Of a DNA stretch of 64,000 nt, positions 1-64,000 are shown one piece after another. This DNA is from Adineta ricciae (taxonomy: Eukaryota > Rotifera > Eurotatoria > Adinetida > Adinetidae): NCBI GenBank assembly GCA_905250025.1, contig CAJNOJ010000046.1:248001-312000 (forward strand), written 5' to 3'. Below the pieces are notes generated by a model. The model had not been told where the DNA came from. It saw nothing but the letters and a program-made list of their open reading frames with translations, and did no database searches. A program made the translations under genes and the position numbers. Every line of letters starts with the position of its first letter. Positions within the stretch are counted from its first letter, which is position 1.

Positions 1-555
1 AATGCTCCCGGCAATTAGACACCAATTGATCAATTAATGAACAAAACATAGCCATGAGCTATTTAATTTCGTATCTCTCGTAAACAATTGCAGATATACA
101 ACGATTCCTGCATTTTCCTCAAGATATTCAATCCCATTTAAACGTTTTGCTTTTCATTAAGCAGAGTGATTCTTTGTTCTCCTTGGAACTCGAATGCGTA
201 TCTCATCTACGTGCAAAGTAGCTCATTTGTTTAATGAACACATCTTGAGAGAAGAAGAAAGAAAAGAAAGAAATCTAATCGAATTGCTTCGTGTTCTTTT
301 TATATTCTCGGTGCCATATGGATACATCGAGCTCATCTCGACAAGAAAATGAAATTGAACATTGATTTGATTTTTTTAATGTATGCAAGCTGTGCAGCAT
401 TAGTTTGTCATCCATAAGATATAGACATCGAGTACAATACAAATAGTGAAACGATTATTGTTCAAGCTGATGCCCAAGTGAACATCGATTAGTTATCTTT
501 AGTAAGAAAATGCAAAAGAAAATGACTTCATTCATCGAAATTCTTTGCCAGTAGT
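1..555. other. No gene recognised at window start
   Basis: No convincing coding exon is visible in these bases on either strand. The missing amino-terminal domains of the amine oxidase that follows should lie upstream, but nothing here matches them. The sequence is AT-rich with purine-rich stretches around 250-275. Confidence 0.5.
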
Positions 556-637
556 GTGCTCGAGAATTCCTCTGGAAAAGATTTACTCGTCTTACTCCTG
601 TTTTCGAAGATTGATCCACTAAATTGCCAATCAATTG

Positions 638-638
638 N
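638..638. other. Ambiguous base (N)
   Basis: The only N noticed in the window. It lies at the 5' edge of recognisable amine oxidase coding sequence and coincides with a change of open frame, so it may mark a sequencing error or an assembly join. Confidence 0.9.
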
Positions 639-640
639 TC

Positions 641-2140
641 AAATCACCAAACAATGTACCATATTTTCCGGATGGTGTCCGAAAAGATTTGAGACCTTTT
701 GTCGTTACCCAACCCGAAGGTCCTTCATTTCAGATCGACGGCTATCAGATTACATGGCAAAAATGGCGCCTTCGACCTGGCTATACAGTTCGAGAAGGTG
801 AAACAGATGAAAATACATTTATTCAACTCATTTGAATCGTTCTTTATTAGGTTTAACAATGAATATGGTGGAATATTACGATCAAAATCGTTGGCGACCG
901 ATTTTTCATCGAGCTGCCATTGATGAAATGTGGGTGCCGTATGCTGATGCAAGTCCATCGCATAGTTATAAGAACGCATTCGATGTTGGTGAAGCTGGTC
1001 TTGGTTTACTAGCAAACAGTTTAGTACTCGGTTGTGACTGCCTTGGTGAAATCCGCTATATGGATGTCGTCGTCAATAACAATCAAGGGCAAGCTTTGCT
1101 ATTGAAAAACGCAATTTGTATTCATGAGGAGGATATTGGATTACTTTGGAAACACACTGAGTATTAGAAATTCTTCATTTCTTTCGATAAGATGCTAAAT
1201 ATATCCTTTATTGATTAGATTTGTTGATCAACGTACTCAATGCCGTCGTTCCAGACGTCTTGTCGTTTCGTCAGTTATTACCGTTGGTAATTATGAATAT
1301 GGTCTCTTCTGGTACTTTTTTCAAGATGGTACCATTCAATTCGAAGGCAAACTCACCGGAATCATTGCTCCAGGTGAGAAAAAAAAAGAAAAATCGATGA
1401 TAAAACCTAGATGAATATTGATTTCAGGTGCTTATGAAATCGGTAAACCACCCGTATCCGGTGGAATGGTAGCTGAGGGTGTGTATGGTCCACATCATCA
1501 ACATTTTTTTAATATGCGTATTCATTGGATGTTGGACGGTGTCGCCAATTCTCTCGTGGAAATCAATTGTGAACCGATAGAAAAAGGAGAGAAGAATCCA
1601 GCTGGAAATGCTTGGATGGCGAAAGAAACAATTCTGAAAACAGTTGGTGAAGCACGACGATGTCACGATGAAAGAAAAGGTCGCTATTGGAAAGTTATTA
1701 ATTCCCAAGTTACCAATCATGTTGGTCAACCAGTTGCTTACAAGTTAGTTCCATCTGGTCCAGCATGCTTTCCATTATGTGACATCGATTCACCACAAGG
1801 TCGGCGAGGTGCATTTGCGCGTAACCATATGTGGGGAACACGTTATCGTCCCGATGAACTTTATGTCGCTGGTTTCTTTTCTAATCAATCAAAAGGTGAC
1901 GATGGTATCACTGTTTATAGTGAACAACATAAAGATGAATCATTAGTTGATAGTGATCTTGTTACTTGGTACACATTCGGTGTTAACCATGTTGTTCGAT
2001 CAGAAGATTGGCCTGTGATGCCGGTTGAAACGGTTGGCTTCCGTTTACAACCGGTAGGATTTTTTGCAGGTAGTGCAGCTATGGATGTTCCACCATCGAC
2101 TCCGAAGAACTGTCATGGAGATAGTTGTTCTAAACAATAG
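641..2140 (+). CDS. Copper amine oxidase, catalytic domain, 5' end incomplete
   Basis: Primary-amine oxidase (copper and topaquinone enzyme), which oxidises primary amines to aldehydes with release of H2O2 and ammonia. Exons: about 641-797, 851-1160, 1219-1373, 1428-2140; introns 53-58 bp. Seen: the linker motif QPEGPSF, the catalytic-base region NAFDVGEAG, the cofactor motif VGNYEYG (tyrosine codon 1292-1294, the residue that becomes topaquinone), the copper ligands in GPHHQHFF and the third ligand in GVNHVVRSEDWPVMP. All catalytic residues are therefore present. Stop at 2138-2140, followed by AATAAA at 2154-2159. The family's amino-terminal domains (usually 200-400 residues) are not found. 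The frame closes just upstream of an ambiguous base at 638; dropping that base joins it to an open frame running back to about 556, but that stretch does not resemble the family. The gene is either broken by an assembly fault or truncated. Confidence 0.9.
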
Positions 2141-2517
2141 CTTCTACCGTTTTAATAAAGAAGCATAAGTTTTGCAAACGAATAGATTACATTTCGAATG
2201 TACTGTTACACGTATACGATGTTGTAGATGACAAAATATCACGCAAGCAATTTTTTTAATACCTCCTGCATAGAACTATGATAAGTAGCGTCCTCTATTT
2301 TTATCACTAGAAAGCTTTTTAGTGTATTCTTTATCTATTTATGTCGTTTCGATTCTGTTTTTTTTATGGCATCATATTTCACCATGTTGTACGGAAAAAC
2401 ATCGATTCTACTCTTCTTTTTCGTATGTTAGATAGATATTCATTCAATTGATTAATAAATCATACCAATCTGGATGGTGTTTGCTATTCTGACTGACTGA
2501 CTAACAGTAATATTGAC
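2141..2517. other. Intergenic, amine oxidase to ATG4
   Basis: The AATAAA at 2154-2159 probably ends the amine oxidase transcript. The rest is T-rich with a short CTGACTGACTGACTAACAG stretch just before the ATG4 start. No gene seen. Confidence 0.6.
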
Positions 2518-4369
2518 ATGTTCTTGGTCTTTGTTCTATTGTTAATATTCATTGTTATCTGTTATAAACTTCGACTTTTTAACTGGTTTTTAACTCTCAT
2601 ACGAGAGTGTTATTTTTATATTAGATTTCATGTTCATCGTGATAAACTGTTGCGAACAATGAATAGTGCGGGTGAGAAAGACAACTCAACAATCAATTTC
2701 ATGAAATCATGTTTCGTTGTTTCAGCATTCAATTTGGCCGCTTCGATGTTTGAAAGTTCGGCTGTTGATGGTAACAGTTTGGCAGCCACCGACACTGATT
2801 TGTACATTCTCGGCATCAAATATCGAACGTCAAACGGTATGCACGATTAATGTTAGATAAACGATTGCATCTAAAACATGCACTTCTTAGATTTGTGTGC
2901 TATTAATGATGATGTTATCAGTAGATTTTGGTTTACATATCGAAGTGGATTTGCTCCGATTGGTAAAGAAGATTTCCAAAAACCGGATTGAGTAATATCT
3001 GTTCGAAAATTATTTAGGAGGACCATCAGGTCCAACGAAAGATACAGGTTGGGGCTGTATGATGCGTTGTGGTCAAATGATGTTGGCCGAAGCTTATCTT
3101 CGCTTCTTTATACCAGCTGGTCGATGTACGTAAGGAAAAAAACGATGTCTAACTACAACAAGATTTCGTTTCTTCAATAGATTTTCGATGGCGACAGAAC
3201 TTAACTGATTCAACATATTCGGAGATACTGAACATGTTCACCGATCGACGTCATTCCACATATTCAATTCATCAAATCGGTTTGTAATGTTAGTGAATAC
3301 ATTCATCGGAAATTATTGTTTTTGTGTTATTTATTCATTTTAGTTCTAATGGGAAATTCCGAAGGAAAGAGTATTGGTCAATGGTTCGGTCCAAACACAA
3401 TTGCACAAGTTCTACGGTGGGATCATGTGGATTTTTAGGAAGGAAACAACTTGTCTTTGTTTATAGACGAATCGCTTCAAATGAATTTGATAAACAAGTA
3501 TATGTTCATGTTGCCATGGACAATACGTTGATTCTTGATGAAATACGTGAGTTATTCTGATCAATTTCAACATCAACAAGCAATTACGAAATATTCTTAG
3601 GTAAATTGTGTCAAATAAACACTCAAATACCAAATTTAATCAAGAAATCCAATGATTCACAAACAACTTGGAAACCATTAGTGATCATCATACCTCTGAG
3701 ATTAGGTCTAAATGACGTCAACACAGAGTATATCGAACAATTAAAAGTAAAATTCTTTCTTTGAAGATCGAAAAATCCACTCATCACCTATTTCTCTAGT
3801 TCTGTTTTCGTTTACCTCAAACATTGGGATTCATTGGTGGAAAACCGAATCATGCCCACTACTTCATTGGCTATGTTGAAACTGATGACCTTCTGTATCT
3901 TGATCCACATGTCACCCAAGCTCATGTAGATACTAACGCGATGTCAAATGATTCATCATACCATTGCGATAAACTCAATCGAATGAAATTCGCTGGACTC
4001 GATCCATCTCTTGCTTTAGTAAGTAAAGCATTTCAATTGATTGGTAAAAGAAAGTGCTTCATCTGATGTTATTTGTTAGGCATTTGCATGCAAAACCGAA
4101 AGTGAATTTGTTGATTTGATTGCTAAATTACGTCAAGTAAGCATCGGCAGACTTTTTTCCTCTAAAAACTAAAGAAATCTTTTGACTGTCCAGAATCTTC
4201 CTTCACGACCAATGTTTGAAATATGTGAATCGAATCCATTTGATGCACTAGCAGAGCAAACCGATGAACACGAGGGTAACAACTCCTGATTTCTCTGAAT
4301 TCATCTTCAATTTTCCGTTTTCTTCTAGTGCTAACTTTCGATTCGGATGATGATTTCGAACTTGTCTAA
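2518..4369 (+). CDS. ATG4: ATG4 cysteine protease (autophagy)
   Basis: Cysteine protease that trims the carboxyl end of ATG8/LC3 proteins and removes them from lipid. Eleven exons: 2518-2836, 2891-2962, 3018-3125, 3181-3279, 3344-3416, 3467-3546, 3601-3746, 3800-4018, 4080-4136, 4194-4275, 4329-4369; introns 50-64 bp; 431 aa. Seen: catalytic Cys in DTGWGCMMRCGQM (codon 3056-3058), EGKSIGQWFGPNT, AMDN, and catalytic Asp/His in YLDPH (about 3902-3910). The protein ends DDDFELV, an acidic stretch and aromatic-x-x-aliphatic motif like the terminal LC3-interacting motif of vertebrate ATG4B. The first ATG gives a strongly hydrophobic start (MFLVFVLLLIFIVICYKL); a second ATG at 2659 gives 384 aa, closer to the family's usual length, so the true start is uncertain. 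Confidence 0.95.
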
Positions 4370-4560
4370 TAATTCATTTTCCTTTCTTTTTTTATATATT
4401 TTTCTTTCTTCAGTGTTTAATATATCTATATATAAAAGCGAAATAAATAAATATATATTTTTTGTTTCTCTTTCTTTCTTTAATCACATGTCAATGCATG
4501 AAGCAAGCACAATTGAATGCAATTCAGAACAGACAACAAATAGACATGGTCGATGGTGTC

Positions 4561-4570
4561 TTTTTTGTAG
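4561..4570 (+). promoter_or_regulatory. Acceptor-like site at F-box start codon
   Basis: T-rich run ending in TTTTTTGTAG, three bases before the ATG at 4574. No first exon with a matching donor is evident. It is a candidate spliced-leader trans-splice acceptor; a cis-spliced 5' UTR intron is the alternative. Confidence 0.35.
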
Positions 4571-4573
4571 AAA

Positions 4574-6538
4574 ATGAACTTCGAAGATTTACCGAGTGAA
4601 CTATGGTTTCTTATTCTTTCGTATTTATCACCTTTGGAAGCTTTCTATACATTTAATAATATAAATAATTCTCGTATTCAAGCGATCCTCACTGATATGT
4701 ACGTGATTCGACGCGATGATGATGATTATTCCTCTGCATTACGAATATCTCTCGCTCAGGTGCCATTATTTATTTATAACTTTGCTGTATCGAATCTCCT
4801 TTCGTTTTATTCGAATGTTATTCATTCGTTGACTTTATCAAATGATCGAACGCCTGGTCAGATTGCGAGTTTTCTCGACAAATATTCTTTTAAATACGAT
4901 TTTCCGTATTTGAAATGTTTGCATCTTATTGAACCAACAGCGAATGAATTCGATTTAATCGTCAATGATCTTTCCACTGTACGCAAGGTGGTTTTTCAAT
5001 CCAAAGAAATGCATTTATTCAATTCGAATACAATGCACAAACTTCTTTATTCGAAATTTTCGATTACCGATTGTCATTTAAGTCAATTTCGACAAGATTT
5101 TATTTGTCCATCTTCTTATTCTTGCATTCGAAACTTAGTGATTCACTCCTGTGATTATTTATCTTTTATCACAATACTCGATCAGTTTTCTTTATTGAAT
5201 TCTTTATCAATTCGTTCGCTCTCGATCTCACGACATGTTCAGCTCACATCAATTCATCTGATGAATCATCCGGTATTGGTTAAACATTTGAAATTACGAG
5301 CGATTAGTATTCCTTTCGATTATCTTCAAATCGTATTTCCTTATTTGGAAAACTTACGAAAATTTTCATTTGCTATTCTGTGCAACGAAGGTTCGTCTGA
5401 TGATTTATGTCATATTGCTCATCCTATTTGCTTCTTCCTAGGTTTTGATTATGTTAATAGTGATAAATGGCAAATGATTATTGGTAATTATTGGCCATTG
5501 TTAGAAAAATTTGAGATCTATAGTGAATTGTGGCATTTAACACCGTTTGATATCGATGAACTTTATCCACAGTTATGGGCATTTCGAAATCACTCATTTT
5601 GGGTCGAGCGACAAATGCAGTTTATTGTTGATTTTTATCAAGACAAGAGTGATTTTAATCTGATTTTTTATTCCAGTCCATATCAGGACGAGAAATTCTC
5701 GAATCAGTAAGCCACATGAAGGTTTTTATCTTTCAATCTTTAGCGTGTTTGTTTTTCAAGATGGGGTTATCCGATTGAAACTGTTTTTTCTTCGTCTAAT
5801 ACAAACGATTCATTACCAATTGCAAATATCTATCGAAATGTGAATCATTTAGTTTTAACTGTTTACAATAACAAACATATGAAGAATGAACTTAGCAATT
5901 CTCCGCATGTTTTCTTAACATTAGAAACATTAACACTACAATTCGAACACAGTGTTTCGAGTGTTCTATTTGGACATTTCGCAACTAAGATAATGAATCT
6001 CAATTCTATTAAACATCTAATTCTCAACGATAGATGTCATACAGTTGCAACTTTCTCTGAACTTGTTCGACGTAAGTTCGAAAACAGGTTTTCATTAGAT
6101 TTGAAGGTCTATTTTTCAGGCCTGCCAAATATGACGAAACTTACCATTACTAGTAATCAACGAATCTTAATCAAACAGATCTTCCAAAAACGAAATGAAG
6201 GTTTGCGGACATTATTGGGTGATCGTCTTTTGTACTTGAACTTATTATACGACGGTGTGATCAACTATGAAACAGTTCAACATATACGTTTCTATTTTCC
6301 GAAATTGCAATCATTTTCAGCTTGTTTACCACATTTCGAAGATTTTCGAGATGCTATTCCAGCTTTTATATATCATATGAAATCTCTTCAGTATCTTCGG
6401 ATTGGCTTAGAAGGTGATAATGATAAGAAGAATTTCACGACGCAAGATATGTATCATTGGTTTCAACGACATAATATTGTACAAGAATTGAAATTATCGA
6501 TCGACACGTATACGAATTCGATTCATATTTGGCTATAA
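4574..6538 (+). CDS. F-box protein with long leucine-rich-like body
   Basis: Probable substrate-recognition subunit of an SCF ubiquitin ligase. Two exons, 4574-5706 and 5761-6538 (intron 54 bp), 636 aa. The F-box is at the very start (EDLPSELWFLILSYLSPLEA, about residues 3-24). The rest is a divergent series of leucine-rich segments without clear repeats, of the kind seen in the large F-box families of bdelloid rotifers. It begins 204 bp after the ATG4 stop on the same strand, with an acceptor-like sequence right before the ATG. The substrate cannot be told from sequence. Confidence 0.85.
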
Positions 6539-6596
6539 TTGAAGAAAAGATGTGTGAAAGATGGTTTTCTTGTTGTTATTGTAGTTGATATTATGT

Positions 6597-7494
6597 TTAT
6601 TCAATAAAATAATGAACGAAAAGGAAAATGGCGAGAACCGAATGGATAGAAATCGATGAAAAAGATGAAGCAGCTGATGAGCCTAATTCATTCAGGCAGA
6701 ATTGACGGCCGAGAGATGCTTGTGTTTGATTTTGAGTTAAGTTCGCACCGGAATTTTGATACGAACAGTATCGCGGCCACGGTTTGATAGCATCGATCGT
6801 ACCATTACCTGGGCTGAATGAAACATCACATAAAACATGATATATGTAGTCAAACAAATCAACTACCATTCTGTATAACCAGGTCTCTGGGATTGCCGAT
6901 GTGTGATGATGAAATGCTCTTTTTTTACGTGTCCTAGTTCAATACCACAATCTATCCAGAGTTTCACTGCACTCAATGCCGCTTGATTCGGTGCTGCCGT
7001 GCTAAAATCACCGATGATACAGATTCCTTAGAGAAAAACGACAAGGCAATGGCTTCATATGGATATAGTTTATATTGTTACCGAATGCATCGTTATTCCA
7101 ACCTGGCGCATGAGCACCTTGTCGATTCCATCCTCGTCCTTCGTAGACTTTACCGTTTTCCCCAACAAGAAAATGGTATCCAATGTCCACCCATCCTCGA
7201 TCCTTTTGATGAAAATCTTGAATCCATTTGACTCGCTCAATGCATGATACATCATCATAACAACTGAAAGTAATCTAACTGACTAAGCAATTCAATTCGA
7301 AGGAAAACTAACTTAGGTGGCTGATACGTATGATGAATAACATAGAAAGAAAACGGTTTGCTTGTCAGATTAGTTATTGATGTTGGAGGACGCGCACCCC
7401 ATCCATCTCGGCTGACAAATGGGACCTGGTCGCATGGTGATTGACCATGGGCAACAATAAAAAGTAAGAAACAAATCGCGAGTACATTGCGCAT
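6597..7494 (-). CDS. Peptidoglycan recognition protein, amidase type, probably GPI-anchored
   Basis: Binds and probably cleaves bacterial peptidoglycan (N-acetylmuramoyl-L-alanine amidase fold). Four exons (minus): 7313-7494, 7082-7263, 6867-7026, 6597-6813; introns 49-55 bp; 246 aa. Seen: signal peptide (MRNVLAICFLLFIVAHGQ), FVSRDGWGARPP, first zinc-site region YVIHHT (about residues 51-56), GYHFLVGENGKVYEGRGWN, ITHRQ and GYTECPG with the cysteine ligand (about residue 175). The His, His and Cys expected of zinc-binding, catalytically active members are all present. The last 25 or so residues are small or hydroxylated residues followed by a hydrophobic tail (SVLAIFLFVHYFIE), as in GPI-anchor signals. 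Its role is probably antibacterial defence or handling of bacterial food at the cell surface (inference). Confidence 0.92.
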
Positions 7495-8112
7495 AGTTAT
7501 TCGAAGTCGTATGCAAATGGTACGAATGTCACCACCTTCGTTTCGCTCTTAGCGAAAATCTGATTCAAAAACCAAAATATCAATATAGCATTTCGTGTTT
7601 GTCAAATCTAGGATGTGTGCAAATAAATCTCAAGAGTAGAAAATATATATATGGATTAAGAAGTAAAAGAAAAGAAGAAATAACATTCAGATTAAGTGAA
7701 ACGTCCGCGATTAGTGAAATATATTAAGTTGTTGTTTCATTATTGACAAGTCAATAATTGTCAATCTTATCAATACAATAAAATATCCATACTTCCAGAA
7801 TGATTATTCTTCGACGAATTGTTTGTTCACTTTGATTTCTTCGTTCTAAGAATGATTTTTCTACATACAAACTCCAATCAGATTAAGACAGCTGACCTTT
7901 GACAGAACATGAAAATATATTGATATTTGCCCCACATCACATTAACCGGGTGCAGTAAAGCATCGAATTTTTTCATCGTTCTGTTCACCTTCGTTCTTTT
8001 TTTTCAACATGTGCACATCACAGTTAGTGTAATGATTGTACGTCTCTCGTCCTAATGTTAAACTTCACTTACGATAACTTACGTTAGGAGAGGAAACAAA
8101 ATGTAACTGACA
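7495..8112. other. Intergenic between divergent genes
   Basis: Separates the peptidoglycan recognition protein (minus) from a glycosyltransferase (plus), so it should hold both promoters. AT-rich; no coding exon or clear motif seen. Confidence 0.5.
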
Positions 8113-9272
8113 ATGCTTCGACTTGTCATTCAATCGCTCAATCGACGTTCGCCATTGAAACGATCTCGTTGGCGTTCTCTATACCAACTATGCATTTTTC
8201 TTATTTTCTTATTGACTCTCATGCCTTTCCTGGTTTCAATATTCTACTCAATGTTTTTGCTTCAACCGAACTTTTTCGATTCTCATATCGTCGATGTAAT
8301 TATCTCATTGACAACAACTCCTGAACGATTTCACTATGAACTTCCTTTGGCAATACATTCATTGTTATGTCAAACAGAATTACCAAAGCAAATTCGAGTC
8401 TATCTGTCGCCCACTTCTCTCATAAAACAACAAGCGAACATGACGTTAGCGCAATTGAGGGGTTATGTACAAAATTTGGATTCGTCAGAAACGATGATGA
8501 AATTATTCAATGATTTGGTTGATATTTGGCTAGAAGAGGAAGATTTCGGTCCAGCGACAAAATTTCTACCGATACTCAAAGAATTCAAAGGAAGATCTCA
8601 ACCAATTCTGATTTGTGATGATGATCAATACTATCACCCGTATACTGTAGCAACATTGTATCGCTATTCAGCTCGATATCCAAAGAGTATTCTCGGTTTT
8701 CGTGGATGGCGAGGTAAAATACATTCAATCGATCATTAAAATAAACCTGAATATTCGTTCATTTAGTGCGTCAAGACCTGGTCTGGGGTGTCGGCGGTCC
8801 TTACGAAATCGCCTATCATATTATAGAATCATTCTATATTTCACAAATATATCGTGTTGGTGTCATCACTGCCAATCATGCTTATTTAATTCGTCCGTCT
8901 TTCTTCGATGAACACATTTATGATGACTTCAACAAGGTCTCGAATGACATTCGACGCGTAGATGATATTTGGATAAATGGTCAAGCATCGACACGGAATA
9001 TCAGCCGTTATGTTGTACCATCTTGTTGTTCTCATGTAACTGTTACTCGAACTCATGCTTTGGAAGAATATTTTGGACGTAATCGAATTGATCGATTAAC
9101 TGCGAACAGTCATGCATTACGATGGTTTGCTGATAGTTGGGAGAAAGATCTATGGTATAAGTTTGATGGTGAAAATGCGCCGAGATATCGGAATTGGTTC
9201 GTGTTGATCTACCGACAATGGATTTTTTTGTTACTGCAATTAAAATTTGCTATGTATTTTGGTTTCGTATAA
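8113..9272 (+). CDS. Membrane-anchored glycosyltransferase-like protein
   Basis: Predicted type II Golgi/ER membrane protein with a GT-A-like fold. Exons 8113-8713 and 8767-9272 (intron 53 bp), 368 aa. Seen: a basic amino end, one membrane segment at about residues 25-55, the entry pattern VIISLTTTPERF...IHSLLCQ (about 60-85), the acidic metal-site motif ICDDDQYY (about residue 175), then WGVGGPYEIAY and a DDIW motif. A second hydrophobic stretch lies at the carboxyl end. The pattern is that of small glycosyltransferases found in bacteria, algae and bdelloids; donor and acceptor are unknown. Foreign origin is possible but cannot be judged here. Confidence 0.7.
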
Positions 9273-9312
9273 AGAATAGATGAAGAAAACGAAAGAAAAG
9301 AGACTAGAGGTA

Positions 9313-10066
9313 TTAAAGTCGAACTGTTTCGGTGCTGGAAGAAAGTTGAAATAAAGGTGTAACATAAGCATGTAGGCTCGGCTGATTTGTCGGAATACAA
9401 ATCGCATAGTTCTGATCAACGACCGGACGAAACCAAAAGAAGGGCGTAGTTAAATAACGCACAGGTGATTGGTCATTATCTGAATAGAAATAATATTGAT
9501 CTGAAGGAGTAAGAGGCTGTCTTGGACTCTCAGGTTGGATTGTATGTCGATATTCATGATTTTGCATGGAATGATTCGGCCATTGTGACGTTGAAGTGTA
9601 ATCATGCGGTAAATCGATTGAAACGGCAAGCTCGTCGAGTCTTTGAACACGATGGTTCGGATGATTGTATACTTCATTGGTGATTGTTTGTTGTTCATTT
9701 TTCGAATCATAATAATGTTTTTCTGTTTGCTTTGCAATGGGATAGAAAACTAAAAGCGAAGTATGATAATTTTCGAATTTGAAGCATAGACTTACTATCA
9801 TAATCAGTTACAGTATCAATGATTACATCGTAATACATGGGAACGAGATTTTGATTCGTTGGATAACCAAGCTGCGCATTCGAATGTGGCGATGGTAAGA
9901 AATTCTCAGAGAAACGCTCATTTGTATAGACAAATGAAGGTGATTGTGGTGTGTTTCGGTTCGATTTCTTTTGCATCAACATCGGCGCATGGGAAATCGA
10001 ATTCGATGGAGCATGTAGAAATGCTCGCGCAACATCTCGATCAAGTGTCGATACAGATGAATACAT
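9313..10066 (-). CDS. Uncharacterised protein, low-complexity, Pro/Ser/Tyr-rich
   Basis: Two exons, 9796-10066 and 9313-9749 (intron 46 bp), 235 aa. Not recognised. No signal peptide, membrane segment or domain is seen; the protein is polar and rich in Ser, Pro, Asn, Gln and Tyr, so probably largely disordered. A short hydrophobic motif (RYLTTPFFWFRP) near the carboxyl end is the most ordered-looking part. It begins about 105 bases downstream of the GAREM-like stop on the same strand. It may be a separate gene, possibly trans-spliced, or unrecognised distal exons of that gene; an AATAAA just after the upstream stop favours a separate gene. Confidence 0.5.
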
Positions 10067-10170
10067 ATGAAAATAGGTACAGACTGATCAAGTGAACCCT
10101 TTATATATTTACATCGAAATGTTAATGTTCTGCCCTGTTTTTTAGCTAGACTGTTTTGTTTATTCTAAAT

Positions 10171-11924
10171 TTATGTAAATCGAGTATCCGAAGGTAAAGC
10201 TAAAAATAGTTCATTAGTAGCATCCATTAGAATAGCACCGTTGGCATTAGGTGAATCGATTTCGCCTATTGGATTTTGTCCTCGTTCGTGAGATATAGGT
10301 GCTTGTGGATAGGGAAAGTTCGGTGGTTTTTTTGGTAGAGCAGGTGGAGATGATGATGATGTAGGCGATGTTTCTTTTTTCGCTCGAACAAGATGAACGA
10401 GCGAATTGTAAGTTGAATCATCATCTGTAGATAACGTTTGTTTACGTGGAGATTGTTCCGCATTGTTGTTCGTTGGATCCTAAAATACAAGCATCAAAGA
10501 TGAGATTTTATATACTCAGATCCAATGAAAAGAATACAAACAGCACTAATAGCACGTTGTTGTCTGTAATTGTGTCGCCTTCTTGCGGCGGATGAACTGG
10601 ATCGATAACCTTCGTCCGCTGTAGTTGTAGTCACGTTTTGATCATCTTTCGTCATTGCCTGTTGATCGACACTGTTTGATCGCTTACTCCGTTTTGCTCG
10701 ATCGTCATTTGTTGTGACATTTTTCGGATAACGTGTTCGACTGCGATGTGCTGAATTGTCAGGATGAGATTTCATGATAATGCGACGAATTTGCATATCA
10801 AATGAATTGACAAATATTTGACAACTAGCAAGAATATCTCGAATTTGTGACGTTGGTCGTGGTGGCAATGATGCAACAACGAATTTCAATGGAGTACTTG
10901 TCGAAATTGCAAAGATATTCGAAGATGATAATGAAGCGCACACAGCAAATTCTTCTGAACGTGTACCACGCAATTGTAAACTGCCAACGAAATCTGTATA
11001 CACATATGAATCTAAATGGAAGAATACATAACAATTCGTCCCTTCAGAAAAGAAAACTCACTGGGTAAATTTGCTAGTTTGATATTAATCGGCAAAGGGA
11101 ACTGTTCAATCAGATTATGAATGCTTTGTAATTTATTTACATTACTCGAACCCCGCTGTCCGACAGGTATTAAATTGAGCTCATCTGTCGACGAGCATGG
11201 AACATAACATACTTGATGTTGCGTTGAGATACATTTTAAAGCAGATTCATTTCGATTTAACACTTGTTTACCAAAACAAAACCACCAGGAAAATGCATAA
11301 TCTTCATCGGTTAATTCATCATCCATCGTCGGAGTATACTCGACATCAACCAGTTGATCAAAGAGAATGATCTGATGCGCTTCAATCTGATGCCATACAC
11401 GACAAGTAACTCCTTCCTCATTTGTTTCAACAGTATACACACGTATAGGGGATGCGACATAGAACGCTTCTGATCGATGGCTAGCTTGCATTCGTTCGAC
11501 AATGGGATGAATACTTGTTTCAGGCACAACACCTACTTGTTTCTCTGAAAAACATCACTGATCATATGTTTATACTCATAAGTTTATCTTACGACTATCA
11601 GATGATGGTAAACATTCAAAGTACCCTAAACATCTTCGAAAGAATAGTACAGAATCGATCAGAAATCACCCTCTTACCAGGATATTTCGCAGGTACAGCT
11701 ACTATTTCGGAGTCAATCGGTCGATAGGATGGGTGCTGGCTTGAACTTGATTGACTAACTTTCAACGCTCGACCATAGCCGAACGTACTATGCAAAATCG
11801 AATGTAAGATCACTGGGCGACTTGAACCACGAAAGCCAGGTGCAGATCGAATTACCACCGGTAAAGTGAATTTCTTCACTATCGATTGAATTGTTAATGG
11901 CTCAGATGACCAGTCAAAGGACAT
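10171..11924 (-). CDS. GAREM: GAREM-like CABIT-domain adaptor
   Basis: Probable adaptor of receptor tyrosine kinase signalling, as GAREM is in vertebrates (EGFR to GRB2/ERK). Five exons (minus): 11678-11924, 11593-11625 (33 bp), 11062-11544, 10542-11011, 10171-10479; 513 aa; phases close. Two CABIT half-repeats are visible: FDWSSEPLTIQSIVKKFTLP followed by a VAVPAKYPGYFECLP stretch, and IHNLIEQFPLPINIKL followed by a VYTDFVGSLQL stretch. These align by eye with the start and middle of the vertebrate GAREM CABIT domain. The carboxyl part is Ser/Arg-rich and ends with a proline motif (PPALPKKPPNFPYP), a likely SH3 ligand. The carboxyl SAM domain of vertebrate GAREM is not seen. AATAAA follows the stop closely. 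Confidence 0.72.
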
Positions 11925-12958
11925 GATTGAAACGCGTAAATATACTAATTAATTCCAATACACTAAGCAACCTTCCATGTTCAAGGATTATTTTGTCTAT
12001 CAAAGCGAAAGAACGGAAAAGAGCGAGAAAATGTGAGAAAGAATAGACATGTCATGTGTGTGCTATTTTATTTTGCGAGAGAATAGAAAAAGGAAGAAGG
12101 TAACACACCGTGACAAAGAATGCAAATGCTCCCTGACTTTCACTACTTATCATTTATATATTTTCGCATTTATCACTCGTTTCGATTAGGATATAAAGAA
12201 AAAAAAAAGACAGAAGAAACATTTTTGTCATATTATTAGTCGTATGATTGTCTTTGTAGATTGATAACTTCGAATATATTTGTTTACTTACTTCGTACGT
12301 CTACTCGAGGGGAGTCGAAGGACAAGAAACGAATACGCTCATACGTTGATGACGTAGTTATCACACCTGACTGATGATCTTAAGAAAATCATGACTTAAC
12401 GAACGAAAGGCTTCTTTTTTACGTGTTTGATATCAATTGGACAGTTTATATGCTTGTCAGAGTCGAGTGAAACAGACATGCATCAATCGAATGATGATCA
12501 ACATAGCATATCTCGTTTGATTTCTGTCGTGTTAGATGTATCTGCGTTTGAATTGTGTTTGTGCAAGTCTTTCCAATTTTCGTGCCAATTAAAAACATAA
12601 GAAAGAGACGGAATGTGTTGTGAGATGAGAAAATATCTGTGATCGTTCACAACGAATTTTCTGATGATCGTAGATCATATCGATATACTGTACTTACTCT
12701 ATTAAACATGAAATTAGCTTTTTTTTTATTAATATCGTACAATATGAGCAGGCAACCATTCCCTCTGAGAAACAAATGTATACGAAACGCGTTTTCCTAA
12801 TGCATGTGAGAAGTATATATAAAGTGTAGTATTCATCGTTAAATAGAAATAAAAATAGTCATATTTGACGAAAGGATTATAGTTTTTTCGATTTTTAACA
12901 GATATTTGACTTGATTATCGTGTAATGCTTTAGAAACCGACGTGAGCATGAATTCAAT
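11925..12958. other. Intergenic, no gene seen
   Basis: Promoter side of the GAREM-like gene and 3' side of the ADP-ribosyltransferase-like gene, both on the minus strand. AT-rich with A- and T-runs; no supported exon or RNA gene. Confidence 0.5.
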
Positions 12959-15003
12959 TTATAGTCTCGGTGTGATCGCATACATTTTTCGATGAAGTTC
13001 ATGTAAAATAGCTTGATTGGGTATTATTGAACGGAGATAAATATCATAGGCATCTTTGTAATGCAATAGCGCCTGTGGCAGATCATTCATTCTTTCATAG
13101 AGCTCGCCCATATTTCGATAAATACTGGCCAGCGCTGTATCATCGTCACGCGGGTTGCCTTGTCTCCGGATGTCAATCGATCGTTTGAAATGCTCCAATG
13201 CATCATCATATCTGTTTAGACGAGAATAAACAATGGCAATCTCATTATGAGTTTTCGCTACATTCGTTGGATTATTCGACGGATTCCTTGCATATATCTC
13301 TAACGCTCTAAGGAAGTATTTTAACGCATCGGTATAATCACTTTTTTCTTTATAATCAGAGCCAATATTGCTATTGATATTTGCCATGCGTGGATGATTT
13401 TCGGATCTTTCTTGACGAAAATAATTTCGGGCTTCTTTGTGATATTTCAATGCTTGACTGAAACTTTTGTTACGAAAGTGTGCATTGCCAAGCCAATCGT
13501 TAAGACTGGCAATTTCCATCCAGTTGTGTGGCTCAGTTTTTTTTTGAGTTTCTAACGCTTTCTCAAACCGTTGCACACTTTCTACGTGTTCATTTTTGTC
13601 CTTGCTTATTGTTGCCAATGTTTTGTATAGTTCCTTCAATGGTAACCCTTGTAAATCACCGATTAGTTTAACATAGATACTTTCGGCACTGTCAAGTTTG
13701 CCCCATCTACGGATAATATCTGCAAATGCTTGGAGATCGATCTTACCGACTTCGCTCGAAGCACCAATATGGCGTCTCATTTCTTCGAAGATCTGTTGAA
13801 TATGCGGTTCATCCTCAGAACACAGGTCCAGCTTGACAAGTACTTCAGTTTCTGTGTCTTGCACTTCAGTCAATCGAAAGATAGAACCGATCATAAACAA
13901 GACTTCTCCTTCAGGAATGAAACCAGCGATTTTATCGATTGCACCGAATGGTTTCGAGACTCTCGCATTCTCATCGATATTGACGATGAAGAACACGTTA
14001 TAATATCGTTCTGTATCCGAACGAGGATGGGAGAGAGATTCTTGAAGTTTTTGTCTTGCTCTATCTTCATTTTCATCTGTTAGAAGAAATGTTGTTGTTG
14101 AAAATAATCCATTGACAGATTTCTGAAGATATCCAATCTCATAAGACGTCATTATTTGACCGAAATAAACTCTATTGAATGTTCTATGGCGACTCTGTTT
14201 TAGTTGTTCATTAATACTTTGAATAATCGAATGGCAGGAAAGCATCTGCTGTATGTCTTGGGTGGATAAAGCATTGTGAATGAATTTCCGCAAGGTTGTA
14301 TGATGCAGGTAACACCATAAAGCTTTTTTCTCCATATAAGCATCAAAATTAGTCATCATTCGCGATTGAGTTTTAAACTTTTTAAATTCTCTTGTGCATT
14401 GAGATCGGAATTCTGTATCGTACTTCGAGGAAACATCTAGTCGAAGAAGAATGTCAATTAGAGCAAGTGTCTGAATGAAATATTCTTGAAGTTCAACTGT
14501 TGCTGAGCGTTTGGGGTCTACTGGACGACCATATATATTAAAAGATACGTTTTTGAAATCCTTTACGCGACTTATCGTGTCCGATTCGATTCGATCGAGA
14601 AGTTCATCTTCTTTATTGATAACATCTTTTATCTGAAATGGCAAACAATCATAATCTTTCCGCTTTGAAATTATCGAAATCTATCCGTTTATACTTTGGT
14701 ATACTGATCCGCCCATTGTCTATTGCCTTCTTTATCCATACAATAAACATAAATAGCCGAAAGATGTTCGACATTATAAATTTGAGGAACCATTACTGAA
14801 CCGAATCTCCCGCTGACGACTAAAATCAATCGCTGATCTGTGGGAAAGGCTTGAATTGCTTTTTTGCATAGAAGAAGATCGTCGAATGCTTCAAAATTGG
14901 GTTTTATCTTACAAAGCTGATTGTTTATTTTTCGATTGTGTCCAGATGAATGTACATGCTCGTCTAACCAAAATAATGTAAATTTTTCTTGGCAGTTACC
15001 CAT
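12959..15003 (-). CDS. ADP-ribosyltransferase-like TPR protein, catalytic motif degenerate
   Basis: Two exons (minus): 14695-15003 and 12959-14632 (intron 62 bp), 660 aa. Order: an amino-terminal Rossmann-like segment (LILVVSGRFGSVMVP, IYVYCMDKE) common in bdelloid proteins; a domain with the layout of an arginine ADP-ribosyltransferase (about residues 260-380); then tetratricopeptide repeats to the end (for example AHFRNKSFSQALKYHKEARN and IGSDYKEKSDYTDALKYFLR). In the R-S-E family the first motif is usually YRGQ and the second S-T-S. Here they read VYFGQ and FLLTDEN, while the E-x-E motif is kept (FIPEGEVLF). By eye, the NAD-binding Arg and the Ser motif are lost, so it may be a pseudo-enzyme acting as a TPR scaffold. 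This is inference; an alternative register with the nearby Arg of FNRVYFGQ cannot be excluded. Confidence 0.78.
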
Positions 15004-15800
15004 CGTGAATTCAATGAAGTGATTTTGTCTTTTTCAATTCACAAAAATCGAAGAAATTTTGTTTTTCTTTACTTTATTTTCTTCGTATGTGACGTTACTT
15101 ATTTGCTGCTATGAAATCATGTAACCGTCGCGTCGTGTACATTTATAAGGAGAAAAGAGACTTAGGGACAGATTCGCCTACGATTGACTCATACGTATTT
15201 CGTTGTTCACAGGAGAAACAGAACAGCATGCAACAAATTCCATATATAAAAATGCTTTGGACGACAGCCCTGCTTCGTACTTCCTTTCTCGTCAAGTGTT
15301 CCAGCAGTGAAAAATGAATCATTTTCATACGGACTTTAAACCGCTCTTCTTGCCTATTCACTTGTTAAAAATGTCGATGAAATGCTATACAAATCAAATA
15401 TTGATGTAACATTGCTTTTCATCTTTGAAGATATATCAATTGCAATCAGAGGCATCTATCGGCAAACGAAAGTGACATATAAAATACTCCCCCTTTGAAC
15501 CAGTTAATGCACTATTCGATAAAAAGTATGACAATATCTAACGAATCGATTTGCTTAATGGCTATTAATTTATTTATTTGTTTCTCTTGAACAGTTAAAG
15601 TAAACAACTAGAATCATTTCTCTTTGTAACTCTCACACAAATATTTCAGTTGAAAGAATAAAAACACAGAAGAAAGGACAAGATGTCTATAGAGTATACA
15701 AAGAAGTCCGTCTGTTGGTTTGGAATGTCGTTTAATTCGACCATAGAACCGACTGACTGACTAGAGAGTAATGCCAGCAAGTGTAGGCGCTGTTCAAAAA
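15004..15800. other. Intergenic, no gene seen
   Basis: Lies between the ADP-ribosyltransferase-like gene and the 3' end of the MIEAP gene, both minus. It has short open frames on both strands but none with splice support or recognisable sequence. Confidence 0.5.
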
Positions 15801-18800
15801 CTAACAGGAGAGATTCTTTGATAGAGACGATAAACGATCTTCAGTTAGAACAACACCTTTAGCTACGCATGTTCGATCGCGTCCATCGATTAAACAAGGC
15901 CAGATATATTCGATAATAGTTTCGCTTTCTTTATCCGATGTGTGAAAACGTTCGTGTAGTGATTTATCATATTTAGTTGTTTGAAATTCGATAGAATATG
16001 GAGGCGTTTGGTTAACTAAACCCCATCTGTAAGCAACAGAAAGACAGTTCTGACGAGAATTAAGTTTAGTTCAATACATACGCTGTTCGACAAGCCGCAT
16101 GAATGTATTTCAGCAATTCATGACAGGTTTTCAAACGCGGGTAATCGTACAGTGTATTCCACAGTTGATTTTCGACTTCCTAAAGCGAAAATACGAAGTT
16201 TTTTCGTGTAGCAGAGAAAAAGCTTTCGCTTACTGAGATAATCTTTCCGACATCATATTTTTGAATAGTTGTTCTTAGATATTTTTCAATTGTTTCTTCC
16301 AGGACAATCGAACCTTTATCATTGGATAGTTGAAGAAGTTGTTTGATTTTGTTTCGGACATCTTTCGCGTGATTTTGTGCATGACGAAAAGCAAGCTGGA
16401 AAGAGAATAAATAACTAATGAGTATTCCAATAGCTCAGCTTCACGTACGACAACAACAGAAAATAATAATTTCGATTTGAGATCGTCAGCACTGGACAAT
16501 TCACGAATACTATCCAAAGCATCGAGTGCATCGATTCGTAATTGGGAATATAGAGTATTGAACGATCGAATTAGTTCTGTTGGGCGAGAAATTTGATTAA
16601 GATCTTCAAATTTGCCACCTTTCTCTAATTGCCGTTGTGCTTGTTCAGCTAATCTAAATCAAACCCAAGAAAACACAGCACTACTTGGTTAAAGATCATC
16701 TCTATCATCTATTATCTTCGGCTACGTGTCATAATGATTGTTTTAGCCTTGTCCTAATCAGTTATATGCTCATCGGAATACTTAATTCTGCTTTTATTAC
16801 ATATATACAAAACTAAAAGGTCAACATAGAAGGGAAGAAGTCTTGTTTTCTGTCTTAGATATTCTAGATGTCGACTTATCCTGAGAAAACGATTGTTTTG
16901 ATTATATGTATATTTTCAATAATCGAATTAATCACATGTTTATTTCTCCATGTTTATTATTCCTGTGAATCTCATCTCCATGCTTTATACTTTATCGAAT
17001 CTTCAGGCTTCATTGGTTTTCTCAGTACATTGTTCTACTTTATCTTAAAAGAACTGAAGAAAACTTATGTGAACATCTATTTAATCTTATCAAATATCTA
17101 TTTTGTAAGTATGATGTGTATTATAATATATTGGCTGATTAGTTTAACAATTGAATCTCGTCGTTTCGTGGATGATTTTCACTTGCGTCAATGTCAACTA
17201 GTTGTTTCTTACTTTCTAATGTTAACTATTATTGGAAATTATCTGATATTCTTTATGTTGATCATGTACGCTCTCTGGTTTTGTTATTCTGATGTGAGAG
17301 AAAAGCAAGGTTTATATTCACATGCAACTTTAATTCATTGACTGTACCTTTCACGCATTTGTTCTTCACTTTTTTGTAAACGAGCGATGGTTTCTTTCGA
17401 CTTTTGTAATTCATTTTTCAATTGAAGTAAATCATTTTTCAATCGCTCTTTTTCTAAATGATCAGCAGTGAGAGATTCGGATGTTGGTACTGCCAGCGAT
17501 TGAACTGAAGGTGCTTTCGGTAATACTGTTGTTTGTTGTATAAATGAAGATGAAGGAGTTATGGGACTGTACGATAGTAGTCGAGAGTTTCCATTTTGAC
17601 CTAATGATTGCAGTGGAGCTGAAAAGAAAAATAGAGAAAAGTTCATTATAGGAATCGGAAGTGTTTACATACATTTCGATTTATCGAAATACATGCATGA
17701 TAACGCTGTCGACATGACAGTTGTTGCGCTTTTTCTTAGTTCACAAGATGTAAAAAGCAAATAGACGGACATCGCTTCTTTTTAATGTGTTACTACTGAT
17801 AGGAAACAATGGGAATAGTCGAGCTGTGTTAGCATTAATGCTCATGCAGAGATCGGTTGTATTATGAGAATATGTGTCTATTGTCAATCAAAGAGTCATT
17901 TACTATGAGAATCTGGCTATTCTGCTTTTCTTTTGTGGTTCCTTAATACGAGATATATTTCGGTTATCGATGAGGTCATTAACATCGGGAAAGAGATAGA
18001 ATGGCATGGACATTTGTCTCTAATTGTCGACCTTTTCGGGAAGTTATTCGAGAAAAGGACAACATTTGTTTAGAATGTATCAAGTGAGAGATTTGTTGAA
18101 GTTTACGCAAACGATAACTAGGCAGACAAAACAGACTGACTTTTCGATTGATTTGTTGAATAATATCAGCTGTTCTGTCTCATAATTTAGACAGTGAAAC
18201 ATTGTTTTTCTTTTCAACGTGCAATAATAATCTCTTACGCATTTGATCATTTCTTTCCGATTCATCTTCGTTATCATCGTCAAGAGAAGTGAAGTTTGTG
18301 GAAGTTTCACCCGTCGGTGTTGTTGTGAAGGCTTCGTGAGTCTTATCAGAGTATTGACGTCGACAAAGTAATGTTGGAGTCATTGATGTTTGAGGGAGAA
18401 TAACTGGTGTTTCTTCATACTGACTTAACGAATGGCAAGACTTCATGGTTACCGATCGTTTATTGTAGAATCTCTCTTTATTCTTTCGTAAAGATCGACG
18501 TATAGTATTGACAAACCCAGGCGATTTACTTTCTTTATTTGTATTCACTTCTGACATACCAATTGATTGAAACTGTTGTTCGTGATAAATCATATGAGTA
18601 TTTGTCGACACTAATGAGAGATTCAAATTGTTGATATTGGATGGAACGGATCGTGCTAGGTTGGGATTATTACAGAGAGATGATCGTTTCTCCGGAGAAT
18701 TGTTATCAACTTGTATGCAGATGCTTTTCTTCGGCCTAAGCGTAGCATTGGTCGAGATATGAAAGCTTTTCGTACGATTGAGATACTGTGCAGCTGTTGA

Positions 18801-21800
18801 CAGATATGTGTTAATAAGTTTACTAGTTGATTGTTGTTTTCGTATATGGTTCGTGCTCGGATGTGAAGGTGTTTGCGGATAAACGAAATGAAAATTAATG
18901 GCATCTGACATCGTGTTAATGAAATTTGGTTATTATTTGTACGACAACGAATGCGAGATGAAATCGGTGCCAAATATCGTAAGAGATCAGCACATGCGCA
19001 TGTATGTAGTAATGAGTGTTCAAAAGAAAGTGTATAAATGTGATCGGATAATCAAGTTCGATAGATGTATTACATTGTGGAGTGTAGAGGAAAAAAAACG
19101 TACGTCTCTTCGTGTATATATATATATACATGAAGAGAAGCCATCGCTTTCTTCTTTTTTTTCCCTATAAGGCGTCGGAACTACTTCTCTTTCTTTTCTC
19201 TTACAAAACATACAAGCGTGATATTATATTAATGGATGAGTGATAACTATAATCAAGCGCGCTTGGTACTATGTAGAGCTTTTCTAACGCTAACAGATGC
19301 ACTCACATCGAGTGATTACTTAATGCAAATAACAACGATGTTGTTTGTTCTTCTCCTCATCATGATGATAGAACAATGGTGTTCGCGGAAAAACTGTCAT
19401 AGATCATTGAGTTTTGATTAGGAATGTATCAAAATGATTTTCTGTTCACAAACATAATTGTTTACACGAAAAGAGTTGGAAGGAGAAAAGACGAACGTAT
19501 ACATCATCATTATTTTATGCTTCAATCGTTCTTTGTAATTTTCTATTGTTATTATGTACAATATGTTGAGGTAAACATCTCCGACTGAGCATAAGAATAA
19601 CTGTGAATCCAATCAACCGATGATATCCTGCTGTTACTCGCTATTATGTATGTAATCAGATAGAGAGAGAGAGAGAGAGAGAGGGAACGAACCTAACGAC
19701 TCTTTTATCTTTCGTCAATATGAACATAATTATAGTTTTTCTCTTGCAAGAGCAACAAGCAAACAGTTGTTGTAGAGCTAATTCAAGGTATTCGAAGACA
19801 TTATTTCAATATTTCAATTTGTAGACATCGATGCAAATAAAATACTTTAATAAATTACAACCTTTGCTTCGTATCAAGGAGACAAACACATATATACATA
19901 TATATCTTCGTCAATGCTAGCGCCTACATGTCAATGTCAAATCAGATCTTTCGCATACTTTCTGCTACTAGCTGTTCCTTAATTCTTATCCGATCTTTGG
20001 CACCACTGACAAATAACTGTATTCAAACTATGCGCTGAATGTGTTGAAAATTAGAGCATAATTATTAATTCGACAGGAATTTTCGCACATCTGACAGAGA
20101 GAAATAGTCAAACTTCTGTTAGTTCGGAGATAAATGGTCTTATCTTTCAAGGCTATCTTTACATTTGCTGAAAAAAGAAAACTCTATAGAAAATGACCAT
20201 CGGATTATTATTCTTTTGTTAGAAAGGCAAACAAAATAGACACATCTTTTCTGAACAGATTTATCAATGTGTAGAATAACATTTGTTGTATCCAGAAAAA
20301 TAGAACATTTCTCTTTGGCAAATGTTAACTCTTGATATACACAACTCCATTTTCATTTGCGCAGCGAAAGGAACGTTTCGAATTACGTCATTGTAATATT
20401 TAACGAAGTAAAGGACAATATCGATGCGTACTGTTTGTTTGAGTTAGTAATTTCAAATACAATTAATCGAGAACTTACTTGAATGTCCATTTCGTACTGC
20501 CATATCGTCTTTGTAGGGCGAAAGTTCATTTTCTAAAAACGAAAGAGCAGTTAATATGATGAGAACGAAGTTTTCGAATTGATGACTGTCTGTTTGTCTA
20601 TCGACGAGGGGACTTACCAATGTATGAGAGACGCTGACTTGGTAATCTGAATGATCTATTCGACATAGTATGAGACGATGGGGAAGGAAATTGAGGAGAC
20701 GAAGAGAACGAAGTAAAATATAATGTCAATCGATCTTCGTTCGTTCTGTGATTCATTTTCAACGAAAAAAGGATGAAGAAGAAACTCTAGCAATGTAGGT
20801 TAAATAATCCTCTGTGTTAATCGATGAGAATATTGAATTTGCGATTAAGGATATTAAGCATGGTACCATCGAGCATAGACATCGTTGGAGTAGTAGCTAG
20901 AAGATTTCTATTTGACGAAATTTGATCGTCGATCGTAAGAAAGACAAATAGAAGGTTGATGATGAGATATATCATCGTCATCATCATCATGTATCGATTA
21001 TGTTGTCGGAAGTAGTTTTCCTCCTACTCGCCTTCAATGATAACCAACTCAATATGAACGAACCGGCGACACAAATGGTTCCATATAAAAAATATGATGT
21101 CTATGTCGCATAAGGAGAGATAATGCGATGTTATTAATAACCTCGAAGGAATGGGCATGCGTGTCAACACGCCGTGAGGAAAACTGCTTCTATCTAATTT
21201 TTGTTATGTACGATTTTGGACTTATTCACGGATGAATTCAATCAACTACTGGATTTATTAGAAAATATTGTGCAGTGTCGAACAGAGCATGAGAAGAACG
21301 AGACGAGCAGTTAACGAACCGATTGGTATGTGACTTCTACTTACGATATCGTTGATGGTATGGTCGAAATTCTTCTAAAAACGAATAACGAGCATACCGA
21401 TTGCTATTATTATTGTTGTTGTTATTATAATTGGCATTGTCGTGCATAGTTGTCTTTTTCTGTCTAAGCATGATTGTCGTCATTTTGAGAATACATATAT
21501 GTATATACTTATACACGAAAGAAATGATGAGAAATCAACAATAATATCGTTTTGCCTCAAAGTTGTGACGCTGATGTGGCATATGGTATATGTGCAGAAG
21601 AAGGAGAATGATCATGAGTGAGATGTAGAAGAACGAGAAAAAGGAAGAAGGCAAATGTCTATATACAAAAGGTGCATACAACAAGCTACTTTCTCTCTCT
21701 TCTTACAGTGATTACATTGACGCATTCGAATGATCATGTTCTATTATATACTGCTTATTACTTTATCCTATTAATTAAACGTTTCCGTGGATCTTGGTTA

Positions 21801-23551
21801 ATAATTCGATAGCAATGAGATTGAAAATCAAAGCAATATGCAAATTAAACCATTTTCATCTTGCCATTTCACTCATAAAAACGATAAAACATAAAGTTTT
21901 ATATCCAGAAGAGTAGAACAACGAGAGACATCATCAAATTTTAGGCTCTGCTTTTTTTGCATCAAACTGTTTATATATACATTGACTTTTTTTTTCGACA
22001 TTTCTCTACTAGTGAAGACACACATACTTTTCAACTTACTAGTCGTAGTAACTGATGATTGACAAGGCATGGCAAGGATGAAAATCGTTTGGTTACTTCA
22101 TAGACTACTGTTGAATGATAAACATGTTACATACCAATGAATGAAAGGACTAATCGTGATTGTACTCCAGCCTTACACAAGCCGCAGCAGAAGAACAGAA
22201 GAAGGCAGAGAAACCTCGATACATATTCTCTTCTTCTGTGTTTTGTTTTCCTTTCTCATATGCACTATCAACATCCCATATCGATTAGAAGACATTAATT
22301 AGTACAATATTTGCTTTTATCATAATGAAAAATCATTTCCCTAATGAATAATCCTAACAGATTGATCTGGCTGAAATCAACTTACGAGATCGCGATCGTT
22401 TGAAACAAATTCCACCCGTACTACTGACACCTCGAACAGTTGTATCATCAATCACAATATCATCAGTACAGTCATCAATTAACGTACTGTCAGTTACTCG
22501 TCTCCATAATTGAATAATGCCTAGCGAAAAATGAATTTCAAATGAAGTCTGTCCGTGAAATGTTCTTACGTTCATAGGCGAAGGCGAAACGTTTAAATAA
22601 GGGTAGCAATGGTTCATTCAGAGGCATTTGCTTTTCGTGTATTTTGATATTTGAATATGCCAACAGAATTTGTTTATCTATGTATACTTTCTGATTGAGA
22701 TTATTGATAACTGAATAGAGTTTTGTGCGTGATAAATATGGTTCAATTTGATTCAAAATAGATTTATGTTGATAGAGACGAGCTTGAATATCATCTAACG
22801 AATTGATTGCTGGCGGCAATGGTACTCCTGAGGAAATTGCCGATGTCGATGAGTAAAGTGAAAGTTGTTTTCTTGATGTAACTGGTGTTGAATGAACCGA
22901 TAATGAAGGTGATGGCATTGTGATCGAGATACTCTTTGTTCCGAGTTTATGCAATGCCTGTTGACAACAAGTAATTGTTGTTTCTAATTCGTGCCGAAGA
23001 GTATCTTCGAGATTTAAATGTGTAAGTGATACGGATCGTGATAGCGTCGAGGTACTAGTGGCTGTGGAATGACGTTGTTCGAAATACGATATACATTCAT
23101 CAAGTGTTTGTTTCTGACGAAGAAGACGTTTGAATAAGATCGGTTGAACATAAGAGAGAATCCGAAGGATGCTGCCGAGATTGCTCGACAAGCGTTCGTT
23201 TTCGATGGAGCATTCTTTGAATTTGGCTTGAATTGATGATGCGGAAGGAGATGTTGCTGCAAAGATACTAATCATTTTCGATAATAATTGTTCAGGTTTA
23301 AATATTCGAAGAGGAAATGTATCCGGATCGATGACAAACATTTTCGAATAGATTACTTCAAAGATTTCGATTGAAAATGGTAATTGAGCAAATAAGGTGT
23401 CGAATGATAAATCTGTGGTGACAATCTTACGGAATGTATTCGCATTTAGACGATTGATATAAACTGCGCAGTCATCATAGTTATGTGTTCGAAGATAATG
23501 GGCAATACGAGCTAAGACAACGTCGATCGGGATATTACGATTACTAGCCAT
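15801..23551 (-). CDS. SPATA18: MIEAP/SPATA18-family mitochondrial quality-control protein
   Basis: Homologue of the mitochondria-eating protein, which in vertebrates acts in degradation or repair of damaged mitochondria. Common exons (minus): 20479-20532, 17348-17618, 16449-16653, 16234-16395, 16082-16179, 15801-16026. Seen: a coiled coil (HLEKERLKNDLLQLKNELQK), a helical segment with the family's LAFRHAQ, then the MIEAP carboxyl domain (WGLVNQTPPYSIEF, EYIWPCLIDGRDRTCVAKG). The longest isoform adds 22570-23551 and 22386-22520 (710 aa, frame closes), giving a helical amino-terminal region not recognised. Four other candidate 5' exons (listed separately) also join in phase 1, predicting isoforms of about 348, 354, 384 and 544 aa. 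Introns are long for this genome: 20533 to 22385, 17619-20478 (2.9 kb), and 16654-17347 with a nested ORF. Identity is strong for the carboxyl half, weaker for the 5' structure. Confidence 0.85.
16868..17341 (+). CDS. Small four-helix membrane protein nested in MIEAP intron
   Basis: Intronless ORF of 157 aa, opposite in strand to the host gene, ending six bases before the next MIEAP exon. Four hydrophobic segments are visible at about residues 8-30, 43-62, 72-93 and 110-140, with a short polar tail. No family recognised; it has the tetraspan shape of small uncharacterised bdelloid membrane proteins. High AT content can produce such frames by chance, so expression needs support. Confidence 0.45.
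   Translation: MSTYPEKTIVLIICIFSIIELITCLFLHVYYSCESHLHALYFIESSGFIGFLSTLFYFILKELKKTYVNIYLILSNIYFVSMMCIIIYWLISLTIESRRFVDDFHLRQCQLVVSYFLMLTIIGNYLIFFMLIMYALWFCYSDVREKQGLYSHATLIH
18180..18911 (-). CDS. MIEAP gene: candidate first exon (isoform S) or stand-alone ORF
   Basis: The open frame runs from ATG 18911 to a stop at 18180 (243 aa), inside the 2.9-kb MIEAP intron on the same strand. A good donor (ATGC|GTAAGAG) at 18239 would leave phase 1 and join the exon at 17618 in frame, giving a 544-aa MIEAP isoform. The encoded 224 residues are Ser/Thr/Asn-rich with a basic cluster (RRSLRKNKERFYNKR) and look disordered; no domain recognised. If unspliced it would be a separate small protein. Confidence 0.55.
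   Translation of the reverse strand: MSDAINFHFVYPQTPSHPSTNHIRKQQSTSKLINTYLSTAAQYLNRTKSFHISTNATLRPKKSICIQVDNNSPEKRSSLCNNPNLARSVPSNINNLNLSLVSTNTHMIYHEQQFQSIGMSEVNTNKESKSPGFVNTIRRSLRKNKERFYNKRSVTMKSCHSLSQYEETPVILPQTSMTPTLLCRRQYSDKTHEAFTTTPTGETSTNFTSLDDDNEDESERNDQMRKRLLLHVEKKNNVSLSKL
19662..19684. repeat. (AG)n microsatellite
   Basis: About 23 bases of uninterrupted AG dinucleotide within the long MIEAP intron. Confidence 0.95.
20618..20666 (-). other. MIEAP gene: candidate first exon (isoform B)
   Basis: Encodes MSNRSFRLPSQRLSYI and ends with a GTAAGT donor in phase 1, only 85 bases before the common exon at 20532. It cannot be an in-phase internal exon, so it should be a true alternative start. 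Confidence 0.5.
21345..21483 (-). other. MIEAP gene: candidate first exon (isoform A)
   Basis: ATG at 21483, 46 codons with an Asn run (about eight in a row) and ending FLEEFRPYHQRY, then a GTAAGT donor in phase 1. A TTTTTAG within it would alternatively define a 30-nt in-phase cassette exon (21345-21374). Confidence 0.45.
22040..22070 (-). other. MIEAP gene: candidate 31-nt first exon (isoform C)
   Basis: ATG followed by ten codons (MPCQSSVTTT) and a strong GTAAGT donor in phase 1. An internal AG would instead make a 12-nt in-phase cassette microexon (22040-22051) between unit D and the common exons. Both fit the frame. Confidence 0.4.
22386..23551 (-). CDS. MIEAP gene: long 5' coding unit (isoform D)
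   Basis: Exons 22570-23551 and 22386-22520 (intron 49 bp). It starts MASNRNIPIDVVLARIAHYL and encodes about 370 mostly helical residues with a Ser/Thr-rich linker in the middle, ending CFKRSRS. The donor (CTC|GTAAG) leaves phase 1, matching the acceptor at 20532. The domain is not recognised. It could be a separate gene only if a terminal exon exists elsewhere; the open donor argues against that. An acceptor-like AG (23555-23556) lies three bases before the ATG. Confidence 0.7.
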
Positions 23552-24983
23552 TTTCTAATTGTAGATGCACTACTAAATCAAGTAGAAATATCGCTGCTTG
23601 TATTAGTTCTTGTTTGTTATTCTATTGTTATTGCGAGACGTACTATCATGGTAAACTTGCTTAGATTGATGAGAAGACAACATTTAGGTTGTTAGTACGT
23701 AGTAGTGGTGTTCCTCGATTCTCCACGTTGTGTTTCTATCACCTTCGAATGGAAAGAGTAGTACGAACAAGACGAGAGGAGATATTTTGTTCGGGTTTCT
23801 TTCTGCTGCTTTCTCTCTTCGTACTTTGATTTTTGACGTCAATGATGGTACCGATCTATTATCTATCTATTGCCACATATACGTATATGTGTATAAGGCG
23901 ATTCTCTGGTTAAAAGAAATAACGTTTATGATTATATGCATACACACACAATCTTCCCCTTCCTGTCGTAGTATTGACTTATTGATAACGACAATTGTCT
24001 TGCTACAGATAAAACTTGACGCACAGTTGCCCTTCATCAGCTCTCGACACATGAATCGAATTAAACATAATCTTACATGATGAGAATAACAAAAAATTAG
24101 GTTTTGACGTACTACAAACAGATGATTTCCTACCTATGATGAGATCATATGAATAACGATGCGGTTCCTTTAAGTACTTCCTCTCTTACTTTCGACATAG
24201 GTTATTTGATACGAGTGAATGCCAGCGACTATATGACATATTTTCATATCAGGAAGGTTAGCCTTTGTTATCTTTTCTAAGTTGAAATCGAAGACTCTTT
24301 TTCAATGTGAGATTATGACAAAATCGATGTCAGTCGATATTTAACTACACTCAATAAGAGACAAATGGGCAGTACGAATTCTATTATACAACAGAAACCT
24401 TGCTCAGACATGATTATATGCAAATCATTCGACTACTCTCAGTCAACTGTCTTCCTTCGTAAAAAATACGATTAGACATAAGTTTTATTAGACGATGATA
24501 GAATACTGCCGTCGATATCATTAATCTTCTACGACAGAACAAACAAATTCAATTAATTTTGACGGTAATTAATAAGAGGATATGACAAATTCTTCGATAT
24601 ACTTGAGCAAGTCGTCTCAAGAAATGTATTACATGCTCAATCATTTTCCTATTTGTGCTGAACATCTGTTGCATTGTACAACACACATTCTCGGTTATCC
24701 CGTAGTTTTACTGCAAGCACATAGCGGGATGCAGTAGACAATTCGAAGCATTTCTTAGGATTCCAAAATCAATATGTTTGTAAGGCAATAAACAAATTCG
24801 AGAATCATTTGTTTGGATGTAATTAAATCGAAGTCCTTTCGTAGAATAGTTCTGTTTTTCTGTCGGTAATCAATGCAAAAAAGCATATCCTTTCTAAATA
24901 ATCAAAACCACGCCTATCGAATTCAATTTGAATTAGTAGCAGTGTTTGATCTATATATCATTCATTTCTAACAAGAACATAAT
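23552..24983. other. Intergenic between divergent genes
   Basis: Shared 5' region of the MIEAP gene (minus) and the membrane protein at 24984 (plus). No coding exon was identified; short open frames are not supported. Confidence 0.5.
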
Positions 24984-27135
24984 ATGCACGAAACGTGCAT
25001 TTCAACTCTAATCCTCACGACTATTCTTTATGCTTGCGATATTGTTCATGGCACGCATTTTCGTGGTTCGATGCTCTCTTGGCGGGTATTGAACGAATCA
25101 GCAGCATCTGTTACTCTAGAAATTCTTCAACGTCATGCTTGGCGATATGACTATTACAGTCCACTTTGCACGAGTGCAACGATTCCAAACGGACAACCGA
25201 TTTTAGGAACTTCAGCTTACAGCATCAATTGCATTAGTACTTGTCCAACTGGTTTGACAACGCTGGGAAGTGTAAACGTTCCTTGTACAGGTTATAATAT
25301 TGCTGAACAGTATGCAATGGGTGAAGGTCGCTTTAAAAAATCCGTTCCAAAGAATGCGAGTTTTGTCGCATCATTTACTAACACAAACTGGTTTAATCTT
25401 GTAACGGGAAATAGTCTAGCATGGAGTGTTGCCGTCCGAGTTCAAACTTTTAAGCGTCTTGATACTGGCTATTACAATAATGCACCCGTGATTACCATGT
25501 TACCGATCTATCGATTAAGAAATCACATCAGTTATTCCATCAAAATCAATGTAGCTGACAACGATTTCGATCCATACATATGCCTATGGTCACAAGGCTA
25601 TAATCAATGTGGCGATCTTAACAACAGTGTTCCAAATGGAGTGATTGATAATTATGCATGCTATTTAAATTTTACACCACAAATAGCAGGTTTCTATGCA
25701 GCGGCTGTGACAGTTGAAGATTTTATTGTGACACCAGTGAACATCTCTTCCACTGCGTATCTTTCTCAAGTACCCATTCAATTCGTCTTCCATGTTTATG
25801 ATTCATCACAGCCGTGTGTCACTGGGCCTATCTATATCGGCGATCTCGTGCCAGACATGTGCATTTACATATCGATAGGAGTTACTCAAATGACACGAGT
25901 GCGTTTTAAAGTTCAATGTGCAAATGCCACAGTAGCCAGCTATATCAGTGTGAATCCAACTGGCTTATTAACGACGCCCATCCAGCAAGATCCATTCGAT
26001 CCGACAATATTTGCATTCTTGGCTAATTTCACATCTAGTGCTGATCAAATAGGTCAAAATCTTTTCTGCTTCGGTGCTATCGATTCAATTGGTAACCAAG
26101 GTGCTTCTACTTGTTTACGTTTTACTGTTTTATCAGCAACATCGAGTCTTCAATCGATGTACAAGCAGAACGCTACTCGATATCCTATGGGAACCGTGCC
26201 GAAAACGACATCTGTTTGGACGCTTCTTACCGATGGACACAGTTATGAACGGCCAACAACGGAAAGTTACATTCGATTTAAACGTGCATCGGATAACACT
26301 GATTTTTATGTGTTAAACGTTGTTACAGCGACTGACAATGTTTTTTATCTACCTAGTCGTCTGGTGATTAATTCTACGGTTGTATGGACGCCAGGTGAAC
26401 GGTTTTATATTTATTTCGATCCAGGCGTATTTGTAGAAGCGAGCACTTGTTTAAAAGAATCTATGCCTATCAATGATCCAAACTTTTGGCCATTTCAAAT
26501 TCCATACGAAGCAACATCCACAACCACAAGTAACCAGATCCAATTATTCTCATAGAAATACCGAATAACTTTTTCTTAGCTTCAACGTCAACAACATCGG
26601 CCACGTCGACCACCACTACTCGAACGGTAATTAAACATTGAGGGTGTTTCATTGCATATCTATCATTTGAAAGGTTCCCACACAACGCACACTTGCACCA
26701 ACGACTACAACAACCTCAGCTACTACTTCTACTACAACCACACTCACCACGACCGAATCAGTAACCACTCCACTCAAGACCATTCAACAACCAGTTCGAT
26801 TCCTAACAAGTGCTATTGTTGGGATAATCCTAGCAAGTTTTACCATGTGTTTCTGCCTAACGTGGATGATCCACTCATTTCTTCGTATTGCTTTGATTCG
26901 TTTTCTTCTTCTCCATTGGGGTCTTCATGAACAATTGCTTAGTATTCGTTCGCTACCATTGTCAGAGACGCCAACATTCGATCTGGGCTTTGATCAGTTA
27001 AATCCCAATAGTATGCCATCGAAACCGCAATACAAGTTCAAAACGCGCCGTCACCAACAAGGAAATGCACGAAACTATTCAATTTTTATGAATGAAACTA
27101 CCACGCAAGATAATTTAGTTCAAATCACGGTCTAG
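24984..27135 (+). CDS. Type I membrane protein, large extracellular region, Thr-rich stalk
   Basis: Exons 24984-26529, 26580-26626, 26674-27135 (introns 50 and 47 bp), 684 aa. Signal peptide at residues 1-23, then an ectodomain of about 500 residues starting THFRGSMLSWRV with many cysteines and several N-glycosylation sequons. A Thr/Ser-rich mucin-like stalk (from about residue 510) is followed by one membrane helix (LTSAIVGIILASFTMCFCL) and a cytoplasmic tail of about 100 residues with basic residues (KFKTRRHQQGN). The opening HFRG...SW pattern occurs in uncharacterised invertebrate surface proteins. Function unknown; a surface receptor or adhesion role is plausible. Confidence 0.8.
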
Positions 27136-28479
27136 TTCCATCTCTTTCCCCACACCCTCTCTCCTGCCATTGCTATATACAAAAAACTTATCGATCACAG
27201 ATGATGAAAGTCGGGAAAAAATGTCACCATGCAATGTTTTTTTATCAATTCTATCACAATTAACCACTCTGTGTTGAACTTGTTTGCTTTGCTTATATTC
27301 TCGATTTAATTCATCCGAGTACATTTATTCTGAAGTGATTGTATATTGAAAACTATTACGATTGAAGTGTTCAATTTATATCATCCATAATATAAGCAAA
27401 TCTACTTCTGTAGAAATGAGAAAATGGTTTTCGAATTCCTACTACGTAATTAAGTTTATTTTTATTAAAACAACAAACAGTAGAGAAACCAAAACAAACG
27501 TAATCACATACAGATGAGAAATAGATACATCTAGTTGAATTTTGATCATTTCAAGGTTGGAAAGACAAACATAATCAAGTACAGTGACAAATAGCAGCAC
27601 AAAATGCATTGAATTTTGGAAGGATTATTTTAAATAAGGCGATGAAAAATGAGCCACAAGAAACAGAATATCTACATGAACACGCATCAATAGTTTCACA
27701 TAACTGTAGTGAGAGATGACTAAGAAATAAAACAAGAGAGAGAGAGAGAGAGAGAAAAGAGAAGAAGATGATTAATGCGTCAAACTCGATATCTCGTTTA
27801 AACAAAGCACCCAATATACAGAAAAAGAAACGACAGGACAAGCACACACCGGAACAGAAGAGAGAGAGAAACAGAAAGAAAGAAATATCTGAGTTGTAAT
27901 TTCAAACAACCGAAAAGAAGAATGAGCATTCAAAACCAAGCGAGAAGAAATATGAAATGTTTGCATTAGTTTGTCTTTGTTATCTATTCACTGTTTTGAC
28001 TTGAGAGGAGGCGAAGAGAAAGGTTTTCGGCAATCGGTGATGATCAAAAGATTTCCACGCAAACACCACCGGAGATGGTCAATAAAAAGCAAAGGACTAG
28101 TGCACAAGGATAGAATACTTCATAGAGTTTCTTTGTTCATCGAATCACTAAAGAGAATTTGGTAATGAGATCCATTCATTTGTAACCATAGAATCTTCAC
28201 TGTTGAATTATTGCTTGGGGAACGAAAAGTGGGTCATCCGACGTGTATGCACAATTTTAATGTTGGATGGAAGAAGCAGTCGAGAAGAGAGTTTGTAGAG
28301 GACGGAGACGAGCGTTTCGAACGGAAGAAAAGTTGTTATTGCAAACATTCATGGCTAACTACTATTAGAGCGAAGAATCAATCACAGAAGAGTGAAAACA
28401 GGATGTAATCTTTGTTTTGTTTAAGGAAACGAAAAGAGAAAAAGACAGGATGGGATATGATTGACTGACTTGATTTCTT
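27136..28479. other. Intergenic between convergent genes, purine-rich
   Basis: Holds the 3' flanks of the membrane protein (plus) and the polyQ orphan (minus). An AG-rich tract (27735-27755, then GA/AAAG-rich sequence to about 27890) makes long open frames that look spurious. Confidence 0.5.
27735..27755. repeat. (AG)n microsatellite
   Basis: Uninterrupted AG dinucleotide run of about 20 bases inside a purine-rich tract. Confidence 0.9.
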
Positions 28480-29061
28480 TTATTGCCATGGGATTGCTTG
28501 TTGAGAATAATTTGTCCAGATATTATTATCAAACGTGATCTTCGATTGAAATGGATTATATTCGATATCTTGATCGTAGATTGATGAGAAATGCGCTTTG
28601 TCTGGAATGTTATTCGGATTTGGTCGAGTGATTGGCGAACGTTGGCCGACTATTTTCCGTGTTGGGTTACCATTCGATTGCATTGATGATGACGAAGGAA
28701 TTTGTTGTTGCTGTTGTTGTTGTTGAGAAGATATTTTCATTGAATTGAGCTGCTCGACTAGATGGAGTGGCTTGTTCGATAATTCGGAAATACGTTCAAG
28801 ATTCCACCAGAAATCTTGGCTCAAACGTGTTATCCAAGCACTATCATCGCGTAGTAAATATCGATCTAAAAATCAAACAAAACTCGAAGAATTTCTCTCG
28901 ATAATCATCCGTCCGTCTTACCAGCGTTTTCGAATACACTCCAGTCAATATCAGGATAAATCAATGCATTACCAAAGCCTAGAAATATTTCTTCGATGTA
29001 CTCATCAAGAGTTCTACTTCGTTGAACATACCAGACGATTGATCCATAGTCATCATCATTG
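28480..29061 (-). CDS. Uncharacterised protein with polyQ tail, 5' exons not located
   Basis: Two supported exons (minus): 28922-29061 and 28480-28865 (intron 56 bp, phases match). The encoded part begins near DDDYGSIVWYVQRSRTLDEY and runs through IYPDIDWSVFENAGRYLL and AWITRLSQDFWWNLERISEL, which looks like a folded helical domain. A disordered tail with eight consecutive glutamines follows. No ATG is available in the first exon, so at least one upstream exon is missing; an exon end with a GTAAGT donor near 29262 is a candidate. Family not recognised. Confidence 0.6.
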
Positions 29062-30400
29062 CTTTAATTCAATCGAATTTTCCTGATAAACGTGAGGAAT
29101 AAATGTCACAATGATCTAGTAATGAAAAGCAAATCGTATGAGAGAAAAAATTTGTTCTCCGTTCTCTGAATACATATCGTTCATTTTACTCGTCTATCAA
29201 ATGAATGGGCGAGCGAGCGAAGAAAGAAAAAGCTAACCGCAGTAAGGGTTCAACTTACCGGACTGATACTTGAACTGATGGAGCAAGTGTGAGTGCACGC
29301 AAACGTTGGTAGTCTCTCTTCTCTCACTTAATGTGAAGAGAAAAAATATGCATAAACATACGTGCTTATGCACGTAGTCCGAAAAAAAACGCGAGAGAGA
29401 AAGGATTTCTGTGTCTGAATGTTAACAAAACAAAACAGAAAATTCAATTAGCGGTGAAAAACAGCGAGCTGCTATTGGCGTTTGTTAGAATAAATAACAC
29501 ATACACAAAAAAAGAATCAATACTGTTGTTATTGATGTTTCTTTTTTTGTGTGTATAGAGACAATCTCTGTTCGTCTTTTATCCTAATCGAGAGTACGAG
29601 AAGGGAGGGAGAAAGAGAAAAAGGAGAGAAATATGTATCCGTTATTGAGTTGCTGATCAAATCGAATCATGATACAGAATTCTCTTCGTTTTTCTTTGTC
29701 AGTTAATTAAATAAACATGAAAATCAGATAGACTTACATATTGAAGTGGGAAAAATATTATTTTGTTATTTGCACTAGAAAATGTTTAGCAGAGAAATAG
29801 TTGTCAGAATTGAAAGAGTGAAAAACAGTTTGTCACATGAAGAAAATAAAGAGACTTGCTCTGCTTTCTTATTCGGTCAAAGCAAACAAGATAGACGATG
29901 GAGAACAACGGAAAGTTATATGAGAGAAAAAGAGCAAAGAAAGAAAAAAAGCGTACAGAAGAAAGAGAGAAAGAAGTTGCATAGTTAAGTCTTAAGAACA
30001 TAAGTCCATGTATTGTTCAATAACTAATCACTAATACGAATTTTCGATTTTCAATTACAATTCTTCTCGAAATAATTTCTTTAGGTTTTCATTTTAATCA
30101 ACAAGAACATAGTATCTGTTTCTCCGACAGATGACACTATACAACAGTGTGGTTACGTACAGTTGCACGTAGAAGTTGCATAACATAGCTTGTTATTTTA
30201 TGCATCGGACTATAACAAATTTGAATTGAATCCCGAAGGGTGTACTGTATGAACTTGAAGTGCTGCTAAATGATCGAGATTAACTCAATTAGTTTTGCGT
30301 GATTTCTATAAAATTCATATTTTAGTTCTCTTCTGTGTTTATATTCCAGTCAGACAGTCAAATAAAAATCTTAAATCAATAATTGAGTACAGTGGCCTGA
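29062..30400. other. Intergenic, no supported gene
   Basis: Should contain the missing 5' exon(s) of the polyQ orphan. A 68-codon plus-strand ORF at 29782-29988 is highly charged and low in complexity and is not accepted. No RNA gene recognised. Confidence 0.45.
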
Positions 30401-32292
30401 TTATTCTTTGCATTTCGATTGTAGATTTTTTTTTACTAATAAGTTCTTGTATGCCGTCCAGTCGACCTCACGTTGTAATTTTTTTTGTAATTCTTCGTCA
30501 GTGACATAGGGTCGAACCTATGGAAAAGCGTCGTTTAGAGAAGAAAGTAGAGGGATGGATTTTTACTTCTCGTCGCAATCGGTCAAATAAACTTTCCGGC
30601 GTCATTTTAATAAAGAAACTTTTAAGTATGCGAATACATTCGGCTCCATCGGAGACTAATGTAACACTGAGCGCGTTTTTGAGTTGACCGAAAACAACAC
30701 TGACCAAACCCTTCGAAGTCAAACGAATCAAGAGAAAATGTAGATCATAAATTTACTTACAAATACACTCTTTTCGCGAATTTGTTCAATTTCTGTATAA
30801 CATCTGGCTGTCGCAACAGGTGTTTTAGGCTAAAAATTGACTGATCGAAATTCTGTTGATATGTTCCGTACAAATTACTTTGTTAAATGCGCCCAATGCT
30901 TTCATACTGTATTCTGAAACACGTTGTGAGCCGAAGTTGTCATAAATTATACGTGGCTTTTTCAAAGTTTTCAATTTTGGTGTCACTTGTGTCAGCGCTT
31001 TGATGACTCGACAGGAGCCCGTGCGAACAATATAAATCCATTCGTCTTCGTTCGAATCTTTGCACATTAATGTTCCGGCTCTGAAAAGACATGCCGAATT
31101 TTGAATGAACTTTTGAGAATGTATTTACCGATAGTAGACAACTTGACAGATGTTAGGATTATTGTGAGGAATTTTGTCTATAGGAAATCCACGAAACTAC
31201 GAAATATGAAACGTCTTAACATAGAAGTACAGATCAATATCGTACCTGAGGAATTTGCCTTAGAAATGTGATAAAATCAGGTTCTGTCTCTGTATCATGT
31301 GCCATGAATATTTTTATGAAATCTTCTTGTTCAATGGCTAGCATTGTCACATCTGTATGACAACTGACTGTAGCTGTTCGTCGTTGATCATTGATAAGTG
31401 CGACTTCCTGTATGATAAGCAAACGAATTACTGATAGTTTGATGATTCAAGTGGATCTTACACCGAACGAACTGCCTTTTTTAAGTGCAGCAACAAGTCT
31501 TGAACTGACCGTATGAGTCAATGGATTTTCTCGTAATTTATAAACATCGGCTAGGATAAAAACTCACAATCGAATGAAATCTTCTTTTTTCAACACATTC
31601 AACGTACTGACACCATCGACAATCAGGTAGAAATTTTTAGCACGATGTCCTTCCCGGAGAATAACACGACCTCTTTCAAATTCTTCTAAAACACCAATAC
31701 GTGCTAATGCATATTGACGTTGCAGTGGGAATTCTACAAAAGATAAACTTGTTACTTTTTTTTTCCCTAAAGATGAGAGATAAACCTGTAAACGACGAAA
31801 TCGTTTGTCCGAGACCGACGACAGCCAAACGAATATCTTCTTCCGTTCTTGTTGCTGGATCGGATTTTAGAATCTTTCGAATATTTCTTCCAATTGTTTC
31901 CTAAACACTTCATCGACTTCAATTTCACATCGCTTTCAACTCTCTTACTTCAACCGGTCGCCGAAATTTACTTAAATCGAAAAGTATCTCCGTATTATCA
32001 CACAACTCTTCTTTCTGTTCACGTAAGGAATCAATGGCATATTTTCGAATGATTAAACAGACACGAATTGCATAACGAACGAGTCGAAGAAATTTCCACA
32101 ATCTTTTATGATACTAAAACAACCATTGAGCGAAACGTTGAACATCTGTTCGATAAAAATCGATCTTACGTATTCGTGGTGAACTGACGGACGTCGTTTC
32201 GTTCGCAGTGACAGCGTTAAATGTTGATGCTGGATAGAGTTTTGTGTTCCAGTTCGATGAAACGAACCGGGTGTTGCACCACGCGAAGACAT
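30401..32292 (-). CDS. CNBD2: Cyclic nucleotide-binding domain protein, CNBD2-like
   Basis: Homologue of CNBD2, a cAMP-binding protein required for sperm flagella in mouse. Eleven exons (minus): 32170-32292, 31949-32113, 31786-31900, 31614-31733, 31462-31550, 31246-31407, 31129-31196, 30879-31080, 30761-30829, 30567-30710, 30401-30517; introns about 47-63 bp; 457 aa. Seen: a basic amino half (LVRYAIRVCLIIRKYA), TEEDIRLAV, then the domain EFPLQRQYALARIG, GRVILREGH, FYLIVDADVYKL, and the phosphate-binding cassette GSSFGEVALINDQRRTATV with the conserved Glu and Arg. A second partial copy (WIYIVRTGSCRVIKAL, SVFGLVSVVFGQ) follows. The kept cassette suggests real nucleotide binding. Next upstream on the strand is ZBBX. 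Confidence 0.88.
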
Positions 32293-32543
32293 TGATAGAA
32301 GTAACAAAAAATAAATAATATGGAATAGTTTTATATAATTAGTTTTGAAAGGATGAAGAAAAAGAAAATTAATAAAATATCATTTAAATGGTTTCCTTTC
32401 TCCGTCATCGAAATTGCTTGTAGATAGACAATTGAAAGTGAAAGAATAAGCACTTGCATGTCAGAAGAGAACAGTTCGATTTATTTATTAAAAAATAAAA
32501 AATAAAAGCACAAAGGAAGAGAATTTATAATATATATTCCATT

Positions 32544-35500
32544 TCATTCATAAATGGATGATTCATTATCACTGCCATTCACCGGATCAAGATTTTCACT
32601 CTCTCTGGAATGAATGAATGAATAAATACAGTCCATATTTTGCATTCGAAAAATATTCTTACGGTAACTGAGTTTGAAAGGCATTTAGATCATTTTTGTT
32701 CGATATTAGTTGAGTATTCCCACGAACGTTCGTATTTTTCTCATTGAGAATTGTTTGACGATCCGAATTCTGCATGTTTACTTTTATATTTGATGGAAAT
32801 GGACTAGAATATTCTTCATTTTCAGAAATACTCGTATCTTCTGCAAATTCTAAAGAACAGAAAAACGATCGGTCCACTACACTGAATTCATTCGAGTAAA
32901 TTACGCGTATGTGGGATAGGAATCAGTGAAGATTGAAACGAAGACACTGTTCTTGTGGAAGACATTGATCTAAATGAGAAATAGATGGCAAAGTCGATTT
33001 CTATTTATAGACTGAGACATTCTCAACAGAGACGACGTTTCTATCACAGACTACATTATGCAGATTTAACAATAGAGGCAACTCATTTGCATACTCTTCT
33101 TGTTAACGAAAGTAAACAGAAATGTTTCTTGTGCGGATGCATGTGCAATAGAAATTGGATTTGAGCGCAATTGTACTGTACACTCACTCGATGGATGCTT
33201 CTTCCCACTTTACACCTGTGTGTAGAGAAAATTCGAGTTTTCGGTATTTTGATGAATCGTCACTGGCGGTGATCTGTCGAGGAGGGTGCGGAAGAGTTTT
33301 CTTCGGCGGTAAATTCTGTACAACGTGTTTTTCATTTCGAACTACGGTTGAAGAGATCGGTACATTGGAAGAATTCGTTGGTTTCGAGGCGTTTTCATGG
33401 ATTTTATTAGATGATAGCGTTCTTTGCTCGTTCGCAGAAATCGTTGTTGATGAAGGAAATCGCTCGATAACTGGTTCAGAAGATGGAAGGCTTTTCGATG
33501 ATACAGATCTATTTGATTTTGGTGTTGATGGTGACGGAGATGAACTTTTCGAAGTGGATTTCGAAGAGGAAGAATTTCGAGCGACTGGTAGAGGCGAAGG
33601 GTCTCTTAAAGCTGATATGGAAGACTTTCTTGTTGGCGCTGCTAGTGGAGGAGATTTATGTGATACGGAAGAGTTTATTCTTGACGATGTTGCCAATGGT
33701 TCCATATTTGGATTGAGCAGATCAGTTTCCAATGATGCTAATGCAATATGAAGTGAAGTGGATAATGCGGATGAGTTTTGTTGCCCTTGATTATCCAGCT
33801 GAGAGGTTGACTGTTGAGGTGTTTCATCGAGAAGAATCGAATGGTTTGAACTGCTGGCTGATAAAATCCTTGTTTCTTCCTCATGCCATTTGTTTGATGA
33901 CGAACATTCGAGAATCAATGGTGGATGGCTTGGTGATGGAATCACTTGTTGAGGTAGAACATCAGTGAAAAATGCATCATCGCCAGCATTTCTCGAAGAT
34001 GCCGAATGAATTCGATTGGTATTTTTTAAGGAGTTTGAAAAACTAAACGGAGAATCGCGCTTCGTTGGTTTTACTATCGGGTCCATCGGAATGAGACGTG
34101 TGAAAGAGTGTTCTTTGTCTGATTTCACAGAAAGAACTGATTCCGATAGGCGATTCATTCGATTTGCTAATTCTAATTTGGTTTTATCAACAATATCATC
34201 AAGAACTGAATTGAATCGAGCGATGGAATATTCATCGATGACATTCGATTGAATATCTGGCGTTCGCACTGAATCAGAGACAGTCGACATCGCTGAAACG
34301 AAGCAAAAACGAATGATTAATTATATCACTCAGAGAATATCTTGAATATACGTACGTTGATGACGAAGCAGTGGTGGAGAGTTGTTTGGTAATTGTTGTT
34401 TATCATCAGATTTTCTGGGTGAAAGAGAATGTTTCAAATTCAGTTGTGAAGAAGTTGAATCTTGTTTTAGTAATAAACTAGGCGAACGAGAACAAGATTT
34501 TGTTAATCGTTGATTAATTCCACTTGATTGAGATTGCGTGCTCTTCGAATTGTTTCGAGGCTTTCCATTCATTGTACCGTATGTTCTGAAAACGCAAGAG
34601 AATTTATATAATTGACAATTTCTGCTCTGCTCATCATTTATTGAGTATTACCTTTGAGCAGTTCGTACTTCCGTAGTATGTCTATTCAAATGCTATAAAT
34701 ACACGAATAGATCATCGATCAAAACAACAGCATTACTTACTTCACTATTAGATCGACCAGGTATCGAAGTTCTTGAATGAGATTTCGTAGGGATTTTTAC
34801 TGGCTGTTGCTGCTGCTGCTGTTGGATGACATTGGATCTTTTCGGTCGGTCAACGTAAACTGCTTGAGTATTTTGATCGACTAAACGAAATGTTTTCGTA
34901 AAAGATTTTTCATTCGAAGTCGTTTTTATTGTATTCATATCGATTGTCGGTAATCTCGAGGACGGTTTCTCTTGATCTACACTCGGAGCATGAATCGAAG
35001 TAATAACTTCCTGTTTAGACGACGTTCTTCGTGCTCTATTAGGATTGTTACTAGTTGTAAACGCTTGCCGAGATGACGAAGGAGTGTTTTTATTGACTGT
35101 TATGACATATCGTCTTTCTGTATCGTTGTTTTCCTGTCGGTAAGATGATAATGGAGGACTAGCATCATTATGGCGCGATTGTGTTTTCCTTGGCGATGTT
35201 GGCTCTTCAGTTAGTGAAACATAATGATGACGTTGTAAAGCACCTCGAGTATGAAATTGCTCGAAACATGGAGTACAGTAATGCTCACCGCATTCAAGGC
35301 ATTTCTGAAAAAGAAAACAAACCAGTTGCTTGACTGAGTTTCCCTGGCTTTACCACTGATGCTTTCTCTTTCTCGCATTGACCACAATTACTGCTCGTAT
35401 GAATTGTGAATACTTTCGTTTCAACAGAACGTCCTGAAACAGACGAGAATTTCATCCAAAAAGTTGTTCGTTCGTTTAAAGTGTACCTGAAGGTTTATCA

Positions 35501-35853
35501 TGGGATTCATCGGTCGAATATTGTGCGGATCCTTTATTAAAATGAGTTCGACTCGTTTCAGAACTTTTAACAAACATGAACAGGAGGTATATAATAAGTT
35601 GAAAGTATTAAACATACAGCGCTTTTGCTTGATCACAAAGTACTGTCACTTTTAACTTATTTAAACCACCTTCAAGTGCCTTTGTTTTTCTTTCATGCAA
35701 TTCGTTAGTTAATGTGCTGAATAAATCAGAAAGACGTGAGAGAAAGTAAGTTTTTGACAGAAGAGAAAAAGCATTCGAGTTTTACTGAGAAGTTAAATTG
35801 ATTGTTGTTGATGTTTGTGTTGACAAACGAGATGTATTGCGTAAACGTGACAT
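32544..35853 (-). CDS. ZBBX: B-box zinc finger protein, ZBBX-like
   Basis: Eleven exons (minus): 35786-35853, 35618-35716, 35487-35563, 35354-35433, 34741-35304, 34652-34692, 34356-34585, 33188-34292, 32905-32969, 32663-32849, 32544-32604; 858 aa; all phases close. An amino-terminal helical part is followed by one B-box zinc finger whose ligands span two exons: NCGQCEKEKASV then KCLECGEHYCTPCFEQFHTR and GALQRHH (about residues 98-137). The remaining 700 residues are Ser/Thr/Pro-rich and disordered, with a Gln run and Ser-rich basic patches. ZBBX is known from multiciliated cells and testis; the placement rests on the single B-box and layout. An acceptor-like AG (35857-35858) lies three bases before the ATG. 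Confidence 0.78.
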
Positions 35854-36298
35854 AGTCTAATGAAGATTTAACATCACCATCGATGCATGTTGATGTTTTG
35901 CAGCTACCTCTTTGACAAACCTAAATTTGAAATGACAACAGATGCCGCGTCTGCAAAAGTAAATTAACTTTATTTACTCATTCCGATTTTTTGCTTCAAT
36001 TTGAAATAAGTAACTATGAAGCTCTTGAAGTTTTTATTCCGGAATAGACGTGAGTATGAAAATATAGATTGGGAGAAATAAGTTTCTTATACTTTGTTCA
36101 CTTAAGTTAAGGATATGTGGGAATGGAGAGAAGAGAGATCGCTAACTAAGTACATTATCACAGCGTGTTGAATGCTTGGTTGAGTAATTGAAAGAAGAAA
36201 AGAAGAAAAAAGAAACAACGCAGAAAAATAGTTTCTCATATTTTGATAGTCTTGTTTTCAAAGTTTCGTAACGTTTTTGTAGTTTTGCTTAATGATTA
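35854..36298. other. Intergenic, no gene seen
   Basis: Between the ZBBX start and the end of the VWFC membrane protein, both minus. AT-rich, nothing recognised. Confidence 0.5.
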
Positions 36299-37339
36299 TT
36301 ACATTTCTTGTGTTTTTTCTTTATAAACAGGTGAATCACTGTGAGCAGCATATGGTGGTGGGACCATATCTTGACCAAAGGTCGGTGTAAAGTATCCTTG
36401 TTCAGCTTCGAACTTTTTCTCGTCATCAATGACTTCACCTTCGGTTGGTTCCTCTTCGTTCATTGGTTGCCAGCCAGCTGAATTCATATACTGATTGTAT
36501 GCTTCTTGAAACGTATGTTGATAACGTTGGTAGTAATAATAGATGAAAGCTGTGCAACTGATACAAACCAAAAGGCCGAAAATTAAGACAATGGCTAAAA
36601 CCATGACAATGATATAGATAACTCGTTCATCGCTTAACAAATCCAAGCTGTCGCTAAGTGAACCAATGAAAGTACGACACTCGATGTTGCCTAATTGACA
36701 CCAGCATTGCATTTTTCTCTCAACGCTTTTGATTACGACGCCTACGAAATAAAAGCGAAAATCACTTGAAAACTTTATCGACTCAAACTAACCATGCGGG
36801 TAAGTAAAACCATCGTAAAGACATGAATTTCGTGCAACTTCATAGCTGCATTGAGCACAGCATTGACCATCTTTGCGATACGGCATCGTGTTGTCAACGC
36901 AATATGTTGGTAGACATTGAAGTGGTTCACAACGGACTGCACGTGATGACAGACATTTGCACATGGTGCAAATACTATTCATGAATGTGTAGCCGTATGG
37001 AAGATAGGTACCATTGCTAAGACGACACCAGTGAGCATGTTCAAGTGGTGTTGGGTCTGATGTTGTCGTTGTATCACTTGTATCAGTACTTGTTGATGCA
37101 ACTATTTCTTCTGAGCTGTCGGGAGTCTCAGTTTCAGTGCTAGTTTGAGTTGTAGAAGTTTGACAAAGAGGAAGGAAAGTGTTCGTTGGATCGTTTGTAC
37201 ATGGTCTTGGATGATCAGGATCACGATGATGGCCACCATGAGCATGTCGAGCATGTACGCGATGGTCTTGTTCACCGCCAACACTGATTATTAGTGCTGT
37301 GATCAGCGCTATGATTATCGCTGCACGTAATTCAGTCAT
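36299..37339 (-). CDS. VWFC-domain single-pass membrane protein with PPxY tail
   Basis: Exons (minus) 36793-37339 and 36299-36741 (intron 51 bp), 329 aa. The start at 37339 is chosen because it gives a clean signal peptide (MTELRAAIIIALITALIISV); an in-frame ATG at 37414 would add 25 hydrophobic residues. Then a His-rich segment (HRVHARHAHGGHHRD), a Ser/Thr-rich linker, a cysteine-rich von Willebrand factor C region (WCRLSNGTYLPYGY to CCAQC, followed by a second incomplete unit CLYDGFTYPHG to CWCQLGNIECR), a membrane helix (VIYIIVMVLAIVLIFGLLVC) and an acidic tail with VPPPYAAHSDSPVY. The PPPY motif is a typical ligand for WW domains of NEDD4-type ubiquitin ligases. It recalls DGCR2/IDD in order but lacks its lectin domain. 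Confidence 0.8.
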
Positions 37340-37910
37340 GATTTTTTGTACAATAAGCCAATGAATATAAATTATTGATATGAATACGATGTAATGAAAC
37401 GAGTCTACCTGCAAGAAATGAAACTAAAGCGTCACTCTTCTTTTCAATTGAATTGATATCAACGAGCGTGTCCTTCATTAAGGTTTTTTTCACTTCGCCA
37501 TTGCTTTTCATCGAAAAATCAAAACAAAGATTTTTTTTTTCTCTCTCTTCATTCTGATCATTTATTCGGCAGGTCTGTATGGACGACTGTGACTTGTATC
37601 AAGTTTATTTTTCTCTCTCGAACGTATAAAAACGAGGCGCAAAAAAAGTGCAATGCTCTTTCTTTCTTACTCCACCAAACTCATCGTCATGCATCACTGC
37701 ATTTCTTTGTACATCTCTACAACGTTACATTTCTTTTTCTGCCGTTTCTGCGCATACGAATACCTGACATGTACTAGATACAATTAGCGAAATTCGTCGC
37801 ATGTATGAAGGTTGAAATTTGAAGTTTCTTTTCGAAATATTTTTCTTTTTTTCGGAACTTATGACGGCTAAAATTTGCATAAAAAAGAACAAATCATCTC
37901 TCTAGTTCAA
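37340..37910. other. Intergenic, no gene seen
   Basis: Upstream of the VWFC protein and downstream of OTUB1. T-rich with short open frames; nothing supported. Confidence 0.5.
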
Positions 37911-39082
37911 TCAATGTTCATAGAGTAAATCATAATGACCAGGTCGATAAAGCATTGTAATCATCGGTTTGAACGTATGTGGATTCTCATCATCATTGGC
38001 GGCAAAATCATGGGTTGTTAATGAAGATTGTTCACTTCGATCCATATAGATCACACGTAACGGAACCGCTGCTGCTTTAGCTAAAGCAGTGATATGAATG
38101 TTATCGGACTCACGGCCCATAGGCTCGACTTCCTTCAGCGAAAAAGTCAGTCAATTCAATGAAGTTTATGGAAAAGTAGGCATACAGTGCTGCAGAATTG
38201 TTTCACAGTTTTTCCATCTTCGATGAAATTTTCGAAAAAATCCGAATTCATTTGTAAATAAGCCGATGTAAATAAACTACGGGAAGAAAAAAACAGTCTT
38301 TCTCATACAAATTTGTCTGACTTGCTTACCGTAAATATGCAACAAAATAATCGGAACGGGATGATGAACAGAAACTTTCCATCAAACCGATTTCATTTCC
38401 ATCTTTTCGTGCACCATCGATTATTTCAAGAACCTAGCACGATCAATGACTTCCTTCTGTTTCGAATTAACTGATAACAAAACTTACGACATCCCTGACA
38501 TCTTCAACCGTGAAATCTAGATAACCTAATTGAACAAGCTTATCTTTTAAATCATAGGTCAATTGACGGAATTTGTCCAGTTCTTTGCATTTATTGAGAT
38601 TCTCTTCGAGATAACCAAAGCCAAATGCACGATAGAAACAGTTTCCATCACCACGTGTACGACGAATGTATTTATATCTTTTAATTAATTCCTTGAAGAA
38701 GACGATTAAAACCAACTTTATATGTGTTTTAACATACCGAGATTTTATCTTGATAAATCTTATCTTCGGAGAGATATTCCTTTTTCAATTCGCTTGTTTC
38801 AATCTTTTCACCGATTAACGGTTGATGTTCAGCAATCTTATAGACAACTCAATCGAAGTGAACCAAAATTTTTCAAATGATACTTTACTTCTTTTTCTAT
38901 ATCAACTTGTTGCTGTTGTGTTTGCTGGTCAATATCTAGATCTAAACAAAGGAAAATTCTGCTTTCAAATCTTGTCATTCGATATCAAACAACTTACTAC
39001 TAGCCGAATAATTATTGTTGTTGTTATTATTAGTGCCAGCAGCTGTATCATCGGTAGTCATTGTATCTCTTGCAGTTGCCAT
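37911..39082 (-). CDS. OTUB1: OTUB1 deubiquitinase (otubain)
   Basis: OTU-family cysteine protease that cleaves Lys48-linked ubiquitin and, in mammals, also blocks some E2 enzymes. Seven exons (minus): 38998-39082, 38889-38941, 38738-38836, 38488-38691, 38330-38433, 38186-38276, 37911-38132; introns 52-61 bp; 285 aa, close to the 271 aa of the human protein. Seen: amino-terminal Asn and Gln runs, the helix KIETSELKKEYLSEDKIYQD, catalytic Asp-Gly-Asn-Cys in RRTRGDGNCFYRAFGFGYLE, VEPMGRESDNIHITALAKA, and catalytic His in LYRPGHYDLLY. All catalytic residues are intact. The minus-strand sequence TTATTATTCTTCTTTTAAG ends three bases before the ATG. Confidence 0.96.
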
Positions 39083-40557
39083 GTACTTAAAAGAAGAATA
39101 ATAAAGAGAATAATGATTATGTTCATTTTTCTGCACCAGTTGATTTTAGTATCCAATAGAGAGGTTTTTAAAATTAGATGTCGCTCAAGATAACTTTCAA
39201 ATATTAATAAGATTTTCAGTGTATAGTAGAAATATTCATCCGTATATCAGTTTTCAACGATGGATGTTGAAGTGGAGTATTATTGTCATTGTTTAAAATC
39301 ATTATCATTTAAAGTACGATGTCGAAAGCAATTGTAATAGTTTACTCGTGTTTTAGCAAGTAAACTTTAGACTATTTTTAGACGCTCAGTGAGAAAAACC
39401 TATGTATTGGATAGTGTTTCATTCGATTTTACGTGACAACAATGACCCTCTGCAAAGTACTTTATACCTCTTCCATATTTCAGTCATACTCGGACAAAGA
39501 TTATTCTTCTCAAAGATAATAGAGTACAATCTGAACTGACAAGAGAGAATCTTGAAGTTATCATTCTAATTATTTTGAGCTAATATTCTATATATTCGTC
39601 GTACTACATGTCCGTTATGACTAACAAAACAGATTGCAACTGATTTCTTTGCTTGTTGTACAGTGATAGATCAAAATTATAGAAAAAGACACTTTTAACG
39701 GAATCAGTTTTATTCAGCTCTGAAGCTTTACAAAGGATTCAACAGCAATGATAAGACTCTTGAACTATGCACTAACTCTAGAATAGCTATTGAGAGGTAA
39801 GTTCATCTACCATCGAGGTACATCATGAAAATGCGAAGAAAATTCTACAGGTTTTGTCAGGTTTCCTGGATCTTTGAATTTTGTAGAAAATACAAAAACT
39901 CTCTAGGATCTTTTTTGACAACTTCAAAAGACAGCTTCTTCTTCGAATTTCAATCTAAAGATAAAGAAGGAGCGAAAGTTTTGACTACATTTTCTCCAAC
40001 AACATATCTCAACCAATAATCACTTTGTAAGTGAAATCAGAGCACATCCTGCGACAAAGCTACACAATGGCATCTTTCAATTCGAGAATTTTCTATATAA
40101 GACTTAAGATGTTTTGGTCAGACTCTTCTTCATTTGAAAGTATTTATTTATTCAATAAAGAGTATTATGTTCATTATAAACAATCAAATTTAAGAGATAA
40201 TAAATAGAAGTAAGTGTGTACCTGGTGAGATAGTCATATGTTTCACTTATACTCGATTGCTCACCTGACTACTTTAGACAAGAGTTTGAGCAAAAAGTAA
40301 ATTTTGAAGTTCTTCAGGCACTATGAATTTCTTCGAAAGTCTTCAACTTTCAACGGTGAGACATGTATAAAAACGAGATGTTGAAATTTTCCTTTCTAGT
40401 ACCGAGTAAGTTTCTGACAATAAATGAAGAGTGTTTTGTGCTTTTTTTAAATTGGCTAATATTAGTCGCACAGCACACTCACAGATATATAGCTCTATTT
40501 AATTCTTCACAATTTCTTTTCAAAAAACATTCTCTCATAGCTAGAAGTAATCACAAT
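39083..40557. other. Intergenic between divergent genes, no gene seen
   Basis: Separates OTUB1 (minus) from a secreted protein (plus). Several short open frames (for example 39825-40019) show no splice or family support. No RNA gene recognised. Confidence 0.5.
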
Positions 40558-41787
40558 ATGGTGGATCTATTTCGAGGCTTGCAATCATCAAGTACTTTCG
40601 TTTATTTCATCGTCCATTCGTTTTTATTTACCGTGCACAGTGATCCTACGATTGGCAAGGTTAGTACAGCTCGATTTACCAGCATCGATCAATTAAATAC
40701 TGGAACAACATGGATTTCTAATCAACTTACAGTGGAACAGTGCTTATGCACAGCTCTACTGCAATACACTAATGTTCTTCTGTTCAACAGTTATTCAAAT
40801 GGTTCATGTCAATTATTTTTTGCATTACCTTACACATATACAATGGAATATCGAAATGATTCGACGATTATTCTCCTTTCGCCATTGCCGCCGAGAGACC
40901 AAGCACCGTGTTGTTCAAATCTCCCGTGGCTTATGAGTCGTATAGTCAATTCATCAACAACAACGCTGACGTTAAAGCATCCTTCTCACTTAATTATTGA
41001 TGATTTTAATTATTTAGTAGTTCTCTATAATTCTTATACAGTAAATCGATACAGTCGATCGACCATGTTATTAAACTCGACGATATCAGTCGGTGTTTTT
41101 ACGGAGGCATTAAGTTACTACAATAGACAATATTTTTTAAGTAAATCTTTATGATCTACGCCCAACAAATTCATGATATTGTCTATTCTAGCTAAAGGTA
41201 TAAGTCATACGTCAGACCTCGCGATTTACTCGATGGATACACTTGCAAACACGGCGACTGTTGGCATTGCCAGAGATCCGCGAGATTATGTTTTCATTCG
41301 CAATGGTTCTATCATGGTCGTCAGCATTCAAACATTGCAACTCATTTCCTTCTACAACGTCATTTCTCCAACATCATATACGTTGGCATTTTCATTGTCA
41401 GCACCGGAAGCACCCAATAAGATCTATCGAGTGAATGATTCCTTGCTGTATATAACAACTCTTACTACTAATCGACCGATTTACACATTGACCTACGATA
41501 GCACAGACAATAACTGGACATGGGGAAGTTTACCAGCGACGACTAGTGATATAGGAGAGGGTAATTTCCAAGTAATAATGGATGCATGTGGTCGATTATG
41601 GACTTCAGTTGAAAACTTTGGAATTCGAATCTTTGATAGATTTGGAACAAAATGCTTGTATAATTGGTCCCTTAGTATCGGCTTAAATGGAATCGTCTTC
41701 GGTGACCAGTTTTTTTTCTCTGTTGCTGACTATGACAATAACGAAGTTTTTAGTTATCAACCTGAAATCAGTCAGTGTACCTCATAA
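40558..41787 (+). CDS. Secreted protein with propeller-like carboxyl half
   Basis: Exons 40558-41140 and 41192-41787 (intron 51 bp), 392 aa. The start at 40558 is chosen because it gives a signal peptide (VYFIVHSFLFTVHS near residues 15-28); the frame is open further upstream to 40363. The first half has paired cysteines (QCLCTALLQYTNV, PCCSNLPWLM) and glycosylation sites, like the PAN/apple-like region seen in many bdelloid secreted proteins. The second half has short strand-rich repeats (DACGRLWTSVENFGIRIFDR, DYDNNEVFSYQ), suggesting a small NHL/SMP-30-type beta-propeller. Not assigned to a named family. Confidence 0.7.
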
Positions 41788-44580
41788 GTAGTTCCTGTTT
41801 TGCTTCACAGAATAAATCTTTTTTGAAGTAAAAATTATTAAAAAACTTTCCAAAGCGAATGCATATTGCTATTTATTGTCGGATATCATTAATGTTCAAA
41901 GAACGTCGTTGTTCTTACCTCCGATTCTAATCCCTCATTTCCGTTCCTTAAACGACTTTTTTTGTTGTTGTATTGATCAGTCGATTTGTATCAGATAAGG
42001 CTTTCTGATTAACTTTGTTTCATCTAGCTGATGAACACGATTCATTGTTTTCTCAGATCAGAAAAAAGTAGTCTTTCATATCATTCTGAAATTTAACCCG
42101 ATTTGATCATATTTCAATTGAATAGTATTGAACTTCTTCTTCTTTCTCCAATGCCGGTAATCATATCAAACAAATGGCACAAGAGGGATAATCTTAGCAA
42201 AAAACACTCCAATCATAAGCATGCTGATGTCAAATAGATGTCCGTCAAGATGAAGCGACAGGAAGAGAAATATTCACTCCTTTTCTCTTTGTACATGTTC
42301 TATCAAGTGTAACTTACCTTTACTTTCATTTATAAATTATTTATTTCACTTATTTTTGTTTAATTATTGATAACCATGCAAGAAATAGACTTCGGCAATA
42401 AATAAATAATTACTAACCGAATGGAAATCAGTATCTAGGTATTCATTGCATTAATCTTCGTCGACAATGTGTACACATCGTTCATGTCTATTATTTGTCT
42501 TTTATCTAAACTTCGAACCCGAACGGAAGGTCAACAAGGCTAACTTTTTCAAATATAAATGTATTTATTTAACGATCATCTTTCGATGTACATCTACAGC
42601 TTTTCATGTTTAACAGGATAGTGTTCATTTGTATCTGGATCGAAGAAAAAAAGAAAAACACGTCTGCTCGAATCTTGACTAACAAATATAGACATGTGGA
42701 CGGATACCTCGATCGAGCGTGTTGGACGACGCTGGTGATGATAGTCTGTTTTATGCAGTGTTGAATAAAATCAGATAGATGGATCTGATTTCTCCTATCA
42801 TTCTCCTTAATCATCACTACTGAATCGTTCATTCATACATTCGTTTGTCTTTCATCAAAGCCATCTGTTCGTCTTTTTCTCTTTAACCTCTCAACAGATA
42901 CAAGTAGCAGCCATTTCACCATCTCATTGTGAGTATTGCCTTTTCTCCGTGCTTAATTTCGCCCTAGAGCTTATCTAAAAGAACGTTCAGACATGATTTC
43001 AATCAAATTGTTCCATCAGCAGCCATTGAACAAATGACAAGTGTCAGTTTGAACTTCCTGACAACGATACAGATGATGATAATTTCGATACATTTCGATG
43101 ATTTTGTTTTCTTACTGAAAAGAAAGAAAACAATTGTTTCCACTCATCCTTATCTTTACTCCATCTGTTTTCTTTTCACATCAAATCATTTCCTCGATCG
43201 AGTCGAACGTTAGCGTCTCTCTGATGTGCTAACGAAACGAAAAGTCGAACTGTTTTCTTCCTTCTGATCGATGAGATATCTTTCATGAACGATTTCTCCT
43301 TTCTAGATCATTAAGACTCTAATTGATATTAATCGGCCCATGGCATCCCAAACAAGCGAACAAACGGAAATATTTCTCAGATCGCCTGATGAAATCGCAT
43401 TTATTAAAAAAACAAATATTATCAAGTAAGCCTATTTGACGTGACTAAATTTTTCAATAAAAGATAAATTAATCGAGACATGATCATTAGACTTACGATC
43501 AATGTAACAAGAAGAGTAATTACTTATTCATCTCATCGATCATCGAGTAGGTTTTGATCGAGTTGAACATAAGAACAAAAAGCCACAACGAACGAGAAAA
43601 CAAATCAATTTTGTTTTCTTCTGCTCTTTTGCCAATTAAAACAGATAATGCCATCGGTCATGTTCAATTCATGATAGTAGTCGATCGGCAACAATAACAC
43701 ACATCCCATGTCAATATTTGTCTGCATGTGATGACCTCCGTTTGTCTAAGAAAAGAATAATGTATCTCTTGATGTGTTCAAAAGAAGAAGAAACACTTTG
43801 AAGACAAAATGAGATCGATGATTATTCAGCTCAGTTAGACGATCGATTGATGCTGTGCCTAAATGTTTATTCATTTCATTGAGATTTCAATGATAATTAC
43901 ATCGCAGATGTTTCATTTATGCTAAATTCTCGCTTCATTTACATATTGTTTGCCGTGTTGGCTTAACGCCAAACATATTCTTCTTCTTCTTCTTTTTTTT
44001 TGACAATAATCATAGTTCATCATGCGAATTTTTAACAGGAAGTCGAATACTTCTTCTAACCAATTGTCATAGTTACTTTTTTGTCTTTTCCCCTTTTCTT
44101 TCTCTTCTTCGCGTTTTTTTTGCAGCTTATATTCAACATATTAAACTTTTTTTTTTCATCGTCATCATCTTGACCGACGTATGAATAAACGAGAGAATTG
44201 AGGCGGAAGTTCTTACTTGTGGAAAAAAAAAGAAAGAGAAAAGAAAACCTGTTGAAATGAGTCTCACCGCACTAATTCCTGATTGGAGTGTCGTCCTAAC
44301 CGCGTTCACCTCTACTGTTTCTCATTTCTCTCCTTTTCGCCTTTTTTTACATGTTTCTTAATTATTCTCTCTGTCTGGTTCAGTTTTTTCCTCTTTCTCT
44401 CTCTGTCTCTTTCTCTTCTCTCTCTTTTCCAAAAATATCTCCAGTCGTTCGTCGATTTTTTTCCCTTCTTTCTCTTTACTAGTTCAGTATCGACCGCAAA
44501 GCGGACACACGCACACACACACACAGACACATACATACATACTCACTCCGTTTCCTCCTATCTGAAAAAATAATAATAAC
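41788..44580. other. Intergenic, 2.8 kb, no gene seen
   Basis: The longest gene-free stretch. No supported exon on either strand. The last 300 bases before the aquaporin ATG are strongly pyrimidine-rich (TC/TTTC tracts, 44330-44470) followed by an ACAC run (44504-44524), probably promoter or 5' UTR of that gene. Confidence 0.5.
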
Positions 44581-45919
44581 ATGTCGAGCGCCGAAGTTCA
44601 ACAAAGTGAACGCCTTCCAATGCTAACTTCGACCGACGAGGTCATTCACTCAAATCCGGTCGCGCCAACGCCGGTAGTTACTGAAAGTACGACTATCACC
44701 GTAGTTAAAAAGTAAGTATCCTCCAGAAAAATACCTTCTACTCTTTTTTGTCCATTCGAATAAAAAATACGAGCAGAGAAAATAACAACTTTTCGTTTAG
44801 AATTGCCGATCCTAATATTCCTGTGGAAGACAATAATAAGTTTATTCAAGTTATTCGGCCATTACTGATTGAACTCGTATGTAGAAAATACTTTGAGCCA
44901 AAAACAAACAGAACCGTTGCAAATCATTTTCCTTTTTTTTATTACGATCACTGATAGATTGGTACTGCTTTATTTGTTCTTATTGGCTTATGGGGCGCTT
45001 GTTCAAATGGTGGTGTTATCGCAGCTGCATTATCGTTTGGTCTTGCTTTGATGGTCCTATCCGGTAGTTTTGGTCATATATCAGGTGTTCATTTCAATCC
45101 ATCTGTTACAATCGGACTTTTAATTGCCGGAGAAATCCAACCTGTTATGGCGATACTTTATGTTGTCATGCAACTTTTAGGAGGTAGGCATTACTCGTTT
45201 TTCTTTCAAAAGAAATTTGATTTTCACAAAAAAAAAATACAAATGACTTCATTAGGCATTGCTGCTGGTGGTCTCTTACGTTTATTACTTGCAAGTCATC
45301 CTTATGTTGGATGCAAAGGTGGTGCAACAGTTCTAACAACATATGCTGCAGTGAACCGCACAGTTGACAATCGCGTTGTCTATTATATGGCCGATCAAGT
45401 CACCTGGTGGCAAGTAAGTGAACGATAATAAAAAAAAAACTTGACATTGATTGATTTCATTGGTTTGAAGGGAATTTTAATTGAAGCTATTGTTACATTT
45501 GTACTTGTCACAGTCATTATTATGGTCGCTCTTGATTCGAAATCAAAAACTGGTTTAGCACCTGTTCTCATCGGATTCACTTTAGGTGTTAACATTCTCG
45601 CTGTGTAAGTTGAAGTGACGTGCTGTAAATGAGAGAAATGCACATTCGGACTATTTTCAGTGGAGCTTACACCGGTGGTTCACTCAATCCGGCTCGCTCA
45701 CTTGGTCCAGCTATCTTTGCCAACGTATGGAATGAACATTATGTTTATTGGATTGGTCCTCTTGCTGGAGCCGTCGTTGCTGCTCTTCTCTATCGGTAAG
45801 AACTAATTGAGATATATTCGAAAATTTACGATTCTTTTGTTTTCGTGAATAGAACGGTCTGGGCCCATCATGATCGTCGTATGTTTGTTAAACGTACAAA
45901 TGCAGTTGTCAAACATTAA
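44581..45919 (+). CDS. Aquaporin with NPS in the first pore motif
   Basis: Membrane channel for water or small solutes. Seven exons: 44581-44711, 44801-44876, 44958-45183, 45256-45413, 45471-45604, 45661-45795, 45853-45919; 308 aa. Introns are 56-89 bp, longer than in most neighbours. Six membrane helices are visible (for example LIELIGTALFVLIGLWGA and LAPVLIGFTLGVNILAV). The first pore motif is GVHFNPSVTIG (NPS instead of NPA); the second is normal, GGSLNPARSLGPA, with the conserved Arg of the selectivity filter. A polar amino tail of about 60 residues precedes helix 1. The subfamily cannot be fixed by eye; the absence of the glycerol-type NPARD Asp argues against an aquaglyceroporin. Confidence 0.93.
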
Positions 45920-46070
45920 AAATGATTTCGAATATACACATTCATATGGTTTTCTTGTATTTGTGTTGTGAATATTAATTAAGCGAAATTTGATGTGTAT
46001 ACTGCTTTGATGTGTTTATTATTCATTTGGCTTATTTTCTCATAAATATTTTCTATTTCATCATTTGTTC

Positions 46071-46094
46071 GTGTGTGTGTGTGTGTGTGTGTGT
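46071..46094. repeat. (GT)n microsatellite
   Basis: Twelve uninterrupted GT units downstream of the aquaporin gene, followed by TATATAG. Confidence 0.95.
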
Positions 46095-47069
46095 ATATAG
46101 ATTAGTCGCGATGATTTGTTTTCTTTTTCTTTTTCTTTCGTTTTTGTTAGCATAGAAATGTTAAGTGTGGATTTTCGTCTTTTTTTTCCTTTTCCGTTGC
46201 TCAATTATTGATGTTGGAGGATGAAAAACATACTCTATGTTGTGTGTGTGTGTGTCTCTACTAAAGATATTCAATCGAAATCAATAAACTGAACCCAAAA
46301 AGAAATGATCATATCCGATGGAAATTGCAGGTTTTATTCTAAAAGATTTGCTTGATTGATTATGTTCGTTCAATGAATATATAGTAAACGTTGCGATCAA
46401 TCAGTAATCTTATTGCACTTTTTCATCTTGATTACGAAAACAAAATCAATTAATTGAAAGAGTGGCACCACGTAATGCAAAATCATTAGAAAAAAAGAAC
46501 TGTTTTTTTTCAGTCCATCTTTAATTTTGGGCAGTTGGTTCGCTTACAATAACTTTTACATCAATTCTCTCTTCAAGAAAAGAAAAAGAGGACAGTTAAC
46601 GTACCCATCTATTTAATGATAGAACAATGATGTATTGTTCTCTTTTCTGTAACGTTCGACTATGCAACGGCCAAGGTGACAAGAACGTGACAAAGATGGT
46701 CGAGGTCAATGGTATAATGTTTCTGAAATGAGAATATGTCATGTCATTATCTATTGTAACCTTTCACCATAACAATGATCTACTTGATCAGGTTTATTTA
46801 ACTAAATATACAAGAGTATTTCACATGTAATTATATGCTATTAATAGATTATCTGATCTAGAGGAGATATTTTTGATTTGAATAGATATGACAATCATAA
46901 TCATCATGTTCAATGTTTTTAGAGAGCGATGTGTGCATAGCGTCATCTATCACGAATAATCTGATTGGCGGATTTTGATACAGTTAAGTTGAATAGAAAA
47001 GTTGAGAAAGAATAACAAGGGGGCAGAAGGGTAGATCGATTGTTTGGTGTTTTCTCATGCTGATATTCT

Positions 47070-47077
47070 AATTGTAG
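47070..47077 (+). promoter_or_regulatory. Acceptor-like site at RTF1 start codon
   Basis: TATTCTAATTGTAG ends three bases before the ATG at 47081, with no matching upstream exon seen. Candidate spliced-leader acceptor. Confidence 0.35.
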
Positions 47078-47080
47078 ACA

Positions 47081-50000
47081 ATGAGCAAATCCGATACACG
47101 TAAACGACAGCGAACAACAAGTGGAAACAGTGATTCCGACTCCGATTCCGACCCTTCACGTCCAAAACGTAAATAAAACGACATTTTCTTTCCAAATTAC
47201 GTTGTGATTAATTTCATCTTTGTGAAGACATTTTTGCTGATGGTTATGATGAAAACTATCGTGGCGATGCAAATGATCGAGCTTGGCTAAAGACTTTATC
47301 CGAACGTGAGCGTGAAGCCGAATTATTAAAAAGACATGAACAACGAGAAATAATCAAACGTCGGTACGTATTGTCTTCAATCGATGTCACTAATAAATGC
47401 AGCTGAACTCGTTTTTCCATTCAGTGAGGAAATTAACAAGCGGTTGAAATCAAAAGCTGAAGAATCGGGAATAAAGAGTGAAGAAGAAGGTGAAATTGAT
47501 GATCATGACGATGACAGTGATAATGAAAAAGCGAACAAAACTTCTACGCGAAAATCCACATTGTACGATGATAACATTTACGCCGAAGACGACGATGATG
47601 ATTATGCATCATCGGCCAATCGCCGGAAACAGATCAATGCATCGAAACAAAAAGAAACTGAACATAGTAAATCCCTGCAACTGCTAGTCGAAGGACGAAA
47701 GAAAAAGCAAGGTAAGACAGAATTTCAATTGATTTCAACATTGGCATGTTGGATTTTCGTAGATGAAAAACTAAAGAAAAGTTTACTCAAAACCGACGAA
47801 GGTTCGTCAAGTGATGATGATGCGTCTGAAAAACCTTCGAAATCAAATGACAACGATGTTAAATGGAAAGTTACCGATGTCTATCAAACGTCCAGCGATG
47901 ATGATGACGAAGATGAAGACGATGAGGATAGTTTAGGAAATGCGCGTAATCGTCGTCTTCGTTCACGGTAATTTCCAACTATTCGATGGTTAAACTGAAG
48001 TTTTGCCAAACTTTTTCTTCTGTTCAGTTCACCCGATGATCGAATGCTTGATTCACGTGAGCACGACACGAAACGAAAAAGATGCACACCGATTACTACT
48101 AAAGATCAGCTGAAATCAATGATCTTATCACGTTTTCGTATGGAAAAGTAAAAACCCAAGCTTTCTTTGCTTGCTTATCGACTTTCTTCAATAGATGGTG
48201 CCATGCACCTTTCTTTGCCGATGTTGCCAAAGGGGCTTTTGTTCGCATCAATATCGGTCAAAGCAATGGTGAACCTGTTTATCGAGTGAGCTCTTTTTTT
48301 TTGCTCAGAAATCGAATTTGACCGAGCTAATCATTTGTTTAGGTCTGTGAAATCAATGATGTAGTAGAGACTGGGAAAATTTACAATCTTGGAGTAACGC
48401 GGACGAACAAAGGACTTCGTTTAAAGTAACAAATATGCAAATTGTACATCTTTGGAAATGATTTGTTTTTCTCGTCGTTCGGATAGACATGGCAATAACG
48501 AGCGTATTTTTCGACTTGAATATGTGTCAAATAATGAAATCTCCGATAATGAATTTCAACGATGGAGAGAAGCAATGATTCGACAAGTGGGAAAATATAC
48601 ATAGAAGAAATCGATTTTCACTTTTTTCTTTTTTAGGGAATCGCATTGCCAACGCTCGATGATTTGGAAAAGAAGACGAAACAAATTGATAAATTCAAAC
48701 ATTATGTTTATAACAACAATGATATAACGAAGATGGTCGAAGAAAAGAAACGCTTTCGGAAAGCACCAATCAATTATGCAGTAACAAAAAATGAACTCAT
48801 GAAAGAAATCGTATGTTTTGATATAACCTGTTCAACGAGAGAAATTTGCACTTTTACTCATTGATTGTTTTGTAGGAAATAGCCAAAGATGATAACGATG
48901 TAGAACGAGAAAATGAATTAAGAAAACAATTAATAGAAATGGAAGAAAAAGCGTCTGAACTCGATCGTAAAAGATCAGAAAATATTTCAGTCATGGCGTA
49001 AGTAGCACAAGCGTGTAAGAGAAAGAAAGGAAGAAAGAAAGAGAGAAAGAAACAGAATAGAAAAAGTGAAAAAAAGAGGTCAAAAAGAAAGAGGGAGAGA
49101 GAGCAGTAAGGTATGAAAAGGTCGACAGATACAGTATATTCGGACATCAATATTCAATAAATATATGCGTCGTCGATACATTTCACGTTATATATGGTTA
49201 TTCGTTATCGGGTTTTTCTCTTTGTGGATTATTTTTTACCCGAAAGATAATTGCGACAACGATCGACGAATTGTATCAAAGGATGAATCATATGGGACAT
49301 ATGACATACCAAACATAGTGCATTTCATCACTGGGCAAGGTGATGCGAGTGAGACGATACTTGATCAATTTGGTCCACGTCTTGCTCACCGTCGATTAGA
49401 ACGAGCTTCATCTGAATTTCATCTAATCAATTATCTCGTACTCCTTTCTGCTCGTCAACATATTAACCCTGACCAAATTTATGTTCACTATACTTATGAA
49501 CCAACCGGTTATTGGTGGATGAAAGCAATGCAAGATCGACAATTAAACATCACTATGAACAAAATCCCACCAATCACATCGATTTATAATCATCCATTGT
49601 ATCATCATGCGCATCGGAGTGATATTCGACGATTGGAAGTGCTCGATAAATATGGCGGAATATATTTGGATCTTGATGTTCTCGTTCTCAGTTCGTTTCG
49701 ACAACTAATTGCGAATTCACAACAAGTCGAAGCTATTTTTGCTTGGGAAGATAAAGATTTTCAAGCTGTATGCAATGCTGTTATTCTAGCGCCGAAAACA
49801 TCGAAATTTCTTCGACGTCTCTATCATTCATACCAAAGTTTCAATTCCTCATGTTGGGCTTGTCATTCCGTAATATTAACTGGTCAACTAGTCACGATCT
49901 ATCCGAATGAAGTTCACGTTTTACCTTCCAAAGCGTTCTTTACACCATCTTGGTCACATATCGAGGAATTATACGTTTACAATCAATACGATTTTCGAGA

Positions 50001-50982
50001 GAATTATGCGTGCCATCTATGGAATTCATATGTCGGGAATCTATTCTTGCATAATTTGACGACGAATTCCATTTTACAACCTGAGAAAATGACGACGTTC
50101 GTGCGAATGATTTATCATGCTGTTGGAAAAGAGAAATTGAAGGCCATTGCGCGAGAGAATCTTTCGAAATAAACTTGTATAGAAATATTTGTTTTGTATA
50201 AAATTTTCTTACTGTATTCATTCTTATTCTTTGTTTCAGTGAGATAAATCGAAGAAACCGAGAGAGTACACAGAAAAATATTGAAATGGTCTTAGCTGTA
50301 AGTTAAGCGTGATGTTTGCAATCGAATTCAGGGTGCATTTTCTTTCTCTCTCATAGCGTAAAGCACAAGAAGAACAAAATGCAGCAGCTGATCCATTTAC
50401 ACGACGTCGTTGTGCACCCACACTTGTCACCAAAGTATGAACTTGATTTATCAAATGAAACGCATGCTGAAACGGTTCTTTAAGACTCCGCAATTGAGTA
50501 ATAAAGAAGAATTGATACGTGGATTACATCAAGAACGAAAAGCGGCTGAAGCAGCAGCAGTAGCAGCAGCGAAGAAAAAACTCGATGAACAACAACGTTT
50601 GCTGGTAAGGTTTCTTTCTACACACGAAATCACGGCATCTATTCGATGGTTTCTAGTCTAACACAAACAAATTTACAACTACTACAACAATAACTAAACA
50701 AGAACCAACCGATAAAATGGTAGGCTTTCTCCCGATAAGGTTTCATTGCATATGAGTCATGCGAGAACAATGTAATTACTCGTATAGACGAAATTGATTC
50801 GCAATTTTTCTTGCGAAACGGAATCATGTGTTTTTGACTTTTTTTAGCATTCGGAAAGAAGTTATTCGTCAATGACAACAACCGAACGTGGATCATTTAC
50901 ATCGTTCTCCGAGCACAATGATGAAATGTTCACATCCCACGATTTTGAGCTTGACTTGAATATCAAGCTGTTTCCTGAATAG
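47081..50982 (+). CDS. RTF1: RTF1, Paf1 complex subunit with Plus3 domain
   Basis: Nuclear elongation factor that helps recruit the Paf1 complex and stimulates histone H2B ubiquitination. Fifteen exons: 47081-47168, 47228-47363, 47425-47711, 47763-47967, 48028-48147, 48195-48285, 48343-48425, 48487-48586, 48637-48810, 48876-48997, 50240-50297, 50357-50434, 50485-50604, 50657-50719, 50848-50982; 619 aa against 710 in human. Seen: an acidic, Ser-rich amino half, the histone-modification-type segment [18 protein letters not shown], the Plus3 domain ([20 protein letters not shown] to [11 protein letters not shown]), coiled helices, [10 protein letters not shown], and an acidic carboxyl end ([10 protein letters not shown]). 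Most introns are 47-65 bp; intron 10 (48998-50239) is 1242 bp and contains a complete gene on the same strand. Confidence 0.95.
49018..49105. repeat. Purine-rich low-complexity tract
   Basis: GAAA/GAGA-rich sequence between the RTF1 intron donor and the nested gene start. It could be part of the nested gene's promoter; no motif identified. Confidence 0.7.
49165..50172 (+). CDS. GT32-like glycosyltransferase gene nested in RTF1 intron
   Basis: Intronless ORF of 335 aa, same strand as and wholly inside RTF1 intron 10. A short basic cytoplasmic end and one membrane anchor ([17 protein letters not shown]) are followed by [11 protein letters not shown] and the signature of the DXD sugar-transferase family ([20 protein letters not shown] then LDLDVLV), with the metal-binding DLD. 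These enzymes act in the Golgi on glycans or lipids; the exact donor is unknown. AATAAA (50168-50173) overlaps the stop codon, so the gene appears to carry its own polyadenylation signal. Lack of introns among intron-rich genes suggests arrival as a retrocopy or by transfer (inference). Confidence 0.85.
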   Translation: MRRRYISRYIWLFVIGFFSLWIIFYPKDNCDNDRRIVSKDESYGTYDIPNIVHFITGQGDASETILDQFGPRLAHRRLERASSEFHLINYLVLLSARQHINPDQIYVHYTYEPTGYWWMKAMQDRQLNITMNKIPPITSIYNHPLYHHAHRSDIRRLEVLDKYGGIYLDLDVLVLSSFRQLIANSQQVEAIFAWEDKDFQAVCNAVILAPKTSKFLRRLYHSYQSFNSSCWACHSVILTGQLVTIYPNEVHVLPSKAFFTPSWSHIEELYVYNQYDFRENYACHLWNSYVGNLFLHNLTTNSILQPEKMTTFVRMIYHAVGKEKLKAIARENLSK

Positions 50983-51170
50983 TCAATCTATATTCACTCA
51001 ATCTTTTGTTTAATGTTGTATACCACATTTTTCATCTCACTACCTATATTTTTTTTGTTTGTTTGTTTGTTTGTTTGTGCCTGTACATGTAAAGAAAGGA
51101 AAAGATAGAACTTTATATACATATAGATATCCTCAAAGAAAAACCAAAACGACAAACAAAAATTTTCATG

Positions 51171-51186
51171 TATTTTCGTTTTTCAG
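51171..51186 (+). promoter_or_regulatory. Acceptor-like site before UBR5 start codon
   Basis: TATTTTCGTTTTTCAG ends eight bases before the ATG at 51195, in the 212-bp gap after the RTF1 stop. It is a strong acceptor sequence without an identified donor exon, hence a candidate trans-splice site. Confidence 0.4.
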
Positions 51187-51194
51187 ATTATTTA

Positions 51195-54100
51195 ATGGAA
51201 TATTCCACGCATGTATTTATCCAACAAACACCGATTACAGAACAGAATTTTGAATTAAAGTAAGAGAAAAGGCTTTCATGATTGGATTTGTTGATCTATT
51301 CGTTTTCTAGACTTCAAGATATATCGGATCAAATCACAACAAATGGTTGTGCATGTCCGAGTGTCTTTGCGCCATTTACAAATCTTGTTGTTCAACAAGC
51401 AGTAGTTTCATCGCGACATATTGCCTTTCTTCTTCAAGTAAAATCTATCTAAAGCGCAAAAACAAGGATGAAATGATCGAATGTTTTGCCTTTCAGGACG
51501 GACGAATATGTCGAGTGTCATTTCGAGTTCAAGCTGATAAAATTGAACCGATTCCTACAGAAACAGCAAAGAGTAAACCAAAACATTTAACACCACAAAC
51601 AACACGTCCTCAGACCCGTCAACCTATTCATCGTTTAAACAATTTCGATCGTCCCAGTTTCGAAAATCTTGTTTTATCATCGCCCAACCCTTCTATAGCT
51701 GCACACAATGCTGCTGCAGCGGTCGCAAACACAACTAATACTAATCCAAGTGGACAAGTGGATCTACTGCCACAACTGCAAGCTGGTTATCCACTAAGTC
51801 GACAGCGACATCATCTAATTCGAACGGCACGCGGACGTACAGGAATTATCTTTGGTTCACGACCTCTAATACCGGCGTCAAGTGTGCCCGAAGAATTAAT
51901 TGAACAAGTATGTTGAATTCGATGAAGTTTCTCTTCTAAATTATTTCATCTTAGGTTCAAGTAGTTCTTCAAGGAAAATCAAGAAATGTTATCCTACGAG
52001 AATTACAAAGAACGGTAAATGAACTTCGAAAATTTTAATATTGTAAAATACCTAATCATTTTCTAATTACAGAATTTAGATGTAAATATGGCTGTGAATA
52101 ATTTACTTGCACGCGATGATGAAGGCGATGAAGATCTTGATGATGATTATGTCGGAGGTAAGAACAAGTTTGACAGTATTTTTTAATAGACAATACTCGT
52201 TGTTTAGCTGATCTGATTTCATTGCTGGACGTGAATCCACACAATGAACATCCAGGTATTATTCTTGAATCGGAATTTTTCGACGAAGCAGATTTCGCCT
52301 TGCGATACAGCAATATACAACGTCGAGTTGTTTCTGCACGAATCGGAAATGTTGGTATGTATTTACAACATTGAAAAGTCGTGTTGGAACTTGAGAAAAT
52401 ACGTTCTTTTCTTTCAGCAAATAATCCGTCAACACCAACAGTAGCATCAGCAGCTTCCGCTGCGATCAATTCTAGTTTAGGTGATCTGTCGAATGTTAAC
52501 AATCCATCTTCAGCAAATCCTCCTTCGACAACGAATTCTTCAACTGTTGTCACATCATCGACAAATCCATCGTCAACAACAAGCAGTTCATCGGAACGCG
52601 ATCGAAAACGAAATCGTTATGATCCCCGTTGGTTAGATGGTTCTTTGCGTGAAGAACTCTTCGGTCGGATCGATCGAGAATTGAAACCAGATGATTTATC
52701 GATTGTGAAAGACAATAACTCAACAAAAACTTCATCGATTCGTAAAGATCAGAACTCCTCTTCGAATCCATTATCGCAAACAAACCCACCGGCTTATCAG
52801 CAACAAGTATCTGCACCGGCTGCCATATCGACAACTCCAGTTCAAAATCCTGTTGTCTTCGGCGATCAGCTACAATTCTGGACTGATAACAATTCGGAAA
52901 ATACTTATCCACGTTTTACACACATGGCTTGCCTTTATTCGGAACTAATTGCTATCAATACAAACGGGCAATTGTGCCAGTGGAATTGGCAAGATGAATA
53001 TCCATATCAAGATGCGGACAATTCTCAAATAAAACATCCTAAAACAATGGTTTTACAATTATTAAACGAAAAAATTCTTCATCTTTCTGCCAATATTATT
53101 CGTGCATCTGTTGTTACTGAAACTAACCGTTTAGCGACGTGGATTGATGAATCCTTGGGCTCACAAGTCAATTTCAAATTTCAACATTCGCTGCAGGAAC
53201 TTTCACCAACCATTCCTCTGCATATTGTTGATATTCAAACATCACCATTGTTCACGGTTGTTCGTACTGATACCAATGATCTCTATTGGTATGGTTTGTT
53301 GCCAAATAAACCACGAAAAAAATTACTGGAACGTTTAAAAGAAAAAACACGAAAAAATCGTACGAACAACTCGACTCAACAACAGCAACAGCAGCAGATT
53401 ATCACGATTGGATCATCGGTTTGTTTAATATCGAATCCGTATTACAATCAAGGTGCATTAGCATTCTGTATTCGTGATGGGCAACCGAAATTAGGTCAAT
53501 TAATGGAGCAAGCATGGATGCTATCGAACACCGCACGATTTCGCATTAAAATTCCGGAATTGATTACCAATAAGAATAAAGAAGATGATAAGAGTTCATT
53601 AGAAATGCCGCCTCCACCTTCACCAGCTTCGTCAACATGCAGCGTAGATTCGAATACAAGTTTCGCCTCGTCATTAAAACGTAAAAAACATACGAGTACA
53701 AGTACTACGACAACGGCAGCAGCAGCAGCAGCAGTAGCTACTCCGAGTGGTGCTGGTGGTAATGGTTCGAATCCTTTTCTAATGACAATTAACGATAGTG
53801 ATTCTAATGAACAACAGCAGCAGCACAGCAAAATTAAAGATGAAGAGTACTGGCCGTTGGATGAGGTGATCTTTATTGAAGATTGCAAAGTAGCGCCCAT
53901 TGGCAAAGTTGTTAAAATCGATGGATCGCTCGTCTTAGTCAGATTTCCTTCGAAGAACAATAATAACGAAATCAATGACGTGAATTTGGATGCAACTAAT
54001 CTGGAAAATTGCCGAATACTTCGAAAAGATGATTTACAAGTACGTTCATCTTCTTCAATATTTCTGTACAATAATCTTTAATTTAGGTCGTCAAAGGAAA

Positions 54101-57100
54101 TACGATTCCGAAAACGCCTGATTGTACATTATCGATCACGAATGCTAAACGTATTGCATTAGAACACGGCAAACTTTTAATTTACTCAATCGATAAAGAT
54201 TGTACGTTCAGTCATACTTTTGTAGTCATTTAAAGTTGCAACTATCTTTTTTAGATCTTCATACATTACAAATTCGCGATTCAACTATTCATTACATTAT
54301 GTATGAAGTCGGTAGTAACAATGGTTTATGTCGTTCCATCCGTCAGAATCTTTTACCATTGATTAACAATCGTCAGTCATTATTATCTTTCCTTGGAGCA
54401 AATCTCAATTCGGTGTGCCTAGCAACATTGAATTCTACGGATATTCCTCGGTTATTAATCGATGGCAATCGATTACTTTACCCATTTATCTACAATCAGG
54501 ATGGTACAAATTTAAAAGAACCACAATGGAAGAACTTATTGGGAATCAACTATTTTTCTCAAGGAATCGTTCCGTTGAAGAATGCTGATCATCTGAACAA
54601 AAATCATATCATTTTAAATATCATGCAGATTCAAAAAGGTATTCTAATTCCGCATATCCTTCGTTATGATGTGGAGAGAATTCGTTCGATTTTAAATGAG
54701 ATTGAATTAACGAAAAATCGCGATTTATTGAAATTAATCCTAGAAGAACGATTAGACGGCTGTCGAAATCTGTTTCATGCTTGTGTTCATATCGCAACGC
54801 CAATGAATAACAAAGAATATTCAATAAATGATGAACAAGTTCAAAATGAAAGCAATACAAACTTAAAACGAATATCATTTGCAATTGATCTTCTGCACGC
54901 ACAAGGCAATTCTGATCACAATTATGGTGAACGCAGTACGGCTTCAGCACCGACAACAATTTCGTCGTCAGCAACAAATAATGTATGGACAAATGAACCA
55001 ACACCGACCGATGCTCAACCACCTTCATCGCCAACGATGCCGTCGGGAACTTCATCAAATCTCTATCGAGTAAGAATCTTGTCTTGACCTATTCGACTCT
55101 ACTTTGTTTCGTTTTGTAGAGCTTATCAACAGGTACATCTTCGATAAATCCGGGCTCATTGTCTCCATCGTACAATCCTACGAGTCTATCATCAAAGATA
55201 CAACAAATTCAATATCTTCAAAATCAATTGTATTCACAACCAACACGTTCGTCACGTTCGAATTCCAATGATTTCTCCGTTTGGTCATCATGCAAATATG
55301 ACGAACGTGAAAAGCGTATTCGTTCGATAAAAATTCTTCGTCTATTACTCGATTATCCACTCTTTCAAGAATATCTCCTGTCCTTACTTAGTTTTCGCAA
55401 TTTAGAAGGTCAAACACCCTTTATGTCAGCTGTTAATTCACGTGCATACCAATGTGCCTTGATTCTCTTCGAATACGCCTTGAAAGTATCCAAACGGGAA
55501 TCTCAAGTCGAATCCACCTCGGCCTCTGTTCAATTTTTTCTTGACACTTCATTACTATCGCCCAGCACCGTCAGTGATCCGAAACAACAGCTCGATAATC
55601 TTCTTCTACGAATGATCTATCCATTAACATCCACTTGTTCCGATTATTCACCATTATATACCATATGTACTAACGATACATGTTCATTTACATGGACCGG
55701 TGAAGAGCACATTAGTCAAGCTATCTTCGAATGTAAAACATGTGGTCTATCAGGTACATTATGTTGTTGCAGTGAATGTGCTCAAACGTGTCACAAGGGT
55801 CATGATTGTCGACTGAAACGTACATCACCAACAGCATACTGTGATTGTTGGGAAGTGTGCAAATGTAAATCGTTAATAGCTGGTGATCAACAAAAGCGTT
55901 TGGAGTTATTTAAACTTCTGTTAAATCAAACGAATTTGGTGCAAATACAAAACTCTCGATATGAAAATATTCTTCTGTATCTGGTGCAAACAGTTGGAAG
56001 ACAAATAATTGAACAACAACAATTTCCTCGAACGTCCACAGCTGCAATTTTACAACAACAAGCGAGAAAGTCTCGTGAACAGTTGACGAATTCGTCAGCG
56101 ACAAGTGGGGCAAAGAAATTGCAACATCAAAATTCGTCATCAGGCTCAACTAATAACAATAATTCAACAAATCAAATGGATTTGGATTCGAACAGTAATA
56201 TTCCAGATCATCATTTAGAACCGCCACAATTCTGTAAGTTATTCAGTGGATCTTTTTTTTCGTTCTTCTTTATCAATTCATTTGTTTGTAGGTCGTCGAG
56301 CACTCGAACTCATTTTAGCAGATTGGTCTGGTGTTAAATCAATGCTTTTATGCGGTTGTCCTGATGACATTGATCCGACTAATATCAATCCGAAAGAAGT
56401 CACTTCAATTCTTTCGGCCTGTCCACCGGTTTTATCAACGTATGACAATGAACATCTATTTTCGTTAGAACAACAACAACAAACAAGTCAACTCGATCGT
56501 TTCACATATTTTCTTCTCGCTAAGTGTAATACAATCAAACAGACGGGCTCAACCATGGGTGCAACAACAAAAAATGCTTCATCCACATCCAATGAACTTC
56601 TCGATATCCTATTAAATACTTTGATACGTGAAATGTCGAATCCAACACATCGCGATATGGCTCGTTTCGTGACTGCACGATTTGTTCGCAGTGTCATACG
56701 TTTATTTATCATTTTAAGTCTAGAATCTGTCCCTGATAAATCATCATCGTTGTCCAATCAACAACTATCATCAGGCACGACAATCAAACGTATATCTGCG
56801 ACAACAGTAACCGGTGCCACGATTACCACAAGTTCAAATCTCTCGTCGTCGTCGTCGTCGTCATCATCAACAATCAATGGTCCACAAGCTATTCTATATC
56901 AATGCAAACGAATATTTCAAATGCTAACTCTCATATCGATCAATGCACTCGTTCATACAGCTGATTTGTTACTTGCACCTGTTCGTCATGGCATAGCGAA
57001 ACCAACGGCCATGTTCAATCTGTTATCCTCTCATACGGATATTTTACAAGGTCTCGAAGAAGTATTCAATATTGATTCCGAATCGTATCGTTCTTATCAA

Positions 57101-60100
57101 GAAAGTAAAAGTAATAACTTTCAACGTACAACCGATTCACTGTCTCAACCGATCAATGAACTGAATGAAACCGATATTGATGACAATCAAAATTCGATCA
57201 ATCCGAACAATATGAATCAAACAACAATCGAATTGAATGAAGATGATGACAATAATTCGGACACTCAATCTCAACATGAAACAACTAATCCCATAAGTAA
57301 TTCGAATATGAATGAACAACCAACAATACGCGAAAACGCTGGTGGTTTGAGCGATAATGAAAGTGAAATGGAATTAGAATTACTTGCTGAATCAGACACG
57401 GACAATGAAAGTAATCGTAGCGCACCGAACACAAACACACATCGAACATCAGCAACAGCTGGCAGTGAAAACATGGCCTTATTTTCCGATGATGAAAATT
57501 CCGAATCGGACGATGCTGATAGTGTACGAAGTGACAGTGTTCTCGGCGAAGGTGATGAAACGAGTCAACCCGAGCCAATGATTTTCGACGATGCACGAGA
57601 TGCTCTAGCTGCTGCTGCCGCATCTTCAACAACAACAGTAACGCCAAGTGCTGTTACAAATGATCGCCTCGTACTTCTACCAGCAGGTAACACAACAGCT
57701 AGTTCGAATACACAGCCGACAAATGCGACCGCTACTAGTCATCTCAATGTACCAAGATTAAACGCTCGAACAACTATGGCCAGTACGTAGTTCAATGTTG
57801 AATAGAATGCCTGTTATGAAACTTTCGTGTCTATTTAGGTTCGTTATTTGGTGACAGTCACTCCCGACGACAACTTGCACCTGTTGCGACAACATCGCCA
57901 AGTCTAAGCCATTCGACATCAGTTCAACAACAACAACAACAGCAGCAGCAACAACAACAAACTCATGTGCAACAGCAACCACAACAAACACAAACGACAA
58001 ATCTGATATCGGTTAACACCACGAATTCGTTGTTGGCACGAGCGTTCGGAATTATTATTCGACAAATTACTGATCTATTAATCAGATGGCCATCTGTACT
58101 CTCAGCTTCATCTCTCTATCATGACATATTAATAACATCGGCAACTGTCGAAGAACAAAACGCTCTCGAAAGTATTCAAGTAAGTTTGAGATTTTCTCAG
58201 AAGTTTCATTTGATTGTCTTCGTTTTTCAATCGAATAGAACGAAATTGAACAATGTCTATATCCAACCTGGCAATGGTTTGCAACAGTTATGGATTCCTT
58301 TGAATCTCAATTACGTTTCGGTATGACATTGAGCAATTTAACTCACAATGAAAACGATACAACTTACCACGGAAATCGTTTCCTTAAAAATCTAATCGAT
58401 CGTGCGCAGATTGAAATAAAGAAAAAGTCGACAGCAGCAACAAATCGAACAAATAATATTCCTGTCAATGGTAAGCTCACCGTTTGCCATAGGATTTTCT
58501 TAAAACTTCGCCTTTATTTAGAAAAACCCGTGAACAATCGTCTAGAATTTCTGAACTATTCATTATCTTTGATGCGTTCGATTCATGAACATGGCGATCA
58601 AGAGCCGACATTGGATGTTCTCTCGTATAAACACTTAGCATACATACTCGATTCATTTATATATTATTTTCGCGAAAGCGGTGTTACTGAATCGAGTCCA
58701 CCGGTTAGAACTAATTGGAGAGAAGTGACCGATGAAGCAACAAATACTTCGATGAATGAGAATACAACTAATGAAGAAACAGTCACATCAGCAAATACAT
58801 TTTTTCAACGTTCACCATCGACCTTATGTCTGAGTTCATTAGGACCCGACCCTTTTCAAATTACCATCGATGATTCTTTACCATTGGCATGTCGTCCACA
58901 ATTGCTGCAGCCAATTTGCCGAAAAGAAGATCTCTTCGGTCGATTTTTGTATGATCAGACAGCAGCAAGACTTTCCCACGTATCATCTCAACTCGGTCTA
59001 TCTCATCGTGAAAGTTCAATCCCGGATTTTCTCCAGCCGAATTATTTGAATTTGTTTCATAACAACGAAGAAAAGAATCAAACGAAAACAAGAGATGATG
59101 ATCGTAAGTGAACAAAGTATGATCATGAGAAGTATTCATGTGTTGTTCTGTTTCAAGGTATGGCAGTCGACGTGTTACTTGATTTGAGCGCGGGATTGAT
59201 TTCATCCGATAAGACATCATCGGTTCGCAAAAAGTAGGCTTGTTGGCATAAGGATTTCATTTATCATTTGAGTATATTCTAGGCAACAAACATCGCATTC
59301 GATGCTTCTGAATGGTTCATATGAATATTTATTAGCACGATGGAGATTCTCAATCGAATTGTTCGTGAAACTATTCTTGGACGATGTTGGAAGTGAGCCA
59401 GGATCGATTATTAATGAATCAAGTGGATTCTCCGCTCGAGAACAACGTTTTCGTCATGATATGGAGCGATTGAAGAACGCTCATCAAAAAGATATTCGGT
59501 TTGAAGCGGTAAGATTTTTACTACTTCCACCGATCTCATCGGTTCTTATTTGAATCATTCTCTTTAGATGGAACGTGATCGGATATTATTAATTCAAAAG
59601 ACATTTCGTACATTGAATTCATGTTACAATCGAAATCAAAGTATGAGTTCCTCATCATCTGTACCACCACTAGCTGTTCAACGAGTCAAAGTTACATTCA
59701 AAGATGAGCCAGGCGAAGGAAGTGGAGTGGCACGAAGTTTCTATTCTTCAATTGTTGAAGTAAGTCGAAACGTGTGAACTCATGATTGAAAATTACCGTT
59801 TTATCCCCTAGGCCATTTTATCTGAAGAGAAGTTACCAGTGTTAGAATTGAGTAATCATGGTGTTACATCAGCTGCTCAGCCAACTTCAAGCTCATTATC
59901 ATCATCACACGCTCAACGGCAGCAACGACCATCGCGCGAACGTCGTACAACGTTAGCAACCTATCTCCGTAGTGATCGCCGATCTTCGTCCGTACTTCTA
60001 TCATCCGAAGCTCGTCCATTTAAATTTTCCTTATCGTCGAATGATTCCTCAACAGCAAGCAATACTTCGGATTCAAATATTAATGAACATTGGGCACCAA

Positions 60101-61507
60101 GTAAATTCAAACTTGGCGTCAGCATCTATCCAAAAGTGGCCGCAATTCAACCATTTCACGCGGAAAAAATCACCGGCATGCTATTAGAAGGTTTACCTAC
60201 ACCACAATTGCAACGTATTATTAACATTGAAGAAGATCTTCGAGTCAAAGTTGAAGAAGCAATGAATATTTTAACATCACATAGCACACGTGATACCCAA
60301 CAAAATGATTCACTTGCAACAACAATAGCAATCAATGAACGATTGTTAGCAAATAAGAATGCTCTTTTCGAAAAGCAACCCAATGAGTTTACACCACTTT
60401 TCTGGCAACCAGATAAAAAAGGTGTTTATGCACCGCGACCAGGAAAATACACGCCCGAACGTTTAACAGCTTATCGAAATGTCGGTCGATTGATTGGCCT
60501 ATGTTTGTTACAAAATGAACTCTTTCCACTACCATTATGTCGCCATGTTATTAAATATATTTTGAATCGTCCTATACGTTGGCATGATCTGGCATTTTTC
60601 GATTCCACTATGTATGAAAATCTTCGTCGAACTGCATTTGATGCAGAGAAGAACGGTGCACAATATGTTAATGATCTTCATCTGACATTTTCAATGACTG
60701 TGACCGAGAAAGAGGTTTGTTGTCTAGAAATCATACATGATATATGAAGCTATTCTTTTGGTGTTTAGGGAGGCGAAACATATGACCTTGTTTCTGACGG
60801 TTCATCAAAAGATGTGACATATTCGAATCTTTATGAATTCATTAAACGCTACGCTGAATTTCGAATGATCAGTCTTGTAGAACAATCGCTTCAGGTAACT
60901 AATCATCAGCTAACATTTTTTAAAAAACTTTTCTCTCCTACAATCAATTCTAGCATTTACGTCTGGGTGTTTTTGATGTGTTACCATCGGCATCTCTTGA
61001 ATATCTAACTCCAGAAGATTTCCGATTACTATTAAATGGTACTGGAAATATAAATGTAACAACACTCATGACATACACAACATTCAATGATGAAAGTGGT
61101 AAGTACAGAGAGGATGCTCACCGAATCGTTGATTTCTACTGCGTTTTTCTATCATTTAGGCGAGACTAGTGATCGTATTAATCAATTCAAGAAATGGTTT
61201 TGGTCAGTGTTGGAAAAGTTCAATGCTGTCGAAAGACAAGATCTAGTAAGAATGACAAGTGATGTTTGCTCGAAATGCTTGTTTTCTTTTTCAGGTTTAT
61301 TTTTGGACAGGTAGTCCAGCTTTACCCGCGTCGGAAGCTGGCTTTCAACCTCAACCTTCAGTCACCATACGTCCTGCTGATGATCAACATTTACCAACGG
61401 CAAATACATGTATCAGTCGTCTATATGTTCCATTATATTCATCAAAAAATATCTTAAAATTAAAACTTCAATATGCGATCAAAACCAAAATGTTCGGTTT
61501 TGTATGA
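51195..61507 (+). CDS. UBR5: UBR5 (EDD/hyperplastic discs) HECT E3 ubiquitin ligase
   Basis: Giant ubiquitin ligase of the N-degron and chromatin pathways. Twenty-two exons: 51195-51259, 51311-51437, 51497-51907, 51955-52014, 52073-52157, 52208-52354, 52418-54039, 54087-54201, 54255-55069, 55120-56233, 56292-57782, 57839-58179, 58239-58470, 58522-59103, 59158-59233, 59283-59508, 59568-59759, 59812-60714, 60769-60894, 60954-61098, 61160-61245, 61295-61507; frame closes at 3057 aa (human 2799). Domains: UBA ([20 protein letters not shown], about 205-240), RCC1-like propeller segments, UBR box ([19 protein letters not shown] to [10 protein letters not shown], about 1335-1405), MLLE/PABC ([12 protein letters not shown], about 2665-2715) and HECT. 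Catalytic Cys in [16 protein letters not shown] (about residue 3026); ends MFGFV. Extra length comes mainly from Gln, Ser, Ala and acidic runs in exons 7 and 11. Confidence 0.97.
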
Positions 61508-61948
61508 ATGCAACAACCTGATTGACAGTATTTTCTGTTTGTTCGCATGTGTGTCTTGTTTCTATTTATTATTATCCGTATGTGTGTTCTATTGATTGTA
61601 AAAAAAGCCACGAAAACGAGAAAAAGAAAACAATGAACATACATACATATGACATGTGATCTTCATTTCTCTTTTTTTTTCTTATAAAGTTGTTTGTTTC
61701 GGTCTATAGATTGAATATATAATGGGCTTGGATTTTTTGAAAAACAAAACATGATTTCTTAGTTACCCGTTTTGCATTCCTATATTTAAATTGTATAATA
61801 TGGCATTAGTAGTCAGATAGATCAAATTCTTAGCAGATCAAAGCTGTTGGCAGACGAAAAAAGCATTTACTGAATGATTATATAATACTACAGATATAAT
61901 AATAATAATAATTACAAACAAACAAAGAACACCACTAGATCTTTCTAG
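61508..61948. other. Intergenic between convergent genes
   Basis: 3' flanks of UBR5 (plus) and the nuclear receptor (minus). AT-rich, with an ATA/ATT repeat near 61895-61912. No gene seen. Confidence 0.6.
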
Positions 61949-63562
61949 CTAGGGTATGTGCAATAAGGATTTCATGATAGGTAGAATTTCATTTGTCTCA
62001 TTTGGTCCTAATAATTTCCGTGCGTTATTTCGAATTTGCCCTTCGACTCTTTGCCAAACTTGAAAATGAACGATTAAATCATTGAACATTCGAATAGACT
62101 TTTCGGTGCCATGAGTTGTCTCCATATATTTCCATAGTAGTTCTGTGTAGTAGTTCTGGGCACGAAAAACAGCCATGCCATCGTTGAGAACGGGTTCATC
62201 AGTGCCAGTATACATACAGAAACCTTTCGTTAACAGCAAAACAATCAGTGTTAGTTGAATTATACGTTGGTCGCATTGTGCAATTTGTAAAAATGTAGTG
62301 AAGATCTTCTTGACTTGAAGAAAGACTTCCGTACCGTGCATCCTGTGAAAAGCTTTTGGGTCTAGAGGTACATCGGAATCTGCTTCGAGGATTTGACGTG
62401 TTTCTACATTGAACGACAACGAACTGTTGAGTAGAATTAATGGCATGAGATTGTATTTGATCAAAGTCACTTTATCATCGACATTCAGTTCATTAAACTC
62501 CGGTATTTGTCGAAAGAATGTTAAAAGACGCATTGCTGGTACTGAACGAGAGTTTAACTGTTGTAAAAATGTCGTCGCATGTTCGGACGGATTCCATGGC
62601 AGACCGTCGCGAGCAGCTAAATTTAAGAGAAAACAGAGAAAGTATCGTTCTATTTTTGTCCAACATAAAAGCTACGTATTTACCAAGTTCGATGCGCTTC
62701 TCGTACGAATTTTGTATGGTTTCGACGCGTTGTAAATCTTCTATAGTCATCAACATGTTTGGCGTTTGTGGTAACAGATCGCTGAAATCAGTGAGACGAT
62801 TGAGATTTATATTCTCTAATGTAGGTAACTCAAGATCAGAATGAATCGATAATATCGAGGGAGATTTGTCCTCAATAATGAGAGGACTCTGTTCTGGCGA
62901 TGAACGCTTTTCTTCCATTTTACGACGCTTCACAACTTTTTCCTCTGCCTAAACAAACAAGTAAGCGTCACATTCAATGCCCGTGTCATTATTACCATTA
63001 ATAAACGATCGCGTTTCATGCCATTGCTGAGACACTTTGCTAAACGACATGCTGAACAACGTCGTCGTGTTTCCAGTGTAATTTCACATCCACCTTGACG
63101 ACGACAGTGAAATGTTTTCTATGAAAAAATACTAAATTATATATCAGATAAATCAGAAAGACTTACGAGACTTTTCAGTGCATTACGGCGAAAAAATGCT
63201 TTGCAACTTTCACATGTAATTGCATCAAAATTGTATCCGAGCGCTGAAGCACCACAGACAACGCAAGTCAATGTGCCTTGTTTTGTCTTCTTCTGCGTCG
63301 ATGGTTGTGCCTCAGTCCTAACCTGTACATATCAAAGTCGCTCGAATTCGATATAAATGAGAAAAGCTATCTTTTTTCATACCACTGAATAAGAAGATTC
63401 TGCGTCTTCGCTGAAAAGGTCCTTGGATTCAATGATGATCGATTGGATTAATGCTGGATTATTACTGTTTTGGATTTGTTCAATAATACTTTCATCACCA
63501 GTAATGATCATGATTCGACGCTTCTTAGAAGAGTTATCCGACGGTAAGATTTCTGCCGACAT
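61949..63562 (-). CDS. Nuclear hormone receptor, ESCKA P-box (DHR96/DAF-12 type)
   Basis: Ligand-regulated transcription factor. Five exons (minus): 63383-63562, 63167-63322, 62996-63118, 62684-62948, 61949-62616; 463 aa. Seen: a polar amino end; a complete two-finger DNA-binding domain ([70 protein letters not shown]); a hinge rich in Lys, Ser and Pro; and a ligand-binding domain ([36 protein letters not shown]). The P-box ESCKA is that of the DHR96/NR1J and DAF-12/VDR-like receptors, which sense sterols, lipids or xenobiotics; ligand unknown here. A classical AF-2 helix at the very end is not obvious. The ATG at 63562 is preceded by an acceptor-like GTTTTTAG (63580-63587). Confidence 0.92.
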
Positions 63563-63589
63563 TTTGAACGAATGGTTATCTAAAAACAT

Positions 63590-64000
63590 ACGAACGACAA
63601 GATTTGTTTACTTACAATGCAATCGAAGTAAACTGCTCATCTGTATGGAAATGAAATGTGCTCCTATAAACTTGACAATGAATGGAAAACTAAAAATATT
63701 ATTGAATTGTCGAAGGTGAGGGAAAACTTAAATTCATGTAAATTTACTAACTGGTTAACGATAATATTCATGATGCAGATAAGACATTCGTTTGTTTATT
63801 CATGTATGTTCGTACTGACGAATCGCTTACATTCTTTTTTTTCATTCGTGCAGTGTTATGTCACTATATGAGGCGCTCATTTACTTACACTTGACCAGGT
63901 AAAAACGATCAAGATTGTTTCTCAAATGACAACATCGATTGCTGGCTAATATAGTAGAAATAAAAGTTTGTCTTACTCGATCGTAGGTGTAAGTTTTTAT
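63590..64000. other. Window end, no gene recognised
   Basis: 5' flank of the nuclear receptor. Short open frames on both strands lack support; a 5' UTR exon of the receptor could lie here or beyond the window. Confidence 0.5.

Follow-up and report, generated by a model that had tools for sequence, protein, structure and literature searches.

The stretch analysed here (the window) comprises 64,000 nt of the 130-Mb Adineta ricciae assembly, positions 248001-312000 of contig CAJNOJ010000046.1 (C46), and its minus strand holds a MIEAP/SPATA18 gene at 15801-23551 (Pfam PF16026, E 8e-55). This identification, already made in an initial annotation from the letters of the sequence, was borne out: residues 504-697 of the 710-aa product align with the whole PF16026 profile (1-195 of 195) at 186 bits, against a curated cut-off of 27. 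As in MIEAP/SPATA18 of other animals, the C-terminal MIEAP domain follows a coiled-coil-like stretch, and the accessible text on the human Mieap protein likewise mentions coiled coils (PMC10845071). The domain is encoded by a set of shared exons, upstream of which lie several ATG-bearing units, numbered 1-6 here, that could supply the N-terminus. The model of the shared exons is a prediction from conservation between the window and a second copy of the gene on contig C97; E2-E7 each have an AG acceptor in both copies, and E2-E6 also a GT donor in both.

E2, 20479-20532, minus strand: 54-nt in-phase exon in both copies, the predicted first acceptor for units 1, 3 and 4
E3, 17348-17618, minus strand: shared exon, linker and likely coiled coil, conserved in C97
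E4, 16449-16653, minus strand: shared exon, MIEAP domain, conserved in C97 and matched by Pfam
E5, 16234-16395, minus strand: shared exon, MIEAP domain, conserved in C97 and matched by Pfam
E6, 16082-16179, minus strand: shared exon, MIEAP domain, conserved in C97 and matched by Pfam
E7, 15801-16026, minus strand: last shared exon, carrying the stop, conserved in C97 and matched by Pfam

MIEAP exons were detected at four sites in the genome, on C46 (the window), C97, C273 and C195. A DNA search with 15801-24400 returned, own contig aside, a single collinear region, C97:168349-176238, matched in eight segments that are 67-88% identical, with matches to C97 running past the gene on both sides (C97:163600-166409 and C97:183074-183516). 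Window and C97 homoeolog are separated by a dS of 0.8-2.1, and the C97 copy (L019) was used as an independent test of the proposed units, as a single comparison copy from the same genome. A global MAFFT alignment placed unit 6 and E3 wrongly because the introns are unequal, and anchored alignments were used instead. The genes on C273 (~107331) and C195 (~1302-2039) form a second, diverged MIEAP pair without clear relatives of the upstream units: among matches at E 0.1 or better the unit peptides reached 0.015 at best and the MIEAP exons 2e-4, with the C195 gene lying at a contig end, which leaves the pair neutral towards the units.

The Upstream Units

The initial annotation had proposed at least five alternative 5' exons, here units 1-5, with donors that each leave one base of a codon, and all five donors lie where it had placed them. 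In outline the proposal holds. Units 1, 3, 4 and 5 are kept in C97, each with a GTAAG donor; unit 2 has no counterpart there, a sixth unit had been missed and the start of unit 4 was probably misplaced. The units are as follows, with lengths and predicted proteins for the window and then for C97.

Unit 1, first part, 22570-23551, minus strand: putative first exon with ATG at 23551; 982 and 991 nt; 67% DNA identity to C97, phase 1; predicted proteins of 710 and 728 aa, 372 residues from the unit
Unit 1, second part, 22386-22520, minus strand: donor GTAAGT leaving one base; 135 and 126 nt; intron at the same place in C97, donor 6/6 identical
Unit 2, 22040-22070, minus strand: unsupported as a unit; 31 nt, none in C97, which lacks both the ATG and a GT donor at the corresponding position; predicted protein of 348 aa in the window copy only
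Unit 3, 21345-21483, minus strand: putative first exon (46 aa), with its last 30 nt alone as an alternative cassette exon; 139 and 118 nt; ATG, frame, donor and phase conserved; predicted proteins of 384 and 395 aa
Possible in-phase 30-nt microexon within unit 3, 21345-21374, minus strand: acceptor scores of 9.4 (window) and 9.9 (C97)
Unit 4, 20618-20756, minus strand: putative first exon (46 aa), start shifted to 20756; 139 and 124 nt; MNHRTNEDRLTLYFT / MSQSTNTDRLTLYFT conserved, phase 1, donor GTAAGT 6/6; predicted proteins of 384 and 397 aa
Unit 5, 18239-18911, minus strand: putative first exon (224 aa); 673 and 622 nt; donor GTAAGA 6/6 despite a diverged exon end; predicted proteins of 544 and 545 aa
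Unit 6, 17673-17715, minus strand: putative short first exon, MSTALSCMY[F/C]DK[S/T]K (14 residues), new in this analysis; 43 nt in both copies, donor GTATGT; 12/14 aa and 37/43 bases identical, phase 1 in both copies; predicted proteins of 334 and 352 aa

Four of the five protein lengths given previously (348, 384, 544 and 710 aa) were reproduced. Unit 1 requires a 49-nt intron (22569-22521), which must have been allowed for in the earlier prediction because its 710 aa is correct. The fifth length, 354 aa, corresponds to a start of unit 4 at ATG 20666, but an in-frame ATG at 20756, 90 nt upstream of it, is conserved, and the two copies have similar peptides in between. The start is therefore probably 20756, which gives 384 aa. 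Unit 2 was dropped from the array, with no aligned ATG or GT donor in C97 and its own donor in none of the pairs of the loosened scan described below.

In difference from MIEAP/SPATA18 of other animals, the parts from units 1 and 5 match no Pfam family over cut-off, unit 1 having no match even near it, and in the genome their matches at E 0.001 or better fall only in the two MIEAP copies. A search of unit 1 against solved structures gave none for the unit and one match, at E 0.06, in the MIEAP part; its first part is predicted to be helical, with a mean pLDDT of 43 in a single-sequence AlphaFold2 model, a confidence too poor for a fold search. The first 40 residues of unit 1 have a LisH-like look that was not borne out, no LisH family appearing among the matches listed up to an E of 10. 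Simple values of net charge and hydrophobic moment, calculated for the units, identify no targeting signal.

Conservation and Splice Phase

Five units (1, 3, 4, 5 and 6) retain their ATG, open frame, donor and phase in C97, leaving one base at the donor in both copies (phase 1). Six coding exons differ in length between the copies, by +9, -9, -21, -15, -51 and +54, all multiples of 3. At a dS of 0.84-1.70 across the five units, pN/pS was 0.31 for unit 1 (355 codons), 0.50 for unit 3 (39), 0.61 for unit 4 (41), 0.48 for unit 5 (197) and 0.11 for unit 6 (14), next to 0.31 for E2 (17), 0.31 for E3 (85) and 0.19 for E4-E7 (230). One-sided Fisher tests for an excess of pS over pN gave uncorrected p values of 7e-36, 0.023, 0.035, 2e-12 and 0.008 for units 1, 3, 4, 5 and 6, and of 0.002, 2e-11 and 2e-42 for E2, E3 and E4-E7; with eight groups tested, the coding signal of units 3 and 4 (0.023 and 0.035, uncorrected) is modest.

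The boundaries of the units are also visible in the alignment. Identity falls at the ATG in all five, with 14-18 of 21 bases identical after it against 5-13 of 21 before it. The donor hexamer is identical at 6/6 positions in units 1, 3, 4 and 5 and at 4/6 in unit 6, while beyond the donor 5-8 of 21 bases agree. In units 1, 3 and 6 identity drops past the hexamer, and in units 4 and 5 the hexamer is fully identical though only 7/21 and 8/21 of the last exon bases are.

We then scanned both strands for aligned ATG-to-donor open frames present in the two copies, sorted by phase. A strict scan took frames of at least 36 nt, which leaves out unit 2, and had the named units among its anchors. In the sense phase 1 class 9 of 11 pairs passed, all of them units 1, 3, 4, 5 and 6 and their sub-frames; elsewhere the counts were 0/1 for phase 0, 1/5 for phase 2 (a sub-frame of unit 3) and 0/2 for antisense. 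A loosened scan went down to 18 nt and a lower donor score, and for its second run the anchors were cut back to unit 1's first part plus the shared exons. Its two runs gave 17/31 and 17/35 in sense phase 1, from six window ATGs (the five units and an ATG internal to E2), with 1/6 and 1/9 in phase 0, 1/23 and 1/26 in phase 2, and 1/19 and 1/25 antisense; the phase 0 pair and the antisense pair (phase 2) lie inside the coding exon of unit 1, and in sense phase 2 the sub-frame of unit 3 came up once more. The ATG in E2 is a conserved in-frame one at 20503 (minus strand; MAV[R/K]NG[H/R]S) and could initiate an even shorter form.

Neither scan, strict or loosened, yielded a further ATG-to-donor unit, and tblastx of the masked gaps between units gave stop-broken or short open matches, none longer than ~45 residues. 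In the scans, therefore, the distinct conserved units number five, and all five have the only phase compatible with E2 and E3. That the units are more than chance is supported by the frame-keeping length changes, the synonymous excess in five units and the restriction of distinct scan units to phase 1. Conservation in the homoeolog is far stronger support for the predicted array than the phase argument. Considered as sequence, five units in two copies have what defines a gene with variable first exons, namely at least two ATG-bearing exons whose donors are all in phase with the shared exons.

First Exons or Internal Exons

In-frame stops occur upstream of each ATG, within 1-22 codons in the window and 11-43 codons in C97. 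Acceptors were scored with a weight matrix trained on those of seven predicted exons, 14 acceptors in all over both copies, whose own scores are 8.1-13.2. In units 1, 4, 5 and 6 no in-phase acceptor scoring 7 or more that could make them internal exons is common to both copies. The coding sequence of unit 1 has in-phase acceptors that are unshared, one in the window (+295, score 8.4) and one in C97 (+229, score 7.2). At +10 of unit 6 both copies have a weak in-phase AG, with scores of 3.6 and 4.5 that are below all 14 reference acceptors.

Both copies of unit 3 carry a strong in-phase acceptor (9.4 and 9.9) at 30 nt upstream of the donor, so the unit could serve as a first exon, as a 30-nt cassette or in both ways. 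The initial annotation had allowed for cassettes of 30 nt in unit 3 and of 12 nt in unit 2; the former stands on this acceptor, and the latter fell with the donor of unit 2, which is not conserved. That unit 3 acts only as a 30-nt microexon (21374-21345) inside longer unit 1 transcripts is a live possibility, if a somewhat doubtful one. The acceptor, TTTTTAG in the window and CTTTTAG in C97, sits exactly 30 nt from the donor in both copies and scores within the reference range; only 2.9% of 1017 AGs reach 8 or more. Several features speak against it. The ATG and an MTT..LR.KK start are conserved, with 17 of 21 bases identical after the ATG against 9 before it, the 21-nt length difference, a multiple of 3, falls ahead of the acceptor, and substitutions there lean synonymous (pS 0.46, pN 0.24, p 0.06). 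A conserved block also lies 138 nt upstream of the unit. Both uses of unit 3, as first exon and as cassette, may occur. Coding first exons would number at least four (units 1, 4, 5 and 6) and, with unit 3, most likely five.

One Gene, Probably with Several Starts

The layout is best read as a single MIEAP gene whose alternative first exons, set in an array, are spliced to shared MIEAP exons, a reading to which we assign a probability of about 0.8. An improbable alternative is that two or more genes are present, with unit 1 (perhaps also unit 5) independent and ending soon past its donor, and only the remainder being MIEAP. Reading through past the donor of unit 1 does reach a stop after 10 codons in both copies, and past that of unit 5 after 19 and 3 codons in the two copies. 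These read-through bases, however, are only 8/21 (unit 1) and 6/21 (unit 5) identical beyond donor hexamers that are 6/6, neither unit 1 nor unit 5 is followed by a listed AATAAA/ATTAAA at corresponding positions of the two copies, and each unit has the phase that fits the MIEAP exons. That unit 1 and unit 5 have genome matches (E 0.001 or better) nowhere but in these two MIEAP copies also argues against independent genes.

The gaps upstream of the units were compared by local alignment with exons masked, against 30 shuffles approximately keeping dinucleotides whose best score was 20. Seven collinear non-coding blocks score 23-71 and are located in the gaps before units 1, 3, 4, 5 and 6, the nearest lying 138-273 nt upstream of the ATG in each of the five units; the gap before unit 5 is large, and any block in it counts as upstream of that unit by position.

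Block before unit 1, 23812-24061, minus strand: putative promoter; 250 columns, 67% identity, score 71; 261 nt from ATG
Marginal collinear block, 22102-22162, minus strand: upstream of unit 2 by 32 nt and of unit 3 by 619 nt; 70% identity, score 21 (best shuffle 20)
Block before unit 3, 21621-21697, minus strand: putative promoter; 75% identity, score 27; 138 nt from ATG
Block before unit 4, 20984-21025, minus strand: putative promoter; 81% identity, score 26; 228 nt from ATG
Farther block before unit 5, 19886-19940, minus strand: 71% identity, score 23; 975 nt from ATG
Middle block before unit 5, 19505-19615, minus strand: 72% identity, score 44; 594 nt from ATG
Nearest block before unit 5, 19184-19256, minus strand: putative promoter; 77% identity, score 36; 273 nt from ATG
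Block before unit 6, 17865-17951, minus strand: putative promoter; 71% identity, score 33; 150 nt from ATG

The blocks are not confined to the five units, since the eighth (22162-22102) stands just before the unsupported unit 2. It might be a promoter, or belong to a unit that the other copy has lost, and with this weakly conserved stretch just before it unit 2 is possible as a unit of the window copy alone. The sole further score of 21 belongs to a simple repeat that is not collinear, and no block of 17 or more falls within the intron that follows E3. Directly before the ATGs, gapped global alignment of 60 bases gave identities of 0.57, 0.53, 0.53, 0.42 and 0.68 (units 1, 3, 4, 5 and 6) against a shuffled mean of 0.52, with no signal over shuffles except perhaps in unit 6. 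We infer that the upstream blocks are the best candidates for separate promoters, and they could instead be enhancers or splicing elements.

The 5' ends might also arise from spliced-leader trans-splicing or an operon instead of separate promoters, which we consider distinctly improbable. A rotifer spliced-leader 23-mer has 44 matches in the genome at one or two mismatches, its reversed control having 0, as fits a bdelloid. In C97, acceptor-like sites precede unit 1 by 10 nt (score 9.3), unit 5 by 13 nt (7.5) and unit 6 by 134 nt (8.6). These sites are not shared, however: within 400 nt upstream of the ATGs, no site of 7 or more has a counterpart at the corresponding position of the other copy, and neither copy has one ahead of units 3 and 4. 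Addition of a leader to some units would, moreover, leave the exon array unchanged. The 23-mers themselves are frequently arranged as inverted pairs at a spacing of ~150 bases, concentrated on a few contigs (C6 and C8 among others). That the units are chance open frames with chance donors is scarcely credible overall and very unlikely for units 1, 5 and 6; short open frames followed by GT are common, and chance probably does account for unit 2, but it would have to explain five units conserved at a dS of ~1 with frame-keeping length changes and a single phase.

Relation to Known Systems and a Possible Role

The predicted architecture puts the gene among those with multiple variable first exons. 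In clusters of the UGT1, GCNT2 and protocadherin type, the first exons are related to one another. The rotifer units differ from those of UGT1 and the protocadherins in that they are not duplicates: when units 1, 3, 4, 5 and 6 were set against one another (20 pairings, 200 shuffles), no pair was clearly more alike than shuffled sequence, none falling below 11%, and tandem duplication is not what they display. The clusters share with the predicted rotifer gene a layout of tandem variable first exons joined to common exons; in UGT1, each variable first exon has a promoter of its own ahead of it, according to the available text of the sources (PMC1885805, PMC3325998). The closest resemblance is to plectin (PLEC), where first exons also give isoforms different N-termini. 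The accessible part of a plectin study describes about a dozen alternative first exons, with differing short N-termini, joined to a shared exon 2, and a 37-residue first-exon sequence in isoform P1b that carries a mitochondrial targeting signal (PMC8468861). Plectin is a different protein, and the rotifer N-termini range from 14 to 372 residues; the rotifer array was predicted from genome sequence alone and then checked against a second copy that the genome itself provides. Among the papers listed from a largely open-access literature, we found no alternative first exons in a MIEAP gene, nor such an array in a rotifer.

Under the preferred reading of a single gene, unrelated coding first exons would stand in tandem in the 5' half, each with its own start codon and phase 1 donor, and a transcript would start at one unit and splice over the remaining units to the shared exons. 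Units 1, 3 and 4 would join E2 and then E3, and units 5 and 6 would join E3 directly; E2 could also be skipped with phase kept. All products would share the linker with its likely coiled coil and the C-terminal MIEAP domain, several N-terminal forms of MIEAP thus being indicated. Each block may be a promoter, with the unit probably chosen by promoter rather than by splicing, and the differing N-termini may place or regulate the MIEAP domain differently. The layout of five start exons, kept in an ancient second copy, is probably real and used. Whether it amounts to a plectin-like address system for mitochondrial quality control, with five unrelated first exons that evolved before the bdelloid genome duplication, were kept in both homoeologs and direct or regulate the MIEAP domain by cell type or compartment, is a tentative suggestion that we regard as doubtful.

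A search of homoeolog against homoeolog for aligned one-phase ATG-to-donor units could list hidden first exons across bdelloid genomes. Against introns that average 104-108 bases in two Adineta species, as given in the accessible text of one study (PMC5916493), a multi-kilobase 5' region with embedded exons stands out. Further down the gene, the intron after E3, whose C97 counterpart is only 240 nt, holds on the plus strand (16868-17341) an antisense ORF of 157 aa rich in hydrophobic segments; a genome search gave it no other match at E 0.001 or better, and it may be an orphan nested gene or chance.
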